In this document: piece by piece, positions 1 through 64,000 of the stretch
Numbering within the stretch: position 1 is the first letter of the stretch
Layout: the number at the start of each line of letters is the position of its first letter
NCBI GenBank assembly: GCA_958295785.1
Contig: OY282377.1
Location: 4,280,896-4,344,895, forward strand
Direction of reading: 5' to 3'
Length of the DNA: 64,000 nucleotides
From: an uncultured Latescibacterota bacterium
Lineage (GTDB): Bacteria > Latescibacterota > UBA2968
Position numbers and translations under genes: made by a program
Notes under the pieces: generated by a model
The model's input: only the letters and a program-made list of their open reading frames with translations
The model's database searches: none
What the model was told of the DNA's origin: nothing

Positions 1-699
1 CACCCGGACAAATACATCGCGGGGGAATCTTCCGAGGAGATCGCCCTTCCCGATTTGGCGAATGAGCCCTTTGCAGGCGATTGGGAATTGCTGGATCGGA
101 ATACGCTGGGCGAGTTTGGCTTCAGAAACATCTTCAACGCCTTTGATATCGAAACCTCACACACCGCGGCCGCGGGCTGGCATGGCGACCGGTATGCGGT
201 TTTCAAACATCAACAGGCAAACGCCGCCGCGTTCGTCCTGTTCACGACTTGGGATACGGAACAGGATGCGACAGAGTTTATGACCGCATACAAAAACGTG
301 CTCGCCATCAAGCGGCGTGGGACCGAGGACTTCAGGATTGAACAGCGCGGTACCGATGTCTTGATCGCGGAATCGCCTCGGGATCTCGATGCGTTATTCG
401 CATACCTTGAAAAGGTTCGATCCACGCCCACAGTCGCCCTCAAAGTCTTTGATGTTAATGGCGATCTCAAAATCGACTTTGAGGATTTTCTCGCATTCGC
501 CACGCACTTTGGACGGAGCCGTTCCGACCCGGATTTTGACCCGCGCTTCGACTTTGACAACAATGGCATAGTCGGCTTTTCGGACTTCCGCCTATTCGCC
601 GCCGCGTTTGGAAAACCAATCGCCCCAACGCCCAACGCAAAACCCGCTGTCGTGATCGATCCCCGCTTTATCCACAGCGCGTTGGGGTTTGTTCGGTAA
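1..699 (+). CDS. Dockerin-like / EF-hand C-terminal protein, 5' partial
   Basis: The reading frame is open to the left edge, so the N-terminus lies outside the window. The last ~75 residues hold two EF-hand-like calcium loops: DVNGDLKIDFEDF and, about 30 residues on, DFDNNGIVGFSDF. Each loop is followed by a short FA..FG helix, the pattern of a type I dockerin-like module. The preceding ~140 residues have no domain I recognise. Such modules end secreted or surface proteins in several uncultured phyla, so an extracellular location is likely but inferred. The following gene begins about 85 bases later and is not clearly in the same operon. The calcium-binding role rests on family knowledge plus the visible D-x-N/D-x-D spacing. 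Confidence 0.6.
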   Translation, partial: HPDKYIAGESSEEIALPDLANEPFAGDWELLDRNTLGEFGFRNIFNAFDIETSHTAAAGWHGDRYAVFKHQQANAAAFVLFTTWDTEQDATEFMTAYKNVLAIKRRGTEDFRIEQRGTDVLIAESPRDLDALFAYLEKVRSTPTVALKVFDVNGDLKIDFEDFLAFATHFGRSRSDPDFDPRFDFDNNGIVGFSDFRLFAAAFGKPIAPTPNAKPAVVIDPRFIHSALGFVR

Positions 700-783
700 A
701 GCGAGTGGTCAGCTATCAGCCCCTTCCCATCCGTCCTATTTGTGCAAGAGACAAAAAGAACGCGCCTATATGAGAATTGCAGA

Positions 784-1523
784 ATGATCAAAAAATCTCT
801 TGGAAACTGTTTTAATATTATCGGGACCTACCCCCCTAATCCCCGTTGCGGGGAGAGGCCGGGGGAGGGGTCATATTTTGTTTTAAGACAGCTTCTTAGG
901 CTATTTTTTTGCGCGGTAATTTTGGGCCAAAGTGCTTGTCGCAATGACAAGACAATTGTGCATCCACCAACAAATGCCCAACCTGTATCTACGCAAACTC
1001 CACTCCCCAACCCAACTAAAAAGGAATTGGATAGGTGGGATATTGCCGACAGAGAAACGGTCAGACTCCAACCGTCCGCCTTTTCTCAACTGCCTGAGAA
1101 TATAGTCGTGGAACTTCAAGCCAGACAATGTGCGATTCCGCAGATACACGGCGATCCCAAACCCCACAACGTCATCAGCGGAGAATTTCAGAAAAGAGGA
1201 CAAACAGATTGGGCTGTCTTATGCTCAAAAGACCTGATATCCTCCATCCTGATATTTTGGAGCGGCTCTGTGCAAAATCCCTCAACGCTCGAACACATGT
1301 CAGACAAATATGCCCTGCAAGGAATTGGCAATGACAATATTGGTTACAGCAGATATATCGACGCAGTCGGGAAAGCGTTTATTGAAGAACATTATAGAGC
1401 TTATGGGGGCCTCAACCCCCAGAAATTGATCACGAAGGCATAGCGGACGGGATAGCAGGCAAGGGCTCAATAGTCCACTATTACCACAATGGCAAATGGT
1501 TACAACTTTCGGGTGCTGATTGA
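784..1523 (+). pseudogene. Hypothetical lipoprotein, frameshifted near its C-terminus
   Basis: A hydrophobic stretch ending in GQSAC, lipobox-like, is followed by a low-complexity proline/threonine linker and a ~130-residue domain I do not recognise. The frame stops at 1443. Another frame continues directly as PEIDHEGIADGIAGKGSIVH, through HNGKWLQLSGAD, to a stop at 1521-1523, which reads like the genuine C-terminus. The shift lies in the G- and C-runs around 1405-1423, so it is either a real frameshift or a sequencing/assembly error. The N-terminal 30 residues overlap a dispersed C/G-rich repeat (about 828-871) and are probably not original; no convincing ribosome-binding site was found. The start given is the ATG at 784, but the true start is unclear. 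Confidence 0.45.
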
Positions 1524-1709
1524 GATGCACCGCTATTCGTCCCTATTACCCCGCCCAGTTGTCACAGAACCAATCCCATTATCGAGAGCCAAGACGCGAA
1601 CAAGAAGGCCAACGATCCAAAAGAAACCCTGTCGCTCAGAGGGCTTGTGCGTGAAACACCGCCTCTATCTCAAAGCCACTCGATTCAGGTACTAAAGCGA
1701 TTTTATTTT

Positions 1710-1771
1710 TTGACGTTACGCAGTACGTCAAATAAGCCATCCCCAAAAGTACCATCCCAAAAGACCATCAG
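1710..1771 (+). repeat. R1 dispersed repeat, short internal fragment
   Basis: This stretch matches an internal part of the R1 repeat at about 33278-33341: the TGACGTTACGCAGTACGTCA block, the AATAAGCCAT block and the ATCCCAAAAGACCATCAG block, in the same order. It ends one base before the start codon of the TauE-family gene, so R1 may have supplied that gene's leader. Confidence 0.6.
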
Positions 1772-1772
1772 T

Positions 1773-2531
1773 ATGCTTTTGATGAACTACAACTTCTTAA
1801 AGCTATATAACGTCAGTGATTTGGTCGTTTTGGGCGTGGGGGGGTTTTTGATCGGCGTGATGCGCGCGGGGTTTGGCGGGGGCATTGGGGTGGTGGCCGC
1901 GCCCGTGCTGGCATTGGCTATCCCCGCGAAGGACGCATTGGGGCTGATTGTGCCGCTGTCGCTGGCAACCGATGTGATCAGCGTGCGCTACTACTGGGGG
2001 CATTGGGTTGGCGAGCACGTCAAGGCACTCATGCCCGGCATGGTGCTGGGAATTGCGATAGGCGCGGGCATTTTGGACATCGTGCCCGAGGTCTGGTTTC
2101 GGCGCGTGTTGGGCGCGATGGCGTGCATTTTTACAATTCTACAAGCCCTCAGAGACCGCGTGAGTGTGAAACCAACCGGGCCGTGGATGCGCTTTGGCGT
2201 TGGCGTCACGTTGGGGGCGGTCTCCACCTTGCTTTCCGCAGGCGGCGTGATTTTGATGTTGTACTTGTTGCCGCAGGGCCTCAGCGGGCGCACATTTGTG
2301 GGCACGGCCTGGGTCTTTGGCATTGCTTTGAACGTGTTGAAACTCATACCTTATGTTTTTTTGGGCTTGATCAATCCGCAGAGTTTGATGATGGATGTGT
2401 GGATGTTACCCGTGTTGTGCCTGGGCGCCGCGGCCGGTTTGTTCTTGAACCACCGCTTGTCGCCCTTGTGGTTCAACCGCAGTGTGATGGTATTGGCCCT
2501 GTGCATTGGGCTGAAATTGATGCTGTCGTGA
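1773..2531 (+). CDS. TauE/SafE (TSUP) family membrane permease
   Basis: A ~252-residue, very hydrophobic protein with about eight predicted membrane segments and the glycine-rich first-helix motif GFLIGVMRAGFGGGIG, typical of the sulfite exporter TauE/SafE family. That family moves sulfonates, sulfite or other small organic anions across the cytoplasmic membrane; the substrate here cannot be read from sequence. Two ATGs (1773 and 1782) are possible, and I chose the first because the leader is very short. The longer frame upstream is made of repeat DNA and is unlikely to be translated. The next gene starts 116 bases later on the same strand. Confidence 0.8.
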   Translation: MLLMNYNFLKLYNVSDLVVLGVGGFLIGVMRAGFGGGIGVVAAPVLALAIPAKDALGLIVPLSLATDVISVRYYWGHWVGEHVKALMPGMVLGIAIGAGILDIVPEVWFRRVLGAMACIFTILQALRDRVSVKPTGPWMRFGVGVTLGAVSTLLSAGGVILMLYLLPQGLSGRTFVGTAWVFGIALNVLKLIPYVFLGLINPQSLMMDVWMLPVLCLGAAAGLFLNHRLSPLWFNRSVMVLALCIGLKLMLS

Positions 2532-2647
2532 GACGCACTGGCGCGATGCGATACAGTGGGGGTGGGTGGACGTCTCGCCTCTCGTATCTTTGGACGGACA
2601 CAGGGGCCACGCCCCTAAGTTACGGAATGACACTCCTTCAGTTATAT

Positions 2648-3190
2648 ATGGCAACCGATGAATACAAGCGATTTTGGACCCTATCAAACGCCATCAGTTT
2701 GTTGCGCGCAGTGCTGACCCTGCCCGCTGTGTGGCTCATTGCGCTGGGACGCGATTACGTGTGGGAAGCATTTGTCGTGTTCGCGGCGATGATCGCGAGT
2801 GACTGGATAGATGGGTATGTCGCCCGCAGGCGGGGTGAAATTTCTCAGTGGGGGAAAATTCTCGATCCACTGGCCGATAAAGTGGGCATCGGCGCCATAG
2901 CCATCGCATTGGTTTGCTTCAAAAATTTGCCCGTCTGGCTCTTGGTGGCTGTTTTGGTGCGCGATGCGGCGATTTTTTTCGGCGGGGTGTATCTGGTTCG
3001 GCAATGCGGTGTGGTGTTGAAATCCAATATTTGGGGCAAGGCCACGTCGCTGGCACTGAGCGGGTTGCTCTTGGCCTATTTTTGGGAAGCCGAGGTGCTC
3101 AAACCCACGTTGCTCGGCATCAGTGTGGCATTGCTCGGCATTTCCCTAATCAGCTATGCGCGGCGTTTTTTTTCCATCACAAAAAACTGA
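2648..3190 (+). CDS. CDP-alcohol phosphatidyltransferase family protein
   Basis: The family signature D-x2-DG-x2-AR-x8-G-x3-D-x3-D is complete as DWIDGYVARRRGEISQWGKI followed by LDPLADK, about residues 47-73. Four to six hydrophobic segments follow, matching integral-membrane enzymes that transfer a phosphatidyl group from CDP-diacylglycerol to an alcohol such as glycerol-3-phosphate. The ~180-residue length fits PgsA-like members. ATG 2648 is used because homologous helices start directly after it; ATG 2627 is an alternative. The downstream glycosyltransferase begins 10 bases after the stop, so the two are probably co-transcribed. I cannot tell which alcohol is used. Confidence 0.8.
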   Translation: MATDEYKRFWTLSNAISLLRAVLTLPAVWLIALGRDYVWEAFVVFAAMIASDWIDGYVARRRGEISQWGKILDPLADKVGIGAIAIALVCFKNLPVWLLVAVLVRDAAIFFGGVYLVRQCGVVLKSNIWGKATSLALSGLLLAYFWEAEVLKPTLLGISVALLGISLISYARRFFSITKN

Positions 3191-3200
3191 CGGAGGCCGC

Positions 3201-3869
3201 GTGCAGATCAGCGTGATCATACCCGTTCTCAATGAAAAACCCATCATCGGCGCGTGCTTGGCGCAATTTTGCGATGAGGTGGAAGTGATCGTGGTCGATG
3301 GCGGAAGCACAGATGGCACGCAGCGCGTGGTTGAGGCATGTGACCGCGCGCAATGGGTTCGGGCAAAAGAAACCGGGCGAGCGCACCAAATGAATGCCGG
3401 CGCCGAACAGGCGACAGGCGATGTTTTTTTGTTTTTGCACGCCGATACCTTTTTGCCCGCCAATGGGTTGACCTTGATCCGCCAATCCCTGCGTGCGCCC
3501 GATGTGGTGGGCGGGCGTTTTCAACTCGGCTTGTCGGAAAACGCGATGGGCTTTCGGTTGGTCGCATTCATGAGCACGATGCGGTCTCGCTATTTGGGAA
3601 TCACCTATGGCGATCAGGGGATTTATGTTCGGCGCGAGACCTTTGAAGGCGTGGGGGGATTTCCCCGCTTGCGACTGTTTGAAGATTCGGAGTTTTGTAA
3701 GCGAGTGGCGCGGGTGGGCAAATTTGCGATGCTCGATGCCGCGGTATGCACCTCAACGCGCAGATGGCGCGAACAGGGCCTTGTACGCACGGTGATCTGG
3801 ATGTGGGTGTTGCGGATGCTCTATACCTGTTCTGTGTCGGATGTGACGTTGAGCCGGTGGTATCGGTGA
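3201..3869 (+). CDS. Glycosyltransferase family 2 (TIGR04283-like)
   Basis: The start is a GTG at 3201 with CGGAGG five bases upstream; the longer in-frame ATG at 3156 would overlap the preceding gene. The GT-A N-terminus ISVIIPVLNE, the VIVVDGGSTDGT nucleotide-binding segment and the metal-binding region LFLHADTFLP are all present, followed by GDQGIYVRRETF and an EDSEFCKR motif in the acceptor part. The length of 222 residues is typical of the small GT2 group often found beside selenium or radical-SAM genes; none are visible here. The coupling to the CDP-alcohol transferase suggests a lipid or glycolipid product, which is inference. Confidence 0.8.
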   Translation: MQISVIIPVLNEKPIIGACLAQFCDEVEVIVVDGGSTDGTQRVVEACDRAQWVRAKETGRAHQMNAGAEQATGDVFLFLHADTFLPANGLTLIRQSLRAPDVVGGRFQLGLSENAMGFRLVAFMSTMRSRYLGITYGDQGIYVRRETFEGVGGFPRLRLFEDSEFCKRVARVGKFAMLDAAVCTSTRRWREQGLVRTVIWMWVLRMLYTCSVSDVTLSRWYR

Positions 3870-3895
3870 AAATGCAACTTGGGACCGGAGACGGT

Positions 3896-3970
3896 ATGGA
3901 ATACAGGACGTTTGGCAAAACCGGATGGAAAGTCAGCGAGATAGGGCTTGGCGGATCGCGGTTCTACTAA
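3896..3970 (+). pseudogene. Aldo/keto reductase N-terminal remnant
   Basis: Only 24 residues remain: MEYRTFGKTGWKVSEIGLGG then SRFY and a stop. The sequence is the classic start of aldo/keto reductases (RxLGxTGxxVSxxGLG), which are normally around 300 residues. A GGAG-like ribosome-binding site precedes the ATG. The break is followed at once by an unrelated coding remnant, so this is a deletion junction. Confidence 0.7.
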
Positions 3971-3971
3971 C

Positions 3972-4103
3972 GAGAACTTGACACTGTTCAAAGAACAGAA
4001 AGAACAGTTGGATAATGACGTGTTTATGAGTGACAAGGATTTGCTAAAGGCTGTCAACGCCACCAAATACGAGCGATTTGAATGGTGCAAAGGATTGTCG
4101 TAA
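3972..4103 (+). pseudogene. Unidentified C-terminal coding remnant
   Basis: An open frame of 43 codons without a start (ENLTLFKEQKEQ... to ...FEWCKGLS, stop at 4101-4103) is fused directly to the aldo/keto reductase remnant. Its composition is protein-like (DNDVFMSDKDLLKAVNATKY). I do not recognise the family. The stretch 4104-4218 after it holds nothing I can identify. Confidence 0.35.
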
Positions 4104-4218
4104 AACGCATCTAATACCAATCGTATGAATTAACTTCGCATGAGAGATGTCCAATTTGGCAGCCGAGATGTCATGCATGCGCGATTGCTGAATATCTAAA
4201 CGGTCAAAATGAGATATT

Positions 4219-5523
4219 ATGGTCAAAACCAACAGAAATCACGCAGAGCCTGCCCTGAATGCCCCCATCTCATTCTCAAAAAACACAGGTCTCGACACCC
4301 ATTGGGAAAAATCAGTTGCAACATTTCCCGGCGCGATCCCCTTTCTGCAACCCAAAGCCATCCGCGAAAACGGCGACTGGGCGAACTTGCCATCCGACGC
4401 CATAGACTTTGTAATTCGGGCCGCAAAACACATCGCTTCAAACCCGGACCTCGCGCTTATGGCATGGCATGCCCATCGCGTGCTCTTCATCGACAAAAGC
4501 CCGCAGGGGTCGGCAACCCGCGATTGGCCCCTCCTCGCGCCCGTTCTCGGCAATTTCGGGGGGGCCTTCTATCTGCTCATCATGCTCTCGGGTATCCCGC
4601 AACTCCGCGCATACCACCAATCGCGCAACATCCCCGCCTGCATCACCCGTGCAACCTGCCGAGACACATACGTCTGGGCGCGGCAATACCGCGACATCGG
4701 CATCTTCAAAGACGGTCGCTTCTTCCACCCGGGCAAACCCGGCGCGTGGGGGTTATGCACGCGCATCTTGCCTTGGCTACTCAGTCACCTCAACGGCGAC
4801 CTCTACCGCGTGGGACGCTTGCAATACAAAACAGGCCCCTTTCGCCAACACCTGCGCGCCTATCGCCATCGCACCTCCGCGCAGATGCGTCTCCTGTGCG
4901 AACCGGGATTGACATTTCGCACAGACGGCAACTTCAACGGCGCAGGTGGACGAGAAGACCCGCAGGCCTGGACATCCGCATTAACCGAAACATCGCCCCA
5001 CCTCATCGGCAACCCCATTCACCCCAACGGCCATGCACAACGCCAACCCATCGGCCTGCCTCTCGCCGAATGGAATTGCGTCCTCGCCGAAGGCGACCCC
5101 ATTCTCGAAATCCACATCCCCGAAGATGGCCCCATGGGCTTTGAAGCCTGCGGCGACTCTCTGCGCCAAGCCACCGAATTTTTCCCCAAATACTTTCCGG
5201 ATCGGCCCTTCAACGCCGTGTGTTGCACCTCTTGGTTCCTTGACCCCACGTACCAGCGATTGCTCTCCCCAAACGCCAACATCCCGCGCTTTCAACGCGA
5301 ATGCTACCTCTTTCCCCTCGATTCGCGCGGCAAACACAGCGGCCTCGACCGCATCTTTGGGCCTTATATCCACGATCTCGCCACGGCCCCGCGCGACAGC
5401 AGCATGCGAGCCGCCGTGCTCGATCACCTCGCCAACGGCGGCGCACTCATCAGCGGCGGTTGCCTCCTTTGGACAGACCACCTCGACAAATGGGGCACGC
5501 AATTCTATCTCGGACAATTCTAA
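4219..5523 (+). CDS. Acyltransferase-domain (NAT_N / GNAT-like C-terminal) protein
   Basis: 434 residues. The C-terminal half carries LEIHIPEDGPMGFEACGDSL, then EFFPKYFPDRPF, SWFLDPTYQRLL, NIPRFQRECYLFPL. I associate this pattern with the paired 'N-acyltransferase N-terminal' and 'GNAT-like C-terminal' domains of a poorly studied two-domain family. The acyl donor and acceptor are unknown, and the assignment comes from remembered family motifs rather than a search. No signal peptide or membrane segment is obvious, so it is probably cytoplasmic. It stands alone, with remnants upstream and repeat-rich DNA downstream. No strong ribosome-binding site was found before ATG 4219. Confidence 0.55.
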   Translation: MVKTNRNHAEPALNAPISFSKNTGLDTHWEKSVATFPGAIPFLQPKAIRENGDWANLPSDAIDFVIRAAKHIASNPDLALMAWHAHRVLFIDKSPQGSATRDWPLLAPVLGNFGGAFYLLIMLSGIPQLRAYHQSRNIPACITRATCRDTYVWARQYRDIGIFKDGRFFHPGKPGAWGLCTRILPWLLSHLNGDLYRVGRLQYKTGPFRQHLRAYRHRTSAQMRLLCEPGLTFRTDGNFNGAGGREDPQAWTSALTETSPHLIGNPIHPNGHAQRQPIGLPLAEWNCVLAEGDPILEIHIPEDGPMGFEACGDSLRQATEFFPKYFPDRPFNAVCCTSWFLDPTYQRLLSPNANIPRFQRECYLFPLDSRGKHSGLDRIFGPYIHDLATAPRDSSMRAAVLDHLANGGALISGGCLLWTDHLDKWGTQFYLGQF

Positions 5524-5597
5524 CAATACAGTTTGAGAACTCCGCCAACAAGTTGACATCCCGCCAAACGCGCTTTACCTTTCTCCCCACCAAAAAA

Positions 5598-5757
5598 TTT
5601 GGGCGCACACGGGGCAGCGCCCCTAGGATTGCCGTTGCCTTTTAATCCTGCCCATCCTTTAATCTTGAATAACGGTGTACAACTTCGACAGAAGTTTACC
5701 CTGATCCGCCTTGTATCTTGCATTTTCGGGCGAGCACGGGGGCACCGCCCCTACGAT
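5598..5757. repeat. Two REP-like GC palindromes between genes
   Basis: Two copies of a dispersed palindromic unit of the form GCACGGGGGCACCGCCCCTA lie here, one near 5604-5624 (variant with CACGGGGCAGCGCCCCTAGG) and one near 5726-5755. The unit recurs near 2603, 15764, 15832, 19134, 24530, 32090, 36023, 56150, 56293 and 59520. Apart from these, 5524-5815 holds no recognisable gene. Confidence 0.7.
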
Positions 5758-5815
5758 TCTATCCTCGCATCTTTCACCTGTGTCTATCTGCGTTCTTATG
5801 TGGTTGCTTTTTACA

Positions 5816-6790
5816 ATGTCCAGCACATCCGAAATCTCCGTCCAAAATCTCCGCAAAACATATCGCGTTCCCGAGCGGGAATCCGGATTGAGCGCGGCGA
5901 TCAAAAGCCTCGTCTCGCGCACCACGCGCGATATCGAAGCCGTCAAAAACATCTCCTTTGACGTTGCCCCGGGCGAGATCGTCGGATTTCTGGGCCCCAA
6001 TGGCGCGGGCAAAACCACCACCCTCAAAATGCTCTCGGGCCTGCTCCACCCAACATTAGGTGCCATCTCAGTCTTGGGACACACTCCTTACACGCGCCAC
6101 AAAGACTTCCTCCGCCGCATCACCCTCGTCATGGGCCAACGCAACCAACTCATGTGGGACATCCCCGTGGCCGACTCTTTTGACCGCAACCGCGCAATCT
6201 ACCGCATTTCTCACCGCGAATACGCCGAAACCCTCGACGAATTTAACACCCTACTCGACCTGAACGACCTGCTCTCCAAACCCGTTCGCAACCTTTCATT
6301 GGGCGAACGCATGAAATGCGAAATCGCCGCGGCCTTGCTCCACCGCCCGCAAGTTCTCTTCCTCGACGAACCCACCATTGGCCTCGACGTCACCATGCAA
6401 CGCCGCATCCGCGCCTTTCTCGGCGAATACAACCGCCGTCACGGCGCGACCGTCTTGCTCACCTCGCACTACATGGCCGATGTCGAAGCCCTGTGCAAAC
6501 GGGTCATTGTCATTCACCGCGGCGACCTCCTTTTTGATGGCGACCTGACCGCGCTCATCGAACGCTTCTCGCCCCACAAGACCATTGTCGTCGATCTCGA
6601 AACCGAACGCGCAGACCTCTCATCCTACGGCGACATCATCACCGCCGAAGGCAACCGCATAACCCTTCGCGTGCCCAAAACAAAAACCGCCGAAGTCACC
6701 GGGAAATTGCTCGCCAATCTGCCCGTCATCGACCTCACCGTTCAAGACCCGCCCATTGAGGAAGTCATTGAACAGGTGTTTTCGATATAA
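5816..6790 (+). CDS. ABC transporter ATP-binding protein (ABC-2 exporter type)
   Basis: All nucleotide-binding motifs are present: Walker A GPNGAGKTTT (about residue 60), the signature NLSLGERMKCEIAA, Walker B VLFLDEPTIGLD and the switch histidine in LLTSHYMADVEAL. A C-terminal extension of ~80 residues after the ATPase core resembles the DUF4162-type tail of ABC-2 exporters. Such ATPases normally work with one or two membrane permeases, often encoded next door, but here the next gene is a cupin and no permease is in sight. ATG 5816 is the most plausible start; ATG 5798 is also in frame, and earlier in-frame codons run into a REP palindrome. Confidence 0.85.
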   Translation: MSSTSEISVQNLRKTYRVPERESGLSAAIKSLVSRTTRDIEAVKNISFDVAPGEIVGFLGPNGAGKTTTLKMLSGLLHPTLGAISVLGHTPYTRHKDFLRRITLVMGQRNQLMWDIPVADSFDRNRAIYRISHREYAETLDEFNTLLDLNDLLSKPVRNLSLGERMKCEIAAALLHRPQVLFLDEPTIGLDVTMQRRIRAFLGEYNRRHGATVLLTSHYMADVEALCKRVIVIHRGDLLFDGDLTALIERFSPHKTIVVDLETERADLSSYGDIITAEGNRITLRVPKTKTAEVTGKLLANLPVIDLTVQDPPIEEVIEQVFSI

Positions 6791-6805
6791 GTCAAAGGAG
6801 AAAAT

Positions 6806-7210
6806 ATGTCGGTCTGGAAAATCAACCTCAAAGATGTGCCCATGGAACGCCAGCAATGGCAATGGCAAGATGGTGCCTATGAACGCTATCGCCAACACCT
6901 CTCGGTGGCATTGGGCAACACAGCAGACAATCCCCATCCTTTTGATGTGGAATTGACCCGCGTGCCGCCGGGCGCGCGTCCGTGCCCTGTTCACGCGCAC
7001 AGCCATCAGTGGGAATTTTTTATCATCGTGTCCGGAAAGGCGATAGTGCAACGCGATGGCGAAACCGTGGAAGCCGTTGTCGGCGATTGCTTGATGCAGC
7101 CAGCGGGCACGCGCCATCGCATCCGAAATGGCAGCGAGACCGAGGACTTGGTCTTTTACGTCATCGCCAACGAACACAAAGATGAGTCCGTCGAAAAATT
7201 CGAGGTATAA
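6806..7210 (+). CDS. Cupin-domain protein
   Basis: 134 residues forming one cupin barrel. Motif 1 reads PVHAHSHQWEFFIIVSG, giving two histidines and a glutamate as metal ligands; motif 2 reads GDCLMQPAGTRHRIRN with the last histidine ligand. AAGGAG lies a few bases before ATG 6806. It starts 15 bases after the ABC ATPase stop, so the two are likely co-transcribed. Cupins of this size include small-molecule isomerases, dioxygenases and sugar-binding proteins; the substrate is not readable here. Confidence 0.8.
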   Translation: MSVWKINLKDVPMERQQWQWQDGAYERYRQHLSVALGNTADNPHPFDVELTRVPPGARPCPVHAHSHQWEFFIIVSGKAIVQRDGETVEAVVGDCLMQPAGTRHRIRNGSETEDLVFYVIANEHKDESVEKFEV

Positions 7211-7324
7211 GGAAAAGCGACCTACCCCCGGCCCCTTCCTGATAGAAAGGGGAACAAAGCCCACCAAATGATGTTTGCCCTTCGTGCTCCTTCGCGTTCT
7301 TCGTGGATTATGCGGTTGAACAAA

Positions 7325-7356
7325 AAAAGGCTGCGATCTTTCGACCGCAGCCTTTT
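7325..7356. terminator. Bidirectional Rho-independent terminator
   Basis: An AAAAGGCTGCG arm pairs with CGCAGCCTTTT around a 10-base loop, giving an 11-bp stem with A's on one side and T's on the other. It lies between convergent genes (cupin operon on + and PorV-like gene on -), as expected for a shared terminator. Confidence 0.85.
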
Positions 7357-7378
7357 GTGATACGATGTGGGGACTTCG

Positions 7379-8395
7379 TTAGAAACCGAGCCCAACAGAA
7401 AAGCGAATGGGATTCTCGTCAAGTGCCTCGGCTCTTGAATACGAGAAATCCACACTCACGGCCTGATCGCCCAACTTCTGGCGCAGGCCCGCGCCCACAG
7501 TCCACGACTCAGAGTCATAACCCGTCTTGTAACCGCCGCGCAACGCGATCATATTCTGGATCCATGCCTCGGCGCCAAAGTGGTAGTGGTTGCTCCCATC
7601 GGTGAAAAACATCTGTTCCACCGCCAACGTGACCGACATTGGATCGCCCAGGTTGCCATAGACTTCAGCAGCACCCGACAGGTTGAACACCATCGGGAAA
7701 CGCGCTTTCTGACCGATCACATCCTTGTCGTTACCCAAGTTGCGGAACGACATGCCCAAGCGCGTAGAGTAAAATCCCGTGTAAAAGAGCGTGCCAAAGT
7801 CAAAGTCAATCGCCGAATAGGATTGCAGATCCAGATTTTCCTGAATCCAGCGGAGGTTGCCACCCACCGACAGCTTATCGGTGACTTGCTTGGCAATGGT
7901 CAAACCCGCAGCGAGGTCGCCTGCACGCACCATGCGCCCCGAGCCACCGGGCTGAGAGGACGTGGTTTCTTCAAACTCTTCGGTGCGAAAATACGCAAAG
8001 TTGACCGCAAAAGTCGCCACATTGGTTTTGGCACCAATGGCAAACGTGCCCATCTGTGAACCCACAATCCACTTGAGATAGGACGCGGTCAGCGCGTAGC
8101 GTTCGATCTGCGTGATGCCGGCGGGGTTGTAAAAAACCGCCGACAGGTCATTGCCAACAGACGCATACGCATCGCCCATAGCCGCTGAGCGCGCATTGCC
8201 CGTCAGTTTCAAAAAGCCATAAGATGTGGTGGTGACCCGAGCGTACTTAATCAGATCTTCATCAGGGGGCGTGCGCGTCCGATCCACGGGAAAAGGCCCC
8301 AAATCATCGAGGGTCGGGCGCACTTCCTGAGCCTGTGCATACATCGGCAGGGCAAGCGCAACCGCCAGACCGAAGAGCAGTGCTTTCTTCAACAT
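7379..8395 (-). CDS. PorV/PorQ-family outer-membrane barrel protein
   Basis: A signal peptide (MLKKALLFGLAVALALPMYA, cleaved after AQA) is followed by a ~315-residue beta-barrel. The segment TGNARSAAMGDAYASVGNDL then SAVFYNPAG is the hallmark of the PorV/PorQ (UPF0164-like) group, related to FadL barrels. The chain ends in a terminal phenylalanine (RFSVGLGF), as outer-membrane proteins do. AAGGAG lies 7 bases before the ATG. It is the last gene of a minus-strand run with the TonB receptor and the large secreted protein. In Bacteroidota PorV shuttles type IX secretion cargo; the neighbouring cargo-like protein makes that role attractive here but unproven. Confidence 0.8.
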   Translation of the reverse strand: MLKKALLFGLAVALALPMYAQAQEVRPTLDDLGPFPVDRTRTPPDEDLIKYARVTTTSYGFLKLTGNARSAAMGDAYASVGNDLSAVFYNPAGITQIERYALTASYLKWIVGSQMGTFAIGAKTNVATFAVNFAYFRTEEFEETTSSQPGGSGRMVRAGDLAAGLTIAKQVTDKLSVGGNLRWIQENLDLQSYSAIDFDFGTLFYTGFYSTRLGMSFRNLGNDKDVIGQKARFPMVFNLSGAAEVYGNLGDPMSVTLAVEQMFFTDGSNHYHFGAEAWIQNMIALRGGYKTGYDSESWTVGAGLRQKLGDQAVSVDFSYSRAEALDENPIRFSVGLGF

Positions 8396-8485
8396 TGTCT
8401 TTCTCCTTGTAAAGGTAAGCGGCGAGACCGTAGCCCGATTGGGCGACTTCTTGGGTCTCGCATCTTACGTCTGACGCTCCGCGCC

Positions 8486-11146
8486 TTACTTGATAATCAG
8501 GAAGGTGCCCTGTTGCGTTTTGCCTTCCGAACCCGGCATCAAAGAAGTGACTTTCCAGAAATAAATGCCCGGGAACATCGCCTCACCGAAGTTGGAGGGG
8601 CGATTCTCGGCGAGCTGGATATACGTCACTTCACCCTTCAGCGGATCATTGTTGTAGAATGTCCAGATGCGCTGACCCGTCACGTCGTACAAATCGATCT
8701 GGCAACGCCCCGGCAGATTGGTAAAGCGCATATTCTGCTGCCGGTTGTACGTATTCAAATCGCTGTCGGCCTTGAAGGGGTTGGGCACAACGCGAACCTG
8801 TTCTTCGAGGCGATCAAAAACGGCTGCGCCCGGAACAACGGGCACAATGCCCGTACGCGAGCCATACACAGAACCCAAAGAGGTGCTCTGCGAGGCTTCC
8901 AAAACCGGGGCACTTTCACCCGTGCCATTCCAATCGCTGTGGCCCGAGTCATACATCCGCACGCTGTACCAGTTGGGGAAACCCGCGTTGGTGCCATTGT
9001 CGTCAAAGAGATACGTGCCGGGAATCTCAGGACCAGCAGCGGGGTCAAGCGCGCCATGCTGACCAGCACTGACGTACTGGTTGGTAGTCAGCGGAATACC
9101 CGTCGGCCAAGCACTGTTCTTAACCGTTGACCAAGCGCGAGAAGGATCATACGTGATGCCAGTGGGCAAATTGCCGGAACGCGCATCTTCAAAAGAAAAC
9201 TCGGTCACGTATTCCCATTCGCCCTGATATTCCACATTCGACCGATAAACGCGATACCCGCGCAAGTCCTGCGCCTCGGCGCCAGAATAATCGGGATCCA
9301 TCGCGCCTTCGCCAAACGCACTCCACCGAATCTGCGTCTTGCCCTGAAGGTTGGAATCCCATGCCACCTTGGTATTGGGCGGCTGATTGGGAAGGTCATA
9401 CCCCCAATTGTACCACTGAATGGCGTTTTCAAAGTGATCGAACATCACCTCTTCACCCAGCGGAATTTCCGGCTGGCGATCCGCCAACTTCGTCGGGGAT
9501 TGCCCCAAACCGCCGTAGTGGTTCATCCAGCCCATGTTGAAGGGCATCGCGTATTTTTTGTAGTCGTCATACTTGGCGTGATCTGCTGCCAAACCCGCCA
9601 CATACGCGACCACCACTTTGGCTTTTTCACCCGGTCCAAGGCTGTAAGGCCCGTAGGAAACCAGCGTGGTATAATGCCCTGGCGCATCATTTTCAGCCGT
9701 ATAGCCCCCAGTGGCAACCGAGTCGTAAATCAACGCATCGCTGTCTCGGTCAGGCGAGGGATAGTCAAAGTCGCTCTTGGAGCGATACCCGTGGAAGAGC
9801 ACCGAAGCGGGTTGTTGCATGCTCTCGTCGTGGGCCGTGACCGGATTGTCGTGCGGCGCCACATACATCTCGTCATCCACGCCGCCATAGCGCATAAACG
9901 GCGGCATCGCATCCACAGTGCCCAAGCCAAAATACTGACCGTGCTGAATCATCCCTTCGCGCACCCACGTCTGCTCGCGGGTATATCGCTCGCGGGCGAT
10001 GGAATAGCGATACGGGTCGCCAATGTCATTGATCAAATTGGAAATGTGATCCGAGTCGCCATCGTGGTAATAGGTCATAAAATGACCGGCATTGGCCAAA
10101 TCCACACCGCGCTGCAACCCAACGGATTTGCCCAGCGCAGCCACATAATCGGCGTGGCTGACTCCATTCATATAATTCGCAGCCAATGTGTTGCGATAAT
10201 AGTCATCGCGCGTGTAGTCGCGCGGATGGTTCCACGAAGTCTGCCGCCAGCCAGACGCCTGACCCGCGTGGAAGCGATTCTGGAACGTGATATAAACGCC
10301 TTCTACCGCCGCGCCCGAGTTGTTGACCACTTCGTTGTCAACGATAAAATACTCATCGTGATCTGGATGCGCCGTGGAAAACCATTTGCGCGTCCACTCC
10401 AACCCCGTGGTGGAAGAACCACCCTCTTGAATCCCGATCAATTCGGGAAACTCATCTTCAGAAAGTGCTTCGGCCCAAGAAGGCGCGCTATACTGCGGCA
10501 GGTCCCCAGAAGCAATGCGGTCTCCAAGGGGCATCGGATCGTTGTAGCGACCAAAACGGAAGTTCCAAACCACAACGGCAATGTTGTTTGCAGGCTCAGG
10601 ATTGGCAATGCCATGGGCATTCGGCCACCAGTTGGTCTTGCGATCAGCAACCGTTGAACCCGCGATATTTGGGGCATCGGCACCGCTGTTCCGGCGAAGT
10701 GCCATTGCCCATTCCTCGTCTTCCACTAATCCCAAATAGGCTTCGGGCATTTTGGTCATATCGTGGGCGCGATTAACCAGATCAGAAGACAGCGCACGCG
10801 CGCCAGCATACGTGCCGTGTGGCGTACCGCCCGTGTTGGAAAGCACCCAGAAGCCTTCACCACCTGTATTCGACTTGGCATTCCAGCCTTCGCGCTCAGA
10901 GCCACCCGAATACACTTTGATATTGCGACCTTGAGGATACGAAAACGAAGACTGTGCGAGTTTTGTCTCGTTGTCTCTCTTGCCCGACATGCCCGGGTTG
11001 TGGATCGTGTGACCGATCTGCCCCCGAGACATCGAAATTCTGGCATTGTTGCCCCATTGGGCCTGAGCCTGTGTAACAAGGCCCGCCAGCAACATGCCAA
11101 CTCCGGCGAAAAAGCCGGAAACGTAAAACCATAGCGTTTTGGACAT
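8486..11146 (-). CDS. Large secreted protein with FlgD/type-IX-like C-terminal domain
   Basis: 886 residues. ATG 11146 is chosen because GAGGAG lies just upstream and a clear signal peptide follows (MSKTLWFYVSGFFAGVGMLL, then QAQAQ). The central part is rich in aromatic and polar residues without a domain I can name. The last ~95 residues start with VRVVPNPFKAD and contain INLYDVTGQ-like (IDLYDVTGQRIWTF) and GIYFWKVTS segments, the fold of the C-terminal sorting/FlgD-Ig domain that ends many secreted proteins of FCB bacteria. Its position between the TonB receptor and the PorV-like barrel suggests a receptor-associated surface protein, functionally analogous to SusD-like partners; that is inference. 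Confidence 0.65.
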   Translation of the reverse strand: MSKTLWFYVSGFFAGVGMLLAGLVTQAQAQWGNNARISMSRGQIGHTIHNPGMSGKRDNETKLAQSSFSYPQGRNIKVYSGGSEREGWNAKSNTGGEGFWVLSNTGGTPHGTYAGARALSSDLVNRAHDMTKMPEAYLGLVEDEEWAMALRRNSGADAPNIAGSTVADRKTNWWPNAHGIANPEPANNIAVVVWNFRFGRYNDPMPLGDRIASGDLPQYSAPSWAEALSEDEFPELIGIQEGGSSTTGLEWTRKWFSTAHPDHDEYFIVDNEVVNNSGAAVEGVYITFQNRFHAGQASGWRQTSWNHPRDYTRDDYYRNTLAANYMNGVSHADYVAALGKSVGLQRGVDLANAGHFMTYYHDGDSDHISNLINDIGDPYRYSIARERYTREQTWVREGMIQHGQYFGLGTVDAMPPFMRYGGVDDEMYVAPHDNPVTAHDESMQQPASVLFHGYRSKSDFDYPSPDRDSDALIYDSVATGGYTAENDAPGHYTTLVSYGPYSLGPGEKAKVVVAYVAGLAADHAKYDDYKKYAMPFNMGWMNHYGGLGQSPTKLADRQPEIPLGEEVMFDHFENAIQWYNWGYDLPNQPPNTKVAWDSNLQGKTQIRWSAFGEGAMDPDYSGAEAQDLRGYRVYRSNVEYQGEWEYVTEFSFEDARSGNLPTGITYDPSRAWSTVKNSAWPTGIPLTTNQYVSAGQHGALDPAAGPEIPGTYLFDDNGTNAGFPNWYSVRMYDSGHSDWNGTGESAPVLEASQSTSLGSVYGSRTGIVPVVPGAAVFDRLEEQVRVVPNPFKADSDLNTYNRQQNMRFTNLPGRCQIDLYDVTGQRIWTFYNNDPLKGEVTYIQLAENRPSNFGEAMFPGIYFWKVTSLMPGSEGKTQQGTFLIIK

Positions 11147-11362
11147 GGATACTGCTCCTCTATGGAGTGATTGATGACTGACATCTTTACTGCTTGCGAT
11201 CTGCTGCGTTTCCCCGGCGACTTCAAGCGAAATGTTGACCATCCCTCCTTTCTGCGTGAAGCCGGTGGTGAACAGGCGCCCCTGTTCCTCCACTTAGCTG
11301 ATTAGCTTCCATTGTGTCATAGTATAAACAATCGTTTGAAACCAGAAGTTCCCTGTTTTTTA

Positions 11363-11388
11363 GAAGGGCGCGAAAAACCGCGCCCTTC
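11363..11388. terminator. Strong intergenic hairpin
   Basis: A perfect 10-bp inverted repeat GAAGGGCGCG / CGCGCCCTTC with a 6-base loop sits 10 bases after the TonB receptor stop. On the minus strand it is not followed by a T-run (TAAAAAACA follows), so it may be a processing or attenuation hairpin rather than a classic terminator. Confidence 0.55.
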
Positions 11389-11398
11389 CGCGACCAGC

Positions 11399-14300
11399 CT
11401 ACCACTTAATACGCAAGCTGAAATTCATCTCGCGTGGAGAGTCCCAATAATTGGTGATATCGCTCGTCTCTGGATTGGCCAGATTTAATGCGACAATATC
11501 GGGATTCGTGGGTTCTAACCCAAGGATGCCATACTGTTGATAGCGATCCGAGTTGAAATCTATCGGCAACGTGGACTCATTGTTGATATTTGTCGAACGC
11601 GTATCCTTCTGGTTGAACAAATTGTACACCTCAACAGCCAAGGTGATGTTCACACCAGACGTATTGCCAAACACCTTCTCGGCATTGAAGTCTGCGCGCG
11701 TGTGGATCGGGCCATACCGGAAGCCCTGAATACCACCCGTGCTGTACGTGAACCGAGAACCCGTGTACAGGCGATACACCAAATTAGAGCGAACATTGCC
11801 CAGTGCTTTGCCACCAAAGGGGCCGTAGTTCGACGGCGTGGCAAACAAAAACGAGATGGAACCAAAGCTGCGGCGGTCGGCTGTCAGCGGCGCGCGCTCG
11901 CCAGATTCCTGATTGTGCGCCACCATCAATGTGCCTTCGCCACTGCCCGGGTTGCCGGGATGGTTCCCGGCGCGTTCCCAATATTCCCTGTCTGCATCGT
12001 CGTATTCATCCAGATTTGTCGGGGCCTCATCGGCGACAAATCGCGCACCTTGTGACGCATAGTGCGAATACCACGGAATCCACGACCACGCGCCACCCGT
12101 GCCAGAGAATTGCACCACATTGCGATGCCGGGACTGCAAATGATTATCGGCCCTTTCGCCAAACTTGATGATGTAGAAATCTTCGGCCTCCCCATCGCGG
12201 CGGGCTTTTTCCCGCAATGACACGGGAATTTCTGCACCGGTTGAAGGATCGACATCCCAATCAACCCAGTAGTAGCCATTGGCTACAAAGAGAGAATCGG
12301 GCCACACGTCTCGGCGGTGCGCGCTGTTGCGCCCTCCGTCTGCCCATTGCAGGTTATACCCCACATTGAACGAGAACATGTTCGAGAATTTCTTCCGCAA
12401 ATTGATCTCAAAACCGCGCACATCGCGCCAGTTGCCGGGCGCGTAAGCCCTCACAGTCGCCACGTACTGAGGCGTTTCGGGATCGTACCACTGCTGCGAA
12501 GCACCTATGGTCTCATTGCCAGACGCCTTGTAATAGGTCGTTAAACCGAGCACGTAATCGCCCACAAAGTTCCAGTCTAACCCCACCTCAAAAGACGTGG
12601 TTTCCTCGGGCGGCAAGAACCGGTTGCCATGGCGTGCATAAGCGTCATTGTAATCGTTGTACTGTTCGGCCGGATCGATCACGCCATTGCCATTCAGGTC
12701 TTTATCTATAGCCTCGCTGGACACAAACTCATTCTGGAACATTTCGTGGAATTGCGGCCGCTGCACAAACCGACCGTAGAAAAAGCGCAGGAGGCTTTTT
12801 TCCGTGATCGGATGCGACACGCCAATGCGAGGGCTGAATGCCTTCATCGCTTTGCCCTTGACCTCGGGCACATAAGCCGAGCGCGTCATGCCATTCCACG
12901 GCGCCTTGCCGCCGTACCACGCATCCACATCTTTCATCATCGTGTTCTGCAAAAAGACATCGCCGCGTATGCCCGCATTCAAGATCATGCCTTCAAATTC
13001 GATCTTGTCCTGAAGATAAACGCCAAAGTCAATGGGATTGAGACCCACATTGTCCTGATTCGGCCAGAACGCCGTCTCTCCAAACGACTTGGAGAACCAG
13101 CGGACATTGCGGTTCGTGGGACCACCTGACCACCGCGCCTGATACCAGTTGTTGTAGCGAATCACTTCCACGCCGGCTTTCACAAAGTTCTGCTTGTTCA
13201 CCTGACTCGACAGGTCCGCCTTAAAGCCTATCCGCTTGTAGTTCCACTGGCTCCAGTTGGTCACTTCGCGGTAAATCGTGTAGTGACCATCCTTCACGCT
13301 GGAAGATGTCAAATCCTCATTCCCAACATCAGGATGAGCATGCAAGCCCGTCGTGTCGCGCGTAGTAGAAGAATAGGACAGGTTCACCTCGTAAAAGGTC
13401 TTCGGAGACAGCGAATGCGTCACAGTCCCGTAAAACAACCCATCCGTATCGCGATAATTGCCAGACGGATTCACAACGTGCAAAAAGACATTGCGACCAT
13501 TGTCGCGCAAATTCAACCGCCCGCCTTCGTCTGGACCTGTAAAGGTATTTTCCCGGCGATTGTAAATTCCCCCCACGCGCAACTTCAAACTCGGAGACGC
13601 GGCAAACGTCACCTTCCCCGTATTGCGCGTATTGGGGGGCGTCGTCAAATTGGAATTTAACAGGGACGAGGGCACTTTTTGCCAAATCGTGCTGGCAAAA
13701 AACGTTATGTCCCGGCTCAAAGGCCCCGCAATATTGGCATCGATGCGATGCCCTACCTTGCCCGTGTAGTCCAACCGCTTGTGCGCCTGCACCACATCGT
13801 TGGCCCCATCGCCATCTAAGTCGGCGGGAATCTCGAGTTGCTGTGAAACCCAGTCGGGATCATCCCACTTGTTGTTGCCCCGATGCATGGGCGAATCGTA
13901 CACATTCGCGCCCCAGTGCTTTTGGCCTGCGGGCGTGAACTGATAGTCCAGCATCCCATTGTAGGCCGAGCCCCCATCGCGCGTCACCATCGAGACCACA
14001 CCGCCTTGTGCATTGCCATACTCGGCGTTGTAACCGCCCGTGATCACCTGAAGTTCCTGAACCGCACTTTTGTTCAAGTCCCGTCCAATGCCCGTGCGAG
14101 AACCCCGGTGGTCGGTCGTCGTAATGCGGACGCCATCCACCACATACGCCACATCCTGACGATCCCCGCCGCGAATCATGATCTCATCGCCTTCCGCGTC
14201 AATTGAAACGCCCGCTTGAAGTTCGATGAACTCACCCATATCGCGCACAATGGGCACAGACTCCAATTCCTCCGCGCTCATAATGTATTTGCTCGTGGTC

Positions 14301-14686
14301 TTGTCTGGCTCAACGGGCGGGCGCTCTGCGATCACTGTGATTTCACCCAATTCCAGCGTTTTCTCTCGAATCTGTAAATCAACCGTCGTCGTCAAGTCGC
14401 TCTGAACCCGAATATCGGTCTGGCGTTGTGCGTCATAACCCACCATTGACCCGGTCATCGAATACGTGCCGGGATCCACCAACAAAATCACGTAAAACCC
14501 ATTGGCATCGGTGACTGCGCCGCGCTGTGTGCCATCGATCACCACATTGGCACCCGGCAACGCCTCGCCCGATTGGGCATCGCGCACTGTGCCCTGAACT
14601 TTTCCCGTCGTCGCAGCATCAGAAATGCCTGCGCCAACGAGCAAGGACAGCGCGAACACGGAAAACGTTTTCAAAATTTTGCCCAT
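11399..14686 (-). CDS. TonB-dependent receptor with carboxypeptidase-regulatory-like N-terminal domain
   Basis: About 1,095 residues. After the signal peptide (MGKILKTFSVFALSLLVGAG) comes a CarboxypepD_reg-like domain (GKVQGTVRDAQSGEALPGAN, then VTDANGFYVILLV). A TonB plug domain follows (YIMSAEELESVPIVRDMGEF; IRGGDRQDVAYVVDGV; GGYNAEYGNAQGGVVSMVT), and then a large barrel ending in a typical terminal strand (REMNFSLRIKW). This is the SusC-like layout for energy-dependent uptake of large nutrients or for a secretion-linked receptor. ATG 14686 has GGAGG 11 bases upstream; a TTG sits one codon earlier. It follows the small barrel gene by 15 bases and precedes the secreted protein, so the four genes form one operon. 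No FecR/anti-sigma pair is nearby. Confidence 0.9.
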   Translation of the reverse strand: MGKILKTFSVFALSLLVGAGISDAATTGKVQGTVRDAQSGEALPGANVVIDGTQRGAVTDANGFYVILLVDPGTYSMTGSMVGYDAQRQTDIRVQSDLTTTVDLQIREKTLELGEITVIAERPPVEPDKTTSKYIMSAEELESVPIVRDMGEFIELQAGVSIDAEGDEIMIRGGDRQDVAYVVDGVRITTTDHRGSRTGIGRDLNKSAVQELQVITGGYNAEYGNAQGGVVSMVTRDGGSAYNGMLDYQFTPAGQKHWGANVYDSPMHRGNNKWDDPDWVSQQLEIPADLDGDGANDVVQAHKRLDYTGKVGHRIDANIAGPLSRDITFFASTIWQKVPSSLLNSNLTTPPNTRNTGKVTFAASPSLKLRVGGIYNRRENTFTGPDEGGRLNLRDNGRNVFLHVVNPSGNYRDTDGLFYGTVTHSLSPKTFYEVNLSYSSTTRDTTGLHAHPDVGNEDLTSSSVKDGHYTIYREVTNWSQWNYKRIGFKADLSSQVNKQNFVKAGVEVIRYNNWYQARWSGGPTNRNVRWFSKSFGETAFWPNQDNVGLNPIDFGVYLQDKIEFEGMILNAGIRGDVFLQNTMMKDVDAWYGGKAPWNGMTRSAYVPEVKGKAMKAFSPRIGVSHPITEKSLLRFFYGRFVQRPQFHEMFQNEFVSSEAIDKDLNGNGVIDPAEQYNDYNDAYARHGNRFLPPEETTSFEVGLDWNFVGDYVLGLTTYYKASGNETIGASQQWYDPETPQYVATVRAYAPGNWRDVRGFEINLRKKFSNMFSFNVGYNLQWADGGRNSAHRRDVWPDSLFVANGYYWVDWDVDPSTGAEIPVSLREKARRDGEAEDFYIIKFGERADNHLQSRHRNVVQFSGTGGAWSWIPWYSHYASQGARFVADEAPTNLDEYDDADREYWERAGNHPGNPGSGEGTLMVAHNQESGERAPLTADRRSFGSISFLFATPSNYGPFGGKALGNVRSNLVYRLYTGSRFTYSTGGIQGFRYGPIHTRADFNAEKVFGNTSGVNITLAVEVYNLFNQKDTRSTNINNESTLPIDFNSDRYQQYGILGLEPTNPDIVALNLANPETSDITNYWDSPREMNFSLRIKW

Positions 14687-14701
14687 CAATTTATGCCTCC
14701 T

Positions 14702-15475
14702 TTAGTCCCAAAAATAAAACTTGAACCCGGCGCCCAAATCGAACATCTGAAGCGGAAACGCCTTGGGCAACCCCCACGCATCGTAGGGCCGAAGTTCGCC
14801 GAGGATGAAATGATACCGCGCACGCACATCCAACGCGATTGTCTGCGTCAAATACGCCTCCAACCCCAACCCCAACGCCACAGTCACAGCCGTGCGCGTG
14901 TCTTCTTGGCGATTTAGCACGACTTGAGGCAAGATATCGCCTTGGGCATCCTTATTGTTCTCATCCAAACCGCTGGCATCGGTTGGGCTTTGACCCGGCC
15001 ACACGATATTTTCTGCGACGGTCTTGTGGTCGTAAAGCCCACCACCCGCAATGATATAAGGCGAAAAACTTCCCCCATCCATTGAACGGTCCGCATTAAA
15101 AAACCACAACCCGGACAACAGCACACTGTTAAACCGATTCGTGTACGAACTGTTCGGGTTGATATCTTTGCTTCTATATTGCTTGGAGGTCAAAGCCTTG
15201 GGCGACCAAGAGAACTCCCCGCTTTCCAAGATGCCACCGCCCATCTGAGCGTGGTGATACTCGGCTTCAATGGTCATGCGAGAACTGCTCACATAGCTGG
15301 CAGTCATCCCCCACTTATCCACACCACCACCAAACCGCTGCCCAAAAGTGAACACGGGATTCGTATAGCTGAGAAAACCACCCAAACCCCACTTGCCAGC
15401 CACCTGCGCCTGTGACGTACTCGCCGAGGCCAACACACACGCGACGACGAAACCTAAAATCTTAAACCATCTCAA
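14702..15475 (-). CDS. Small outer-membrane beta-barrel protein
   Basis: 257 residues starting at a TTG with a perfect GGAGG 8-9 bases upstream. It has a signal peptide (MRWFKILGFVVACVLASAST, then SQAQ) and alternating amphipathic strands, ending FDLGAGFKFYFWD. The general pattern fits OmpA/OmpW-like 8-stranded barrels (porin_4 or PorT-like), but I cannot name the family. It is the first gene of the outer-membrane operon. Confidence 0.6.
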   Translation of the reverse strand: MRWFKILGFVVACVLASASTSQAQVAGKWGLGGFLSYTNPVFTFGQRFGGGVDKWGMTASYVSSSRMTIEAEYHHAQMGGGILESGEFSWSPKALTSKQYRSKDINPNSSYTNRFNSVLLSGLWFFNADRSMDGGSFSPYIIAGGGLYDHKTVAENIVWPGQSPTDASGLDENNKDAQGDILPQVVLNRQEDTRTAVTVALGLGLEAYLTQTIALDVRARYHFILGELRPYDAWGLPKAFPLQMFDLGAGFKFYFWD

Positions 15476-16013
15476 AGTGGTACCTCCTTTCGCACACTGC
15501 GAAAAATACGAACAACTCCTCGAAATACGACGAAAAACAAATCGCTACTCTATGTCCTCACCTCCTTTTTGTTTTGTTATTACAACTGAAACATACAGAT
15601 CAAAAACAGGCCATCAAGACATTACAAATTGAAAATTTGTTTCAAAATTGTTACCAAAAATTCGCCGTAATATAAAAAAAAATATGCCCCATGCAAACCA
15701 TTTTTTATTGGTCGGCATTCATACGCGCTACGCAGGTGCGTCTATTCGTTCATTTGTCCATTCGGGCGGACACGGGAGCACCGCCCCTACGGTTGTCTTT
15801 CATCTGCGTTCATCTGCGGATCGCCTTGTGGCGGGCACGAGGGCACCGCCCCTACGTTTCTATCCTCGCATCTTTCTCAGCGTCCCTTTGTGTCCTTCGT
15901 GGATTACCCGTCTCACCCGTTTTGAACAGATTTGCCATTAAGTTGTGTTGACATTTACATTTGTTGTCAATATGAGCACCTATTTCATGTCATTCCCCGT
16001 GAGGAGAATCATC
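15476..16013. other. Intergenic region with two REP-like palindromes
   Basis: The promoter of the minus-strand outer-membrane operon should lie at the left of this stretch, but no clear -35/-10 pair can be named. Two palindromic dispersed units of the GCACGGG(A/G)GCACCGCCCCTACG type lie near 15768-15793 and 15837-15861. No gene is seen. Confidence 0.5.
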
Positions 16014-16143
16014 TATCGACCTTGAATCACGGTCATACGTCCCGTATTCTTCGCCACAATCTCATTGGAACTGCCCTCAACAAGAATGTCAACACGACCT
16101 AGAAGTTGTCTTAAAGCAACGGGGAGAGGATAATGTTCTGCCA
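16014..16143 (-). pseudogene. C-terminal gene fragment cut by IS110 copy 1
   Basis: Read on the minus strand, an open frame runs from the IS110 left end to a TAG at 16014-16016: AEHYPLPVALRQLLGRVDIL, then VEGSSNEIVAKNTGRMTVIQ, then GR. It looks like real protein and has no start of its own. The missing upstream part is not found on the far side of the IS, where another IS follows. The family is not recognised. Confidence 0.45.
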
Positions 16144-16408
16144 CCTTGTATCTTGCGAGAAAGGGTTAATTAGGTGTTGCACCGTCGTATCGAGACAAGG
16201 CATCTTGATGCCCGGCTCGGGGAAGGCCGATCCCCCTTGAAGGCGATGACCTTTTAGAAAAGATAGGCCCCCCGACCGCCGGGTCTATACCGAAGAGTAT
16301 CTAAGTCCATTGAGGCTGCATAGACAAGGTCGGTAGGCTTGGCGTGAAAAGGTCGGGACGCGAGCGAAGACCGTATCCCTTAGCACCCCCTCATCACAGG
16401 AGGCCGCG
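16144..16408 (+). ncRNA. Candidate IS110 bridge RNA region
   Basis: IS110-group elements are known to encode a bridge RNA in a non-coding end next to the recombinase gene. This 265-base leader is conserved with copy 2 (few substitutions) and contains potential stems such as GCATC-TT-GATGC and CGGCTCGGGGAAGGCCG. I could not fold it or match its loops to the flanks, so exact ends are unknown. Confidence 0.35.
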
Positions 16409-17416
16409 ATGTCGAAATCCCACCCCTCTTTTGCAGGCGTTGATGTTAGTGCCCGTGCGTTGCGCGTTGCCCTGTCAAGCGCTGGGCAAGCCGTCAAGCA
16501 AGCGACCTTTGACAACGATCCCCCGGCACACAAGCGTTTGCTGAAGTGGCTCACCAAGGGCGGACGGACGGTCTGTGTCTGCCTTGAAGCCACCGGGCTT
16601 TATAGCCTGGAGGTGGCTTTGGCCTTGCATCATCATCGCCGCACGCACGTCATGGTCGTCAATCCCAAAGCGATGCACAATGACGCGCAAGCCCGCATGC
16701 AACGGGCGAAGACAGACGCGATGGATGCGTTGTTGATCCTCGATGATGCCCAGCGCATGCCCTTTGTGGCTTGGCAACCCCCGAGCGAGCACGTCCTGCA
16801 ACTGCAAGCCCTGACACGCCGGATGGAGCAACTCAAACAAGCGATCATCCGCGAGCGCAACCGATCCCACGCACAGGGCTACCCCATCCGCAGCACACAC
16901 CTCATCGCACGCGATATTCAGGGGCATATTCGACACCTCAAACGCCGAATCCAGTACCTGCAAGCCCAAGCCCTTGACTGGGTCAAGCAGGACTTGACCC
17001 TCAAGCGCGCTTATCAACGCCTCTGCTCTGTCCGGGGTATCGCACAAACCAGTGCCTGGCGGCTCTTGGACGAACTGGCACTCCTGCCACAAGATATGAA
17101 ACCGTCCCAAGGGGTCGCACACGCAGGGCTTGACCCAAAACCGAAACAATCGGGCACAGCAAATCCGCCCAGACGCATCTCAAAAACCGGGAATAAGTAT
17201 CTCCGACATGCCCTCTATATGCCTGCGTGGGTGGCCTACAGGCATGAAGTCCATGTCAAAGCCTTCTATGACAAACTCATGGCCAGAGGCAAAAAGCCCT
17301 TACAAGCCATCGTTGCCGTGATGCGAAAGTTGCTCCATTCGATCTGGGGGATGTTGCGGCACGACCAAGATTTTGAGGGCGAGAAATTCTATCGCATCAC
17401 CTCTCAAACCCCTTGA
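16409..17416 (+). CDS. IS110-family transposase (DEDD recombinase)
   Basis: 335 residues with the RuvC-like DEDD N-terminal domain (FAGVDVSARALRVALS with the first Asp; VCLEATGLYS with Glu; AKTDAMDALLIL with the Asp pair) and the C-terminal transposase_20 domain (VRGIAQTSAWRLLDEL; HAGLDPKPKQSG; RISKTGNKYLRHALY with the serine/GNKYLR motif). CAGGAGG lies 7 bases upstream of ATG 16409. The length is normal and no frameshift is seen. It differs from copy 2 at only a handful of residues. Confidence 0.92.
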   Translation: MSKSHPSFAGVDVSARALRVALSSAGQAVKQATFDNDPPAHKRLLKWLTKGGRTVCVCLEATGLYSLEVALALHHHRRTHVMVVNPKAMHNDAQARMQRAKTDAMDALLILDDAQRMPFVAWQPPSEHVLQLQALTRRMEQLKQAIIRERNRSHAQGYPIRSTHLIARDIQGHIRHLKRRIQYLQAQALDWVKQDLTLKRAYQRLCSVRGIAQTSAWRLLDELALLPQDMKPSQGVAHAGLDPKPKQSGTANPPRRISKTGNKYLRHALYMPAWVAYRHEVHVKAFYDKLMARGKKPLQAIVAVMRKLLHSIWGMLRHDQDFEGEKFYRITSQTP

Positions 17417-17472
17417 CCTTTAAGAGAGTTTCTTTTCTCGTCGGGAGGTCCCGAAAAAATTAAAACAACTTC

Positions 17473-18404
17473 TTAGAGTCCCTAACATAAAGAAATCAAG
17501 CATCTGAAACAGAGGAGTGAACAGCCGATGGAGAGGAACGCCTCATGGATGTCCGCTCTGCGTTCGTCGCGCACCCGCAGGCTGCCGAACTGCAGGAGCC
17601 AGGCCAGCGTCCGCTCAACGACCCACCGGTACACCCCCAACCCGCTGCCATGCTCTGTACCCCGCCGGGCGATCACCGGCCAGATGTGGCGCGCACGCAG
17701 GGCCTTCCAGCATGCCTTCGAGTCATAGGCATGGTCCGCATACAGCCGTTGGGGTCTGCGGCGCGGACGACCGCGTTTACCTCTGACCGCAGGCACAGCG
17801 TCCACCCATGGCAACCATTGCGTCACATCTGGCCGGTTCGCCCCGGGCACAATCGCGGCCAGAGGTAGCCCGTTGGCATCGGTGATCCCATGATGCTTAC
17901 GCCCGGGCTTGCGGCGGTCTGTGGGATTGGGGCCGGGTTTTCCCCCCAGCGCCTACCGCACGCAGGGAGGCGCTGTCCACGCAGGCGCGAGACCCGGCCA
18001 GGCCATCGACCGCTCGCAGTTTGGACAACAGCAGATGATGAAGCCGCTCCCACACGCCGGCGTCATGCCATGCCTTCAGACGACGCCAGCAGGTCATCCC
18101 GGAACCCCACCCCATCTCTTGGGGCAACCTCTCCCACGGGATGCCGCTCTTCAGGACGAATAGAATGCCGGTCAATGCCTTGCGGTCGTCAATGCGCTTA
18201 CGGCCGGGAAAGCGGAACCGTCCAGGCTTGGGAACCGGCAAAAGGGGGTGGCCCTTTTCCCAGAGTGCATCGCTCACGAGGGGGTTGGTCATTTGTCCCT
18301 CCTCGCCCGGTAAAGATGCCGGGCATGGACGTTGTAAGGGTTGGGCTGAGAAGAAAAGCGGCCTCTCACAAATCCATGGCAACGCTTTTTGTTAGGGACT
18401 CTAA
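17473..18404 (-). mobile_element. IS5-family (IS427-like) element, copy A
   Basis: About 932 bases with inverted ends TTAGAGTCCCTAAC / GTTAGGGACTCTAA. Both ends carry the AGTCCC variant, whereas copies B and C carry AAGCCC at both ends. It is inserted immediately beyond IS110 copy 1. Confidence 0.85.
17482..18292 (-). CDS. IS5-family transposase, two overlapping frames
   Basis: The first frame (ATG at 18292 to stop at 17897) encodes the N-terminal DUF4096-like domain: ALWEKGHPLLP, the DRKALTGILFVLKSGIPW block, then DSASLRAVGAGGKT. The second frame carries the DDE part: KHHGITDANGLPLA, YADHAYDSKACWKALR, and GVYRWVVERTLAWL. The join lies at a GGGGGGAAAA slippery run and needs a +1 (or -2) shift. 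This matches the programmed frameshifting known in IS427-group elements. All three copies in this window share the arrangement, which argues against a random mutation. Confidence 0.8.
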
Positions 18405-18655
18405 ATAGCATGGTAGATGTTATATTCATTGAGATTTGGATTTTCTGACGGGCAGGATCGGGAGGGGCCTGTCAAAAAAAAAAAAGCAGTAAAGTCTGTA
18501 TATTTTCGATTTTTCGGTCGTTTTTTTCCTATAGGGTAGAAGGAAGCCATCCCGACAATCGCTCTGTCTGCTCCAAAAATTTTGTTGAAAGCGATAGTCT
18601 ATCGTCTTTTGTCCTAGCGCATGGAATACGAGCAATGGGTCATGGCGTCCTCCTC
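18405..18655. other. Unassigned spacer between IS5 copy A and MITE 1
   Basis: AT-richer than its surroundings, with a 12-13 base A-run near 18475. The minus strand shows a short coding-like stretch (HALGQKTIDYRFQQNFWSR) without a usable start. It is probably a decayed gene; nothing firmer can be said. Confidence 0.25.
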
Positions 18656-18773
18656 TTAGAAGCCCTAACAGAAAGAAATCAAGCGTCTGAAACAGAGGAG
18701 TGAACACCCGCAGGGACGCCGCAAAGGCGGCCTCTCACAAAGCCATGGCAACGCTTTCTGTTAGGGACTCTAA
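18656..18773. mobile_element. MITE 1, deletion derivative of the IS5/IS427-like element
   Basis: 118 bases consisting only of the two ends of the IS: TTAGAAGCCCTAAC plus the AAATCAAGCGTCTGAAACAG sub-end on the left, and GGCAACGCTTTCTGTTAGGG then ACTCTAA on the right. A short GC hairpin (CGCCGCAAAGGCG) joins them. The left tip is of the copy B/C type and the right tip of the copy A type. It has no coding capacity and would need the IS transposase to move. Confidence 0.8.
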
Positions 18774-19010
18774 GAACAGCCCTGGCTCTATTCTCAGGCG
18801 TATCTGCACACCAAAGGGGGGTTCATAACCCGATTTTTTCCAATTTTTCACTTCTTCTTCACCCAACTGCCACAACGGCCGCTCATGCTTTGATAGCGTT
18901 ACAGATAGAATAACCAAATGGGTATAAGCGTCAAGCCATATAAGACGGGCTTTAGAGGTCGTAATTGTATGTTTTATGGTCTTCAAACACCTGGCGCCAG
19001 TGGGCAAAAT

Positions 19011-19047
19011 AAAACGGGCTGTGAAAAAATCTCGCAGCCCGTTTTTG
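19011..19047. terminator. Rho-independent terminator-like hairpin in D1 copy 1
   Basis: AAAACGGGCTG pairs with CAGCCCGTTTTT across a loop that includes GAAAAAATCTCG. The stem is flanked by A's on one side and T's on the other, so it could work in both directions. The identical structure lies in D1 copy 2. Confidence 0.7.
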
Positions 19048-19630
19048 CTTTGTTTTTTGCTTCCAAATACACGGCAAAGTGTTCGCACCCATCAGGCACC
19101 AACGCCCGATTCATTTCGTCATCCTCTCACCTTCGGGCGAGCACAGGGGCATCGCCCTACGGTTCTATACTCGCATCTTAATTTTCACTTGGCCTCATGT
19201 GATGCGATATGTTGCCAGCAAGCTTTCCCCTTGACGTTACCCAATCATTCAAAGAAGCCATTGCAACAAGGCCATCCCAAAAAACCCTCCGATAAAGCCA
19301 TCGCGCACAGCGCGCAAGGCCGTCTCGCAACCCACATCCCTCTTGCAATTCCCTTCGCAGGCCAACGCATGTCATCCTGTTACAAAAGCGATTTGCGCTG
19401 TGCAGAGCACCCCTCGGCGTTTGAGAGCGGCATTTTTGGCTTCCTTTTTTTGGCTGTTGAAAAAAAGGAAGTCGCCGCACGCCGTAGGCACAGGCGTAGC
19501 CAACGCATCAAAGGCAAAAAACGATGCTGTAGGGCCAAATGCTTGAGACAAGCAACGCCCGATCTCTACGGAACGTCTGTCCCCAATTCCTCATTCCTCC
19601 CTGATGGAAGGCAGGATAAGGACAAATAAA

Positions 19631-20722
19631 TAGGACTTACGCATGCTGAGTTAAAAAAGGGTGCAATTCCGTAAAATTTATCACTTTGAGGAGGTGTCAA
19701 TGCGCCAACCGACGCGTTTGGATTACTGTCAGTATCTGCTTAGCAGTCCCCTCAACTATACCTTGACCCATTTCGCCGACCATAGCGAAGGGTTCAGTCA
19801 TGATATGATCAACCGCTATCTCGCCGGTGATCGTATCCCACCCCGCTTGGTGTGGGAACACGTCAAAGACCACATCGCGTTGACGCCTGAAGGCTATGTG
19901 ATCTTTGATGACACGGTTTTAGACAAGCGACACGCGCGCAAGATCGCGTTAGTGCGCCGTCAATATAGCGGCAACGCCCAAGGCGTCATCAATGGCATTG
20001 GGGTGGTCACATGTGTCTATGTCAATCCGCAACAGGATCGGTTCTGGCTGATTGACTATCGGATTTATGACCCGCAAGGCGATGGCAAAACCAAATTGGA
20101 TCCTCTCAAGGACATGCGCTCTGCGTGGGTCTATCAGAAGTGCCTCCCTTTTACCGGGGTCTTGATGGACAGTTGGTATGCGACCAAAACGGTCATGCGA
20201 CACAGAGAGCAGATGCAAAAAACCTATTCCTGTCCCCTCAAGACGAACCGGCGCGTGGACGATTCGGCAGGCACAACCCCCTACCAGCGCGTAGATAGCT
20301 TAACTTGGACTCAAGCACAACGCAAACAAGGCAAGCCAATTAAAATCAGAGGGTTTCCCAAAGACCACAAAGTGAAATGATTCCGGGTGGCGTCTTCTGA
20401 TAGACGCACGGCGTATGTCGTGACCAACGACCATGCTCAAAACGATTCTTCAGGGGTACAACAGGTGTGTCACCAAAGATGGAAAATTGAGCCCTTTCAC
20501 CGCGAAGTCAAACAGGTGACCGGGCTTGAAAAGGGTCCATGTCGGTTGGCACGCATGGTACGAAATCATATTGGGTGTGCGATGTTCGTTTGGATTCGAC
20601 TCGCGCAGGTGGCCTATCAAACAGGACAAACCATTTATCAAGTCAAATACCGGGGGCTGGCTGACTTCTTGAGACAACAACTCAAAGTGCCTCATATTCC
20701 AATGGAGATTGCGTAAGTCCTA
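19631..20722 (+). mobile_element. IS701-like element, copy 1 (inactivated)
   Basis: 1,092 bases with ends TAGGACTTACGCA / TGCGTAAGTCCTA and a 5-bp target duplication ATAAA (19626-19630 and 20723-20727). Removing the IS and one ATAAA restores the uninterrupted R1 end found at 33672-33688. Confidence 0.88.
19700..20716 (+). pseudogene. IS701-like transposase with internal stop
   Basis: Nearly identical to the intact copy at 32202-33218, but TTA has become TGA at 20378-20380, ending the frame after 227 codons. Several extra substitutions (LDPLKDMRSAWVYQKCLPF against LDHLKDMLSGLVYQKDLPF) show relaxed constraint. The DDE-type catalytic region YVIFDDTVLDK is still readable before the stop. An AGGAGG site precedes ATG 19700. 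Confidence 0.88.
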
Positions 20723-20788
20723 ATAAAAATCAAATTGGTATAACGACGCAAAAAATTTGACCTTGCCAAAAAAAATTAAACTGTACAC

Positions 20789-20960
20789 TTGAATATGCCT
20801 GCTGGAGAATACATCTTATTTGAGGGGGATCAATTCACCATTGAATGGTATTACAAATCAAATGGTAAAAGTCAAGCTCTAACATATTTTGGTCGCTTGG
20901 ATCGGACAAAAAAGATAAAATTTATCAGGCTTGTTGAGATAATGGGGACCATAGGCGTAA
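20789..20960 (+). pseudogene. RelE/HigB-like toxin N-terminal fragment
   Basis: The readable part is EYILFEGDQFTIEWYYKSNG, KSQALTYFGRLDRTKKIKF and IRLVEIMGTIGV. It resembles the start of phage-type RelE/ParE (Gp49-like) toxins, which are about 110-120 residues. The IS5-like copy B cuts it after ~57 residues and the distal part is absent beyond the IS. A second, differently broken copy lies at 24964-25045 plus 26324-26369. Family assignment is by memory of the EWYY...GKS..L.YF pattern. Confidence 0.5.
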
Positions 20961-21893
20961 TAAGAAGCCCTAACAAAAAGCGTTGCCATGGATTTGTGAG
21001 AGGCCGATTTTCTTCTCAGCCCAACCCTTACAACGTACATGCCCGGCATCTGCAACCGGGCGAGGAGGAACAGATGACCAAACCACTCGTGAGCGATGCC
21101 CTCTGGGAAAAGGGCCACCCCCTTTTGCCGGTTCCCAAGCCGAGACGATTCCGCTTTCCCGGACGTAAGCGCATTGATGACCGCAAGGCGTTGACCGGCA
21201 TTCTATTCGTCCTGAAGAGCGGCATCCCGTGGGAGCAGTTGCCCCAAGAGATGGGGTGGGATTCCGGGATGACCTGCTGGCGTCGTCTGAAGGCATGGCA
21301 TGACGCCGGCGTGTGGGAGCGGCTTCATCATCTGCTGTTGTCCAAACTGCGAGCGGTCGACGGCCTAGACGGGTCTCGCGCCTGTGTGGACAGCGCCTCC
21401 CTGCGTGCGGTAGGCGCTGGGGGGAAAACCCGGCCCCAATCCCACAGACCGCCGCAAGCCCGGGCGTAAGCATCATGGGATCACCGATGCCAATGGGCTG
21501 CCTCTGGCCGCGATTGTGACCGGGGCGAACCGGCCAGATGTGACGCAATGGTTGCCATGGGTGGACGCCGTGCCTGCGGTCAGAGGCAAACGCGGTCGTC
21601 CGCGCCGCAGACCCCAACGGCTGTATGCAGACCGTGCCTATGACTCAAAGGCATGCCGGAAGGCCCTGCGTGCGCGCCACATCTCGCCGGTGATCGCCCG
21701 GCGGGGTACAGAGCATGGTAGCGGGTTGGGCGTGTACCGGTGGGTCGTTGAGCGGACGCTGGCCTGGCTCCGGCAGTTCCGCAGCCTGCGGGTGCGCGAC
21801 GAACGCAGAGCGGACATCCATGAGGCGTTCCTCTCCATCGGCTGTTCACTCCTCTGTTTCAGACGCTTGATTTCTTTATGTTAGGGCTTCTTA
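20961..21893 (+). mobile_element. IS5-family (IS427-like) element, copy B
   Basis: About 933 bases with ends TAAGAAGCCCTAAC / GTTAGGGCTTCTTA. It truncates the toxin fragment on the left and abuts the Rpn tandem array on the right. Confidence 0.87.
21074..21884 (+). CDS. IS5-family transposase, two overlapping frames
   Basis: The first frame runs from ATG 21074 (preceded by CGAGGAGGAA) to 21469. The second, in the +1 frame, runs to 21884. The frames meet at the GGGGGGAAAA run near 21419-21428. Key segments are DSGMTCWRRLKAWHDAG in the helix-turn-helix-like part and RLYADRAYDSKACRKALR plus VVERTLAWLRQF in the DDE part. Copies B and C are closer to each other than to copy A. Confidence 0.8.
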
Positions 21894-21992
21894 ATACAGC
21901 CAAGCCGCCCAAAAAGTTAGCCTTTTCTGCCTGCGCCAACGACACGGCATCGGTCCTGCGAATGCACTGACGCAACCATTCCTCGGATTGTC
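21894..21992 (-). pseudogene. Rpn-family gene fragment, tandem unit 1
   Basis: Minus-strand sequence equals the [20 protein letters not shown] to [10 protein letters not shown] part of the full gene at 22490-23515, cut on one side by the IS. The junction sequence GATTGTCATTCAGCGGGAAA next to it recurs at the end of unit 2, which shows tandem duplication. Confidence 0.7.
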
Positions 21993-22010
21993 ATTCAGCG
22001 GGAAATCGCG

Positions 22011-22471
22011 TCAGGCCTCCGCATCCAACACGCGCTGAAATGCCGCCAGATTATTGACTTGCACTGCTGCATGAAGCAACTGCTTGAGCCGTTGCAAATC
22101 GTCGATGACCGCAATGCGATCAGCGAACTGGCCGGCCACACCCGCATCAAAGCGAACCGCCAACGCTTCTCGGATGCTCTCTTGGATGCCTCGCTCAATG
22201 CCCTGCTCAATGCCCTGTTCAATGCCCTGTTCAATGCCCTGTTCAATGCCTTGTTTAACACCCTGTTCCTTGAGGTATTGGGCAAACGATGATTCACGCA
22301 TAATCGCGTCCATAAGACCCTCCTGAGAAATGATACTCGTGATAGTGTTTGGATCATACGCCAACCCACTTAATACTGCCAAGCCGCCCAAAAAGTTAGC
22401 CTTTTCTGCCTGCGCCAACGACACGGCATCGGTCCTGCGAATGCACTGACGCAACCATTCCTCGGATTGTC
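22011..22471 (-). pseudogene. Rpn-family gene 3' half, tandem unit 2
   Basis: A second copy of the C-terminal half of the Rpn gene (from [10 protein letters not shown] to [14 protein letters not shown]). An in-frame stop sits just before the homology starts. It carries four GIEQ repeats instead of eleven. The unit repeats with a period of about 479 bases relative to unit 1. If translated from the internal ATG at 22454, it would give the C-terminal segment alone; Rpn genes are known to express such internal products, but this is speculation here. Confidence 0.65.
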
Positions 22472-22489
22472 ATTCAGCGGGAAATCGCG

Positions 22490-23515
22490 TCAGGCCTCCG
22501 CATCCAACACGCGCTGAAATGCCGCCAGATTATTGACTTGCACCGCCGCATGAAGCAACTGCTTGAGCCGTTGCAAATCGTCGATGACCGCAATGCGATC
22601 AGCGAACTGGCCGGCCACACCCGCATCAAAGCGAACCGCCAACGCTTCTCGGATGCTCTCTTGGATGCCTCGCTCAATGCCCTGTTCAATGCCCTGTTCA
22701 ATGCCCTGTTCAATGCCCTGTTCAATGCCCTGTTCAATGCCCTGTTCAATGCCCTGTTCAATGCCCTGTTCAATGCCCTGTTCAATGCCCTGTTCAATGC
22801 CCTGTTCAATGCCCTGTTTAACACCCTGTTCCTTGAGGTATTGGGCAAACGATGATTCACGCATAATCGCGTCCATAAGACCCTCCTGAGAAATGATACT
22901 CGTGATAGTGTTTGGATCATACGCCAACCCACTTAATACAGCCAAGCCGCCCAAAAAGTTAGCCTTTTCTGCCCGCGCCAACGACACGGCATCAGTCCTG
23001 CGAATGCACTGACGCAACCATTCCTCGGAAGTCATCCCCGCAGGACGCTTCATCAATGGCGCGAATGGAAGCAAACCCGGATGACCGCCCTCAACAATGT
23101 CTTGCCCGTCTATCTCGTTCAGCCGAATCACCTTATAGCGCACCACCACTGGGTAGTCCGGATGCTTTTGGAGGTAAAGCCCTTCATCGCGTCGCCCGGC
23201 ATCGGGCCGGAGGTAGATCACATGGGAATAGACCGGCAGGCCATAGTATTCAATGAGCCGGATGATATAGCTGGCCATGCGGATCGGCATGGGCGTATCC
23301 CTGCTGTCGGTGGTTTGAAATTCCGTGTGTACCAAGACCTCCTCGCCATCAATCCACACGCGAATCAGGCTATCGGTTAAGCGCGTTTCAACCATAGGAA
23401 TCTCGGGGTCGAGGATTGCGCGGATTTCGACATCGGCTCGTCCGAGGGTGAAGCGGACGAAATCGGCAGGGTAGGTTTGAATCAAATGTTTGGAAATCGT
23501 ATCGTATTCTGCCAT
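22490..23515 (-). CDS. Rpn-family recombination-promoting nuclease (PD-(D/E)XK)
   Basis: 341 residues. The N-terminal domain has the family pattern: [32 protein letters not shown], then [20 protein letters not shown], in which D..EFQ supplies the PD-(D/E)XK-type acidic residues, with Q in place of the lysine. [20 protein letters not shown] follows. The middle is a run of eleven perfect GIEQ tetrapeptides between GVKQ and GIER, encoded by a 12-bp minisatellite, followed by a helical C-terminal region. The nearby partial copies have four repeats. Rpn proteins cut DNA and promote recA-independent recombination, and some act in phage defence through repeat-number changes. ATG 23515 lies just outside a TnpB remnant. 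Confidence 0.75.
22681..22812. repeat. 12-bp minisatellite, eleven perfect copies
   Basis: CCTGTTCAATGC is repeated eleven times without error, in frame within the Rpn gene (GIEQ on the minus strand). Degenerate units flank it. Because the unit is a multiple of three, copy-number changes would keep the frame. Confidence 0.95.
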
Positions 23516-23539
23516 GTGGATACCACCAAGTGACGAACT

Positions 23540-23560
23540 CCCCTTGCTGAAGCAAAGGGG
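23540..23560. other. IS200/IS605-type end hairpin
   Basis: CCCCTTGC-TGAA-GCAAAGGGG forms an imperfect hairpin with one bulged A just beyond the TnpB remnant. This matches the subterminal right-end hairpins of IS200/IS605 elements. Confidence 0.5.
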
Positions 23561-23790
23561 CTTCTAAGGAGATTGTGCGATCAACAAAGAGTGCGGCAAA
23601 AGCAACAAGCCATCTGACATCTTCTCCTGCAAGGGTTGACATCCCAACCCGATGAATGTTTGGGGCCGCGTTCAAATCTCGGTCAGTTTCATAGCCACAG
23701 TCGCAAACAAAGACCCGTTCACGCTGTGGCAGACGCCACAAGCAGAACACATCTTACAGCTTGGATTGGGCAAACTGCGTAACATCAATA
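23561..23790 (-). pseudogene. TnpB C-terminal zinc-ribbon remnant
   Basis: Two overlapping minus-strand frames give SCKMCSACG and then RERVFVCDCGYETDRDLNAA followed by PNIHRVGMSTLAGE. Together these make the CxxC...CxC zinc ribbon and the DRDxNAAxNI motif that end TnpB/OrfB proteins of IS200/IS605 elements. The two halves are out of frame and the catalytic RuvC part is gone, so it cannot be active. A guide RNA of the TnpB type would overlap this 3' end if the element were intact. Confidence 0.75.
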
Positions 23791-23941
23791 AATAATCTGC
23801 AATATCTCTCGCTCTGTCAAGTGGTTCGTCACCCATTCCCGCCATCAAGCGGTCAGCCCCCCTTGTCTGAATCGCGGATTTAGGGATTGCGCGGATTAAC
23901 CCCACCCCCTGCGTCCTCCGCACCTGCTACATCCTTTATAC

Positions 23942-24059
23942 TAAGAAGCCCTAACATAAAGAAATCAAGCGTCTGAAACAGAGGAGTGAACACCCGCAGG
24001 TACGCCTCAAAGGCGGCCTCTCACAAATCCATGGCAACGCTTTCTGTTAGGGACTCTAA
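23942..24059. mobile_element. MITE 2, deletion derivative of the IS5/IS427-like element
   Basis: 118 bases, nearly identical to MITE 1, with the same hybrid tips (TAAGAAGCCCTAAC left, GTTAGGGACTCTAA right). It moved as part of duplication D1 rather than independently, since the flanking sequence to the right is also shared. Confidence 0.8.
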
Positions 24060-24406
24060 GAACAGCCCGCGCTATATTCTCAGGCGTATCTGCAATGCGC
24101 GCAGGCCATGCCCATGCACGCGCTTGTTTCTCTTTTTCCACAACAAAGCGACCCCTTCTACTCCCAACTCACGCCCACAACCCACTCACAAACCGCTCCA
24201 CACACCAAAGGGGGGGTTCATCACCCGATTTTTTCCAATTTTTCACTTCTTCTTCACCCAACTGCCACAACGGCCGCTCATGCTTTGATAGCGTTACAGA
24301 TAGAATAACCAAATGGGGTATAAGCGTCAAGCCATATAAGACGGGCTTTAGAGGTCGTAATTGTATGTTTTATGGTCTTCAAACACCTGGCACCAGTGGG
24401 CAAAAT

Positions 24407-24443
24407 AAAACGGGCTGTGAAAAAATCTCGCAGCCCGTTTTTG
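24407..24443. terminator. Rho-independent terminator-like hairpin in D1 copy 2
   Basis: Same AAAACGGGCTG / CAGCCCGTTTTT structure as at 19011-19047. Confidence 0.7.
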
Positions 24444-24594
24444 CTTTGTTTTTTGCTTCCAAATACACGGCAAAGTGTTCGCACCCATCAGGCACCAACG
24501 CCCGATTCATCTCGTCATCCTCTCACCTTCGGGCGAGCACAGGAGCATCGCCCTACGGTTCTATACTCGCATCTTAATTTTCAGTTGGCCTCAT

Positions 24595-24963
24595 GTGATG
24601 CGATATGTTGCCAGCAAGCTTTCCCCTTGACGTTACCCAATCATTCAAAGAAGCCATGGCAACAAGGCCATCCCAAAAAACCCTCCGATAAAGCCATCAC
24701 GCACAGCGCGCAAGGCCGTCTCGCAACCCACATCCCTCTTGCAATTCCCTTCGCAGGCCAACGCATGTCATCCTGTTACAAAAGCGATTTGCGCTGTGCA
24801 GAGCACCCCTCGGCGTATGAGAGCGGCATTTTTGGCTTCCTTTTTTTGGCTGTTGAAAAAAAGGAAGTCGCCGCACGCCGTAGGCACAGGCGTAGCCAAC
24901 GCATCGAAGGCAACAAACGATGCTGTAGGGCCAAATGCTTGAGACAAGCAACGCCCGATCTCT
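24595..24963 (+). repeat. R1 element, copy b, right end missing
   Basis: R1 sequence including the CTTCCTTTTTTT / AAAAAAAGGAAG hairpin near 24837-24868. It lacks the terminal ~40 bases, because the toxin-fragment segment was joined at 24964. Confidence 0.7.
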
Positions 24964-25045
24964 ATTGAATGGTATTACAATCAAATGGTAAAAGTCAAGC
25001 TCTAACATATTTTGGTCGCTTGGATCGGACAAAAAAGATAAAATT
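24964..25045 (+). pseudogene. RelE-like toxin fragment, second copy (left piece)
   Basis: TTGAATGGTATTACAA onward repeats the coding sequence at about 20841-20922, with one A lost near 24980 (a frameshift). The IS1595-like element interrupts it at 25046. The right piece resumes at 26324 and runs to 26369, where IS5-like copy C cuts it at exactly the same point as copy B does in the first copy. Confidence 0.6.
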
Positions 25046-25066
25046 GGGAATTATATACTTGACAAC

Positions 25067-25294
25067 CTAAATTTTCTTGTTTCGGATCGCCCATTCCCGT
25101 TCACTGTCAAGCGTCCACCTATCACAAAACGCCTCAACCTGCTCGGGAAGTGGTCGCCCTGTTTCATCCTTGTAAATCGCGTGGTAAGCCCTATTGGAAT
25201 TGAACGGAGGATCAAGGGAGATAAGATCAACGCTTGATGCCCTCATTTCCTGTTGCATGATGGTCATACAATCGCCAGAATAAAGTTTGTTCAT
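25067..25294 (-). CDS. DNA methyltransferase N-terminal fragment (IS passenger)
   Basis: 75 residues beginning MNKLYSGDCMTIMQQE and containing SLDPPFNSNRAYHAIYKDE. This is the start of amino-group (N6-adenine/N4-cytosine) DNA methyltransferases with the catalytic (D/N)PPF motif IV. The stop lies inside the left inverted repeat, so the target-recognition part and the AdoMet FxGxG motif are absent and enzymatic activity is unlikely. Its ATG overlaps the transposase stop as ATGA, so it would be translationally coupled. Either the passenger was shortened by internal deletion or a new end was captured. Confidence 0.7.
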   Translation of the reverse strand: MNKLYSGDCMTIMQQEMRASSVDLISLDPPFNSNRAYHAIYKDETGRPLPEQVEAFCDRWTLDSEREWAIRNKKI

Positions 25295-26232
25295 GCAACC
25301 GCCTCACTTGCTACAAGTTGCTTGTAAGTCAACCGTGCGCCCATCGCCATATTCAACATCTCATCAACCCGACTTAAGGTATCAACCTTTTTTCGATTGA
25401 TGCGAAACACGCAAGCATTCAGGTACTTTTGCATGTGTTTGTCTGACCAGTGGTGATGAATACCCATATAGACACGCTTAACCAGGGCCCACAAACTCTC
25501 AATGGAGTTTGTATGGACCCCATCGCGTTCATATTCGTCGGCAGAATGATTGATTTGTTCCACTTCGTAATCATCCCTCAATGCGCCGTATGCGCGGTTC
25601 TCGTCTGCATGAATAGTTGCGCCCGTCAATACCCGGTTCAACATCTTCTCGTGTAATGTTGCCCCTTTTGCGTCCTGCACATGAACCGCCATTGCCTCAC
25701 CATCTTCACCTTTTTCCCGCATTCCGAAAGCAACCGATTTACCTCCTGTTCCGCGACCCGCATTCAACTTTTTGGATTTATGTTTGTTCTTTTCTTTCCC
25801 ACCGATGTAGGTTTCATCAATTTCAACGATACCAGACAGAAAATCATCATCATCATCTTTGTTGCCAAAAGCGTTTCGTATTCTTTGAAGCATAAACCAA
25901 GCGGTCTTTTGCGTTGTACCGATCATTTTTGCCAACTGAACGCTTGAAATACCTTTTGAGTGGTTCGTTTCAATCCATATTGCGGCGAACCATTTAGGCA
26001 ACATCTTGATTTTAGACTTGCCAAACATCGTTCCATAAATAATATGAAAATTACGCCCACAATCCGAGCACCTATACGCCAAATCAGAACGACGATAGAT
26101 TTTTCCCATACTACCACAATGCGGACAAGACTCGCCATCCTTAAAGCGTATCTTTTCAAGGTGCAAAATACACGCTTCAGGCGTGGCAAACTTCTGTGTG
26201 AACGCGACGAAACTAAGCTGCTTTGCCATCAT
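25291..26232 (-). CDS. IS1595-family transposase (ISXO2-like)
   Basis: About 313 residues. The N-terminus has a zinc ribbon (CPHCGSMGKIY then YRCSDCGRNF). A helix-turn-helix region follows (SSVQLAKMIGTTQKTAWFML), then the DDE-type domain: EIDETYIGGKEKNK with the first Asp, TIHADENRAYGAL with the second, and GVHTNSIESLWALVKR with the Asn/Glu of the third. AAGGGGG lies before the double ATG at 26232/26229. It appears intact. The stop codon overlaps the methyltransferase start. Confidence 0.9.
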   Translation of the reverse strand: MMAKQLSFVAFTQKFATPEACILHLEKIRFKDGESCPHCGSMGKIYRRSDLAYRCSDCGRNFHIIYGTMFGKSKIKMLPKWFAAIWIETNHSKGISSVQLAKMIGTTQKTAWFMLQRIRNAFGNKDDDDDFLSGIVEIDETYIGGKEKNKHKSKKLNAGRGTGGKSVAFGMREKGEDGEAMAVHVQDAKGATLHEKMLNRVLTGATIHADENRAYGALRDDYEVEQINHSADEYERDGVHTNSIESLWALVKRVYMGIHHHWSDKHMQKYLNACVFRINRKKVDTLSRVDEMLNMAMGARLTYKQLVASEAVA

Positions 26233-26323
26233 AACCCCCTTGTTAATTCGTAACTTGTAACTTGTAACTTGTAACTTGTATAAATATAACAAGAAAGTTT
26301 AGGTTGTCAAGTATATAATTCCC

Positions 26324-26369
26324 ATAAAATTTATCAGGCTTGTTGAGATAATGGGGACCATAGGCGTAA
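26324..26369 (+). pseudogene. RelE-like toxin fragment, second copy (right piece)
   Basis: Starts with the 8-bp target duplication and reads TTTATCAGGCTTGTTGAGAT onward. It is identical to 20919-20960 and is then cut by IS5-like copy C. Confidence 0.6.
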
Positions 26370-27301
26370 TAAGAAGCCCTAACAAAAAGCGTTGCCATGG
26401 ATTTGTGAGAGGCCGATTTTCTTCTCAGCCCAACCCTTACAACGTACATGCCCGGCATCTTTATCAAGCGAGGAGGGACAAATGTCCAAACCATGGGTGA
26501 GCGATGCACTCTGGGAAAAGGTCCACCCCCTTTTGCCGGTTCCCAAGCCGAGACGATTCCGCTTTCCCGGACGTAAGCGCATTGACGACCGCAAGGCGTT
26601 GACCGGCATTCTATTCGTCCTGAAGAGCGGCATCCCGTGGGAGAGGTTGCCCCAAGAGATGGGGTGGGATTCCGGGATGACCTGCTGGCATCGTCTGAAG
26701 GCATGGCATGAAGCAGGCGTGTGGGAGCGGCTTCATCATCTGCTGTTGTCCAAACTGCGAGCGGCCGATGGCCTGGACGGGTCTCGTGCCTGCGTGGACA
26801 GCACCTCCCTGCGTGCGGTAGGCGCTGGGGGGAAAACCCGGCCCCAATCCCACAGACCGCCGCAAGCCCGGGCGTAAGCATCATGGGATCACCGATGCCA
26901 ACGGGCTGCCTCTGGCCGCGATTGTGCCCGGGGCGAACCGGCCAGATGTGACGCAATGGTTGCCATGGGTGGACGCCGTGCCTGCGGTCAGAGGCAAACG
27001 CGGTCGTCCGCGCCGCAGACCCCAACGGCTGTATGCAGACCGTGCCTATGACTCGAAGGCATGCCGGAAGGCCCTGCGTGCGCGCCACATCTCGCCGGTG
27101 ATCGCCCGACGGGGTGGAGAGCATGGCAGCGGGTTGGGCGTGTACCGGTGGATCGTTGAGCGGACGCTGGCCTGGCTCCGGCAGTTCCGCAGCCTGCGAG
27201 TGCGCGACGAGCGCAGAGCGGACATCCATGAGGCGTTCCTCTCCATCGGCTGTTCACTCCTCTGTTTCAGACGCTTGATTTCTTTATGTTAGGGCTTCTT
27301 A
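26370..27301 (+). mobile_element. IS5-family (IS427-like) element, copy C
   Basis: About 932 bases with ends TAAGAAGCCCTAAC / GTTAGGGCTTCTTA. Its left flank equals that of copy B (toxin fragment) while its right flank differs, so B and C stem from one segmental duplication. The right tip provides the stop codon of the small gene at 27299-27526. Confidence 0.87.
26482..27292 (+). CDS. IS5-family transposase, two overlapping frames
   Basis: ATG 26482 follows CGAGGAGG. The first frame ends at 26877; the +1 frame, entered at the GGGGGGAAAA run near 26827-26836, ends at 27292. Sequence segments are as in copy B, with small differences (MSKPWVSDALWEKVHP; ARRGGEHGSGLGVYRWIVER). Nothing blocks function other than the frameshift that the group uses naturally. 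Confidence 0.8.
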
Positions 27302-27526
27302 ACCTCCTGACGCCATGAGAGCCTTTTCCGCTGCTTTTGGCAAGTCAACAGGCACAAACATTGACGACAAATAGAGGTAACCCTCAGGCTCTGATCTGTC
27401 CTCATCAACAATGCGGAACAGCCCCTGGCTTTCTGCATCTGCATCTGGCAACTTGCGATAAGCTTTGCCCACAATGAGACTGGCGGGATTGCTTTCATTG
27501 TCAATGCAAATTACAAAATCGCTCAT
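27299..27526 (-). CDS. Small hypothetical protein
   Basis: 75 residues: MSDFVICIDNESNPASLIVG, then KAYRKLPDADAESQGLFRIV and YLYLSSMFVPVDLPKAAEKA. I recall similar short conserved hypotheticals in many genomes but no function. The start overlaps the stop of the octahaem cytochrome gene (ATGA), so the two are coupled. The last codons end at the IS5 tip, which supplies the TAA, so a few native C-terminal residues may be lost. Confidence 0.55.
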   Translation of the reverse strand: MSDFVICIDNESNPASLIVGKAYRKLPDADAESQGLFRIVDEDRSEPEGYLYLSSMFVPVDLPKAAEKALMASGG

Positions 27527-28716
27527 CGAAGTACCCTTAACCGCTTTGCCTCCGTGCGGATTTTATCCATCTCCATCTTCATCCGCACAATGCCCTCCCA
27601 GTGCGTGTAATCCGGCGAATGGTGATACGCCGCCTTAAATGTGGTCGCGTGATAAAACTTGAACAACCTGAAAAACGCCTGTTCAATCTCCGACGTATTT
27701 TCGTACAACTGCTGCCCGCCCAGTTCAAATGCGTGCCCGACCACCGGATTGGGCGGCCTGTCTTCGGGCATGGGATCCAGAGCTTTTTCATCGTAAAGGG
27801 CTTTGATCAGCGCGTAAGACTCTGCGACCAGCGCATCGGCCTCGCGCTTGATCGCATCGGCGCGCTCGAGGCTTTCGCGTGCAAACCGATTGGAATGACA
27901 CGGCGCGCACACCTTGAGCATGGCTTTGCGATTCGCTTCAAATTCGCTTTTCGTCAACCGCTTCATCGCCAAGTGCGGCAAAAAATCCTCCTCGAGTACC
28001 GCGCCCGTGAACACCGCGCCCAGCCCGATATTTGCCACATGCCCGTGGTCCCCATCGGGCATGTGACACGTCACGCAACTCGGCGACTTCTCGGCGTCTC
28101 GGTCCATATAATACAAAACCCCGTGAACACTGGTTTGATACGATTCCATCACCGGATGATCCGGCCCTCCGTGACACACCTTGCACGCCTCGGGTTCTCG
28201 CGCAAGAGCCGAACTGAATTGGTGGCTTGGATGACACGTATTGCACCCCCCCACGCTGCCATCGGCAAAGCGTGCGCCAATGCTGTGACACCCCATGCAC
28301 CCCTCTTCTTGCATGGCCCGCGACTGCGCCAAAAAACGCGCATCCGACAGCGCGGCCAGTTCTGCATCGGCATGCCCGCTCTTGGCAAACGCCTCCACCT
28401 CTTTCTCATGGCATTTGCCACACACGCCTGCGGACACCTGCCCGCGCACCGCAAAAACCGCCTCGTGGTTCTCGCCGTGGCAATCTGCACATCCCACATG
28501 CGCCCGAAAATGGGCACTCTCGCGCCACTGCTTGTCCATGCCCGGATCGATGGTTCGGTGGCATCCCTCGCAGGATTGATCATTTTGAATCCGCCACAAA
28601 AACCCCGGACGCGCGACAAGCCGAGTCGCTGTTTCGGGTTGCAACAGATAGAACGCGCCCCACGCGCCTCCTATCCCCAATGCGACAATGCCGACAAGTT
28701 TCATCCACTTTTTCAC
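27523..28716 (-). CDS. Octahaem cytochrome c, hydroxylamine-oxidoreductase-like
   Basis: 397 residues with one N-terminal membrane anchor or signal (residues ~5-24) and exactly eight CxxCH motifs, at about residues 49, 76, 99, 140, 158, 178, 214 and 270. The spacing and flanks (SCEGCHRTIDPGMDKQWRES, HVGCADCH; later AAYHHSPDYTHWEG) match the HAO superfamily of octahaem cytochromes, whose catalytic haem sits in the middle of the chain. Members oxidise hydroxylamine or hydrazine or reduce nitrite; the direction cannot be read here. The start is GTG 28716 with AGAGGTG upstream; ATG 28704 is an alternative. Two TPR-fused multihaem genes lie upstream on the same strand, separated by R1 copy c. Confidence 0.75.
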   Translation of the reverse strand: MKKWMKLVGIVALGIGGAWGAFYLLQPETATRLVARPGFLWRIQNDQSCEGCHRTIDPGMDKQWRESAHFRAHVGCADCHGENHEAVFAVRGQVSAGVCGKCHEKEVEAFAKSGHADAELAALSDARFLAQSRAMQEEGCMGCHSIGARFADGSVGGCNTCHPSHQFSSALAREPEACKVCHGGPDHPVMESYQTSVHGVLYYMDRDAEKSPSCVTCHMPDGDHGHVANIGLGAVFTGAVLEEDFLPHLAMKRLTKSEFEANRKAMLKVCAPCHSNRFARESLERADAIKREADALVAESYALIKALYDEKALDPMPEDRPPNPVVGHAFELGGQQLYENTSEIEQAFFRLFKFYHATTFKAAYHHSPDYTHWEGIVRMKMEMDKIRTEAKRLRVLR

Positions 28717-28797
28717 AACAGCACCTCTTGTATTTTAGCGATCAGCAGTCAGCGGTAAGCAAAACAAGCGGTAAGCCCATACGCCACTTGGAGCGGT

Positions 28798-29242
28798 GTA
28801 ATGCGATCTGCTACCCGCAAATGATCCCCTTGACGTTCCGCAGTCATTCAGAGAAGCCATGGCAACCAGGCCATCCCAAAAAACCATCCGATAAAACCAT
28901 CACGCACAGCGCGCAAGGCCGTCTCGCAACCCACCTCCCTCTTGCAACATCTTCGCAGGCCAAAGCATGTCGTCCTGTTACAAAAGCGATTTGCGCTGTG
29001 CAGAGCACCCCTCGGCGCATGAGAGCGGCATTTTTTGCTTCCTTTTTTTGCTGTTAAAAAAAAGGAAGTCGCCGCACGCCGTAGGCACAGGCGTAGCCAA
29101 CGCATCAAAGGCAACAAACGAGGAGTTAGGACCAAACGCTTGAGATAAGCAACGCCTGAGTGCTAAGGAACGTCTGTTCCCCATTCCTCATTCCTCCCTG
29201 ATGGGAGGCAGAATACGGACAACTTAAAAGCAAATTGGTCTT
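28798..29242 (+). repeat. R1 element, copy c
   Basis: Full-length R1 body with the stem CTTCCTTTTTTT / AAAAAAAAGGAAG near 29038-29068. The right tip is degenerate (AGCAAATTGGTCTTA) and touches the stop codon of the cytochrome gene that starts at 32024. It separates two multihaem genes that read in the same direction. Confidence 0.75.
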
Positions 29243-32024
29243 ACTTTTTGTCTCTTACCTCGGCTTGCATCTCGCGCAACAAATCGCGCGCCTGTGCGTG
29301 GCTCGGCTCTCGCGCAACCACGCGCTGCAAAATAGTGACCGCGCTGTCCCGCTGCCCGCCGATAGCATACGCCTGTCCCATAAACCATTCCAACCCCTGC
29401 GCCTCGGGGCGGAGCACCCACGCCTGCCGATACACAGATAGCGCGCCCGCTATATCCCCGCGCTCTTGTAACACCGTACCCAGCCCGGTCAGCGCGGGCA
29501 CGTAAAAGGGATCCGCGATCAGCGCGTCCAACAGATCGCTTTCTGCACCCTCCAAATCCCCGAGATCGGCGCGAATCAACCCCTGCATCGCATGGACATC
29601 CGCACGGTGGGCATCGTTCTGTTCCGCAACTTCAAAATGGGGCAGCGCGTCCGCCAGCGCGCCTTGCGTATAAACCGCATGCCCGACCACAAAAGCCGAA
29701 TCTGCGATAGCCCCAACCGCTTCCCGCGCCCGCTGGCTCAAGCCAAGTAACGCCGTTCCCGCATCCTCCATTTCCAGTGCCCTGCGAAATGCCGCGCGCG
29801 CCAGTGCCCAATCGCCCGCCAAGGCGTGCATCGCGCCTTTTTCAACCCAATCGCCTATCGGCATCTCGTCGAACTCATAATCGCCTCGCACCGCGCCATC
29901 GCCCGCTGAAAACGCCAACAGCGCGAGTTGCCGAATCGCGGGTTTGAACCCCGGCGCGAGCGCGAGCACTCGACCGTACGCCGCACGCGCACCTGCGCGA
30001 TCCCCACTGCCCCCCAGCGCGTCTCCCACCGCGGTTTGCAACAGCGCGGAGCGATTGGACGCCTCGCCAAAAACAGCCACCGCATCGGCAGTGCGTCCGT
30101 GTTGCAACAGCAACGCGCCCAAGCGCGCCCGCGACGTCACATCACTCTTCCCCTCAAGCGCCGCCCGCATCTGCACAAACCGCTCTCGTTTCCGCGCCAA
30201 CCGCGCCAAATCCGCCGCGGTTTCCGGGTGCTGTGGGTCAAGTCTTGCCACAATCTCAAACTCGCGCCGCGCGTCTTCAAACCGGCCCTGTGCTTCATAG
30301 ACCTGCCCCAAACTCTCGTGAAACCCCGGATCATCGCCCTGCACCCCATACACCACTTGGCGATGCTCCTCCAGCGCGCGCCGAAACGCGTCGCCCATCG
30401 CAGAATCATCGGGCAAATACCCAACGTCCATCAGCGCGAACGGGGCTTGCACGCGCACGATGCGCGCCGAATCGGACAACGCATCTAAAAGCGCGGGCAG
30501 GCCGCGCACATCGCCCAACCGCCCCAGTGAAATCGCGGCTTTCATCCGCACCATCGCATGCGGATCATCTATCGCGTCAAGGAGTGTTGCCACCGCACGC
30601 GCATCGCCCAATCTGCCCAGCAAAGACGCAGCCGTCGCGCGCCACACCGCGCTCTCGGTCATGTCATTCGCCAACTTCATCAAAGGCGCGACCGCCGCGC
30701 CATCGCCCTTTCGCGCCAGGGCGATGGCGGTCGTGCGCGCCACTGTTTCGCGCTGATAATCGCCATACCACCGCCCTGCCCACGCCGAAGCCCATCGCGC
30801 GGATTTATCGGCGTGACAACCGCTCTGATTGCACGCATTGGGCACGCCGTTGACCGCCGTGTTTTCCGGCACCGGGGATTCGATGCGGTGATCCGTCAAA
30901 TTTTCGCCCGTCACGTAGTGATACGGCATGTGGCACTGCACGCATTGGTTGCCCACACTGCCCGCGCGGTGATGCCCGTGCGCGACCGGATTGGCCGCAA
31001 TATCCCCATGGCATGATTCGCACAACCCTACGCCGTGCCGATCCGCCACCAAATCCACGGCCCGCGCATTGCCGTGCGCGTCATGGCAAGTCGTGCATGT
31101 CAATTCCCCCTGCACGTAACACGCGCTCATCAAATGCAGCGCCGCGGGATACAAATAAACCCGTGGCTGTCCATCCGGATAAAAAACCGCCTCGTCATCC
31201 GGCAACACCAGAGCGTAATAATCGTAAAAATTCGCCCCCGGCAAATAGCCCGTGTCAACGATCTCCTTCGCCGCGTGGCACTGCGCGCATACCTCGACAG
31301 CCCGCGCCTTGTCCAGCGTCCGCAACACCAGCACATGCAGCGGCGCGTCCGCTTGCCCGCGCGTCTCATCGTGTTTGCCCGACGGCCCGTGGCACGCCTC
31401 GCAATCGATGCTCAGGCTGCCCACAGTCGTGCGATAGGTCTGCGTCGCCACGTCGTAGTGCTTGTGTACCCGGCTGGCATGACAATCAAAACAGTGAAAA
31501 TTCCATGTGCGTCCCGAATTTGTCCAGTAGTAATAATCCCCTTTTGCCAAAGGCCGCGATTGCGCCACCACGCCTCCTTCTTGGGCATCCACCCAATCCT
31601 TTGTCGCGCCATCGTGATACAGGGGCAACACCTGCCACCGCCCGTTGGAAAACGCCGTCAAATACGCCTGATGCTGCCGCCTGCCTATCGCGTAATCCAC
31701 GCGATACGCCCCAACTTTTCCATCCGCGCCCTCGGTCTCCATATAATACGCATCGCCCTTGCGAAACATCCGCGACCGCACGCCGCCATACACATGAGAC
31801 GCATTGCCAAAATCGCCGACAATCGTCGAATCACTCGGCACGCTCATCGCCGCGCTGTGCAAACTCTGCCGCCATTCCGCGTACTTGTCCGTATGACACG
31901 CCGCGCAACGTTCCACCCCGGTAAACCCCGGCTCAGACGCGCGCACCAACTCGGGCACCTCGCGTTCCCCCGCGCACGCCGCCAACGCCAAAATGACGCA
32001 TAAAATGTGAAATTTTTTGTCCAT
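29241..32024 (-). CDS. Octahaem cytochrome c with HEAT and TPR repeats, lipoprotein
   Basis: 927 residues. A lipobox-type signal (ILALAAC) predicts a membrane-anchored, exported protein. The first ~430 residues hold seven CxxCH motifs (CAACH, CFDCH, CEACH, CAQCH, CTTCH, CESCH, CVQCH) plus one wider CNQSGCH (Cx4CH). Next come HEAT-like repeats (AVATLLDAIDDPHAMVRMKA, ISLGRLGDVRGLPALLDALS), and then several TPRs up to the C-terminus. The arrangement is shared with the paralogue at 33701. Such fusions are known from genome surveys but have no established reaction; electron transfer in a periplasmic complex, perhaps with the HAO-like protein, is inference. Confidence 0.75.
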   Translation of the reverse strand: MDKKFHILCVILALAACAGEREVPELVRASEPGFTGVERCAACHTDKYAEWRQSLHSAAMSVPSDSTIVGDFGNASHVYGGVRSRMFRKGDAYYMETEGADGKVGAYRVDYAIGRRQHQAYLTAFSNGRWQVLPLYHDGATKDWVDAQEGGVVAQSRPLAKGDYYYWTNSGRTWNFHCFDCHASRVHKHYDVATQTYRTTVGSLSIDCEACHGPSGKHDETRGQADAPLHVLVLRTLDKARAVEVCAQCHAAKEIVDTGYLPGANFYDYYALVLPDDEAVFYPDGQPRVYLYPAALHLMSACYVQGELTCTTCHDAHGNARAVDLVADRHGVGLCESCHGDIAANPVAHGHHRAGSVGNQCVQCHMPYHYVTGENLTDHRIESPVPENTAVNGVPNACNQSGCHADKSARWASAWAGRWYGDYQRETVARTTAIALARKGDGAAVAPLMKLANDMTESAVWRATAASLLGRLGDARAVATLLDAIDDPHAMVRMKAAISLGRLGDVRGLPALLDALSDSARIVRVQAPFALMDVGYLPDDSAMGDAFRRALEEHRQVVYGVQGDDPGFHESLGQVYEAQGRFEDARREFEIVARLDPQHPETAADLARLARKRERFVQMRAALEGKSDVTSRARLGALLLQHGRTADAVAVFGEASNRSALLQTAVGDALGGSGDRAGARAAYGRVLALAPGFKPAIRQLALLAFSAGDGAVRGDYEFDEMPIGDWVEKGAMHALAGDWALARAAFRRALEMEDAGTALLGLSQRAREAVGAIADSAFVVGHAVYTQGALADALPHFEVAEQNDAHRADVHAMQGLIRADLGDLEGAESDLLDALIADPFYVPALTGLGTVLQERGDIAGALSVYRQAWVLRPEAQGLEWFMGQAYAIGGQRDSAVTILQRVVAREPSHAQARDLLREMQAEVRDKK

Positions 32025-32132
32025 AGTCCATCGGCCCCCGCCGCACGCCCCTGATTGATTTTTTTCTCCGCTGATTGCTTGGGGCTAGAGGCGAGGACAG
32101 GCACAGGGGCCTGTCCCTACCACTAATACCAA

Positions 32133-33224
32133 TAGGACTTACGCATGCTGAGTTAAAAAAGGGTGCAATTCCGTAAAATTTATCACTTTGAGGAGGTGTC
32201 AATGCGCCAACCGACGCGTTTGGATTACTGTCAGTATCTGCTTAGCAGTCCCCTCAACTATACCTTGACCCATTTCGCCGACCATAGCGAAGGGTTCAGT
32301 CATGATATGATCAACCGCTATCTCGCCGGTGATCGTATCCCACCCCGCTTGGTGTGGGAACACGTCAAAGACCACATCGCGTTGACGCCTGAAGGCTATG
32401 TGATCTTTGATGACACGGTTTTAGACAAGCGACACGCACGCAAGATCGCGTTAGTGCGCCGTCAATATAGCGGCAACGCCCAAGGCGTCATCAATGGCAT
32501 CGGAGTGGTCACATGTGTCTATGTCAATCCGCAACAGGATCGGTTCTGGCTGATTGACTATCGGATTTATGACCCGCAAGGCGATGGCAAAACCAAATTG
32601 GATCATCTCAAGGACATGCTCTCTGGGTTGGTCTATCAGAAGGACCTTCCTTTTACCGGGGTCTTGATGGACAGTTGGTATGCGACCAAAACGGTCATGC
32701 GACACATAGAGCAGATGCAAAAAACCTATTATTGTCCCCTCAAGACGAACCGGCGCGTGGACGATTCGGCAGGCACAATCCCCTACCAGCGCGTAGATAG
32801 CTTAACTTGGACTCAAGCGGAGCGCAAACAAGGCAAGTCCATTAAAATCAGAGGGTTTCCCAAAGACCACAAAGTGAAATTATTCCGGGTGGCGTCTGCT
32901 GCCAGACGCACGGCGTATGTCGTGACTAACGACCATGCTCAAAACGATTCTTCAGTGGTACAAAAGGTGTGTCACCAAAGATGGAAAATTGAGCAATTTC
33001 ACCGCGAAGTCAAACAAGTGACCGGGCTTGAAAAGTGTCAATGCCGGTTGGCACGCATTGTACGAAATCATATTGGGTGTGCGATGTTAGTTTGGATTCG
33101 ACTCGAGCAGGTGGCCTATCAAACAGGACAAACCATTTATCAAGTCAAATACCGAGGGCTGGCTGACTTCTTGAGACAACAACTCAAAGCACCTCATATT
33201 CCAATGGTGATTGCGTAAGTCCTA
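32133..33224 (+). mobile_element. IS701-like element, copy 2 (intact)
   Basis: 1,092 bases with TAGGACTTACGCA / TGCGTAAGTCCTA ends and a 5-bp target duplication ACCAA (32128-32132 and 33225-33229). It is inserted two bases inside the left tip of R1 copy d. Confidence 0.9.
32202..33218 (+). CDS. IS701-like DDE transposase
   Basis: 338 residues from ATG 32202 with GAGGAGG 7 bases upstream. The catalytic domain shows YVIFDDTVLDKRHARKI (first Asp), FTGVLMDSWYATKTVMRHIE (second Asp) and CHQRWKIEQFHREVKQVTGL (the Y/W..E-type glutamate region). These motifs match transposases common in cyanobacteria that I know as IS701-family; the family name is from memory. No defect is visible, so this copy could also mobilise the mutated copy 1. 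Confidence 0.85.
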   Translation: MRQPTRLDYCQYLLSSPLNYTLTHFADHSEGFSHDMINRYLAGDRIPPRLVWEHVKDHIALTPEGYVIFDDTVLDKRHARKIALVRRQYSGNAQGVINGIGVVTCVYVNPQQDRFWLIDYRIYDPQGDGKTKLDHLKDMLSGLVYQKDLPFTGVLMDSWYATKTVMRHIEQMQKTYYCPLKTNRRVDDSAGTIPYQRVDSLTWTQAERKQGKSIKIRGFPKDHKVKLFRVASAARRTAYVVTNDHAQNDSSVVQKVCHQRWKIEQFHREVKQVTGLEKCQCRLARIVRNHIGCAMLVWIRLEQVAYQTGQTIYQVKYRGLADFLRQQLKAPHIPMVIA

Positions 33225-33700
33225 ACCAAATTGATTTTCTGTTGACCTGATGCGATATGCTCCCTACAAATGATTCCCTTGACGTTACGCAGTACGTCAA
33301 ATAAGCCATGGCAAAATGCCATCCCAAAAGACCATCAGACAAAGCCATCGCGCACAGCGCGCAAGGCCGTCTCGCAACCAACCTCCCTCTTGCACCCCAC
33401 CTCGCAGGCCAACGCATGTTGTGCGACCCGCAAAGCGATTTGCGCTGTGCCAGCTCCTCGGCGTTTGAGAGCGGCATTTTTTGCCTACTTTTTTTTCCTG
33501 TTGAAAAAAAGTAGGTCGCCGCACGCCGTAGGCACAGGCGTAGCCAACGCATCAAAGGCAACCCACGAGGAGTTAGGACCAAACGCTTGAGACAAGCAAC
33601 GCCTGAGTGCTACGGAACGTCTGTTCCTCATTCCTCATTCATTCTTGATGGGAGGCAGGATACGGACAAATAAAAATCAAATTGGTATAACCACTGACCA

Positions 33701-35998
33701 CTATTTTCCCCCCATCAACCGCTTCACCCCATCCGAAGCCTTGTCTCGCCCTTGCACAAACCGATCCCAATGCGCTTTGCCAGAAGTGCTATCGCCCTGC
33801 GAATACGCGATCAACGCCAACCCGCGATGCGCGCCGGGAAATGCCGATCCCATCGCCAACGCCGCTTTGTAATGCCGCTTCGCCCGTTCAAAATCGCCCA
33901 ACGCGCGATAGGCGTCTCCCAAGCCGGTTTGCACAATTTCAGACCGCGCATCCACTTGCAACAGCGCGATCCCCTCTCGCACCTTGCCCCGGTGGATATA
34001 CGCCAACCCCAGCGCGATGCGCGCACGCATGTCTTTCTCAACCACAGGGGTCAGCATTTCGACCAGCTTTTTGTATCGCGCCTCGCCTTCCAACAACCGC
34101 TGCATGCGATCTTGCGCCTCGGCCAGGCCGGGCGCGAAACGCAGCGCGTAACCGTAGTGTTCGCGCGCCCGATCAAACGCGCGATCAAACTCGTGAATTT
34201 GCCCCACATTGAGGTGCATATTGGCGTCGTCAGCCAAGAGGCCATCGCCGCTTACTATCGCCTGAAATGCGTCCAATGCCCGCGTGTATCGCGCCCCATC
34301 TTCGCCATTGCCCGGCACATAGCCCATGCGCGCCAGCGAATACGCCGCGCGAATACGCACGGAAAACACGCTATCGGCGAGCACAGCCACCAAATCGGAC
34401 AGGGCCATCGGATCGCCGATCCGCCCCAGCGCGACAGCGGCCTGCGCCCGCACTGCGGAATGCGAATCCGCGAGCGCACGTTTCAAATCGCCGACAACCC
34501 GCGCATCGCCCAGCGTGCCCAAAATCGCAATCACGCCCGCGCGCGTCAACGGCGGCAGGTCAGAAGGCAGCATGGCTTGCAACGCGCCCACGGCCCCCAC
34601 ATCGCCCGCTCGCCCGCGGTGAATCGCATCGGCTTGTGCCACGCGCACATCTTGATAATCGCCATACCACGCCCGCGCTTTTTCCGATGCCCATTCGGCG
34701 GATCGATCCGCGTGGCAACCGCTTTGTCCACACGCATTGGGAATGCCCAAGCGCGCGGTATTTTCCGGCACGGGCACGGCAATGCGGTGATCGGTCATCA
34801 CGAGTTGATTGCGAAATTGTTGCGGCAAATGGCACGCCTTACAATCCCCGCCCGGCCCGGTGGGTTTGTGATGCGTGTGCCCATTCACATCGGCTGCGAT
34901 CTCGGGGTGACAGCGCGCACAAAGCCCCACCCCGCGCGGATCCGCGATCAATTCCGACCGCCTCGAACTGCCGTGCGTCGCATGGCAACCCGTACACGTC
35001 AACCCCGCCATGAGAAAACACGCACTGCTGCCGAATTGCAAATAGGGATACGCCAACTTTTTCGCCAACCCATCAGGCCAAAACGCATCGTCTGTATCGA
35101 TCAAGCGCAACTCGTAGTAATCCCAATAATCATCCCCGGGCACATAGCCCGACCGCAAGGGGACTTTCAAGGCGTGGCACTGCGCGCACGCCTCCACCTG
35201 TTGCCGTGGACTCAGGCGGCTCAAATCGGGCAACGACCGCTCCGGTTGCATTGCCAACTGCGGATCCTCGGCAGCGGCTCGCCAAAATGCGACATGCGCC
35301 GCGCCAGGCCCGTGACACGCCTCGCAATTGATGCTCAAATCGCCCACCGCGCTCCTGTACGTATCGGTCTTCAAATCGTAATTTTTTCGCATCTGAGACG
35401 CATGGCAATCAAAGCACCGCGTGTTCCAAGTGCGCCCGTGATTCGCCCAAAAATAAAAATCATCCGCGCCGAGCGCGTGCCCAATTTCCAACGTGCCTTC
35501 GGCCGCGTCAAACCAGCGTTTTTGATTCAGGTCGTAATACACCGGCAACACCTGCAACCGCCCATCGGGAAAGCGCGTCAAATAATTCTCGTGCTGCCGC
35601 GCCCCCAGCGTGTACACAACCGGATACGTCTGCATCAGTCCATTGCGGTTGGGCGCCTCGATGAAATAGCGACCGTCTTTCGCGAACATCCGATACGTCT
35701 GCCCGTCAAATTCGTGCGTTGTCTGCCGCACAAAATCGCCCTTCACCGTTTGCGGCGTGGCGACTGCCATCGCCTCTGCGTGCGCGGAATGCGACCACGT
35801 TGTAAAGGCCTCCCGATGGCACGGGCGACAACTGCGCGCCCCCGCATACCCCTCGGACGCAAGGGCCCGATCTTCTTTTTGATCGCCCGTTTGCACCGCC
35901 CGCTCCGACCGCAAAAACAGATAAACCGCCACCCCCACGAGAGCAACGACCACCAGCGCGATGACAACGGCAATGGGTTTTTTACTTTGAACTGTCAA
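33701..35998 (-). CDS. Octahaem cytochrome c with HEAT and TPR repeats, membrane-anchored
   Basis: About 765 residues. Start: TTG at 35998 with GGAG seven bases upstream is preferred. The longer frame to 36067 reads through a REP palindrome and lacks a ribosome-binding site. One N-terminal membrane helix (PIAVVIALVVVALVGVAVYL) is followed by CRPCH, CFDCH, CEACH, CAQCH, CTGCH, CARCH, CKACH and a Cx4CH (CGQSGCH). HEAT-like and TPR segments then mirror the 927-residue paralogue. Segments such as LGARQHENYLTRFPDGR and GRTWNTRCFDCHAS are shared between the two, which shows an old duplication. The pair probably acts outside the cytoplasmic membrane in electron transfer; the substrate is unknown. 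Confidence 0.75.
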   Translation of the reverse strand: MTVQSKKPIAVVIALVVVALVGVAVYLFLRSERAVQTGDQKEDRALASEGYAGARSCRPCHREAFTTWSHSAHAEAMAVATPQTVKGDFVRQTTHEFDGQTYRMFAKDGRYFIEAPNRNGLMQTYPVVYTLGARQHENYLTRFPDGRLQVLPVYYDLNQKRWFDAAEGTLEIGHALGADDFYFWANHGRTWNTRCFDCHASQMRKNYDLKTDTYRSAVGDLSINCEACHGPGAAHVAFWRAAAEDPQLAMQPERSLPDLSRLSPRQQVEACAQCHALKVPLRSGYVPGDDYWDYYELRLIDTDDAFWPDGLAKKLAYPYLQFGSSACFLMAGLTCTGCHATHGSSRRSELIADPRGVGLCARCHPEIAADVNGHTHHKPTGPGGDCKACHLPQQFRNQLVMTDHRIAVPVPENTARLGIPNACGQSGCHADRSAEWASEKARAWYGDYQDVRVAQADAIHRGRAGDVGAVGALQAMLPSDLPPLTRAGVIAILGTLGDARVVGDLKRALADSHSAVRAQAAVALGRIGDPMALSDLVAVLADSVFSVRIRAAYSLARMGYVPGNGEDGARYTRALDAFQAIVSGDGLLADDANMHLNVGQIHEFDRAFDRAREHYGYALRFAPGLAEAQDRMQRLLEGEARYKKLVEMLTPVVEKDMRARIALGLAYIHRGKVREGIALLQVDARSEIVQTGLGDAYRALGDFERAKRHYKAALAMGSAFPGAHRGLALIAYSQGDSTSGKAHWDRFVQGRDKASDGVKRLMGGK

Positions 35999-36015
35999 AT
36001 ATAAACTCCAAATAT

Positions 36016-39000
36016 CTAAAGGGGCACCGCCCCTGCGGTTCCTTTTTTCACCTGCCTCTCTATCCACTGATCCCCAAATAGTTCCGCTTGTTTTAGAACG
36101 GTCCGCGTCGCTTTTTTTTCCCGATCTGGCGGGTACCCGTATTTGCGGAGGGTGCGTTTGACCAAAACGCGGAGTTGCGCCCGCACGGTTTCGCGCATCG
36201 TCCAGTCGATAGTGATGTTGTTCCGCACGGTTTTGACCAATGCGCGGGCGATGGCGCAGAGGGTTTTGTCGCCCAAAATCTGAACCGCGCTGTCGTTGAT
36301 TTCCAGCGCGTCGTAAAAGGCCAATTCGTCGTCACAAAGGCCCAAGGCTTCGCCGCGACGGTCGGCTTCTCGCATGTCCCGCGCGAGCAGGATCAGTTCT
36401 TCGATGATCTGCGCCGCCTCAATGGCGCGGTTCTGATACCGGCGGAGGGTTCGCGCCAGCATCTCGGCGAAGGAGCGCGCTTGGACGACATTCTTGCGGC
36501 GGCGGGTGGCGAGTTCGTCCCCGAGCAGTTTTTGCAACAACTCGATGGCGAGGTTGCGTTGCGGCATGCCCCGCACCTCGGCGAGGAACTCGTCGGAGAG
36601 GATCGAGATATCGGGCTTCTCCAGCCCCGCGGCGGCGAAAATATCGACCACTTCTTCCGGCGCGACTGCGCGGTCGATAATCTGGCGCACGGCGTGTTCT
36701 GCATCTTCGGCAGAACGGGGAGCCGAAGACGTGCGTTTGTCCAACGCGGCGCGCACGGTCTGAAAAAATCCCACGTCATCCCTGATACGCAGCGCGTCTT
36801 CATGGGGTACGGCCAGCGCGAAGGCAGGCGAAAGGGCGCGCACGGCTTCGATCAAACGCGCTTTGCCGTTCTCTTGCGCGAGGATATGTTCTTGGGCCGC
36901 GGGCAAAAGGCCGACTTTTCGCGCAGGCGTGCCCCCGCGCCACGCGGAGCGGTCAAACCCGTGAAACAGGGCGCAACAGATGTCGTACTTCTCCCGCATC
37001 GCCGCGACGGCCGCGCCCTGATCCAACTTCACGCTGCCCGTGCCGCCGCTCTCGGTATAGGTCGCCATGGCCAATTTCAGTTCCGTAGCCAGCCCGAGGT
37101 AGTCCACCACCAAGCCGCCGGGTTTGTCCCTAAACACGCGGTTGACTCGGGCAATGGCCTGCATCAGCCCGTGCCCGCGCATCGGTTTATCCACATACAT
37201 CGCGTGTAGAGACGGGGCGTCAAAGCCCGTGAGCCACATGTCCCGAACCAGCGCGATCTGCAAGGGGTCATCGGGGTTGCGAAATCGGCGGGCCAATTGC
37301 TCGCGCTGTCGTTTGTTGCGAATGTGCCGTTGCCAGTTCGCGCCATCCGCCGCAGAGCCGGTCATGACGACCTTGATGGCCCCCTCGTCGTCCGCGTCGG
37401 CGTGCCATTCGGGCCGCAGGGCGATCAGCTTTTCGTAGAGCGAGACGCAGATGCGCCGGCTCATACACACCACCAGTGCTTTGCCCGGCAAGACCTCCTG
37501 CCGCCTTTCAAAATGCCCGACAATGTCGCAGGCGATCATGTCCAACCGCTCGTCTGCGCCGACAATGGCCTCGAGTTGCGCCCACTTGGTTTTCAACTGC
37601 TCTTTGCGCGCCCACTCCTCGCCTTCGGTGGCCTCTTCAAATTCTGGGTCGATGCGCGGGCGCACGCGCTCGTCCAACGCCAATTTCGCCTGCCGGCTTT
37701 CGTAATAAATGGGCACGGTGGCCCCATCTTCTACGGCGCGTTGGATGTCGTAAATGCTGATGTAGTCGCCGAATACGGCCCGCGTGTTGGCGTCGCCCCG
37801 CTCGATGGGCGTGCCGGTAAACCCGATGAACGAGGCGTTGGGGAGGGCGTCGCGCATCTGCCCGGCGAATCCATCCACAAAGTCGTACTGGCTGCGGTGC
37901 GCTTCGTCTGCGATGACGATGATGTTGCGCCGGTTTGAGAGAATCGGGTGCCGGTTTTCTTTTTCAAAAAATTTCTGGATGGTGGTGAAGACCACGCCGC
38001 CGGACGCCACCGAGAGTTTTTGACGCAAGTCCGCCCGGCTGTCCGCTTGCACCGGCGGCTGGCGCAACAAGTCCCGACAGCGGGCGAAGTTGGCGAAGAG
38101 TTGGTCGTCCAAATCATTGCGGTCCGTGAGGACGACGAGGGTCGGGTTTTTCATTGCCGGCGCGCGGATGACGCGCCCGGCATAGAAGACCATCGTCAGG
38201 CTTTTGCCCGATCCCTGCGTGTGCCACACCACGCCGATGCGCCGGTCGCCGGGTTCGCCACCCGGTTGTGGGCCCGCAGCGTATCGCCCGGCCGTCTCGG
38301 CTGCACGCTCTCCGCGCCGAAGTTCCGCCGCGCGCAGGGTTTCCGCGACTGCGACTTGCACCGCGTGGAACTGGTGATAGCCCGCCATTTTCTTTGCGAT
38401 CACGCCGCCGCTGTCTTCAAATGCGATAAAGCCGCACACGAGCGCGAGGAAGCGTTGGGGCGTGCAGACGCCTTCTATCATCACTTGGAGTTCGGGGATA
38501 TTCCCGGCGGCCAATTTATCGCCGCAGATGGTGCGCCAAGGTTTGAACCACTCGCGCCCGGCAGTGAGCGTGCCGATGCGCGCCTCCAATCCGTCTGAGA
38601 TGATGAGCACCTCGTTCATCGAGAACAATGCGGGCAGTTCCGCTTTGTAAGTCTGAAGTTGTTTCCACGCCGCCCAAATCGTCGCGTCTTCGTCCGCCGG
38701 GTTTTTCAACTCGACGATGCCGAGGGGCAAGCCGTTGACGAACAGCGCGATGTCGAGGCGGCGCGTATTTCCGTTTTCAACCACGGTGAATTGGTTGACC
38801 GCGAGGCAGTCGTTGTTGGCGGGATCGTCGAAATCCATGACCCGTGCTCGCGCCCCTCGGAGGGCGCCATCCGCCGTGCGGTATTCCACAGTGACGCCGT
38901 CCACGATCAGGCGATGGAAAGCGCGATTGCGGGCCTCGAGCGTCGCGCCTTCGGGCCGCATCAACCGCCGCAAAGCGTCATCTAAAGCACCGTCCGGCAG

Positions 39001-39183
39001 TTCCGGGTTCAGGCGGTCAAGGGCATTGCGAAGACGACCCTTGAGCACCACCTGCCCGAAATCATCCCGCTCGGATGTGGGCGCGCCAGGGGCGAGGTCC
39101 GCGCCGCGGGCGATTTGCCAGTTCGCGGCAGAAAGCCATTCCAAAGCGGCGCGTTCAACGGTGGCTTCGGAGAAGGTGGTCAT
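36016..39183 (-). CDS. hsdR: Type I restriction endonuclease subunit R
   Basis: 1,055 residues. The N-terminal nuclease domain has [20 protein letters not shown], i.e. D-x13-ExK. The helicase part follows with Walker [27 protein letters not shown] as motif [10 protein letters not shown] as motif III, and [20 protein letters not shown] then [11 protein letters not shown] as motifs V-VI. The extended C-terminal region that contacts HsdM is present. ATG 39183 lies 8 bases after the preceding gene. The last codons (GTAGAVPL) and the stop are encoded by a REP palindrome, so the native C-terminus may have been replaced. It cuts unmethylated DNA in complex with HsdM and HsdS. Confidence 0.93.
36019..36042. 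repeat. REP-like palindrome at the hsdR 3' end
   Basis: AGGGGCACCGCCCCTGCGG lies across the hsdR stop and in front of the multihaem cytochrome gene. It is one member of the dispersed GGGGCACCGCCCC palindrome group. Confidence 0.6.
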
Positions 39184-39191
39184 GGTGTTCC

Positions 39192-40133
39192 TCAGGCTTT
39201 CGGAAATAGGGACGAGTTGCGGGAGTTGCGAAAAAATTTTGCCACTTTCAACAGAATGTCCGCAGATTGCTCAGAAAACCGAAAGTGCGACTCAGGCTCG
39301 TTAAAGGGCCGAACATCGGCCCAAAAAATGTCTATTTCAATCCCCCGTGCCATCATCGCCAACGCGGCCACCGAGTCGCACAAATTGGCACTGACGCCAT
39401 GTTGTACCGCCTTTGCAAAAAGTTTGAACGCATCGCCCGCGATGGTCTCGGCAATGGCTGTGTTGGCGTGGTTGAGGGCGCGTGCCAAGGTGTATGTGGC
39501 GCGGCGAGGGAAAGGCGCGTACGAATCGCCTCCAAAATTTTCTCGCACCCCCATGCCCGCAGGCCCTGGCGATTTCTGATTTTTTGGGGATATCGCGCCA
39601 ACCCCCACGGGCACCGGCGCGTGCAAGGTGAGCGCGTAGCCCTCGCAATAGCTCGGCACCAAGCGCACCTCATCCAGATATTTCGCCACATGCGAACTCA
39701 TTCTACCGTGATAGACCGCACGCGGTTTCTCAGCCGCACGAGCCGCAGCAACCAACAGGTTGTAAGCCTCATCGAGCAACCCCGCGCTTTGCCGCAATGA
39801 AAGCGATTTTCCGGCCGCGCCATTGACCGACCGCATCCGTACCACATCCGCCCCCGCGGCGGACAGGTCGTAGAACACGTCGAGTTGAGAGCGTTCCTCA
39901 ACCTCGGCGAGAATTGCGACTGCTTCGGCCATGCATTCGACGTGGTCGCCAAGGGTGTCGCGTGATGGAGCTAAAATCTCCCAATTTCGCCCGCCATGTT
40001 CTTTGGTGTAGATCGTGGCTGGCCGGTTCCCCCAAGGGCCTTCGTCGTTCCACCCACGCGAAATCAGGTAGGAACGGAGGTCGCCAACTGACAGCGATGA
40101 CAACGCTTCCCGGTCGCGTATCTGAACTTTCAT
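39192..40133 (-). CDS. Hypothetical protein in the type I R-M operon
   Basis: 313 residues from ATG 40133, with GGAGGAG just upstream. The longer frame reads into IS110 DNA. It begins [20 protein letters not shown], with SWGN-like [17 protein letters not shown] nearby, and ends in a basic [14 protein letters not shown]. No membrane segment is seen, and I recognise no domain or catalytic motif. It sits 8 bases ahead of hsdR and originally followed the DUF4365 gene by about 20 bases, before IS110 entered. Its consistent operon position suggests a role with the R-M system; that is inference. Confidence 0.7.
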
Positions 40134-40142
40134 AGTGCTCCT

Positions 40143-41428
40143 CCTTGTATCTTGCGAGAAAGGGTTAATTAGGTGTTGCACCGTCGTATCGAGACAAGGC
40201 ATCTTAATGCCCGGCTCGGGGAAGGCCGATCCTCCTTGAAGGCGATGACCTTTTAGAAAAGATAGGCCCCCCGACCGCCGGGTCTATACCGAAGAGTATC
40301 TAAGTCCATTGAGGCTGCATAGACAAGGTCGGTAGGCTTGGCGTGAAAAGGTCGGGACTCGAGCGAAGACCGTATCCCTTAGAACCCCCTCATCACAGGA
40401 GGCCACGATGTCGAAATCCCACCCCTCTTTTGCAGGCATTGATGTCAGTGCCCGTGCGTTGCGCGTTGCCCTGTCAAGCGCTGGGCAAGCCGTCAAGCAA
40501 GCGACCTTTGACAACGATCCCCAGGCACACAAGCGTTTGCTGAAGTGGCTCACCAAGGGCGGACGGACGGTCTGTGTCTGCCTTGAAGCCACCGGACTTT
40601 ATAGCCTGGAGGTGGCTTTGGCCTTGCATCATCATCGCCGCACGCACGTCATGGTCGTCAATCCCAAAGCGATGCACAATGACGCGCAAGCCCGCATGCA
40701 ACGGGCGAAGACAGACGCGATGGATGCGTTGTTGATCCTCGATGATGCCCAGCGCATGCCCTTTGTGGCTTGGCAACCCCCGAGCGAGCACGTCCTGCAA
40801 CTGCAAGCCCTGACACGCCGGATGGAGCAACTCAAACAAGCGATCATCCGCGAGCGCAACCGATCCCACGCACAGGGCTACCCCATCCGCAGCACACACC
40901 TCATCGCACGCGATATTCAGGGGCATATTCGACACCTCAAACGCCGAATCCAGTACCTGCAAGCCCAAGCCCTTGACTTGGTCGAGCAGGACTTGACCCT
41001 CAAGCGCGCTTATCAACGCCTCTGCTCTGTCCGGGGTATCGCACAAACCAGTGCCTGGCGGCTCTTGGACGAACTGGCACGCCTGCCACAAGATATGAAA
41101 CCGTCCCAAGGGGTCGCACACGCAGGGCTTGACCCAAAACCGAAACAATCGGGCACAGCAAATCCGCCCAGACGCATCTCAAAAACCGGGAATAAGTACC
41201 TCCGACATGCCCTCTATATGCCTGCGTGGGTGGCCTGCAGGCATGAAGTCCATGTCAAAGCCTTCTATGACAAACTCATGGCCAGAGGCAAAAAGCCCTT
41301 ACAAGCCATCGTTGCCGTGATGCGAAAGGTGCTCCATTCGATCTGGGGGATGTTGCGGCACGACCAAGATTTTGAGGGCGAAAAATTCTATCGCATCACC
41401 TCTCAAACCCCTTGACCTTTAAGAGAGT
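40143..41428 (+). mobile_element. IS110-family element, copy 2
   Basis: Same limits as copy 1, shifted by exactly 23,999 bases. It lies between the DUF4365 stop and the Shine-Dalgarno region of the 313-residue gene. Its leader (40143-40407) is the second copy of the candidate bridge RNA and differs from copy 1 at a few positions (one substitution breaks a GATGC stem to AATGC). The transposase reads opposite to the operon. Confidence 0.87.
40408..41415 (+). CDS. IS110-family transposase (DEDD recombinase)
   Basis: 335 residues, intact, with the same FAGIDVSARALRVALS, VCLEATGLYS, AKTDAMDALLIL and RISKTGNKYLRHALY blocks as copy 1. Differences are few (for example IDVS for VDVS, LVEQ for WVKQ, ACRHEV for AYRHEV). 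CAGGAGG lies upstream of the ATG. Confidence 0.92.
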   Translation: MSKSHPSFAGIDVSARALRVALSSAGQAVKQATFDNDPQAHKRLLKWLTKGGRTVCVCLEATGLYSLEVALALHHHRRTHVMVVNPKAMHNDAQARMQRAKTDAMDALLILDDAQRMPFVAWQPPSEHVLQLQALTRRMEQLKQAIIRERNRSHAQGYPIRSTHLIARDIQGHIRHLKRRIQYLQAQALDLVEQDLTLKRAYQRLCSVRGIAQTSAWRLLDELARLPQDMKPSQGVAHAGLDPKPKQSGTANPPRRISKTGNKYLRHALYMPAWVACRHEVHVKAFYDKLMARGKKPLQAIVAVMRKVLHSIWGMLRHDQDFEGEKFYRITSQTP

Positions 41429-41435
41429 ATCTTTC

Positions 41436-41903
41436 TTACTTAACCTTGTTCATGAGCGCGTGGAGTTGGGGGCCGTTAAACATGTTACTTAAAGGCAAGC
41501 GCACCGTGATGTTGGAAGTGTTTGTTACAGTTGACCTGCCTTCAAGAGAAACCCAATAGCCGCAACGGCGCAGACAAAGCTCTTCTTCAGTTTGGTTCAC
41601 CCATTGATTGGGATCCCGAGGCATCAAAACAACGATCAAAATGCGCGGAGTTCGCGTGGAGTTTCTCAGTTCGTTGTAGTTCTTAATTGGCAGAGGAAAG
41701 TGTAAGTTGCCGCTCCTCACAATATCTTGCGCCGTCGCCTTGGCCTGAAATTCTATTCTCGGACGCGAGCCAAAATCGGACATCAGGATCCCATCCAAGC
41801 TGTCTGTGTCTGGTTCTGGCCTGACCATCTGATAACCAGCACTTGCTGCCACTGCTCTAATATATGCCAAAGAGAACTGCTCCATCTGTAAATTCGGCGT
41901 CAT
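41436..41903 (-). CDS. DUF4365-domain protein
   Basis: 155 residues. The pattern LAYIRAVAASAGYQMVRPEP, DSLDGILMSDFGSRPRIEFQ then AKAT, FPLPIKNYNELRNS, PRILIVVLMP and YWVSLEG fits DUF4365, a family often found in defence islands. The D...IEFQAK part (acidic, then QxK) resembles a PD-(D/E)XK nuclease core, so a nuclease role is plausible but unproven. GGAAG lies upstream of ATG 41903. It is in the type I operon between the TPR genes and the 313-residue gene, now followed by IS110. Confidence 0.65.
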   Translation of the reverse strand: MTPNLQMEQFSLAYIRAVAASAGYQMVRPEPDTDSLDGILMSDFGSRPRIEFQAKATAQDIVRSGNLHFPLPIKNYNELRNSTRTPRILIVVLMPRDPNQWVNQTEEELCLRRCGYWVSLEGRSTVTNTSNITVRLPLSNMFNGPQLHALMNKVK

Positions 41904-41989
41904 TGGATTCTTCCTACCCTATTCGGTGATGTGGGTCGTCATTTCAACCAGTCCAGCAAACCAATTTTTGCGAGTGTTATTATGATAAT

Positions 41990-42139
41990 TCAATCTCCTT
42001 TTAGATAAGCATTTTGCCCTAATGCTAACGTTAGCACCAGCGCGGCACGCAGGGTAGTGAGGGGGCGCGATTCAACATTAACCGAAACGCCCTTTGAAAG
42101 CAAGACGGGGAGCACTCCCTCAACAAAGGTGAAAGCCAT
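41990..42139 (-). pseudogene. hsdS C-terminal tail remnant, copy 2 (truncated)
   Basis: An ATG-initiated frame that begins MAFTFVEGVLPVLLSKGVSV NVES like the tail at 43653-43823. It diverges after TLRAAL and ends at 41990-41992 in unrelated residues. It shows that the TPR + tail unit was duplicated and then broken here. The rest of 41904-42150 holds no further gene. Confidence 0.55.
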
Positions 42140-42150
42140 CCTCACTGAAC

Positions 42151-43653
42151 TTAGGGATTGTCGAGGTCTCTAAGTTGCTGTTCCGCCTCGGTCGCCAAAT
42201 CTTCGTTGCCAGCGTTTCGGAACAAATTGATTGCCGTATCAAAATCCTGCCGGGCCTCGTTCACCCGGCCTAACTTCTTGTTTGTTATACCTCGGTTATA
42301 GTAGGCTCCGGCATAGTTTGGGTTTAGCTGTATCGCCGTGTTGTAGTCCGCTATTGCGGCTTCTGATTGACCGAGATTGATTTTCGCGTGGCCTCGGTTG
42401 TTGTAGGCTTCGGCATCGTTTGGGTCTATTCGTATCGCTTCGTCGTAATCTGCTATTGCGGCTTCAGATTGACCGAGGCTGTTTTTCGCGTGGCCTCGGT
42501 TGTTGTAGGCTTCGGCATCGTTTGGGTCTATTCGTATCGCTTCGTCGTAATCTGCTATTGCGGCTTCAGATTGACCGAGGCTGTTTTTCGCGTGGCCTCG
42601 GTTATAGTAGGCTTTGGCATAGTTTGGGTCTATTCGTATCGCTTCGTCGTAATCTGCTATTGCGGCTTCATATTGACCGAGGCTGTCTTTCGCGTGGCCT
42701 CGGTTATAGTAGGCAACGGCATCGTTTGGGTCTATTCGTATCGCTTCGTCGTAATCTGCTATTGCGGCTTCAGATTGACCGAGGCTGTTTTTCGCGCTAC
42801 CCCGATTGTTGTAGGCTTCGGCAAAGTCCGGATTTAATCGGATCGCCTGAGTGTAAGCATTTCTCGCCGCTTCAAAATCGTCTCGCTCCCCGTATAGATA
42901 GCCAGCAGAAAACCACGCCTGGGATCTAAGTTCTGTGTTGGTTTTTTCTACGACATTGGCAATGGAACGCCACTTTTCGATAGCTTCCTCAATTTTTTCT
43001 TCCCGTTGAAGCAGGACAGCGGCGGCTATCGCTTGGCCTATCGGGGATGACTCGGGATCCTCTTGGACACGTTTCGCAGTCTCGTCGGCTTTCTTTGGAT
43101 CATTACGAACAACCTCGGCATTCAATCCTTTCACAAGCGAATCAGCCTCATCGCGTTTCGTTTTGATCTCCTCGACATAGCTTTGGGCTTCGTCCGCATG
43201 TTTCTTGGAGTTTGCCACATTCTGCCGGGCTTCGGCCTCAATTTCGTGAAATCTCTTAAAGCCGATATAGCCCAAAAAGGCAACGATAACACTGAGTGCC
43301 GTCAAGAAGAGGCCAATAACGGTGAGCCCACTTTGGAGCATATTTGAATAGTCATTCAAAAGTTCTCGCCTGAGGTCGAGCGTCTTTGCTCGGTCATTCA
43401 AAATTTCTCGCCTGAGTTCGTTAATGTGGTGCCGGATTTCAACAGCGGTGGCGGCATCCAAACCCGTTTTGTTCGACTCAACCTTTGGTTGCCCGTGCTC
43501 GGGTTCATTGCCGCGTGGCGGATTTTTGGGGCTGGTCGTGTCGGTAGCGGTTGGCTTTGCCGGTTGCGCGAGAAGAGGCATTGAAGCCGCTGTTGTTACC
43601 GCAAAAGTCAAGATAATGGCAACGATCTTATGACGATTTCGTGAAGACCACAT
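42151..43653 (-). CDS. Membrane-anchored TPR protein 2
   Basis: 500 residues from ATG 43653, preceded by GGGAGG. Layout: signal or anchor (residues 8-28, IVAIILTFAVTTAASMPLLA), proline/threonine linker, a second membrane helix (LTVIGLFLTALSVIVAFLGY), a coiled coil (EAEARQNVANSKKHADEAQS), then five nearly identical 34-residue TPRs of the form AAIADYDEAIRIDPN plus two diverged ones. The repeats should face the cytoplasm or periplasm as a protein-binding scaffold. The N-terminal ~130 residues are almost identical to TPR protein 1. The start overlaps the stop of the hsdS-tail ORF (TAATG). I know no function for this family in type I systems. Confidence 0.75.
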   Translation of the reverse strand: MWSSRNRHKIVAIILTFAVTTAASMPLLAQPAKPTATDTTSPKNPPRGNEPEHGQPKVESNKTGLDAATAVEIRHHINELRREILNDRAKTLDLRRELLNDYSNMLQSGLTVIGLFLTALSVIVAFLGYIGFKRFHEIEAEARQNVANSKKHADEAQSYVEEIKTKRDEADSLVKGLNAEVVRNDPKKADETAKRVQEDPESSPIGQAIAAAVLLQREEKIEEAIEKWRSIANVVEKTNTELRSQAWFSAGYLYGERDDFEAARNAYTQAIRLNPDFAEAYNNRGSAKNSLGQSEAAIADYDEAIRIDPNDAVAYYNRGHAKDSLGQYEAAIADYDEAIRIDPNYAKAYYNRGHAKNSLGQSEAAIADYDEAIRIDPNDAEAYNNRGHAKNSLGQSEAAIADYDEAIRIDPNDAEAYNNRGHAKINLGQSEAAIADYNTAIQLNPNYAGAYYNRGITNKKLGRVNEARQDFDTAINLFRNAGNEDLATEAEQQLRDLDNP

Positions 43654-43823
43654 TATACGATCCTCCCAATTTGTCTTGTGGCGTCGCGGAGACGGACTTC
43701 TCCACTGATGAGTTTCGGCAACAGCGCGGCACGCAGGGTAGCGAGGGCGCACGATTCAACATTAACCGAAACGCCCTTTGAAAGCAAGACGGGGAGCACT
43801 CCCTCAACAAAGGTGAAAGCCAT
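43653..43823 (-). pseudogene. hsdS C-terminal tail as a 56-codon ORF
   Basis: ATG 43823 to TAA 43653 gives MAFTFVEGVLPVLLSKGVSV, then NVESCALATLRAALLPKLIS, then GEVRLRDATRQIGRIV. This is homologous to the last ~50 residues of hsdS (VNIESYNLATLRDTLLPKLI, SGEVRLHNATRQIERSI). It is fused to TPR gene 2 by the same TAATG junction that joins full hsdS to TPR gene 1. It is probably a duplication scar, though a translated mini-HsdS tail cannot be excluded. Confidence 0.7.
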
Positions 43824-43834
43824 CCTCACCGAAC

Positions 43835-46018
43835 TTAGGGATTATCAAGATCTCTAAGTTGCTGTTCCGCCTTGGTCGCCAATTCTTCTTTGCCAGCGTT
43901 TCGGAACAAATTGATTGCCGTATAAAAATCCTGCCGGGCCTCGTTCACCCGGCCTAACTCCTTGTTTATTATACCTCGGTGGTTATAGGCTTCGGCAAAG
44001 TTTGGGTCTATTCGTATCGCTTCGTCGTAATCTGCTATTGCGGCTTCATATTGACCGAGATTGATATTCGCGCTACCCCGGTTGTTGTAGGTAGCGGCAT
44101 CGTTTGGGGTTAGCTGTATCGCCTTGTTGTAGTCCGCTAGTGCGGCTTCTGATTGACCGAGATTGATATTCGCGTTGCCCCGGTTGTTGTAGGCACCGGC
44201 AAAGTTTGGGTCTATTCGTATCGCTTCGTCGTAGTCCGCTATTGCGGCTTCAGATTGACCGAGGCTGTTTTTCGCGTTACCTCGGTTGTTGTAGGCTTCG
44301 GCATCGTTTGGGGTTAGCTGTATCGCTTCGTCGTAATCTGCTATTGCGGCTTCAGGTTGACCGAGATTGATTTTCGCGTGGCCTCGGTGGTTGTAGGCAC
44401 CGGCAAATTTTGGGTCTATTCGTATCGCTTCGTCGTAATCTGCTATTGCGGCTTCAGGTTGACCGAGATTGATTTTCGCGTTGCCTCGGTTGTTGTAGGC
44501 ACCGGCAAAGTTTGGGTTTAGCTGTATCGCCGTGTTGTAGTCCGCTATTGCGGCTTCAAATTGACCGAGGCTGTTTTTCGCGTTGCCTCGGTTGTTGTAG
44601 GCAGCGGCAAATTTTGGGTCTATTCGTATCGCTTCGTCGTAGTCCGCTATTGCGGCTTCAGATTGACCGAGGCTGTTTTTCGCGCTACCCCGATTGTTGT
44701 AGGCAGCGGCAAAGTTTGGGTTTAGCTGTATCGCCGTGTTGTAGTCCGCTATTGCGGCTCCAAATTGACCGAGGCTGTTTTTCGCGCTACCCCGATTGTT
44801 GTAGGCAGCGGCAAAGTTTGGGTTTAGCTGTATCGCCGTGTTGTAGTCCGCTATTGCGGCTCCAAATTGACCGAGGCTGTCTTGCGCGCTACCTCGGTTG
44901 TTGTAGGCATCGGTATAATTTGGGTCTATTCGTATCGCTTCGTCGTAATCTGCTATTGCGGCTTCATATTGACCGAGATTGATTTTCGCGTGGCCTCGGT
45001 TATAGTAGGTATCGGTATAATTTGGGTCTATTCGTATCGCTTCGTCGTAATCTGCTATTGCGGCTTCATATTGACCGAGGCTGTCTTTCGCGTGGCCTCG
45101 GTTATAGTAAGCTCCGGCAAATTTTGGGTCTATTCGTATCGCTTCGTCGTAATCTGCTATTGCGGCTTCATATTGACCGAGGCTGTATTCCGCACTACCC
45201 CGATTGTTGTAGGCTTCGGCATAGTCCGGATTTAATCGGATCGCCTGAGTGTAAGCATTTCTCGCCGCTTCAAAATCGTCTCGCTCCCCGTATAGATAGC
45301 CAGCGGAAAACCACGCCTGGGATCCAAGTTCTGTGTTGGTTTCTTCTACGACATTGGCAATGGAACGCCACTTTTCGATAGCTTCCTCAAATTTTTCTTC
45401 CCGTTGAAGCAGGACAGCGGTAGCTATCGCTTGGTCTATCGGGGATGACTCGGGATTCTTTTGGACACGTTCCACAGTCTCACCGGCTTTCTTCGGATCA
45501 TTATCAACAGCCTCGGCATTCAATTCTTTCACATCTTTCACAAGCGAATCAGCCTCATCGCGTTTCGTTTTGATCTCCTCGACATAGCTTTGGGCGTCGT
45601 CCGCATGTTTCTTGGAGTTTGCCACATTTTGCCGGGCTTCGGCCTCAATTTTTTTAAATCTATTAAAGCCGATATAGCCTAAAAAGACAGCGATAACACT
45701 GAGTGCCGTCAAGAAGATGGAAACAGCGTCGGGCCACCAGTCGACCGTCTTTGCTCGGTCATTCAAACGTTCTCGCCTGAGTTCGTTAAAGTAGTGCCGG
45801 ATTTCAACAGCGGTGGCGGCATCCAAACCCGTTTTGTTCGACTCAACCTTTGGTTGCCCGTGCTCGGGTTCATTGCCGCGTGGCGGATTTTTGGGGCTGG
45901 TCGTGTCGGTAGCGGTTGGCTTTGCCGGTTGCGCGAGAAGAGGCATTGAAGCCGCTGTTGTTACCGCAAAAGTCAAGATAATGGCAACGATCTTATGACG
46001 ATTTCGTGAAAACCACAT
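43835..46018 (-). CDS. Membrane-anchored TPR protein 1
   Basis: 727 residues from ATG 46018, coupled to hsdS (TAATG, with GAGAGGAG upstream). Same layout as TPR protein 2: N-terminal hydrophobic segment, P/T-rich linker, membrane helix (AVSIFLTALSVIAVFLGYIG), coiled coil (IEAEARQNVANSKKHADDAQ), then TPRs. Here there are twelve near-identical 34-residue repeats plus one diverged repeat at each end, against five in protein 2. The 102-bp DNA repeats are so alike that recombination between them is the obvious cause of the length difference. The role is unknown; placement after hsdS suggests it tethers or regulates the R-M complex, or senses phage at the membrane (inference). Confidence 0.75.
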   Translation of the reverse strand: MWFSRNRHKIVAIILTFAVTTAASMPLLAQPAKPTATDTTSPKNPPRGNEPEHGQPKVESNKTGLDAATAVEIRHYFNELRRERLNDRAKTVDWWPDAVSIFLTALSVIAVFLGYIGFNRFKKIEAEARQNVANSKKHADDAQSYVEEIKTKRDEADSLVKDVKELNAEAVDNDPKKAGETVERVQKNPESSPIDQAIATAVLLQREEKFEEAIEKWRSIANVVEETNTELGSQAWFSAGYLYGERDDFEAARNAYTQAIRLNPDYAEAYNNRGSAEYSLGQYEAAIADYDEAIRIDPKFAGAYYNRGHAKDSLGQYEAAIADYDEAIRIDPNYTDTYYNRGHAKINLGQYEAAIADYDEAIRIDPNYTDAYNNRGSAQDSLGQFGAAIADYNTAIQLNPNFAAAYNNRGSAKNSLGQFGAAIADYNTAIQLNPNFAAAYNNRGSAKNSLGQSEAAIADYDEAIRIDPKFAAAYNNRGNAKNSLGQFEAAIADYNTAIQLNPNFAGAYNNRGNAKINLGQPEAAIADYDEAIRIDPKFAGAYNHRGHAKINLGQPEAAIADYDEAIQLTPNDAEAYNNRGNAKNSLGQSEAAIADYDEAIRIDPNFAGAYNNRGNANINLGQSEAALADYNKAIQLTPNDAATYNNRGSANINLGQYEAAIADYDEAIRIDPNFAEAYNHRGIINKELGRVNEARQDFYTAINLFRNAGKEELATKAEQQLRDLDNP

Positions 46019-47262
46019 TATATGCTCCTCTCAATTTGTCTTGTGGCGTTGTGGAGACGGACTTCTCCACTGATGAGTTTCGGCAACAGCGTATCTCGCA
46101 GGGTGGCGAGATTGTACGATTCAATGTTAACCAAAATTTGTTTTGCAAGCAAGTTGGAAAACGTTTCATCAACCGCAGAAAGCAAGGCCGGGGCGGGAAT
46201 TACGCATTTCGCCTCGCTGAGGTGCTGGCGTTTGATATGCCCCATTGTTGTCGCTTTGTCCGCGGCGATGCGTTGAAATTCCGGGAGATGGACTTCGGTG
46301 AAGTGCCGGTAGAACCATTTGGGGTATTGCTCTGACGTTACTTTGAACAGGTGCTGGTTGAGGGCGGCCTTGCCCCCACACCATACCTTTACCAACAGAC
46401 TGCCCGACCATGAAAAGATAACGTCGCCATCGTCAATAATGCACTCAGGCGTTATGTCCGCTTTAGCCCATTCGCCACTGTCTGCTTTGTTAGTCCGCAA
46501 CTGCGCGATTTTTACGACGGGCAGACGTTCCTCATTTTCTTTTGGTCGGAATTTCTGTAAGGCAAGGCCATTTCTAAATTTGGCAATCTCATCGAGGGCC
46601 TTTATCTCCCACCCCTCCGGCACCGCTCCCAATTCCGAGTCCACGAGCCGATCCGGGAACAGGTCGTAGAGTTCGGCGGGCATGCCGGGTAGGGACTCGC
46701 CGCGACGCCAGCGGCCTTTCATTTTGGCGCGCACCGGCTCGAAATCTATGAACCACGCTTTGAAGAGGGCGCGCGCCATTTCTTCGAGCGTTTCGTTCAT
46801 TCGCCGGTTCAACGCGATCTTGTCGTCCAGCGTGCCGAGGATGTGGGCGATGCGCCGTTGCTCGGGTTCTGGCGGCACTTGTAACTCCCGTGCATGTGCG
46901 TCATTGCGATTGAGTCCAGGCACGGCACTATCCGAGTTCATGTGCTCCAAACCGAGAATTTTGAGGGCGTAATACTTGAACCTGACGAGCGCGGCGTCGC
47001 TACCAGAAACAAAAAATGTTGTATCAATAGGCCAGCACGGAATCGGCGAGTAATGAACCGCTCCCACCGTTCCTTTGCGCCCGATAATCACGCTCGGCCC
47101 ATCAGTCCATGCCGTATCGTGCCAGCCGACAATGCCGTTAGAACCGAATACTGGCACCTGCCCTGCCAGGCGCTTGCTTGCCGTTAGGCCCTTGCCGTAG
47201 GTGAACGGCGCAAACTCACCCACGGTTGTCGTCTGCCACTCCCTCCCCTCTCTATCGGTCAT
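46018..47262 (-). CDS. hsdS: Type I restriction-modification specificity subunit S
   Basis: 414 residues from ATG 47262, one base after the AlbA_2 gene stop. Two target-recognition domains alternate with conserved helices. The first TRD begins WQTTTVGEFAPFTYGKGLTA and ends with VPPEPEQRRIAHILGTLDDK, the coiled-coil spacer. The second begins PEGWEIKALDEIAKFRNGLA and ends KRQHLSEAKCVIPAPALLSA; the final helix is ATLRDTLLPKLISGEVRL. It sets the DNA sequence read by the complex. The C-terminal ~50 residues are duplicated downstream at 43653-43823 and 41990-42139. Confidence 0.9.
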   Translation of the reverse strand: MTDREGREWQTTTVGEFAPFTYGKGLTASKRLAGQVPVFGSNGIVGWHDTAWTDGPSVIIGRKGTVGAVHYSPIPCWPIDTTFFVSGSDAALVRFKYYALKILGLEHMNSDSAVPGLNRNDAHARELQVPPEPEQRRIAHILGTLDDKIALNRRMNETLEEMARALFKAWFIDFEPVRAKMKGRWRRGESLPGMPAELYDLFPDRLVDSELGAVPEGWEIKALDEIAKFRNGLALQKFRPKENEERLPVVKIAQLRTNKADSGEWAKADITPECIIDDGDVIFSWSGSLLVKVWCGGKAALNQHLFKVTSEQYPKWFYRHFTEVHLPEFQRIAADKATTMGHIKRQHLSEAKCVIPAPALLSAVDETFSNLLAKQILVNIESYNLATLRDTLLPKLISGEVRLHNATRQIERSI

Positions 47263-47263
47263 C

Positions 47264-49012
47264 TCATTCTCCACTGGAAAACGGGTGGTATTCCACCAGT
47301 GCTGACCGTCCTGCCATCGCGACGACGCGCGCCCACAGTTCGTTGCCGTCGGCGTCTGTGAGGCGCAGGTCTTCGCCGAGCAGGAAAAGAACGGGTTGCG
47401 GTTGCCCCTGATTGATGGCGATGTTGGAGGCGTAGAGATAGGTGCGGTCAAGGGCATCGAGAATGGGGTTCAGTCTCCCCTCAAGCCCCGGAAGGTAGCC
47501 GGTCGACTCGGGGAAGACGACGGCCCCGCCGCCAGGGGGCACGGCGTTCAGTTCCAAAGACAGCGGGCGTTCTGCGGGCGTCCAATCGCGCTGAACGCAG
47601 GCGGCGAATCCCGTTGCAGCGGCAAACACCGTCATAGGCAGATGGGTAGAGTGCAAATCCAAGATCGCCTCTCCGCATTCGTCGGTCTCCGCTCTTTTCC
47701 AAGTGTTGTTGGGAAACAGCGCCAATAGATCGACATTGCCCAGCGGCTCTCCAGCACACCGCACAGTGACGACCACACGGGCGCGGCTCTGCTCCTGTAA
47801 TGCCGCGGGAATGATGAGGCAAACTTCCGATTCATCAATCAATTGGTATTCGGGCGATCTGCCGCAGAGTGCCCGGGTTTCGCGCAGGATGATCGGAACG
47901 CCGTCTCCGCGCCGTTCCATGAAATACCGTCTTTCATCAGAGCCTCGGGCGCCCCCCACCGGCATTCGCCCCAGCACAGAGGTCAATATTTGGTTGCGGG
48001 TGGCCTGCCGCGTCGCCATGCTCTCGACCGTCAGGTTGTTTGGTAGCGCGCCGGGCGACTGAATCTCCAAGCGGTCTTCAAACATCGACAGCCTAACCTT
48101 GCTGTCACGCATCGAATAGTCTCGATGTGCCACGGCGTTGACCAACGCCTCGAACAGTGCGCGCTCGCTGTATTGAGGCATATCCACACGGGCCGGCTCC
48201 TTGCGGGCAGCAACGCGCATGTTCCGAACGGCGAACGCCGCCGCGTCGGCGACCTGCTGGTTTAGCGGGCCGGTGATCTCCTGCGCGTCGAGTTGACCTG
48301 ATGCGCGATCCTTTCCCCTGTAATGGGTCGCTGTGATGACGGCATTGGGGAGCCACGCCTCGGGATTTCGGGTACACAACAACACGCCGGTTACTGTTGC
48401 GCGCGTAACGCCCGCTGTGTCGGGTGCCAAGAGTGCCAGCTTCGCGAGTGCCGATTCGGGATCCAACGCGCCTTCGGCACTCAACAGGGGTTTCCAGAGA
48501 GCTTCATCAAGCGTACCAAAGCCGGTATTCGGCACAATTTGCTCGTCGAACCAGAGGAAGCGCGCTTGCCCTCGCTGCTGTGCCAAGCGCAGGCGTTCGT
48601 CGCTCGTCATTTTTCGCGCAGAACTGCCAACGCGGCGATAGGTGCCGCCCGGGCTGTCGTGCAGGGTGTAGCCAGCAGGCACCGCTATAAATAGCAGTGC
48701 CTTATCGTCTATCTCGAAACGTCGGACGTCAATTTCAATGGCGGGTATAATGGAATTCGCACAAATTTGGAATATCAATTGTTCGGCCGCATCCAATTGC
48801 TCGCGGGTCATGCCCTGCACCTCTCCCGCATCGGTCACGCCGAAAAGCAGCACGCCGCCATGTCCGTTGGCAAAAGCCGCCAGTTCATTTGCGAGGCTGT
48901 CGCGCCTTGGGCTGCTCGGACGGTCGCCGCGAAACGCAATTTGCTTGAACTCCCACCAGCTGTCTTCACCCAAGCGCAGTTGGCGGACAATATCCTCAGT
49001 GCCGTAATTCAT
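47264..49012 (-). CDS. AlbA_2 / Schlafen-like ATP-binding regulator
   Basis: 582 residues. The N-terminal AlbA_2 domain shows EDSWWEFKQIAFRGDRPSSP, LANELAAFANGHGGVLLFGV and GGTYRRVGSSARKMT, the nucleic-acid-binding fold related to Schlafen. A GHKL-type ATPase (HATPase_c_4) follows with ALFEALVNAVAHRDY and LEIQSPGALPNNLT. The C-terminal ~200 residues are unusual and contain an Ig-like stretch, with CAGEPLGNVDLLALFPNNTW and AILDLHSTHLPMTVFAA. Such proteins are frequent companions of type I R-M systems and act as regulators or extra defence factors. GGAG precedes ATG 49012. HsdS starts one base after its stop. Confidence 0.75.
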   Translation of the reverse strand: MNYGTEDIVRQLRLGEDSWWEFKQIAFRGDRPSSPRRDSLANELAAFANGHGGVLLFGVTDAGEVQGMTREQLDAAEQLIFQICANSIIPAIEIDVRRFEIDDKALLFIAVPAGYTLHDSPGGTYRRVGSSARKMTSDERLRLAQQRGQARFLWFDEQIVPNTGFGTLDEALWKPLLSAEGALDPESALAKLALLAPDTAGVTRATVTGVLLCTRNPEAWLPNAVITATHYRGKDRASGQLDAQEITGPLNQQVADAAAFAVRNMRVAARKEPARVDMPQYSERALFEALVNAVAHRDYSMRDSKVRLSMFEDRLEIQSPGALPNNLTVESMATRQATRNQILTSVLGRMPVGGARGSDERRYFMERRGDGVPIILRETRALCGRSPEYQLIDESEVCLIIPAALQEQSRARVVVTVRCAGEPLGNVDLLALFPNNTWKRAETDECGEAILDLHSTHLPMTVFAAATGFAACVQRDWTPAERPLSLELNAVPPGGGAVVFPESTGYLPGLEGRLNPILDALDRTYLYASNIAINQGQPQPVLFLLGEDLRLTDADGNELWARVVAMAGRSALVEYHPFSSGE

Positions 49013-49138
49013 CGTTCATCTCCGTTATGCTTCAGCGCGTCGCTCGATTCAGCACCTTTTGCCGGTCATTTTCGCCGAAAAATGACCCACAACGAGTTTT
49101 GTGTGCCATAAATGACCCACAAAGCATGTGCTGAGGTA

Positions 49139-49447
49139 TAATACCAAATTGATCTTCTGTTGACCTGATGTGATGCGATATGTTACCCACAAATGATTCC
49201 CTTGACGTTACGCAGTCATTCAGAGAAGCCATCGCAAAAATGCCATCCCAAAAGACCATCAGACAAAACCATCGCGCACAGCGCGCAAGGCCGTCTCGCA
49301 ACCCACATTCATCTTGCAACCCACTTGGCAGGCCAGCGCATGTCGTCCTATTACAAAAGCGATTTGCGCTGTGCAAGCCCCTCGGCGTTTGAGAGCGGCA
49401 TTTTTTGCCTACTTTTTTTTGCTGTTGAAAAAAAGTCGGTCGCCGAA
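49139..49447 (+). repeat. R1 element, copy e, right part missing
   Basis: Starts with the clean inverted end ATACCAAATTGATC at 49141 and carries the hairpin CCTACTTTTTTTTT / AAAAAAAGTCGG near 49404-49436 (one mismatch). R1 sequence stops near 49447, where Fic coding sequence begins on the minus strand. It separates hsdM from the AlbA_2 gene. Of the remaining gap, 49013-49138 holds two direct TGACCCACAA repeats of unknown origin. Confidence 0.75.
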
Positions 49448-49524
49448 GGCATCGGCGGAATCAACGCCTGCCAGTCGAGGTTCTCAGGGGGAAATTGCCC
49501 CGCGTGGTCATGCACCCTTGCCAT
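49448..49524 (-). pseudogene. Fic-family protein N-terminal fragment
   Basis: ATG 49524 overlaps the hsdM stop (TGATG). About 26 codons remain: [20 protein letters not shown] then LIPPM. FPP-x-LDW-x-x-LIP is the start of the Fic_N domain of Fic/DOC-type AMP-transferases, normally 350-380 residues. R1 copy e replaces everything after it. Fic genes are common inside type I R-M operons, which supports the reading; the short length limits certainty. Confidence 0.55.
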
Positions 49525-51065
49525 CAACGCGCTCCAAATCCCAATGTTTTCAGATTTTTTTCGATGAGGCCATCCAGGCGCGTGCTTTCTGTTTGCTGAT
49601 CGCGCCACTGCGCGGCGAGGCGATTCATCTTTGCTGCGAACGGTTCGCCATCGTCCTTGGGCGCTTCCGCGCCCACATAGCGGCCGGGGGTGAGCACATA
49701 GCCGTGCCGGGCGATTTCCGCTTTTGGGGCACTGCGGCAAAAACCGGGCACATCGGCGTAAGTGCCCTTCTCGCCGCGCCATGCGTGGTACGTATCGGCG
49801 ATGCGGGCGATCTCGTCATCGGTCAATTCTCGGTTGGTGCGATCCACCAGGCGGCCCATCTGGCGGGCGTCGATGAACAAGGTCTCGCCGCGGCGGTCGC
49901 GGAATTTGCCTCCCTTTCGGTCGCGGGCGAGAAACCACAGGCAGGCCGGTATTGACGTGGATCTGAACAACTGACCGGGCAGGGCGACCATGCAATCCAC
50001 CAGATCGTCTTCTATGATATGGCGGCGGATCGCGCCCTCTGCGGATGGGTTGGACGACATCGATCCATTGGCGAGGACGAAACCGGCGATGCCCGCAGGC
50101 GCCAAGTGATAGACCATGTGTTGCATCCATGCGAAATTGGCATTGCCCTTGGGCGGTATGCCGTATTGCCAGCGGGGATCGTCCAGGAGCCGTTCGCCGC
50201 CCCAGTCGGAAACATTGAACGGGGGATTCGCCAAAATGTAGTCGGCGCGCAGGTCCGGATAGCGGTCGTTGTGAAAGGCGTCACCGTGCGCGATTTGGCC
50301 CTCAATGCCGCGAATCGCCAAGTTCATCTTTGCCAGACGCCAAGTGGTGTAATTGGACTCCTGCCCATAGATGGAAATGTCGGCCTTGGTGCCTGTGCGT
50401 CCGCCATTGCCGTTCCCGGTGGCGTGTGCGTTGATAAACTCGACCGATTGCACGAACATACCGGACGAGCCGCAACACGGGTCATAGACCCGCCCGTTGT
50501 AGGGCTTTAACATGGCGACGAGCAGGCGGACCACGCCGCGAGGCGTGTAGAACTCGCCGCCTTTGCGCCCTTCGGCCAAAGCGAACTGACCGAGGAAGTA
50601 TTCGTACACTTGGCCCAACACATCCCGAGCGCGAGCGTCTGCGTCGCCAACCCTGATTTCGCCGATGAGGTCGATGACTTGCCCCAAGCGGATTTGATCC
50701 AACGCCTGTCGGGCGTAGTCCTTGGGCAACACATCTTTCAATGCCGGGTTGTCGCGCTCAATCGCCGCCATGGCCGCATCGACCATACAGCCGATAGCGG
50801 GTTGTTTGGCCGAGGCGCGCAACCGCTCCCAACGCGCTTCGGTCGGCACCCAGAAAATATTTTGTGCGCGGTACTCGTCCGGGTCTTCGGGGTCGGCCAA
50901 GTCATCGCACTCGAGTTGCATGTGCGTCTCCTCGAAAGCGTCGGAGATGTACTTCAGAAATATGAGACCGAGGATGACGTGCTTGTACTCGGCGGCGTCC
51001 ATGCTGCCCCGCAGCGCGTCCGCCATTTGCCACAGTTCGGATTCGCCAACAGCATGATCTGGCAT
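49524..51065 (-). CDS. hsdM: Type I restriction-modification methyltransferase subunit M
   Basis: 513 residues from ATG 51065 with GGAGG upstream. The HsdM_N helical domain ([20 protein letters not shown]) leads into the AdoMet domain: [20 protein letters not shown], motif [11 protein letters not shown], and motif [13 protein letters not shown] for N6-adenine methylation. The terminal [13 protein letters not shown] is complete. It is the first gene of the operon and is divergent from the ATPase gene at 51300, so the 234-base gap 51066-51299 must hold both promoters; no clear -35/-10 box can be named there. It methylates the host sites defined by HsdS. Confidence 0.93.
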
Positions 51066-51299
51066 GGGAAAACCTCCAACATTGTTTTGAAATTGAGTGG
51101 TCTATTCGGGTTTCATCATACTCAGGGTTTTCCATTTCTTCAAGGACTTTTTTGCCTTTGAGCCAACTCAGATCGCTGTGCGGGTTTTAGAGTTGCGGCG
51201 CATTTGGGTTTGTCTTATTGTTTGGCTGGTGCCTATCCGCGTCTGCGTGATGGGTGGATATTTTGGGAATGATACCCTGACAATTGTGGAGGTAAAAAA

Positions 51300-52697
51300 A
51301 TGAAAATACGCATCAAAAACCTCGGAATCTTAAAGCAGGCGGAATTTTCGCTCGGCGATTTGACCATCATCTGCGGTGAAAATAACACGGGCAAAACGTA
51401 TACGACTTACGCGCTGTATGATTTCTTAAAATCTTGGCACGAACTTATTCATGTTCCGATAAGCGATGACCAGATCCAAAATTCGATTAAAGATGGGGTC
51501 CTCAATATCGGATTGGCACAATATGTCAAAAAAGCCGATCAGATGCTCGCGGAGGCGTGCGGGAAGTACGAGGATAAACTGGACGAGGTTTTTGCAGCAC
51601 CCGAAGGCACGTTTGATAACAGTGAATTTCAAATTCAGGTAAAAGTTCCCGATGACATTTTACATAAAGAAATGACCGTAAACACGCCGTTCATTACCTT
51701 TTTAAAGAGAACGGGGAGTGAAGAACTGGTGGTTACTTTTGAGGAAAAAAAAGAACAAAAAAATGGGAATTTCTTTATTCCGGGCATTCAAAAAGCCGCA
51801 TATATAGAAATGTTCATGGGTTTGATTATCAGTAGTGCTATTTTTCGCGATTCTTTTCCCAGGCCCTTTATCGCTTCAGCCGAGCGTACAGGTGCAGCAA
51901 TTTTTCGCAGGGAATTGAATTTTGCTCGCAACCGCCTGCTTGACGAAATAGCCCAAGCAGACAAAAAAATTGATCCGAGACAGTTGCTACTCAAAGAGTA
52001 CCAAAATTACCCTTCGCCGATAGAAGCCAATGTGGAATTTACGCGCCAACTTGAAGATGTTGCAAAAAGAAACAGCTTTATCACCAAAGAACACCCGGAA
52101 GTGTTGGAAGATTTTGCCGATATGATTGGTGGGGATTACAGCCTGCCACAAAATGACCAACTCTACTATAAACCCAAAGGGACGCAGATTAGGTTGACGA
52201 TGGTTGAGAGTTCCAGTGCGGTGCGTTCATTGCTAGATATGGGTTTTTATCTGCGCCATGTCGCCCAAAAGGGGGACCTGCTGATGGTAGATGAGCCAGA
52301 GTTAAACCTTCATCCGGCAAACCAACGCCGCATTGCAAGGCTGTTTGCGCGTCTGGTGAATGTGGGGGTTAAAGTCTTTATCACCACCCACAGCGATTAC
52401 ATCGTCAAAGAACTGAATACCCTCATCATGCTCAATGGCGACAAGCCACACTTAAAAAGAATTGCCGAAGAAAATGGCTATCGGGACGCCGAGTTGCTCA
52501 GGGCCGATCAAGTCAAGGTATATATGGCTCAAGAGGCATTGATGCCATTAGAAGAAGGGCAAAAGAGACGCAGGAGAGGTTACACACTCGTGGCGGCTGA
52601 GATCGACCCCGAACTCGGCATTGAGGCCCCCAGCTTTGACGAGACGATTAATGACATGAACAAGATTCAGGAAGACATTATTTGGGGAGCGGAGTAA
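51300..52697 (+). CDS. AAA/ABC-type ATPase (OLD-like), first gene of a two-gene cassette
   Basis: 465 residues with AGGTAAAAAAATG giving a strong GGAGG site. The N-terminus KIRIKNLGILKQAEFSLGDL leads to Walker A GENNTGKTY at residues 26-34. Walker B is DLLMVDEPELNLHPANQRRI and the switch histidine is in FITTHSDYIVKEL, as in ABC-type ATPases of the RecF/OLD/SMC kind. The middle ~200 residues are insertion-rich. No TOPRIM nuclease domain is fused, unlike OLD proteins. The stop lies 5 bases before the next gene, so the two form a cassette. Its base composition is lower in GC than the hsd genes, which hints at separate acquisition. Confidence 0.8.
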   Translation: MKIRIKNLGILKQAEFSLGDLTIICGENNTGKTYTTYALYDFLKSWHELIHVPISDDQIQNSIKDGVLNIGLAQYVKKADQMLAEACGKYEDKLDEVFAAPEGTFDNSEFQIQVKVPDDILHKEMTVNTPFITFLKRTGSEELVVTFEEKKEQKNGNFFIPGIQKAAYIEMFMGLIISSAIFRDSFPRPFIASAERTGAAIFRRELNFARNRLLDEIAQADKKIDPRQLLLKEYQNYPSPIEANVEFTRQLEDVAKRNSFITKEHPEVLEDFADMIGGDYSLPQNDQLYYKPKGTQIRLTMVESSSAVRSLLDMGFYLRHVAQKGDLLMVDEPELNLHPANQRRIARLFARLVNVGVKVFITTHSDYIVKELNTLIMLNGDKPHLKRIAEENGYRDAELLRADQVKVYMAQEALMPLEEGQKRRRRGYTLVAAEIDPELGIEAPSFDETINDMNKIQEDIIWGAE

Positions 52698-52702
52698 GCG
52701 GC

Positions 52703-53257
52703 ATGAACGACATTGAAATATTGCGAGAAATGCTCACCCCCAATGTTCGAGTTCTGTTGCAAAAAAGACCGGGTAAGCCCTCTGTCGAACTAACAGATGA
52801 GCAGGGCAAAACAATTGCGAACATAAAAGGACTGCCCCACGACTCTGTTGTGATTAGAGCGGAGGCTTTTGAGGGCCCTCTAAAAATCTTTCAAGGTTCA
52901 AAAATGGAACGCAGGCGGGCTGATTTTGTGATTGTATCCAATGAGGATACAAAAAAGTGGATTGTCTGCATTGAAACTCAAGCGGGGAATCGCAAAAAGG
53001 CAGCGCACATTAAAGCACAATTAAAAGGCGCGCAGTGCTTTATGTGTTACTGCAAATGTATCGGAAGGTCATTTTGGGCATCGAAAGATTTTCTCGATAG
53101 CTACCAATACCGGTTCGTAAGCATGGCAAATATCAACCTGAACAAGAGAACGACACATCCCAAGGGGCAACCATTACACGACAGCCCCGAAAATTTTCTG
53201 AAAATTTTTGGTAACGCTCACCATTTTAATAAATTGATTCGGAGGATATCCCGATAG
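52703..53257 (+). CDS. Putative PD-(D/E)XK-like partner of the ATPase
   Basis: 184 residues from ATG 52703 (GGAG upstream). The core RRADFVIVSNEDTKKWIVCI then ETQAGNRKKAAHIKAQLKGA matches the order D ... (I/V)xExQ seen in PD-(D/E)XK nucleases, with Q in place of the usual K; CFMCYCKCIGRSFW follows. I do not recognise a named family. The tight coupling to the ATPase (5-base gap) and the location next to a type I R-M locus point to a defence or toxin pair; this is inference. Confidence 0.55.
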   Translation: MNDIEILREMLTPNVRVLLQKRPGKPSVELTDEQGKTIANIKGLPHDSVVIRAEAFEGPLKIFQGSKMERRRADFVIVSNEDTKKWIVCIETQAGNRKKAAHIKAQLKGAQCFMCYCKCIGRSFWASKDFLDSYQYRFVSMANINLNKRTTHPKGQPLHDSPENFLKIFGNAHHFNKLIRRISR

Positions 53258-53282
53258 CTCTGCCTCAAAGGAGTCGAAGATC

Positions 53283-54396
53283 ATGACATTACAAGCGGGG
53301 ATCGTTGGGTGCGGGAGCATCAGCCGAAGCCATGCAGCAACTTATGCTGGCTTGGACGATGTGGATCTCGTCGCGCTGTGCGATGTGGATGTCGAGGCAC
53401 GCAAGAAGCGCGGCTGACGAATATGGCGTGCGTGCGCGCTACGCGGATTACGAGGAGATGTTTGCGGCGGAAAATTTGGATCTCGTCAGCATTTGCACAC
53501 ACGCGCCCCTGCACGCGCCCATTGCCATGGCCGCCGCAACAGCCGGCGTCCACGTTCTGTGTGAAAAGCCCTTGTCCATCGATCTGCAAAGTGCCGATGC
53601 CATGAGCGCGGCCTGTCGCAAGGCCGGGGTGCAACTGGCCGTGAGTCACCAATATCGGTTTAGCCCGCTGTATCGGCGCGCCAAGGAATGGATCGCCCGT
53701 GGGCGGATCGGCCAATTGCGCTCTATCCGCGAGGTCGGCAAGGGCCGCGAGGCGGGTTTCGAGCTGATGGAAATGGGGGTTCACTATTTTGACGAGATGG
53801 ATTTTTTTATGGAGGGCATTGCGTGGGTTCACGCGCAGATCACCTATCGGGGCGGGGAAGTCGGGGTTGAAGACATTATGCACAGCAGCGAACTGTGCAA
53901 GACAGATCGGCGCGACAATGGCATGGTCGCCGGCGACGCGATGATGATCCATGTGGGCGGACGAGATGGGACTTCGGGCGTGATCGAACTCTACCGCCGC
54001 ACATCTCGGGCAGGATGGCTGGCAGGCCCCCACATTTTGGGAGATGAGGGGCAGATGATGATCAAACCCAATCCCACGAGCGGCATTGCCGAAATGTGGT
54101 ATTGCCCCTTTGACGTGTCATTCGCGGCCCACACGCCGCAATGGGAGCGGGTGGCGCTAGAAGCGGAAGCCTTTGTCATCGATGGCAAGGCATGGCCTGC
54201 CCTGCATTCAATCTGGAGTGTGCGAGATATGGTGCATGCCATCCGCGAAGGCCGGCAGCCCGAACTCGGCGGCGCAAAGGCACGCACGTCTTTGGAGTGC
54301 GTCAGTGCGGTGTACGAATCGCATTTCACGGGCGGGCGAGCCCATTTGCCACTGCAAGACCGCCGCCACCCGCTCGTCGCACGACTGGCGCGGTGA
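53283..54396 (+). pseudogene. Gfo/Idh/MocA-family oxidoreductase, frameshifted
   Basis: ATG 53283 (AAGGAG upstream) opens the Rossmann fold with LQAGIVGCGSISRSHAATYA and VDLVALCDVDVEARKKR, then hits a TGA at 53415. Another frame continues with AADEYGVRARYADYEEMFAA, LVSICTHAPLHAPIAMAAAT, VHVLCEKPLSIDL with the EKP catalytic lysine, and a full C-terminal domain. One indel near 53395-53415 separates them. The enzyme would be an NAD(P)-dependent sugar or cyclitol dehydrogenase. The rest of the gene is well conserved, so the shift is either recent or a sequence error. Confidence 0.8.
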
Positions 54397-54415
54397 TGAG
54401 AAAGAGCCGCAACAC

Positions 54416-56065
54416 TCATAACAAACACACCTTGGCCTGCAACTCATCCACGAGAACTTTCTGGTTTTCCGAATAATCCACGGGGATTTCAACGACATGT
54501 ACGCCGCCATCGGCATAGCATTGCGTCAGCAGGGGAACGATCATATCCGTGGATTCCACGCGATGCCCATGCGCGCCGTAACTCTTGGCGTAGGTGACAA
54601 AATCCGGATTGCCAAATTCCAGACCAAAATCCGGCAACCCCATGTCGTATTGTTTCCAGCGGATCATGCCATACGCATTGTCTCTTAAAATCAAGACAAC
54701 GAGGTTGAGCTTGAGCCTCACAGCGGTTTCCAACTCTTGGCTGTTCATCATAAACCCCCCATCGCCGCAAACCGCCATCACCCGCCGGTGGGGATAAAAC
54801 CGCGTGGCCTCAATGGCCGAGGGCAATCCCGCGCCCATCGTCGCCAAGGCATTGTCCAGTAGCACGGTATTGGGTTGCGTGGTGGGGTAGTTGCGCGCAA
54901 ACCAGATTTTGTACACGCCGTTGTCCAGCGCGATGATGCCGTCTTCGGGCATGACTTTTCGCACATCCCAAACGAGACGCTGGGGTTTGACCGGAAAACT
55001 CCTGTCGTCTTCGCCGATGCGAATGTGTTCTTGAATCTGTTCGCGCACGCGCATGTAATAGTCAAAATCGTGTGTCTCGGTTTTGCCGGCTTTGTCGGCG
55101 AGGCGGCGGATTGTATTGGCAATGTCGCCCACCACTTCCAACTGTGGAAAATAAACATTATCCACCACCGCGGATTTGAAGTTGATGTGGATCACGCGGG
55201 TTGCCCCTTCATCGTGCAACATAAAAAAGGGCGGTTTTTCCACCACATCGTGCCCGACATTGAGGATCAGGTCCGCGCGGTCAATGGCGCAGTGGAGATA
55301 GTCGCCATCGGAGAGTGCCGCGGTGCCCAAAAACAAGGGATGGTCGTCTCCAACAACCCCCTTGCCCAGTTGGGTATTAAAAAAGGGAATGCCGGTTTGG
55401 TCGAGAAAGTGCGACACGGATTCCCAGATCCGCTTGCGATTGGTCCCCGCGCCCAAGAGCAACAAAGGCCGCACGGCCTCTTTGATCATGGCGACGGCGT
55501 TGTCAATGGCGCGTTCATTGGCATCGCCGCGCAAGCAGGTGCTGATGTTGAAGACCGTGTGTTCGTCAACGGGTTCTAAGGCCACGTCTTCCGGCAATTC
55601 CAAATGCACGGCGCCCGGGCGTTCTTCTTGTGCGAGGCGAAATGCCTCCCGCACCACAGAGGGGACCATGCCCACGTTGACAATTTGTCGGGTGTACTTT
55701 GTGAGGGGTTCCATCATCCGCACCACGTCGATGATCTGAAATTGGCCTTGTTTGCTCTTTTTGATCGGCTTTTGACCCGTGATCATGAGCAGTGGCATGC
55801 CGCCCAGTTGGGCATACGCCGCGCCCGTCACAAAATTGGTCGCGCCGGGCCCGAGTGTGGAAAGGCAAACGCCGGCCTTGCCCGTCAACCGTCCATAAGT
55901 GGCCGCCATAAACGCCGCGCCCTGTTCGTGCCGCGTCAAAATGAGTTGGATGCGCGATTTGCGAAGGGCCTCCAAAAAAGCGAGATTTTCTTCGCCCGGC
56001 ACGCCGTAAATATGCGTTACTCCTTCGTTTTCCAATGCTTTGACAAACAAATCTGAAGCGTTCAT
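54416..56065 (-). CDS. Thiamine-diphosphate enzyme, acetolactate synthase large-subunit-like
   Basis: 549 residues from ATG 56065 with AAAGAGG upstream. The N-terminal PYR domain has IYGVPGEENLAFLEAL and LILTRHEQGAAFMAATYGRL, including the catalytic glutamate. GPGATNFVTGAAYA follows, and the central domain has RPLLLLGAGTNRKRIWE. The PP domain carries the ThDP signature VCGDGGFMMNSQELETAVRL ending LRDNAYGMI. It closely resembles acetolactate synthases, but no small regulatory subunit gene is adjacent, so a catabolic AlsS-like or a different 2-oxoacid activity is possible. It converges with the Gfo/Idh gene, 19 bases apart. Confidence 0.8.
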   Translation of the reverse strand: MNASDLFVKALENEGVTHIYGVPGEENLAFLEALRKSRIQLILTRHEQGAAFMAATYGRLTGKAGVCLSTLGPGATNFVTGAAYAQLGGMPLLMITGQKPIKKSKQGQFQIIDVVRMMEPLTKYTRQIVNVGMVPSVVREAFRLAQEERPGAVHLELPEDVALEPVDEHTVFNISTCLRGDANERAIDNAVAMIKEAVRPLLLLGAGTNRKRIWESVSHFLDQTGIPFFNTQLGKGVVGDDHPLFLGTAALSDGDYLHCAIDRADLILNVGHDVVEKPPFFMLHDEGATRVIHINFKSAVVDNVYFPQLEVVGDIANTIRRLADKAGKTETHDFDYYMRVREQIQEHIRIGEDDRSFPVKPQRLVWDVRKVMPEDGIIALDNGVYKIWFARNYPTTQPNTVLLDNALATMGAGLPSAIEATRFYPHRRVMAVCGDGGFMMNSQELETAVRLKLNLVVLILRDNAYGMIRWKQYDMGLPDFGLEFGNPDFVTYAKSYGAHGHRVESTDMIVPLLTQCYADGGVHVVEIPVDYSENQKVLVDELQAKVCLL

Positions 56066-56144
56066 GGTTTCCTCTTTGAGAAATGATGATCCCCGTCCCC
56101 TCCCTACCTCCGGCCCGCCGCTGGATTCTTGAAAACAGCTATCA

Positions 56145-56396
56145 GTTTGGACAGGCACGGTGGCCTGTGCCTACGATTGTCTCTTATCCTGAAAATCCTT
56201 CCATCCATCCTGAATAACATTGTACAACTTCTCAGAAGTTTATCCCGATTCAGAAGGGTAACTGGACGGGGACTGACCACTGACCGCTATTCGGGCGGGC
56301 ACGGGGGCCGCGCCCCTACGATTGGATTTCATCTGCGTTCATCTGCGTTCATCTGCGTTCATCTGCGGACCGCCTTTTCGGGTAACTGGGCGGGGA
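56145..56396. repeat. REP-like palindromes and a 10-bp tandem repeat
   Basis: Palindromic units lie near 56149-56173 (GGCACGGTGGCCTGTGCCTA) and 56293-56322 (GGGCACGGGGGCCGCGCCCC). Right after the second, CATCTGCGTT is repeated three times and then CATCTGCGGA follows (about 56330-56369). The clause TAACTGG(A/G)CGGGGACT(G/A)ACCACTGACCG occurs twice. No gene is seen here. Confidence 0.65.
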
Positions 56397-57599
56397 CTAA
56401 CCACTGACCGTATTCTGATCCACGCGGTCTTGCTCTTTGAGGATTTGCTTCCGAAGCGCCGCGGGCAATTGCAGTACGCGCTGGAAATAGGTGGATTCCT
56501 CAAAGCGCAGGTTGTTGTGTTTGAAGATGGGACGGTGCAGGTCGCGGCTGAGGTCGCAGTCGAATCGGGCGAGAATGGATTCGCGCATGCTGCCGCCGCC
56601 GTCCGGGTTGATGTGGCACAAGCCCCAAGAGATGCCGCGTCCGTCGCCGTTGTCGGCAAAGGCGTCTGGCACAAAAGGGCCGGGCGCGACAGGCGGAACT
56701 TGAAGCAGGGATTTCATTTCAAAATGAATGCCATCTGGCGCGTATTGCACGGTGTTTTTTTCAGGGCCATCCAAGCTGACGAGCGCGGCAATGCCTTCTT
56801 TGTAGGGCCAAAGGCAGGTTTCGTGACCCGAGTTGAGCACGGGATTGAGCGGGGATTTTTCATAAGGGCCTTCGGGCCGGTCGGCTATGGCGACGCCTTG
56901 GGCGCGGATGATGTTCGCGCCGCCGCGTTTTTGACCGGGCGAGCCTTTGTAATACATGTAAATTTTGCCTTTGTAGATCAGCGGAAAGGGATCGTGGATG
57001 CAATTGCAATCCCAATCGTCTGCATTGCCGGGCGAGACAACCGGTCTGCCCAACCGCGTCCATGGGCCGTTGGGAGAATCTGCCCAAGCGATAGTGACCG
57101 GGCACGAGTCCCCGCCCTGAATGACTGCGCTGTACGCCTGATGGTAGAGATAGTACTTGCCCTTCCACAAGAGGATGTCGGGCGTGCAGTTTGATCGCCA
57201 GCCAAATCCGCCCTTGGGCGGTCGCGTGACAGCAGGGCCTTGTTCTTCCCAGCAAAAGCCGTCTTTGCTCGTGGCATACCAGATATCCGCGAGGTCCCAA
57301 TCGACCGAGGGGATCGCGTCTGTGGCTTTTTCGTGACCCACAGGCGGCCCTTCTGTGCGGCGGCAGGTGTACCAGACGTAATAGGTGCCGTCAATGCGGA
57401 TCACTTTGGAGGGATCGCGTCGAGAGACATTGGCCTCGCGTGAGAATCCTTCGAGTTGCGAGTATTTGAAATTGCTGAAAAATTCATTGCCGCGATCCTC
57501 ATGCGGGTTCCACACGTCGTATAGACGCGCCATCGCCGCGCTGAGTTTGCGGTCGCGCGGTTTCTCAAGTGGCATTTGAGCGGGAAAAGGCGTTTGCAT
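56397..57599 (-). CDS. Glycoside hydrolase family 117-like protein
   Basis: 400 residues from ATG 57599 with AAGGAG upstream. It folds as a five-bladed beta-propeller by family. Visible blade motifs are RRDPSKVIRIDGTYYVWYTC, WDLADIWYATSKDGFCWEEQ, NCTPDILLWKGKYYLYHQAY and HDPFPLIYKGKIYMYYKGSP, with the acidic residues expected of GH43/GH117 propellers. GH117 enzymes remove 3,6-anhydro-L-galactose from the ends of agar oligosaccharides, and related clades act on other sugars. No signal peptide is seen, so it is probably cytoplasmic and acts on imported oligomers. The family is named from remembered motifs; GH43-like is the alternative. Confidence 0.65.
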   Translation of the reverse strand: MQTPFPAQMPLEKPRDRKLSAAMARLYDVWNPHEDRGNEFFSNFKYSQLEGFSREANVSRRDPSKVIRIDGTYYVWYTCRRTEGPPVGHEKATDAIPSVDWDLADIWYATSKDGFCWEEQGPAVTRPPKGGFGWRSNCTPDILLWKGKYYLYHQAYSAVIQGGDSCPVTIAWADSPNGPWTRLGRPVVSPGNADDWDCNCIHDPFPLIYKGKIYMYYKGSPGQKRGGANIIRAQGVAIADRPEGPYEKSPLNPVLNSGHETCLWPYKEGIAALVSLDGPEKNTVQYAPDGIHFEMKSLLQVPPVAPGPFVPDAFADNGDGRGISWGLCHINPDGGGSMRESILARFDCDLSRDLHRPIFKHNNLRFEESTYFQRVLQLPAALRKQILKEQDRVDQNTVSG

Positions 57600-57635
57600 G
57601 GGTGCTCCTTTAATCGTTTCAATAGTTGACGCGCA

Positions 57636-58247
57636 TCAGCCCGATGCGCCGGATTTTTCCCTCAGCGTATTGACGAGCCGTCTCGCATGGGGCGACGCCG
57701 CAGCCACCTTAAGGGGGTCAATCTGCGCGAGAATGTTGAACGAATGTCGGCCCTTGTCGTATTTTCCTTTGGGACATGAGCGCGTCGCGTTTTGTAGGCC
57801 GTTCAATACATCGGATTTTGCGATGTTCTCAACATCCTGACGAGCGGGAAGCGCATTTTGGTTAAAGCTGTTGCCGAAGTATGCCGCCAATTTGTCCCGG
57901 TCAGATAGAAACCAGGCTTCCATACACTGCACCATCAAAAGCGCCTGTTCGTCTGCGGCATCCGTGGGGCGGTCCCATTTATCCCATATCTTCAAGTGTT
58001 CCCAAGGATCGAATTTCACGAGAGCTTCACTATCGACCAACAGCGCGATGAAGTCGCGTTCTCCGGCAGTGCGGAGTGCCGTGCGAAAATCTTTGAAGGC
58101 TTCTTGTCGGCTACCGCTTGCGATCACACTCGGCATGCGACCTCCCAAGCCTACCTTGCAGAAAAACTCGCTGAACCCTTGGCGGCACTTCTGCCTCAGT
58201 GCGCGGGTCTGACCGCCACCCTCCACATAAATCTCGACTTTTACCAC
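57636..58247 (-). CDS. DUF4276 family protein (TOPRIM-like), second gene of an ATPase cassette
   Basis: 203 residues. GTG 58247 is preferred: GGGAGG lies upstream and the GTG overlaps the ATPase stop (GTGGTAA). A longer ATG start at 58307 would overlap more. The N-terminus VKVEIYVEGGGQTRAL has the conserved glutamate of TOPRIM-like folds, and FIALLVDSEALVKFDPWEHL supplies an acidic DxE. The middle MVQCMEAWFLSDRDKLAAYF is typical of DUF4276. Proteins of this class pair with AAA ATPases in anti-phage modules related to PARIS and AbiL; the assignment to any of these is inference. Confidence 0.75.
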   Translation of the reverse strand: MVKVEIYVEGGGQTRALRQKCRQGFSEFFCKVGLGGRMPSVIASGSRQEAFKDFRTALRTAGERDFIALLVDSEALVKFDPWEHLKIWDKWDRPTDAADEQALLMVQCMEAWFLSDRDKLAAYFGNSFNQNALPARQDVENIAKSDVLNGLQNATRSCPKGKYDKGRHSFNILAQIDPLKVAAASPHARRLVNTLREKSGASG

Positions 58248-59404
58248 CGGTTGCCTCCCAACTTGCCCTTGCTCCACAATTCTCCAAGGCTGTAACTCTT
58301 CAACCACTCCTTAAGGCTGGGCCGATCCAGCCGGCGCATTTCCGTTTTGCCAACGTGCTTCTCGCAGACCACGATGCTCTCGGGCGTATCGGTCAGGGCA
58401 TCTACGAGTACGTCAGAGTGCGTTGTGACGATAAGCTGGCACCTGTCCGATGCCTCGCGCATCAGGGCGCCGAGAATGGGCAAAATGTCGGGATGTAAGC
58501 CCAATTCCGGTTCTTCAATGCAGACCAGCGGTGGGGGATTCGGGTGACAAAGAATCGCCAACAGGCACAGAAAGCGCAACGTGCCATCGGACAACCGCGT
58601 TGCCGGAACCGCAATATTGCCTTCTTGGGCAAAGACCTGAACCGTCCCACCTTCAAGGCTGACGTCCAGATCGGTTATGCCTTCGTAGAGTTGGCACACG
58701 GTTTTCAGAATCCGATCCTTGGCCTTTGGCTCTCGCCTCAACCGATTCAGTACCAGCCCCAAGTTCTTTCCATCTTCGCCGAGAAAATCATTGGGCATAT
58801 CGACCGGTTGCGGCAGGCGCGGCGGCGTGTGGCGACCAAAAGAACTCTCGCGATAGAGTCGCATGCGATCAAACGCCTCGCCGAGCCACGTCACTTCCGG
58901 ATAGTGGTCTGGATCCTTTCGCTGCGCGAGAATGGATTGCTGTGGATCCATCTCTTCCAGACGTAACTGACGCTGCGTCTCACCTCGGTCGTTCAGGGTG
59001 GCGCGACCTCCCTGCAACTCGTAATAGAGATACGGCCTTGAATGGTTGGAATACGCCTCTTCGTTTTCTATCCGCTCGTCGGTCAACTCGAATCGCTGAC
59101 CCTTTTCCGCGAACCCGAGGCAATATCGCAGTGCCGCCCCCTTCGGATTATCCAGAATCACTTCGATGTAAGCGGACGATACTTTTGGCTCGCCCCGCCA
59201 AATCCAGTCGCGGATTCCTCCGCCTTCCCGAATTGGGGCCGTGAGGTCCCTAGGCGTGGCTTTTAGCAGGCCAATCGCCTCAATGAGATTGGACTTCCCT
59301 GAGCCGTTGGGGCCGATGAGGATATTCAAAGGGGCCAATTCAAGCTCTTCGGTATTCGGCCCGAACGAGAGCAGGTTTTCCAGTTTGATGCGCCGTATAA
59401 ACAT
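58241..59404 (-). CDS. AAA ATPase (RecF/OLD-like), first gene of a DUF4276 cassette
   Basis: 387 residues from ATG 59404 with GGAAGGA upstream. Walker A GPNGSGKSN is at residues 31-39 after IRRIKLENLLSFGPN; the signature-like RLSDGTLRFL, Walker B PPLVCIEEPELGLHPD and switch LIVTTHSDVLVDAL follow. This is the AAA_21-type ATPase that commonly accompanies DUF4276. The overlap with the DUF4276 start implies coupled translation. The cassette lies between GH117 and GH2 genes, which read in the same direction and would otherwise be neighbours, so it looks inserted. REP palindromes occupy the DNA just upstream. Confidence 0.85.
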   Translation of the reverse strand: MFIRRIKLENLLSFGPNTEELELAPLNILIGPNGSGKSNLIEAIGLLKATPRDLTAPIREGGGIRDWIWRGEPKVSSAYIEVILDNPKGAALRYCLGFAEKGQRFELTDERIENEEAYSNHSRPYLYYELQGGRATLNDRGETQRQLRLEEMDPQQSILAQRKDPDHYPEVTWLGEAFDRMRLYRESSFGRHTPPRLPQPVDMPNDFLGEDGKNLGLVLNRLRREPKAKDRILKTVCQLYEGITDLDVSLEGGTVQVFAQEGNIAVPATRLSDGTLRFLCLLAILCHPNPPPLVCIEEPELGLHPDILPILGALMREASDRCQLIVTTHSDVLVDALTDTPESIVVCEKHVGKTEMRRLDRPSLKEWLKSYSLGELWSKGKLGGNRW

Positions 59405-59516
59405 ATTTCGTCCTTCCTCTCGAGTTCCCGACTGTCTGAGGTCGGGAGAATGCCGCGAACCGCTGATCGCTTGGGCGGTGTGCGGTTGGGGGGCCGTCTT
59501 CCATCTTCCCCCTGTA

Positions 59517-59620
59517 TTTTTGGGCGAGCACGGGGGCATCGCTCCTACATACTGCGGGCGAATACGGGGGCATCGCTCATACACACACCGCAGGCGAATA
59601 CAGGGGCAATCGCCCCTACC
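59517..59620. repeat. Three tandem REP-like palindromes
   Basis: GGCGAGCACGGGGGCATCGC, GGCGAATACGGGGGCATCGC and GGCGAATACAGGGGCAATCG follow one another with about 30-35-base spacing. They lie in the 336-base gap between GH2 and the ATPase gene, which holds no gene. Confidence 0.7.
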
Positions 59621-59740
59621 ACACGGCTCGCCTTTTGTGATTTTGAACGGGCTATCGCCAGTTGTACCCCGCTCGTGTTTTTTGTGGCTAAACTTCCATC
59701 TCACTCGTGGATGGGTCGTTGGGCGGAGGGCGTCTATTCG

Positions 59741-61999
59741 TCACTTCATGTCCAAAAGTTGCACCGATAAATAGGCGGGTCTTTCCGAGGGCAGAAGGAG
59801 GGCGCAGATGGTGTTTTCGCCGGGAGATAAAAGATCGCATTCGTCCGCAGAGAGCAGGGTGCAGGTTTCCGAGATCGGCGCGGAATGCTGCCTGACGCGC
59901 AGACTGCGTATGCGTTGCCCGTTGATAAAGATCTGGCAGTCGGCAGACGACGCCACATAGAACACGGGCGCGTCCAACCGCTGATTGAGCGCGATTGTGG
60001 TGCGGATATAGATGGGATTTTCGGGCGCGCTTTCCGATGCGCCAAACGGGCTTTTGCCCGTTGCCCACGATGAATCGTCGAACGCGGACTGACACCAGTT
60101 GCCGCCAAAGTTGGGCAGGATGTCGCGGGGCGAGGTGTTTTGGGGCATGGCGGATGGGGCCATATCTTCGCCCGCGCTGTATCGCCATTCGGCGTCGGGG
60201 CCGATTGCGGATTCAAATTGCGGCATGTCCCAAAGCGCGGCGTGGATAGTGCCGAGTTCGTCCGGGTCAATTTTGGAGACTTTGCGGTCGTAGGTCAGCC
60301 AGCCGTTGAGTTCGTGCTCGACATCGGTGATTTGGGTATATACGACGCCGTTGAGCGCGGTGAGGCCGACCATTGCGCGAAGATTTGCGACCCAGAAGCG
60401 ATAGTCGTCTCGCATGGCCTCTGGCGTTGGATAGGTGGGGCGGGTGGTGTCGTTGATGCGGTCGATGTGTTCAGCGGGTTTTTCGCGGTCGTACCATGTG
60501 TGACCGGGGATGCAGAGGTTGAACCCGCCCGCTTCACCCAAGAGGGCGATGCGCCCATGGGCGGATTGTTGCAGCGCGGTGGCCGGGTAAAAGGTGTAGT
60601 CGTGAATATCGCAGATGTCGCCCGTGCCCGTATCTGTCCAACCGCTGGCACTGGTGACAAAGCGCGAGGGGTCGCGCTGTTTGACGCGGTCTGTGTGGCG
60701 TTTGGTGTCGTGTTGCCCCCAGCCTTCGTTAAAAATGATCCACTGGACAATGCAGGGGTGGTTGTGCAGCCAATCCATCATGTCGTCAAATTCGATCTCC
60801 CATTGCCGCGCGGCTTCGGGCGTCACGCGCTGGTCGAACTTGGGCATGCAGACCATGTCTTGCCAAACCAAGAGGCCCAAGCGGTCGCAGTGGTAATACC
60901 AGCGGTCGGGATGGGTCTTGACGTGAACGCGCACCATGTTGCAGGCGATTTGTTTGAGGTAGGTGAGGTCAAAGCGAATGGCTTCTTCAGATGGCGGGGT
61001 CAAAATGCCGTCGGGCCAATAGCCTTGGTCGAGCGGGCCGAATTGAAAGATGGGACGGTCGTTGAGGAGGAAGCGTTTGATGCCGTTTTCATCTTCGCCG
61101 ACGGATATTTTTCGCATGCCAAAATAACTGTCGATAGCGTCGATAATTGCGCCATGGCGCAGCACCTCAACTCTGAGGCCGTAGAGAAAGGGATGGTCTG
61201 GCTGCCAGTATTTTGCGTTTGGAATACCCAGATGAATGGCGCGGTCTGCCCGTCCGCTCGCGCCGGCGATTTGCCGGTTGCCGTCACGAGCGACCACTCG
61301 AATTGTGCATCCCCCCAAGTTTTCGCCCGAGACGATAATATTTAGCGTTTCCGCGTCTATATCGGGCGTGAGGCGCAGCGCGCGGATGGATTGCTCGGGA
61401 ACCGCTTCGAGCCACACGGTTTGCCAGATACCGCCGGTGGGCTGGTACCGAAACCCCCGGCGGTTTTCCGGCATAATTTGTTTGCCAATGGCCTGCGCCC
61501 GTTGTTCGGTGGCGTCCCAGCAACAGACGACGAGTTCGCCGATGCGGTCGGTGAGATGGTCGGTGATGTCGCAAGAGAAGGGGGCGTATCCCCCGCGGTG
61601 TTGCCCGGCTTTCTCGCCGTTGACATAAACGCTGGTCTCCCAGTCGGCTGCTTGGAAATGGAGCAAAATCCGGTTGCCCGCCCAGCCCTTGGGAATGGCG
61701 AGGTTTCGGCGATACCACAACCGCTGGTCCGGGCGGAGAATTTTCATGACGCCGGACAGGGGCGCGTCAAGGGCAAAGGGAACGAGGATTTGCCCGTGCC
61801 ATTCCGATGGCGGGTCGCCTTCGGTCATGCTGCCATCTGCGAATGCGACAGGCTCGACCGCGTAGTCCCACAGGCCGTTGAGATTTTGCCAGTGTTGCCG
61901 AACCATTTGCGGGCGCGGGTGTTCTGGCAAGACATTGTCCGGCGAAACGCTTTCTGCAAACGGCGTTGCGATGTGTTGCGGCACGGGTTCCCAAGTCAC
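59741..61999 (-). CDS. Glycoside hydrolase family 2 protein
   Basis: 752 residues from GTG 61999, directly abutting the stop of the PhyH-HEAT gene (TAAGTG). The sugar-binding domain has RPQMVRQHWQNLNGLWDYAV and WETSVYVNGEKAGQHRGGYA. The TIM barrel carries the acid/base in CIVQWIIFNEGWGQHD and the nucleophile region in RIALLGEAGGFNL. A C-terminal sandwich domain (FDDSSWATGKSPFGASE) binds carbohydrate by family. Without a signal peptide it probably acts in the cytoplasm on a beta-linked oligosaccharide. Which sugar (galactoside, glucuronide, mannoside) cannot be read. Confidence 0.88.
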   Translation of the reverse strand: MTWEPVPQHIATPFAESVSPDNVLPEHPRPQMVRQHWQNLNGLWDYAVEPVAFADGSMTEGDPPSEWHGQILVPFALDAPLSGVMKILRPDQRLWYRRNLAIPKGWAGNRILLHFQAADWETSVYVNGEKAGQHRGGYAPFSCDITDHLTDRIGELVVCCWDATEQRAQAIGKQIMPENRRGFRYQPTGGIWQTVWLEAVPEQSIRALRLTPDIDAETLNIIVSGENLGGCTIRVVARDGNRQIAGASGRADRAIHLGIPNAKYWQPDHPFLYGLRVEVLRHGAIIDAIDSYFGMRKISVGEDENGIKRFLLNDRPIFQFGPLDQGYWPDGILTPPSEEAIRFDLTYLKQIACNMVRVHVKTHPDRWYYHCDRLGLLVWQDMVCMPKFDQRVTPEAARQWEIEFDDMMDWLHNHPCIVQWIIFNEGWGQHDTKRHTDRVKQRDPSRFVTSASGWTDTGTGDICDIHDYTFYPATALQQSAHGRIALLGEAGGFNLCIPGHTWYDREKPAEHIDRINDTTRPTYPTPEAMRDDYRFWVANLRAMVGLTALNGVVYTQITDVEHELNGWLTYDRKVSKIDPDELGTIHAALWDMPQFESAIGPDAEWRYSAGEDMAPSAMPQNTSPRDILPNFGGNWCQSAFDDSSWATGKSPFGASESAPENPIYIRTTIALNQRLDAPVFYVASSADCQIFINGQRIRSLRVRQHSAPISETCTLLSADECDLLSPGENTICALLLPSERPAYLSVQLLDMK

Positions 62000-63412
62000 T
62001 TATGCCGCCTTGATGGGTGTGGGTCTTTGCACCTGGCCTTTGGATTCGCTGTCCCAGCGCAGGGTTTGCAGGCGTTGCATGGCGGCCCTGAGTGCTTCGG
62101 GCGTGCCAATGCGATAGAGACCACGGACTGCAAATCCGCGAACATAGTGGTTGCCATCGCGCAGGGCGTCTGCCAATTCGGGAATGGCCGATTGGGCCTG
62201 ATTACCCAGTCGCGCAAGCGAGAGGGCCGCGTTGCGGCGCACAAAATCGCTTTCATCTGTGGACAGGATATCCGCGAGTGGGCGCGCGGCGTCAGCGGTG
62301 TTTTGGCTCACTGTGCCCAGGGATTCAGCAACGCGGGCGCGCACATCTTCATCGGGGTCTTGCAACAGCGCGATGAGATCGGGCGCGGCGGCTTTGGCGC
62401 GCAAGCCCAAGTCCCCGAGCACATCGATGGCGCGGGCGCGGATCTGCGCGTTCGGATCTCGGCTGAGTTTGAGCAATGCGGGAACGGCTTTTTCGCCAAC
62501 CGCCGCGAGTCCATACCCCGCGTTTCGGGGCCGATCCACATTTTCCGTGTCGCCGAGCGCGTCGATCAACGCGGGTATGGCGCGTTCGCCCCGCGCTCCC
62601 AGGGTGTAGGACGCATTGAGCGCGAGGGCTTCGTCCGCATGGGAAAGGCGTCCGGTCAGGGTTTCGACAGATGTCCCGTTTGCGCTGCGTTCGGGCGCTT
62701 TGCCCAAGTGCCAGTGCCACATGGCCTGCCAGATGGGTTCTTGCGGATCATCGGACGCGACCCAAGTTTCATCTTCGTGATCCCATGTAGGTTCGGTGGG
62801 TTCGCTCATGCGCGTGAACAGAAATTTGACCATGTGGCGCGTGATGTCCGTGTCGTTGGCTTCTTTTTTGTGCAAGATGTCGTAGTGAATCAGCACAACT
62901 GTGCCCGCTGGCCCGGACGAGAAGAGGGGCTCGCCTTCTTGTTGCCGGGCCGTGATGTATTGCGATTTTGGAATCACGCTGGTGGGGCCCATTTCGTCGG
63001 GCGTATCCTGCGGATAATACATCGCCATCATCCAGCGGCAGTGGTGATGGCGGCGGTTGTGGTCCGCGCAGAACCGGCTGTTGTGCAAACTGTCTTTGTG
63101 CATGCCGCGCGCCGCGCTGCCCGGATGACTTTCGTGGACATGGCGGTGCAGGTGCAAGTAATAATCCGGGCCGAGGATGCTGGAAAACGCGCCGTGAACA
63201 ACGGGGTGATCCCACACATCTTGCAGTTCTGGCACGGCCGGGAGGAGGTTGTTGCCCGGGTTTTTGCCCCCGGTTTTTGCAAAGGCTTCGTCGATGCGTT
63301 TATAGACTTTCGCGTGAAATCCCTCTGGAAAATCGGGCTGGAGCATCAAATACCCATCCCGAATGAATTGCTGCATCTGTGCGTCGGTCAACAAAACGGG
63401 TTTGTCTGCCAT
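62000..63412 (-). CDS. Phytanoyl-CoA dioxygenase (PhyH) fused to HEAT repeats
   Basis: 470 residues. The N-terminal ~260 residues form a PhyH-type Fe(II)/2-oxoglutarate oxygenase. The iron ligands are H and D in RGMHKDSLHN and a distal H in VVLIHYDILHKKEAN, and a wider H-rich stretch lies between. From about residue 265 on there are five to six HEAT/PBS-lyase-type repeats (ASYTLGARGERAIPALIDAL, AGYGLAAVGEKAVPALLKLS, and so on). Oxygenases of this family hydroxylate small substrates; HEAT repeats mediate protein binding. The fusion occurs in several uncultured phyla. It is followed by GH2 with no gap, implying one transcript. Confidence 0.8.
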   Translation of the reverse strand: MADKPVLLTDAQMQQFIRDGYLMLQPDFPEGFHAKVYKRIDEAFAKTGGKNPGNNLLPAVPELQDVWDHPVVHGAFSSILGPDYYLHLHRHVHESHPGSAARGMHKDSLHNSRFCADHNRRHHHCRWMMAMYYPQDTPDEMGPTSVIPKSQYITARQQEGEPLFSSGPAGTVVLIHYDILHKKEANDTDITRHMVKFLFTRMSEPTEPTWDHEDETWVASDDPQEPIWQAMWHWHLGKAPERSANGTSVETLTGRLSHADEALALNASYTLGARGERAIPALIDALGDTENVDRPRNAGYGLAAVGEKAVPALLKLSRDPNAQIRARAIDVLGDLGLRAKAAAPDLIALLQDPDEDVRARVAESLGTVSQNTADAARPLADILSTDESDFVRRNAALSLARLGNQAQSAIPELADALRDGNHYVRGFAVRGLYRIGTPEALRAAMQRLQTLRWDSESKGQVQRPTPIKAA

Positions 63413-63545
63413 GGTGCTGTCCCTTTCAAGTTATGGGTTCGCGTTGCGGGAAAATGCGCTGTGAAAATATACAATCCCTCTATCTAATCAAGGATATTTT
63501 GTTTTTCGTGCCGCGGGGTAGGTCCCGAGCATTTTAAGATGGCTT

Positions 63546-64000
63546 CTAAAGGGCTTTCACATCGACTGCTCGGCGCGAGGTTGTCGCCATGTGTGCCGCG
63601 TGGATGATCGCGAGGTTGTGGCGGGCGTGTTCGCAGGTGATGGGCGGCGGGTTGCCTTTGGCGAGTGCCTTGAAGGTGGCGGCGAAACAGTTGGCATGTC
63701 CAGCACGGGCCAGGGCCGCGTCGTCGAGGCCGTGGTTGAGGGCGACGGATTGCCATTTGCGATTGGATTTGTCCATGCAAAAGAGTTCGCGCCCGCGGCT
63801 GACAATGCGGATTCCGTGCGTGCGGGTATAGACTTCGCACAGATTGCCATCCCTGCCGATGGGCATACCCCATGAAGTGGCCACCGTGGAGAGGGCGCCA
63901 TTTTCGTGTTCAAAAAGGAGGAAGGCGACATCATCGACCTCGAAGTCGAAAAATTTGGTCTGCACGCGGGCTTCAACATAGCGCACAGGCGAGCCGATCA
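63546..64000 (-). CDS. Gfo/Idh/MocA-family oxidoreductase, 5' partial at window edge
   Basis: About 150 C-terminal residues are visible, with the N-terminus beyond 64000. VEARVQTKFFDFEVDDVAFL, FEHENGALSTVATSWGMPIG and EVYTRTHGIRIVSRGRELFC are typical of the alpha/beta C-terminal domain (GFO_IDH_MocA_C). The terminal helix region FKALAKGNPPPITCEHARHN then LAIIHAAHMATTSRRAVDV is the usual end. With the PhyH-HEAT and GH2 genes, it belongs to a sugar-utilisation group on the minus strand. The gap 63413-63545 holds no gene. Confidence 0.8.
   Translation of the reverse strand, partial: IGSPVRYVEARVQTKFFDFEVDDVAFLLFEHENGALSTVATSWGMPIGRDGNLCEVYTRTHGIRIVSRGRELFCMDKSNRKWQSVALNHGLDDAALARAGHANCFAATFKALAKGNPPPITCEHARHNLAIIHAAHMATTSRRAVDVKAL

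What the first reader, a model, noticed from the sequence alone, without database searches (positions are those of the whole stretch)
41990..47262. hsdS-coupled TPR membrane proteins in a tandem array with hsdS-tail scars
Full hsdS is joined to TPR gene 1 by a TAATG overlap. After TPR gene 1 comes a 56-codon ORF equal to the hsdS C-terminal tail, joined to TPR gene 2 by the same TAATG, and a third, broken tail follows TPR gene 2. So the repeated unit is [hsdS tail + TPR gene]. The TPR products have a signal/anchor, a membrane helix, a coiled coil and a TPR array. I know of no described type I R-M component with this build; a membrane-tethered partner of the restriction complex or a phage sensor is an inference.
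Basis: partly seen in the sequence, partly recalled or inferred. Interest (0 to 1): 0.75.

Follow-up and report, generated by a model that had tools for sequence, protein, structure and literature searches.

The report
Membrane TPR genes riding behind hsdS
Behind the gene that gives a DNA-restriction enzyme its target specificity, this sponge-symbiont-like bacterium carries two membrane-anchored repeat proteins that look like swappable antiviral cargo, each joined to a copied tail-end of the specificity gene; the same "tail plus defence gene" junction recurs in other bacteria, which suggests a way in which defence genes are stacked.

Summary
HsdS (47262-46018) overlaps TPR1 by TAATG; a 58-codon hsdS tail precedes TPR2 by the same overlap; a third tail is broken. 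"Equal" is too strong: tail2 matches hsdS at 90-93% only over the last 60 nt. The products are two-TM proteins with a 98-residue helix and a TPR solenoid. Relatives (window plus 31 loci in named genomes, about 80 Poribacteria loci) show that the hsdS link recurs but is not obligatory: an R-M specificity gene lies within 5 kb in 11 of 20 non-Poribacteria loci and next door (intact or as a tail) in 18 of 80 Poribacteria loci, including 1-nt overlaps with type ISP enzymes, a second R-M class. At the same place other members replace the membrane part with SEFIR/TIR or another effector-like domain, and hsdS tails also precede SIR2, Qat and Dsr2-like genes. So TPR1/TPR2 are probably anti-phage cargo (membrane-anchored effectors with a TPR sensor/scaffold) coupled to R-M specificity genes, not a subunit of the restriction enzyme. 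Cargo between hsdS and hsdR (PrrC, DarTG2) is known; this TPR family there and the recurrent "specificity-tail + cargo" junction appear undescribed. The biochemical action is inference.

The parts
46018..47262 (-). hsdS, type I specificity subunit, 414 aa; last codons carry the TPR1 ribosome-binding site (gagaggag)
   Evidence: Pfam Methylase_S E 2.6e-21; PADLOC Specificity_I E 1.4e-99; junction
43835..46018 (-). TPR gene 1, 727 aa: signal anchor 10-28, TM 98-116, long helix 67-164, pre-TPR region, 13 TPR units of 34 aa, conserved C-terminal cap
   Evidence: TPR_1 E 1.2e-128; model; TM scan; repeat units 73-95% nt identity
43653..43829 (-). hsdS tail 2: 58-codon ORF, joined to TPR2 by TAATG, carries the TPR2 ribosome-binding site (gggagga)
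   Evidence: tail HMM 62 bits, E 1.9e-17
42151..43653 (-). TPR gene 2, 500 aa, same build with about 7 repeats; N-terminus 97-100% nt identical to TPR1 over the first 240 nt
41990..42145 (-). hsdS tail 3, broken after about 118 nt; next gene (PDC-M02A) starts 87 nt downstream
42023..42036 (.). 14-bp perfect palindrome TGCTAACGTTAGCA at the break of tail 3, only copy in the window
41436..41903 (-). PDC-M02A candidate defence gene (DUF4365), cargo behind tail 3
   Evidence: Pfam DUF4365 E 5.2e-19; PADLOC PDC-M02A E 1.2e-52
40408..41415 (+). transposase-like ORF (IS110 type, judged by eye) between PDC-M02A and PDC-M02B
   Evidence: ORF; family from reading only
39192..40202 (-). PDC-M02B candidate defence gene
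   Evidence: PADLOC E 1.7e-76
36016..39183 (-). hsdR, type I restriction subunit, 1055 aa
47264..49012 (-). AlbA_2/schlafen plus HATPase_c_4 protein, part of this type I locus family (64-76% identical in related loci)
49524..51065 (-). hsdM, type I methyltransferase, 513 aa

Best explanation
TPR1 and TPR2 are tandem copies of a membrane-anchored member of a modular TPR family that is carried as anti-phage cargo in the slot between hsdS and hsdR. Shown by sequence: a swappable N-terminus (two TM helices here; SEFIR/TIR or another effector-like domain in relatives at the same position) joined through a conserved pre-TPR region to an array of near-identical TPRs; translation coupled to the R-M specificity gene, whose last codons hold the cargo gene's ribosome-binding site. 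Inferred: the cytosolic TPR array senses an infection cue (possibly an attack on the R-M machinery) or builds an assembly, and the long trans-membrane helix passes this to the membrane part, which stops the cell or the phage at the membrane. The tails are left by recombination at the conserved 3' end of the specificity gene: duplication or cassette gain adds a new [tail + cargo], a new hsdS allele replaces the old one, and the old tail stays because it carries the cargo's ribosome-binding site.
For: Swappable N-termini: the homologue L022/L044 is bSEFIR (PADLOC E 1.7e-71; TIR_2 E 6e-21) with the same pre-TPR and TPR; L020_5 matches a TIR effector model (E 1.2e-9). Location: 11 of 20 non-Poribacteria loci within 5 kb of a specificity gene; in the window's class 5 of 10 TPR loci within 10 kb of an hsdM against 5 of 57 TIR loci (Fisher P 0.005) and 0.8% of the genome. 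Coupling: overlaps with hsdS in the window, L028, L029, L046/L142, and 1-nt overlaps with type ISP genes. Same slot elsewhere holds defence genes: AriAB-like (PARIS) and AbiP2 directly coupled to hsdS, SIR2 PDC-S65, HEC-01A. Tails precede cargo: TM-TPR, SIR2, Dsr2-like, QatA, PDC-M02A, PDC-M24A; in L144 two 99-aa tails with the same breakpoint precede a Qat system and a TPR gene. In Poribacteria, 16 of 20 R-M-coupled members have two TM segments against 5 of 67 uncoupled (not corrected for shared ancestry).
Against: No member of the family has been tested here or, as far as found, elsewhere. Most Poribacteria members lie away from R-M genes. The counts are not independent: the type I loci belong to one related family (hsdM 60-77% identical) and the type ISP-coupled loci share neighbours, so they may be one ancestral event. 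Of roughly 520 Type_ISP_C genes in 83 Poribacteria genomes at most 12 have the TPR gene. The TM part could be a plain anchor. Defence genes cluster anyway, so linkage alone does not prove a shared function.
Confidence: 0.55

Rival explanations
1. R-M guard of the PrrC/PARIS kind: TPR1/TPR2 are held silent by the HsdS-containing complex and act when a phage inhibits it.
For: Same slot as prrC in ecoprrI (embedded in a type IC locus and activated when EcoprrI is inhibited, PMC12707154); an AriAB-like gene sits in that slot, coupled to hsdS, in L063; coupling to the specificity gene of two R-M classes.
Against: TPR genes persist behind bare tails without the full specificity gene (L059, L145, L147, L165) and in loci without R-M; an unguarded strict guard would be harmful or useless there.
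Confidence: 0.22
2. Membrane tether or structural partner that places the restriction complex at the site of DNA entry.
For: Translation coupling to hsdS, cytosolic TPR scaffold, membrane anchor.
Against: Members at the same place have SEFIR or another effector-like domain instead of the TM part; the family also pairs with type ISP enzymes and stands alone.
Confidence: 0.1
3. Passive hitch-hiking: an ordinary envelope TPR protein caught in a defence island, its tails mere scars of locus decay.
For: Many family members, above all in Poribacteria, have no R-M neighbour; broken tails and partial genes show decay.
Against: Enrichment beside R-M above TIR genes and background; overlaps with the specificity gene in unrelated phyla and two R-M classes; N-terminal defence effectors in homologues.
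Confidence: 0.13
4. The tails are silent hsdS cassettes for switching specificity, as in phase-variable type I loci.
For: Duplicated hsdS sequences in type I loci can switch specificity by recombination (PMC7394358, listed).
Against: The window tails are 51-58 codons, hold no target-recognition domain and are direct, not inverted; tails also precede non-TPR cargo and type ISP-linked genes.
Confidence: 0.02

Closest known systems
PrrC anticodon nuclease in the EcoprrI type IC locus (PMC12707154)
   Same: Accessory anti-phage gene embedded in a type I R-M locus (between hsdS and hsdR by general knowledge).
   Different: PrrC is a soluble ABC-like tRNase; TPR1/2 are two-TM TPR proteins without nuclease domain, and dependence on R-M is untested.
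DarTG2 embedded between hsdS and hsdR, RRDM island (PMC12255303)
   Same: Defence cargo in the same slot; the authors call it a potential recombination hotspot.
   Different: Toxin-antitoxin cargo; hsdS-tail scars are not mentioned in the passages read.
bSEFIR (PADLOC PDLC03957)
   Same: The homologue L022/L044, at the same place in a sister type I locus, is bSEFIR over residues 46-279 (E 1.7e-71) followed by the same pre-TPR/TPR part.
   Different: TPR1/2 have TM helices instead of SEFIR and do not match the bSEFIR model.
Diversifying conflict systems with superstructure-forming repeats (PMC7159879)
   Same: Variable N-terminal effector or membrane segment joined to TPR or other repeats.
   Different: Those systems centre on vWA-MoxR, STAND or GTPase modules; here the partner is an R-M specificity gene.
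PARIS (AriA/AriB)
   Same: An AriAB-like gene is hsdS-coupled cargo in the same type I family (L063).
   Different: Unrelated protein; only the slot is shared.

Membership tests
Type I R-M system (the locus) | hsdM, hsdS and hsdR with their domains | tested here: met
   HsdM_N, N6_Mtase, Methylase_S, HSDR_N, SWI2_SNF2 and T1RH-like_C over cut-off
Type I R-M subunit (TPR1/TPR2) | Obligate presence with the enzyme | tested here: not met
   Members without R-M neighbour and members beside type ISP genes
PrrC-like R-M guard | Accessory gene between hsdS and hsdR | tested here: met
   Window order hsdS-TPR1-TPR2-M02A-M02B-hsdR
PrrC-like R-M guard | ABC-ATPase plus anticodon nuclease domains | tested here: not met
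   Only TPR-type families found in TPR1/2
PrrC-like R-M guard | Activated when the R-M enzyme is inhibited | not testable with these tools
   needs phage or Ocr experiments
bSEFIR | SEFIR/TIR domain | tested here: not met
   absent from TPR1/2; present in the homologue L022
Phase-variable hsdS cassette | Extra hsdS copies carry target-recognition domains | tested here: not met
   tails of 51-58 codons match only the last ~51 positions of hsdS
Modular TPR family defined here | Conserved pre-TPR region (..IDxAIA.A..LQ...EAIEKW.SIA...AWFS.GYL) before the TPR array | tested here: met
   A1 alignment and HMM; 13-row alignment A3

The most novel reading that the evidence does not exclude
The 3' end of R-M specificity genes (hsdS, and the type ISP recognition domain) works as a recombination port: exchangeable cassettes [specificity tail + defence cargo] are added there by homologous recombination between tails. 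Each addition restores the specificity reading frame and supplies the cargo's ribosome-binding site, so defence genes pile up behind one R-M gene, much as cassettes do in an integron but without an integrase. For: full hsdS plus extra tails in the window, L037, L047, L028 and L057; tails of the same cargo (TM-TPR in L037 and L059, 89% over 45 nt) are more alike than each is to the resident hsdS (71% in L037).
Probability: 0.3. Interest if true: 0.8.

Novelty: new variant of a known kind. Interest (0 to 1): 0.6.

Why it matters
Defence genes are known to cluster, and the slot between hsdS and hsdR is a recognised spot for cargo, but how they get there without visible integrases is open. Specificity-gene tails in front of unrelated defence genes would mark past insertion points, give a sequence tag to find new defence genes, and make the growth of defence islands testable in the laboratory. 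The TPR family adds a membrane-anchored candidate defence protein whose relatives carry a SEFIR domain at the same position.

Tried and rejected
A single-sequence scan of genome contigs found nothing; an alignment was needed. Plasmid and phage collections held no relative of the TPR N-terminus. The fold search of the TPR1 model returned only generic TPR superhelices (designed CTPR, O-GlcNAc transferase), hence no functional hint. The model of the 'VIAPIG' domain was too poor to use (pLDDT 42); its TIR-effector assignment rests on an HMM match only. The idea that coupling is universal for type ISP was rejected: about 520 ISP genes, at most 12 with the TPR gene. An assembly artefact was rejected because the copies differ. 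A silent specificity cassette was rejected for lack of target-recognition sequence. A conserved non-R-M upstream partner was looked for: the largest group has 5 members against 18 specificity genes or tails. Seven of 87 Poribacteria loci were not read (batch not fetched).

Full report
What is there. On the minus strand a complete type I R-M locus runs hsdM (51065-49524), an AlbA/HATPase gene (49012-47264), hsdS (47262-46018), TPR1 (46018-43835), hsdS tail 2 (43829-43653), TPR2 (43653-42151), broken tail 3 (42145-41990), PDC-M02A (41903-41436), a transposase-like ORF on the other strand (40408-41415), PDC-M02B (40202-39192) and hsdR (39183-36016). The TAATG junctions are as reported. The genome is one contig of 5.66 Mb; its genus mates G004, G006 and G008 appear in named collections as Latescibacterota/Latescibacteria MAGs (loci L044, L037, L047), and the related loci come from MAGs of many phyla. 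That these are sponge symbionts is general knowledge of such lineages, not tested here.

The tails. Compared in register with the TPR start, hsdS and tail 2 are 90-93% identical over the last 60 nt, 83% at 60-90, 70% at 90-120 and 57% at 120-150, while the first 240 nt of the two TPR genes are 97-100% identical; tail 2 and tail 3 are 97-100% identical over their first 80 nt and lose similarity after about 118 nt. The simplest history is a tandem duplication of [tail + TPR] next to an older hsdS, followed by replacement of the hsdS allele with a breakpoint in its conserved 3' end. The tails hold the ribosome-binding site of the following gene.

The TPR proteins. Both have a basic N-terminus, a hydrophobic segment 10-28, a 65-80 residue linker rich in P, T and S, a second hydrophobic segment (98-116 in TPR1) followed by a net positive charge in TPR1, and 34-residue TPR units with 73-97% nt identity among units. 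AlphaFold2 gives one continuous helix 67-164 and a confident TPR solenoid from 193; the first 66 residues are not modelled. Cytosolic TPRs are the likely topology (inference).

Relatives. A 266-residue probe found 9 of 100 genomes; an alignment (A1) found 31 loci in named genome contigs and 95 hits in 50 of 83 genomes of a Poribacteria class, of which 80 loci were read. In the 20 non-Poribacteria loci (window included) 11 have an R-M specificity gene within 5 kb: window, L026, L027, L028, L029, L030, L032, L037, L039, L044, L047. In Poribacteria 18 of 80 TPR genes follow a specificity gene or its tail directly: 9 behind type ISP genes, 3 behind ISP tails (154, 154 and 60 aa), 5 behind hsdS, 1 behind a 99-aa hsdS tail. 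The ISP-coupled loci share neighbours and probably descend from one event. In the window's class, 5 of 10 TPR loci lie within 10 kb of an hsdM against 5 of 57 TIR loci and 0.8% of the genome.

Module swapping and the slot. In sister type I loci the same pre-TPR/TPR part carries SEFIR/TIR (L022/L044; bSEFIR E 1.7e-71) or a domain matching a TIR effector model (L020, L023; E 1.2e-9 for L020) instead of TM helices. Other cargo of the slot: SIR2 PDC-S65, an AriAB-like gene (L063) and AbiP2 (L060), both directly coupled to hsdS, HEC-01A (L027), PDC-M24A and M02 (L028).

Tails elsewhere. Nineteen tail matches lie outside full specificity genes; some are the same locus held twice or two parts of one tail. 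They sit just upstream of TM-TPR (L037, L048/L145, L052/L165, L059, L144, L147, window), SIR2 (L037, L047), PDC-M02A (window), a PDC-M24A-like gene (L028), an unassigned gene (L057) and QatA (L144). An orphan tail abuts a Dsr2-like fragment (L061; found with a looser threshold). Five loci have a full hsdS and additional tails (window, L028, L037, L047, L057), which truncation alone cannot give. Tails of the same cargo resemble each other more than the resident hsdS (89% against 71% for TM-TPR in L037; 80% against 73% for SIR2), but over only 45 nt.

Mechanism. Shown: build, coupling, module swapping, recurrence. Inferred: a membrane-directed defence effector with a TPR sensor/scaffold. Whether it guards the R-M enzyme, as PrrC does (PMC12707154), is open; survival of TPR genes behind bare tails argues for at least partial independence. 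DarTG2 in the same slot and the description of that slot as a potential recombination hotspot are published (PMC12255303), so the location itself is not new. The literature search covered open-licence PMC papers only and found no description of hsdS-tail junctions before defence genes; absence there is weak evidence.

Noticed in passing
window 51300-52697 (+): AAA ATPase next to hsdM matching PDC-M47A (E 7e-202) and PD-T4-4_A (E 1.1e-157): another candidate defence gene on the opposite strand.
   Followed up: no
window 40408-41415 (+): Transposase-like ORF (IS110 type by eye) lies between PDC-M02A and PDC-M02B, splitting a candidate two-gene defence system.
   Followed up: no
window 42023-42036: Unique 14-bp perfect palindrome exactly where tail 3 loses homology to hsdS.
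   Followed up: partly
L144 10423-3545 (-): hsdS tail (99 aa), then a QatA gene (E 4.6e-109) with three further genes in Qat-like order, then a second 99-aa hsdS tail and a TPR gene: both tails start at the same hsdS position.
   Followed up: partly
L058 9756-9875 (-), own genome 2156755-2156874: A separate hsdS tail in a 130-aa open frame in the window's own genome, near an ORF with an hsdS match on the other strand.
   Followed up: no
L061 944-432 (-): Orphan hsdS tail directly before a Dsr2-like N-terminal fragment, with no R-M gene seen in the 11-kb contig.
   Followed up: partly
L018, L035, L144: KAP-type NTPases (PDC-S20, PifA-like, QatA) recur near TPR-family genes.
   Followed up: no
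L017 9123-9842 (-), L144 2781-3527 (-): Small proteins of similar sequence (239 and 248 aa, no Pfam match for the first) flank the TPR gene in two phyla; possible partner.
   Followed up: no
window 46018-45221 against 43653-42820: TPR1 and TPR2 N-termini differ by 33 non-synonymous against 5 synonymous codons: relaxed or diversifying change after duplication.
   Followed up: partly
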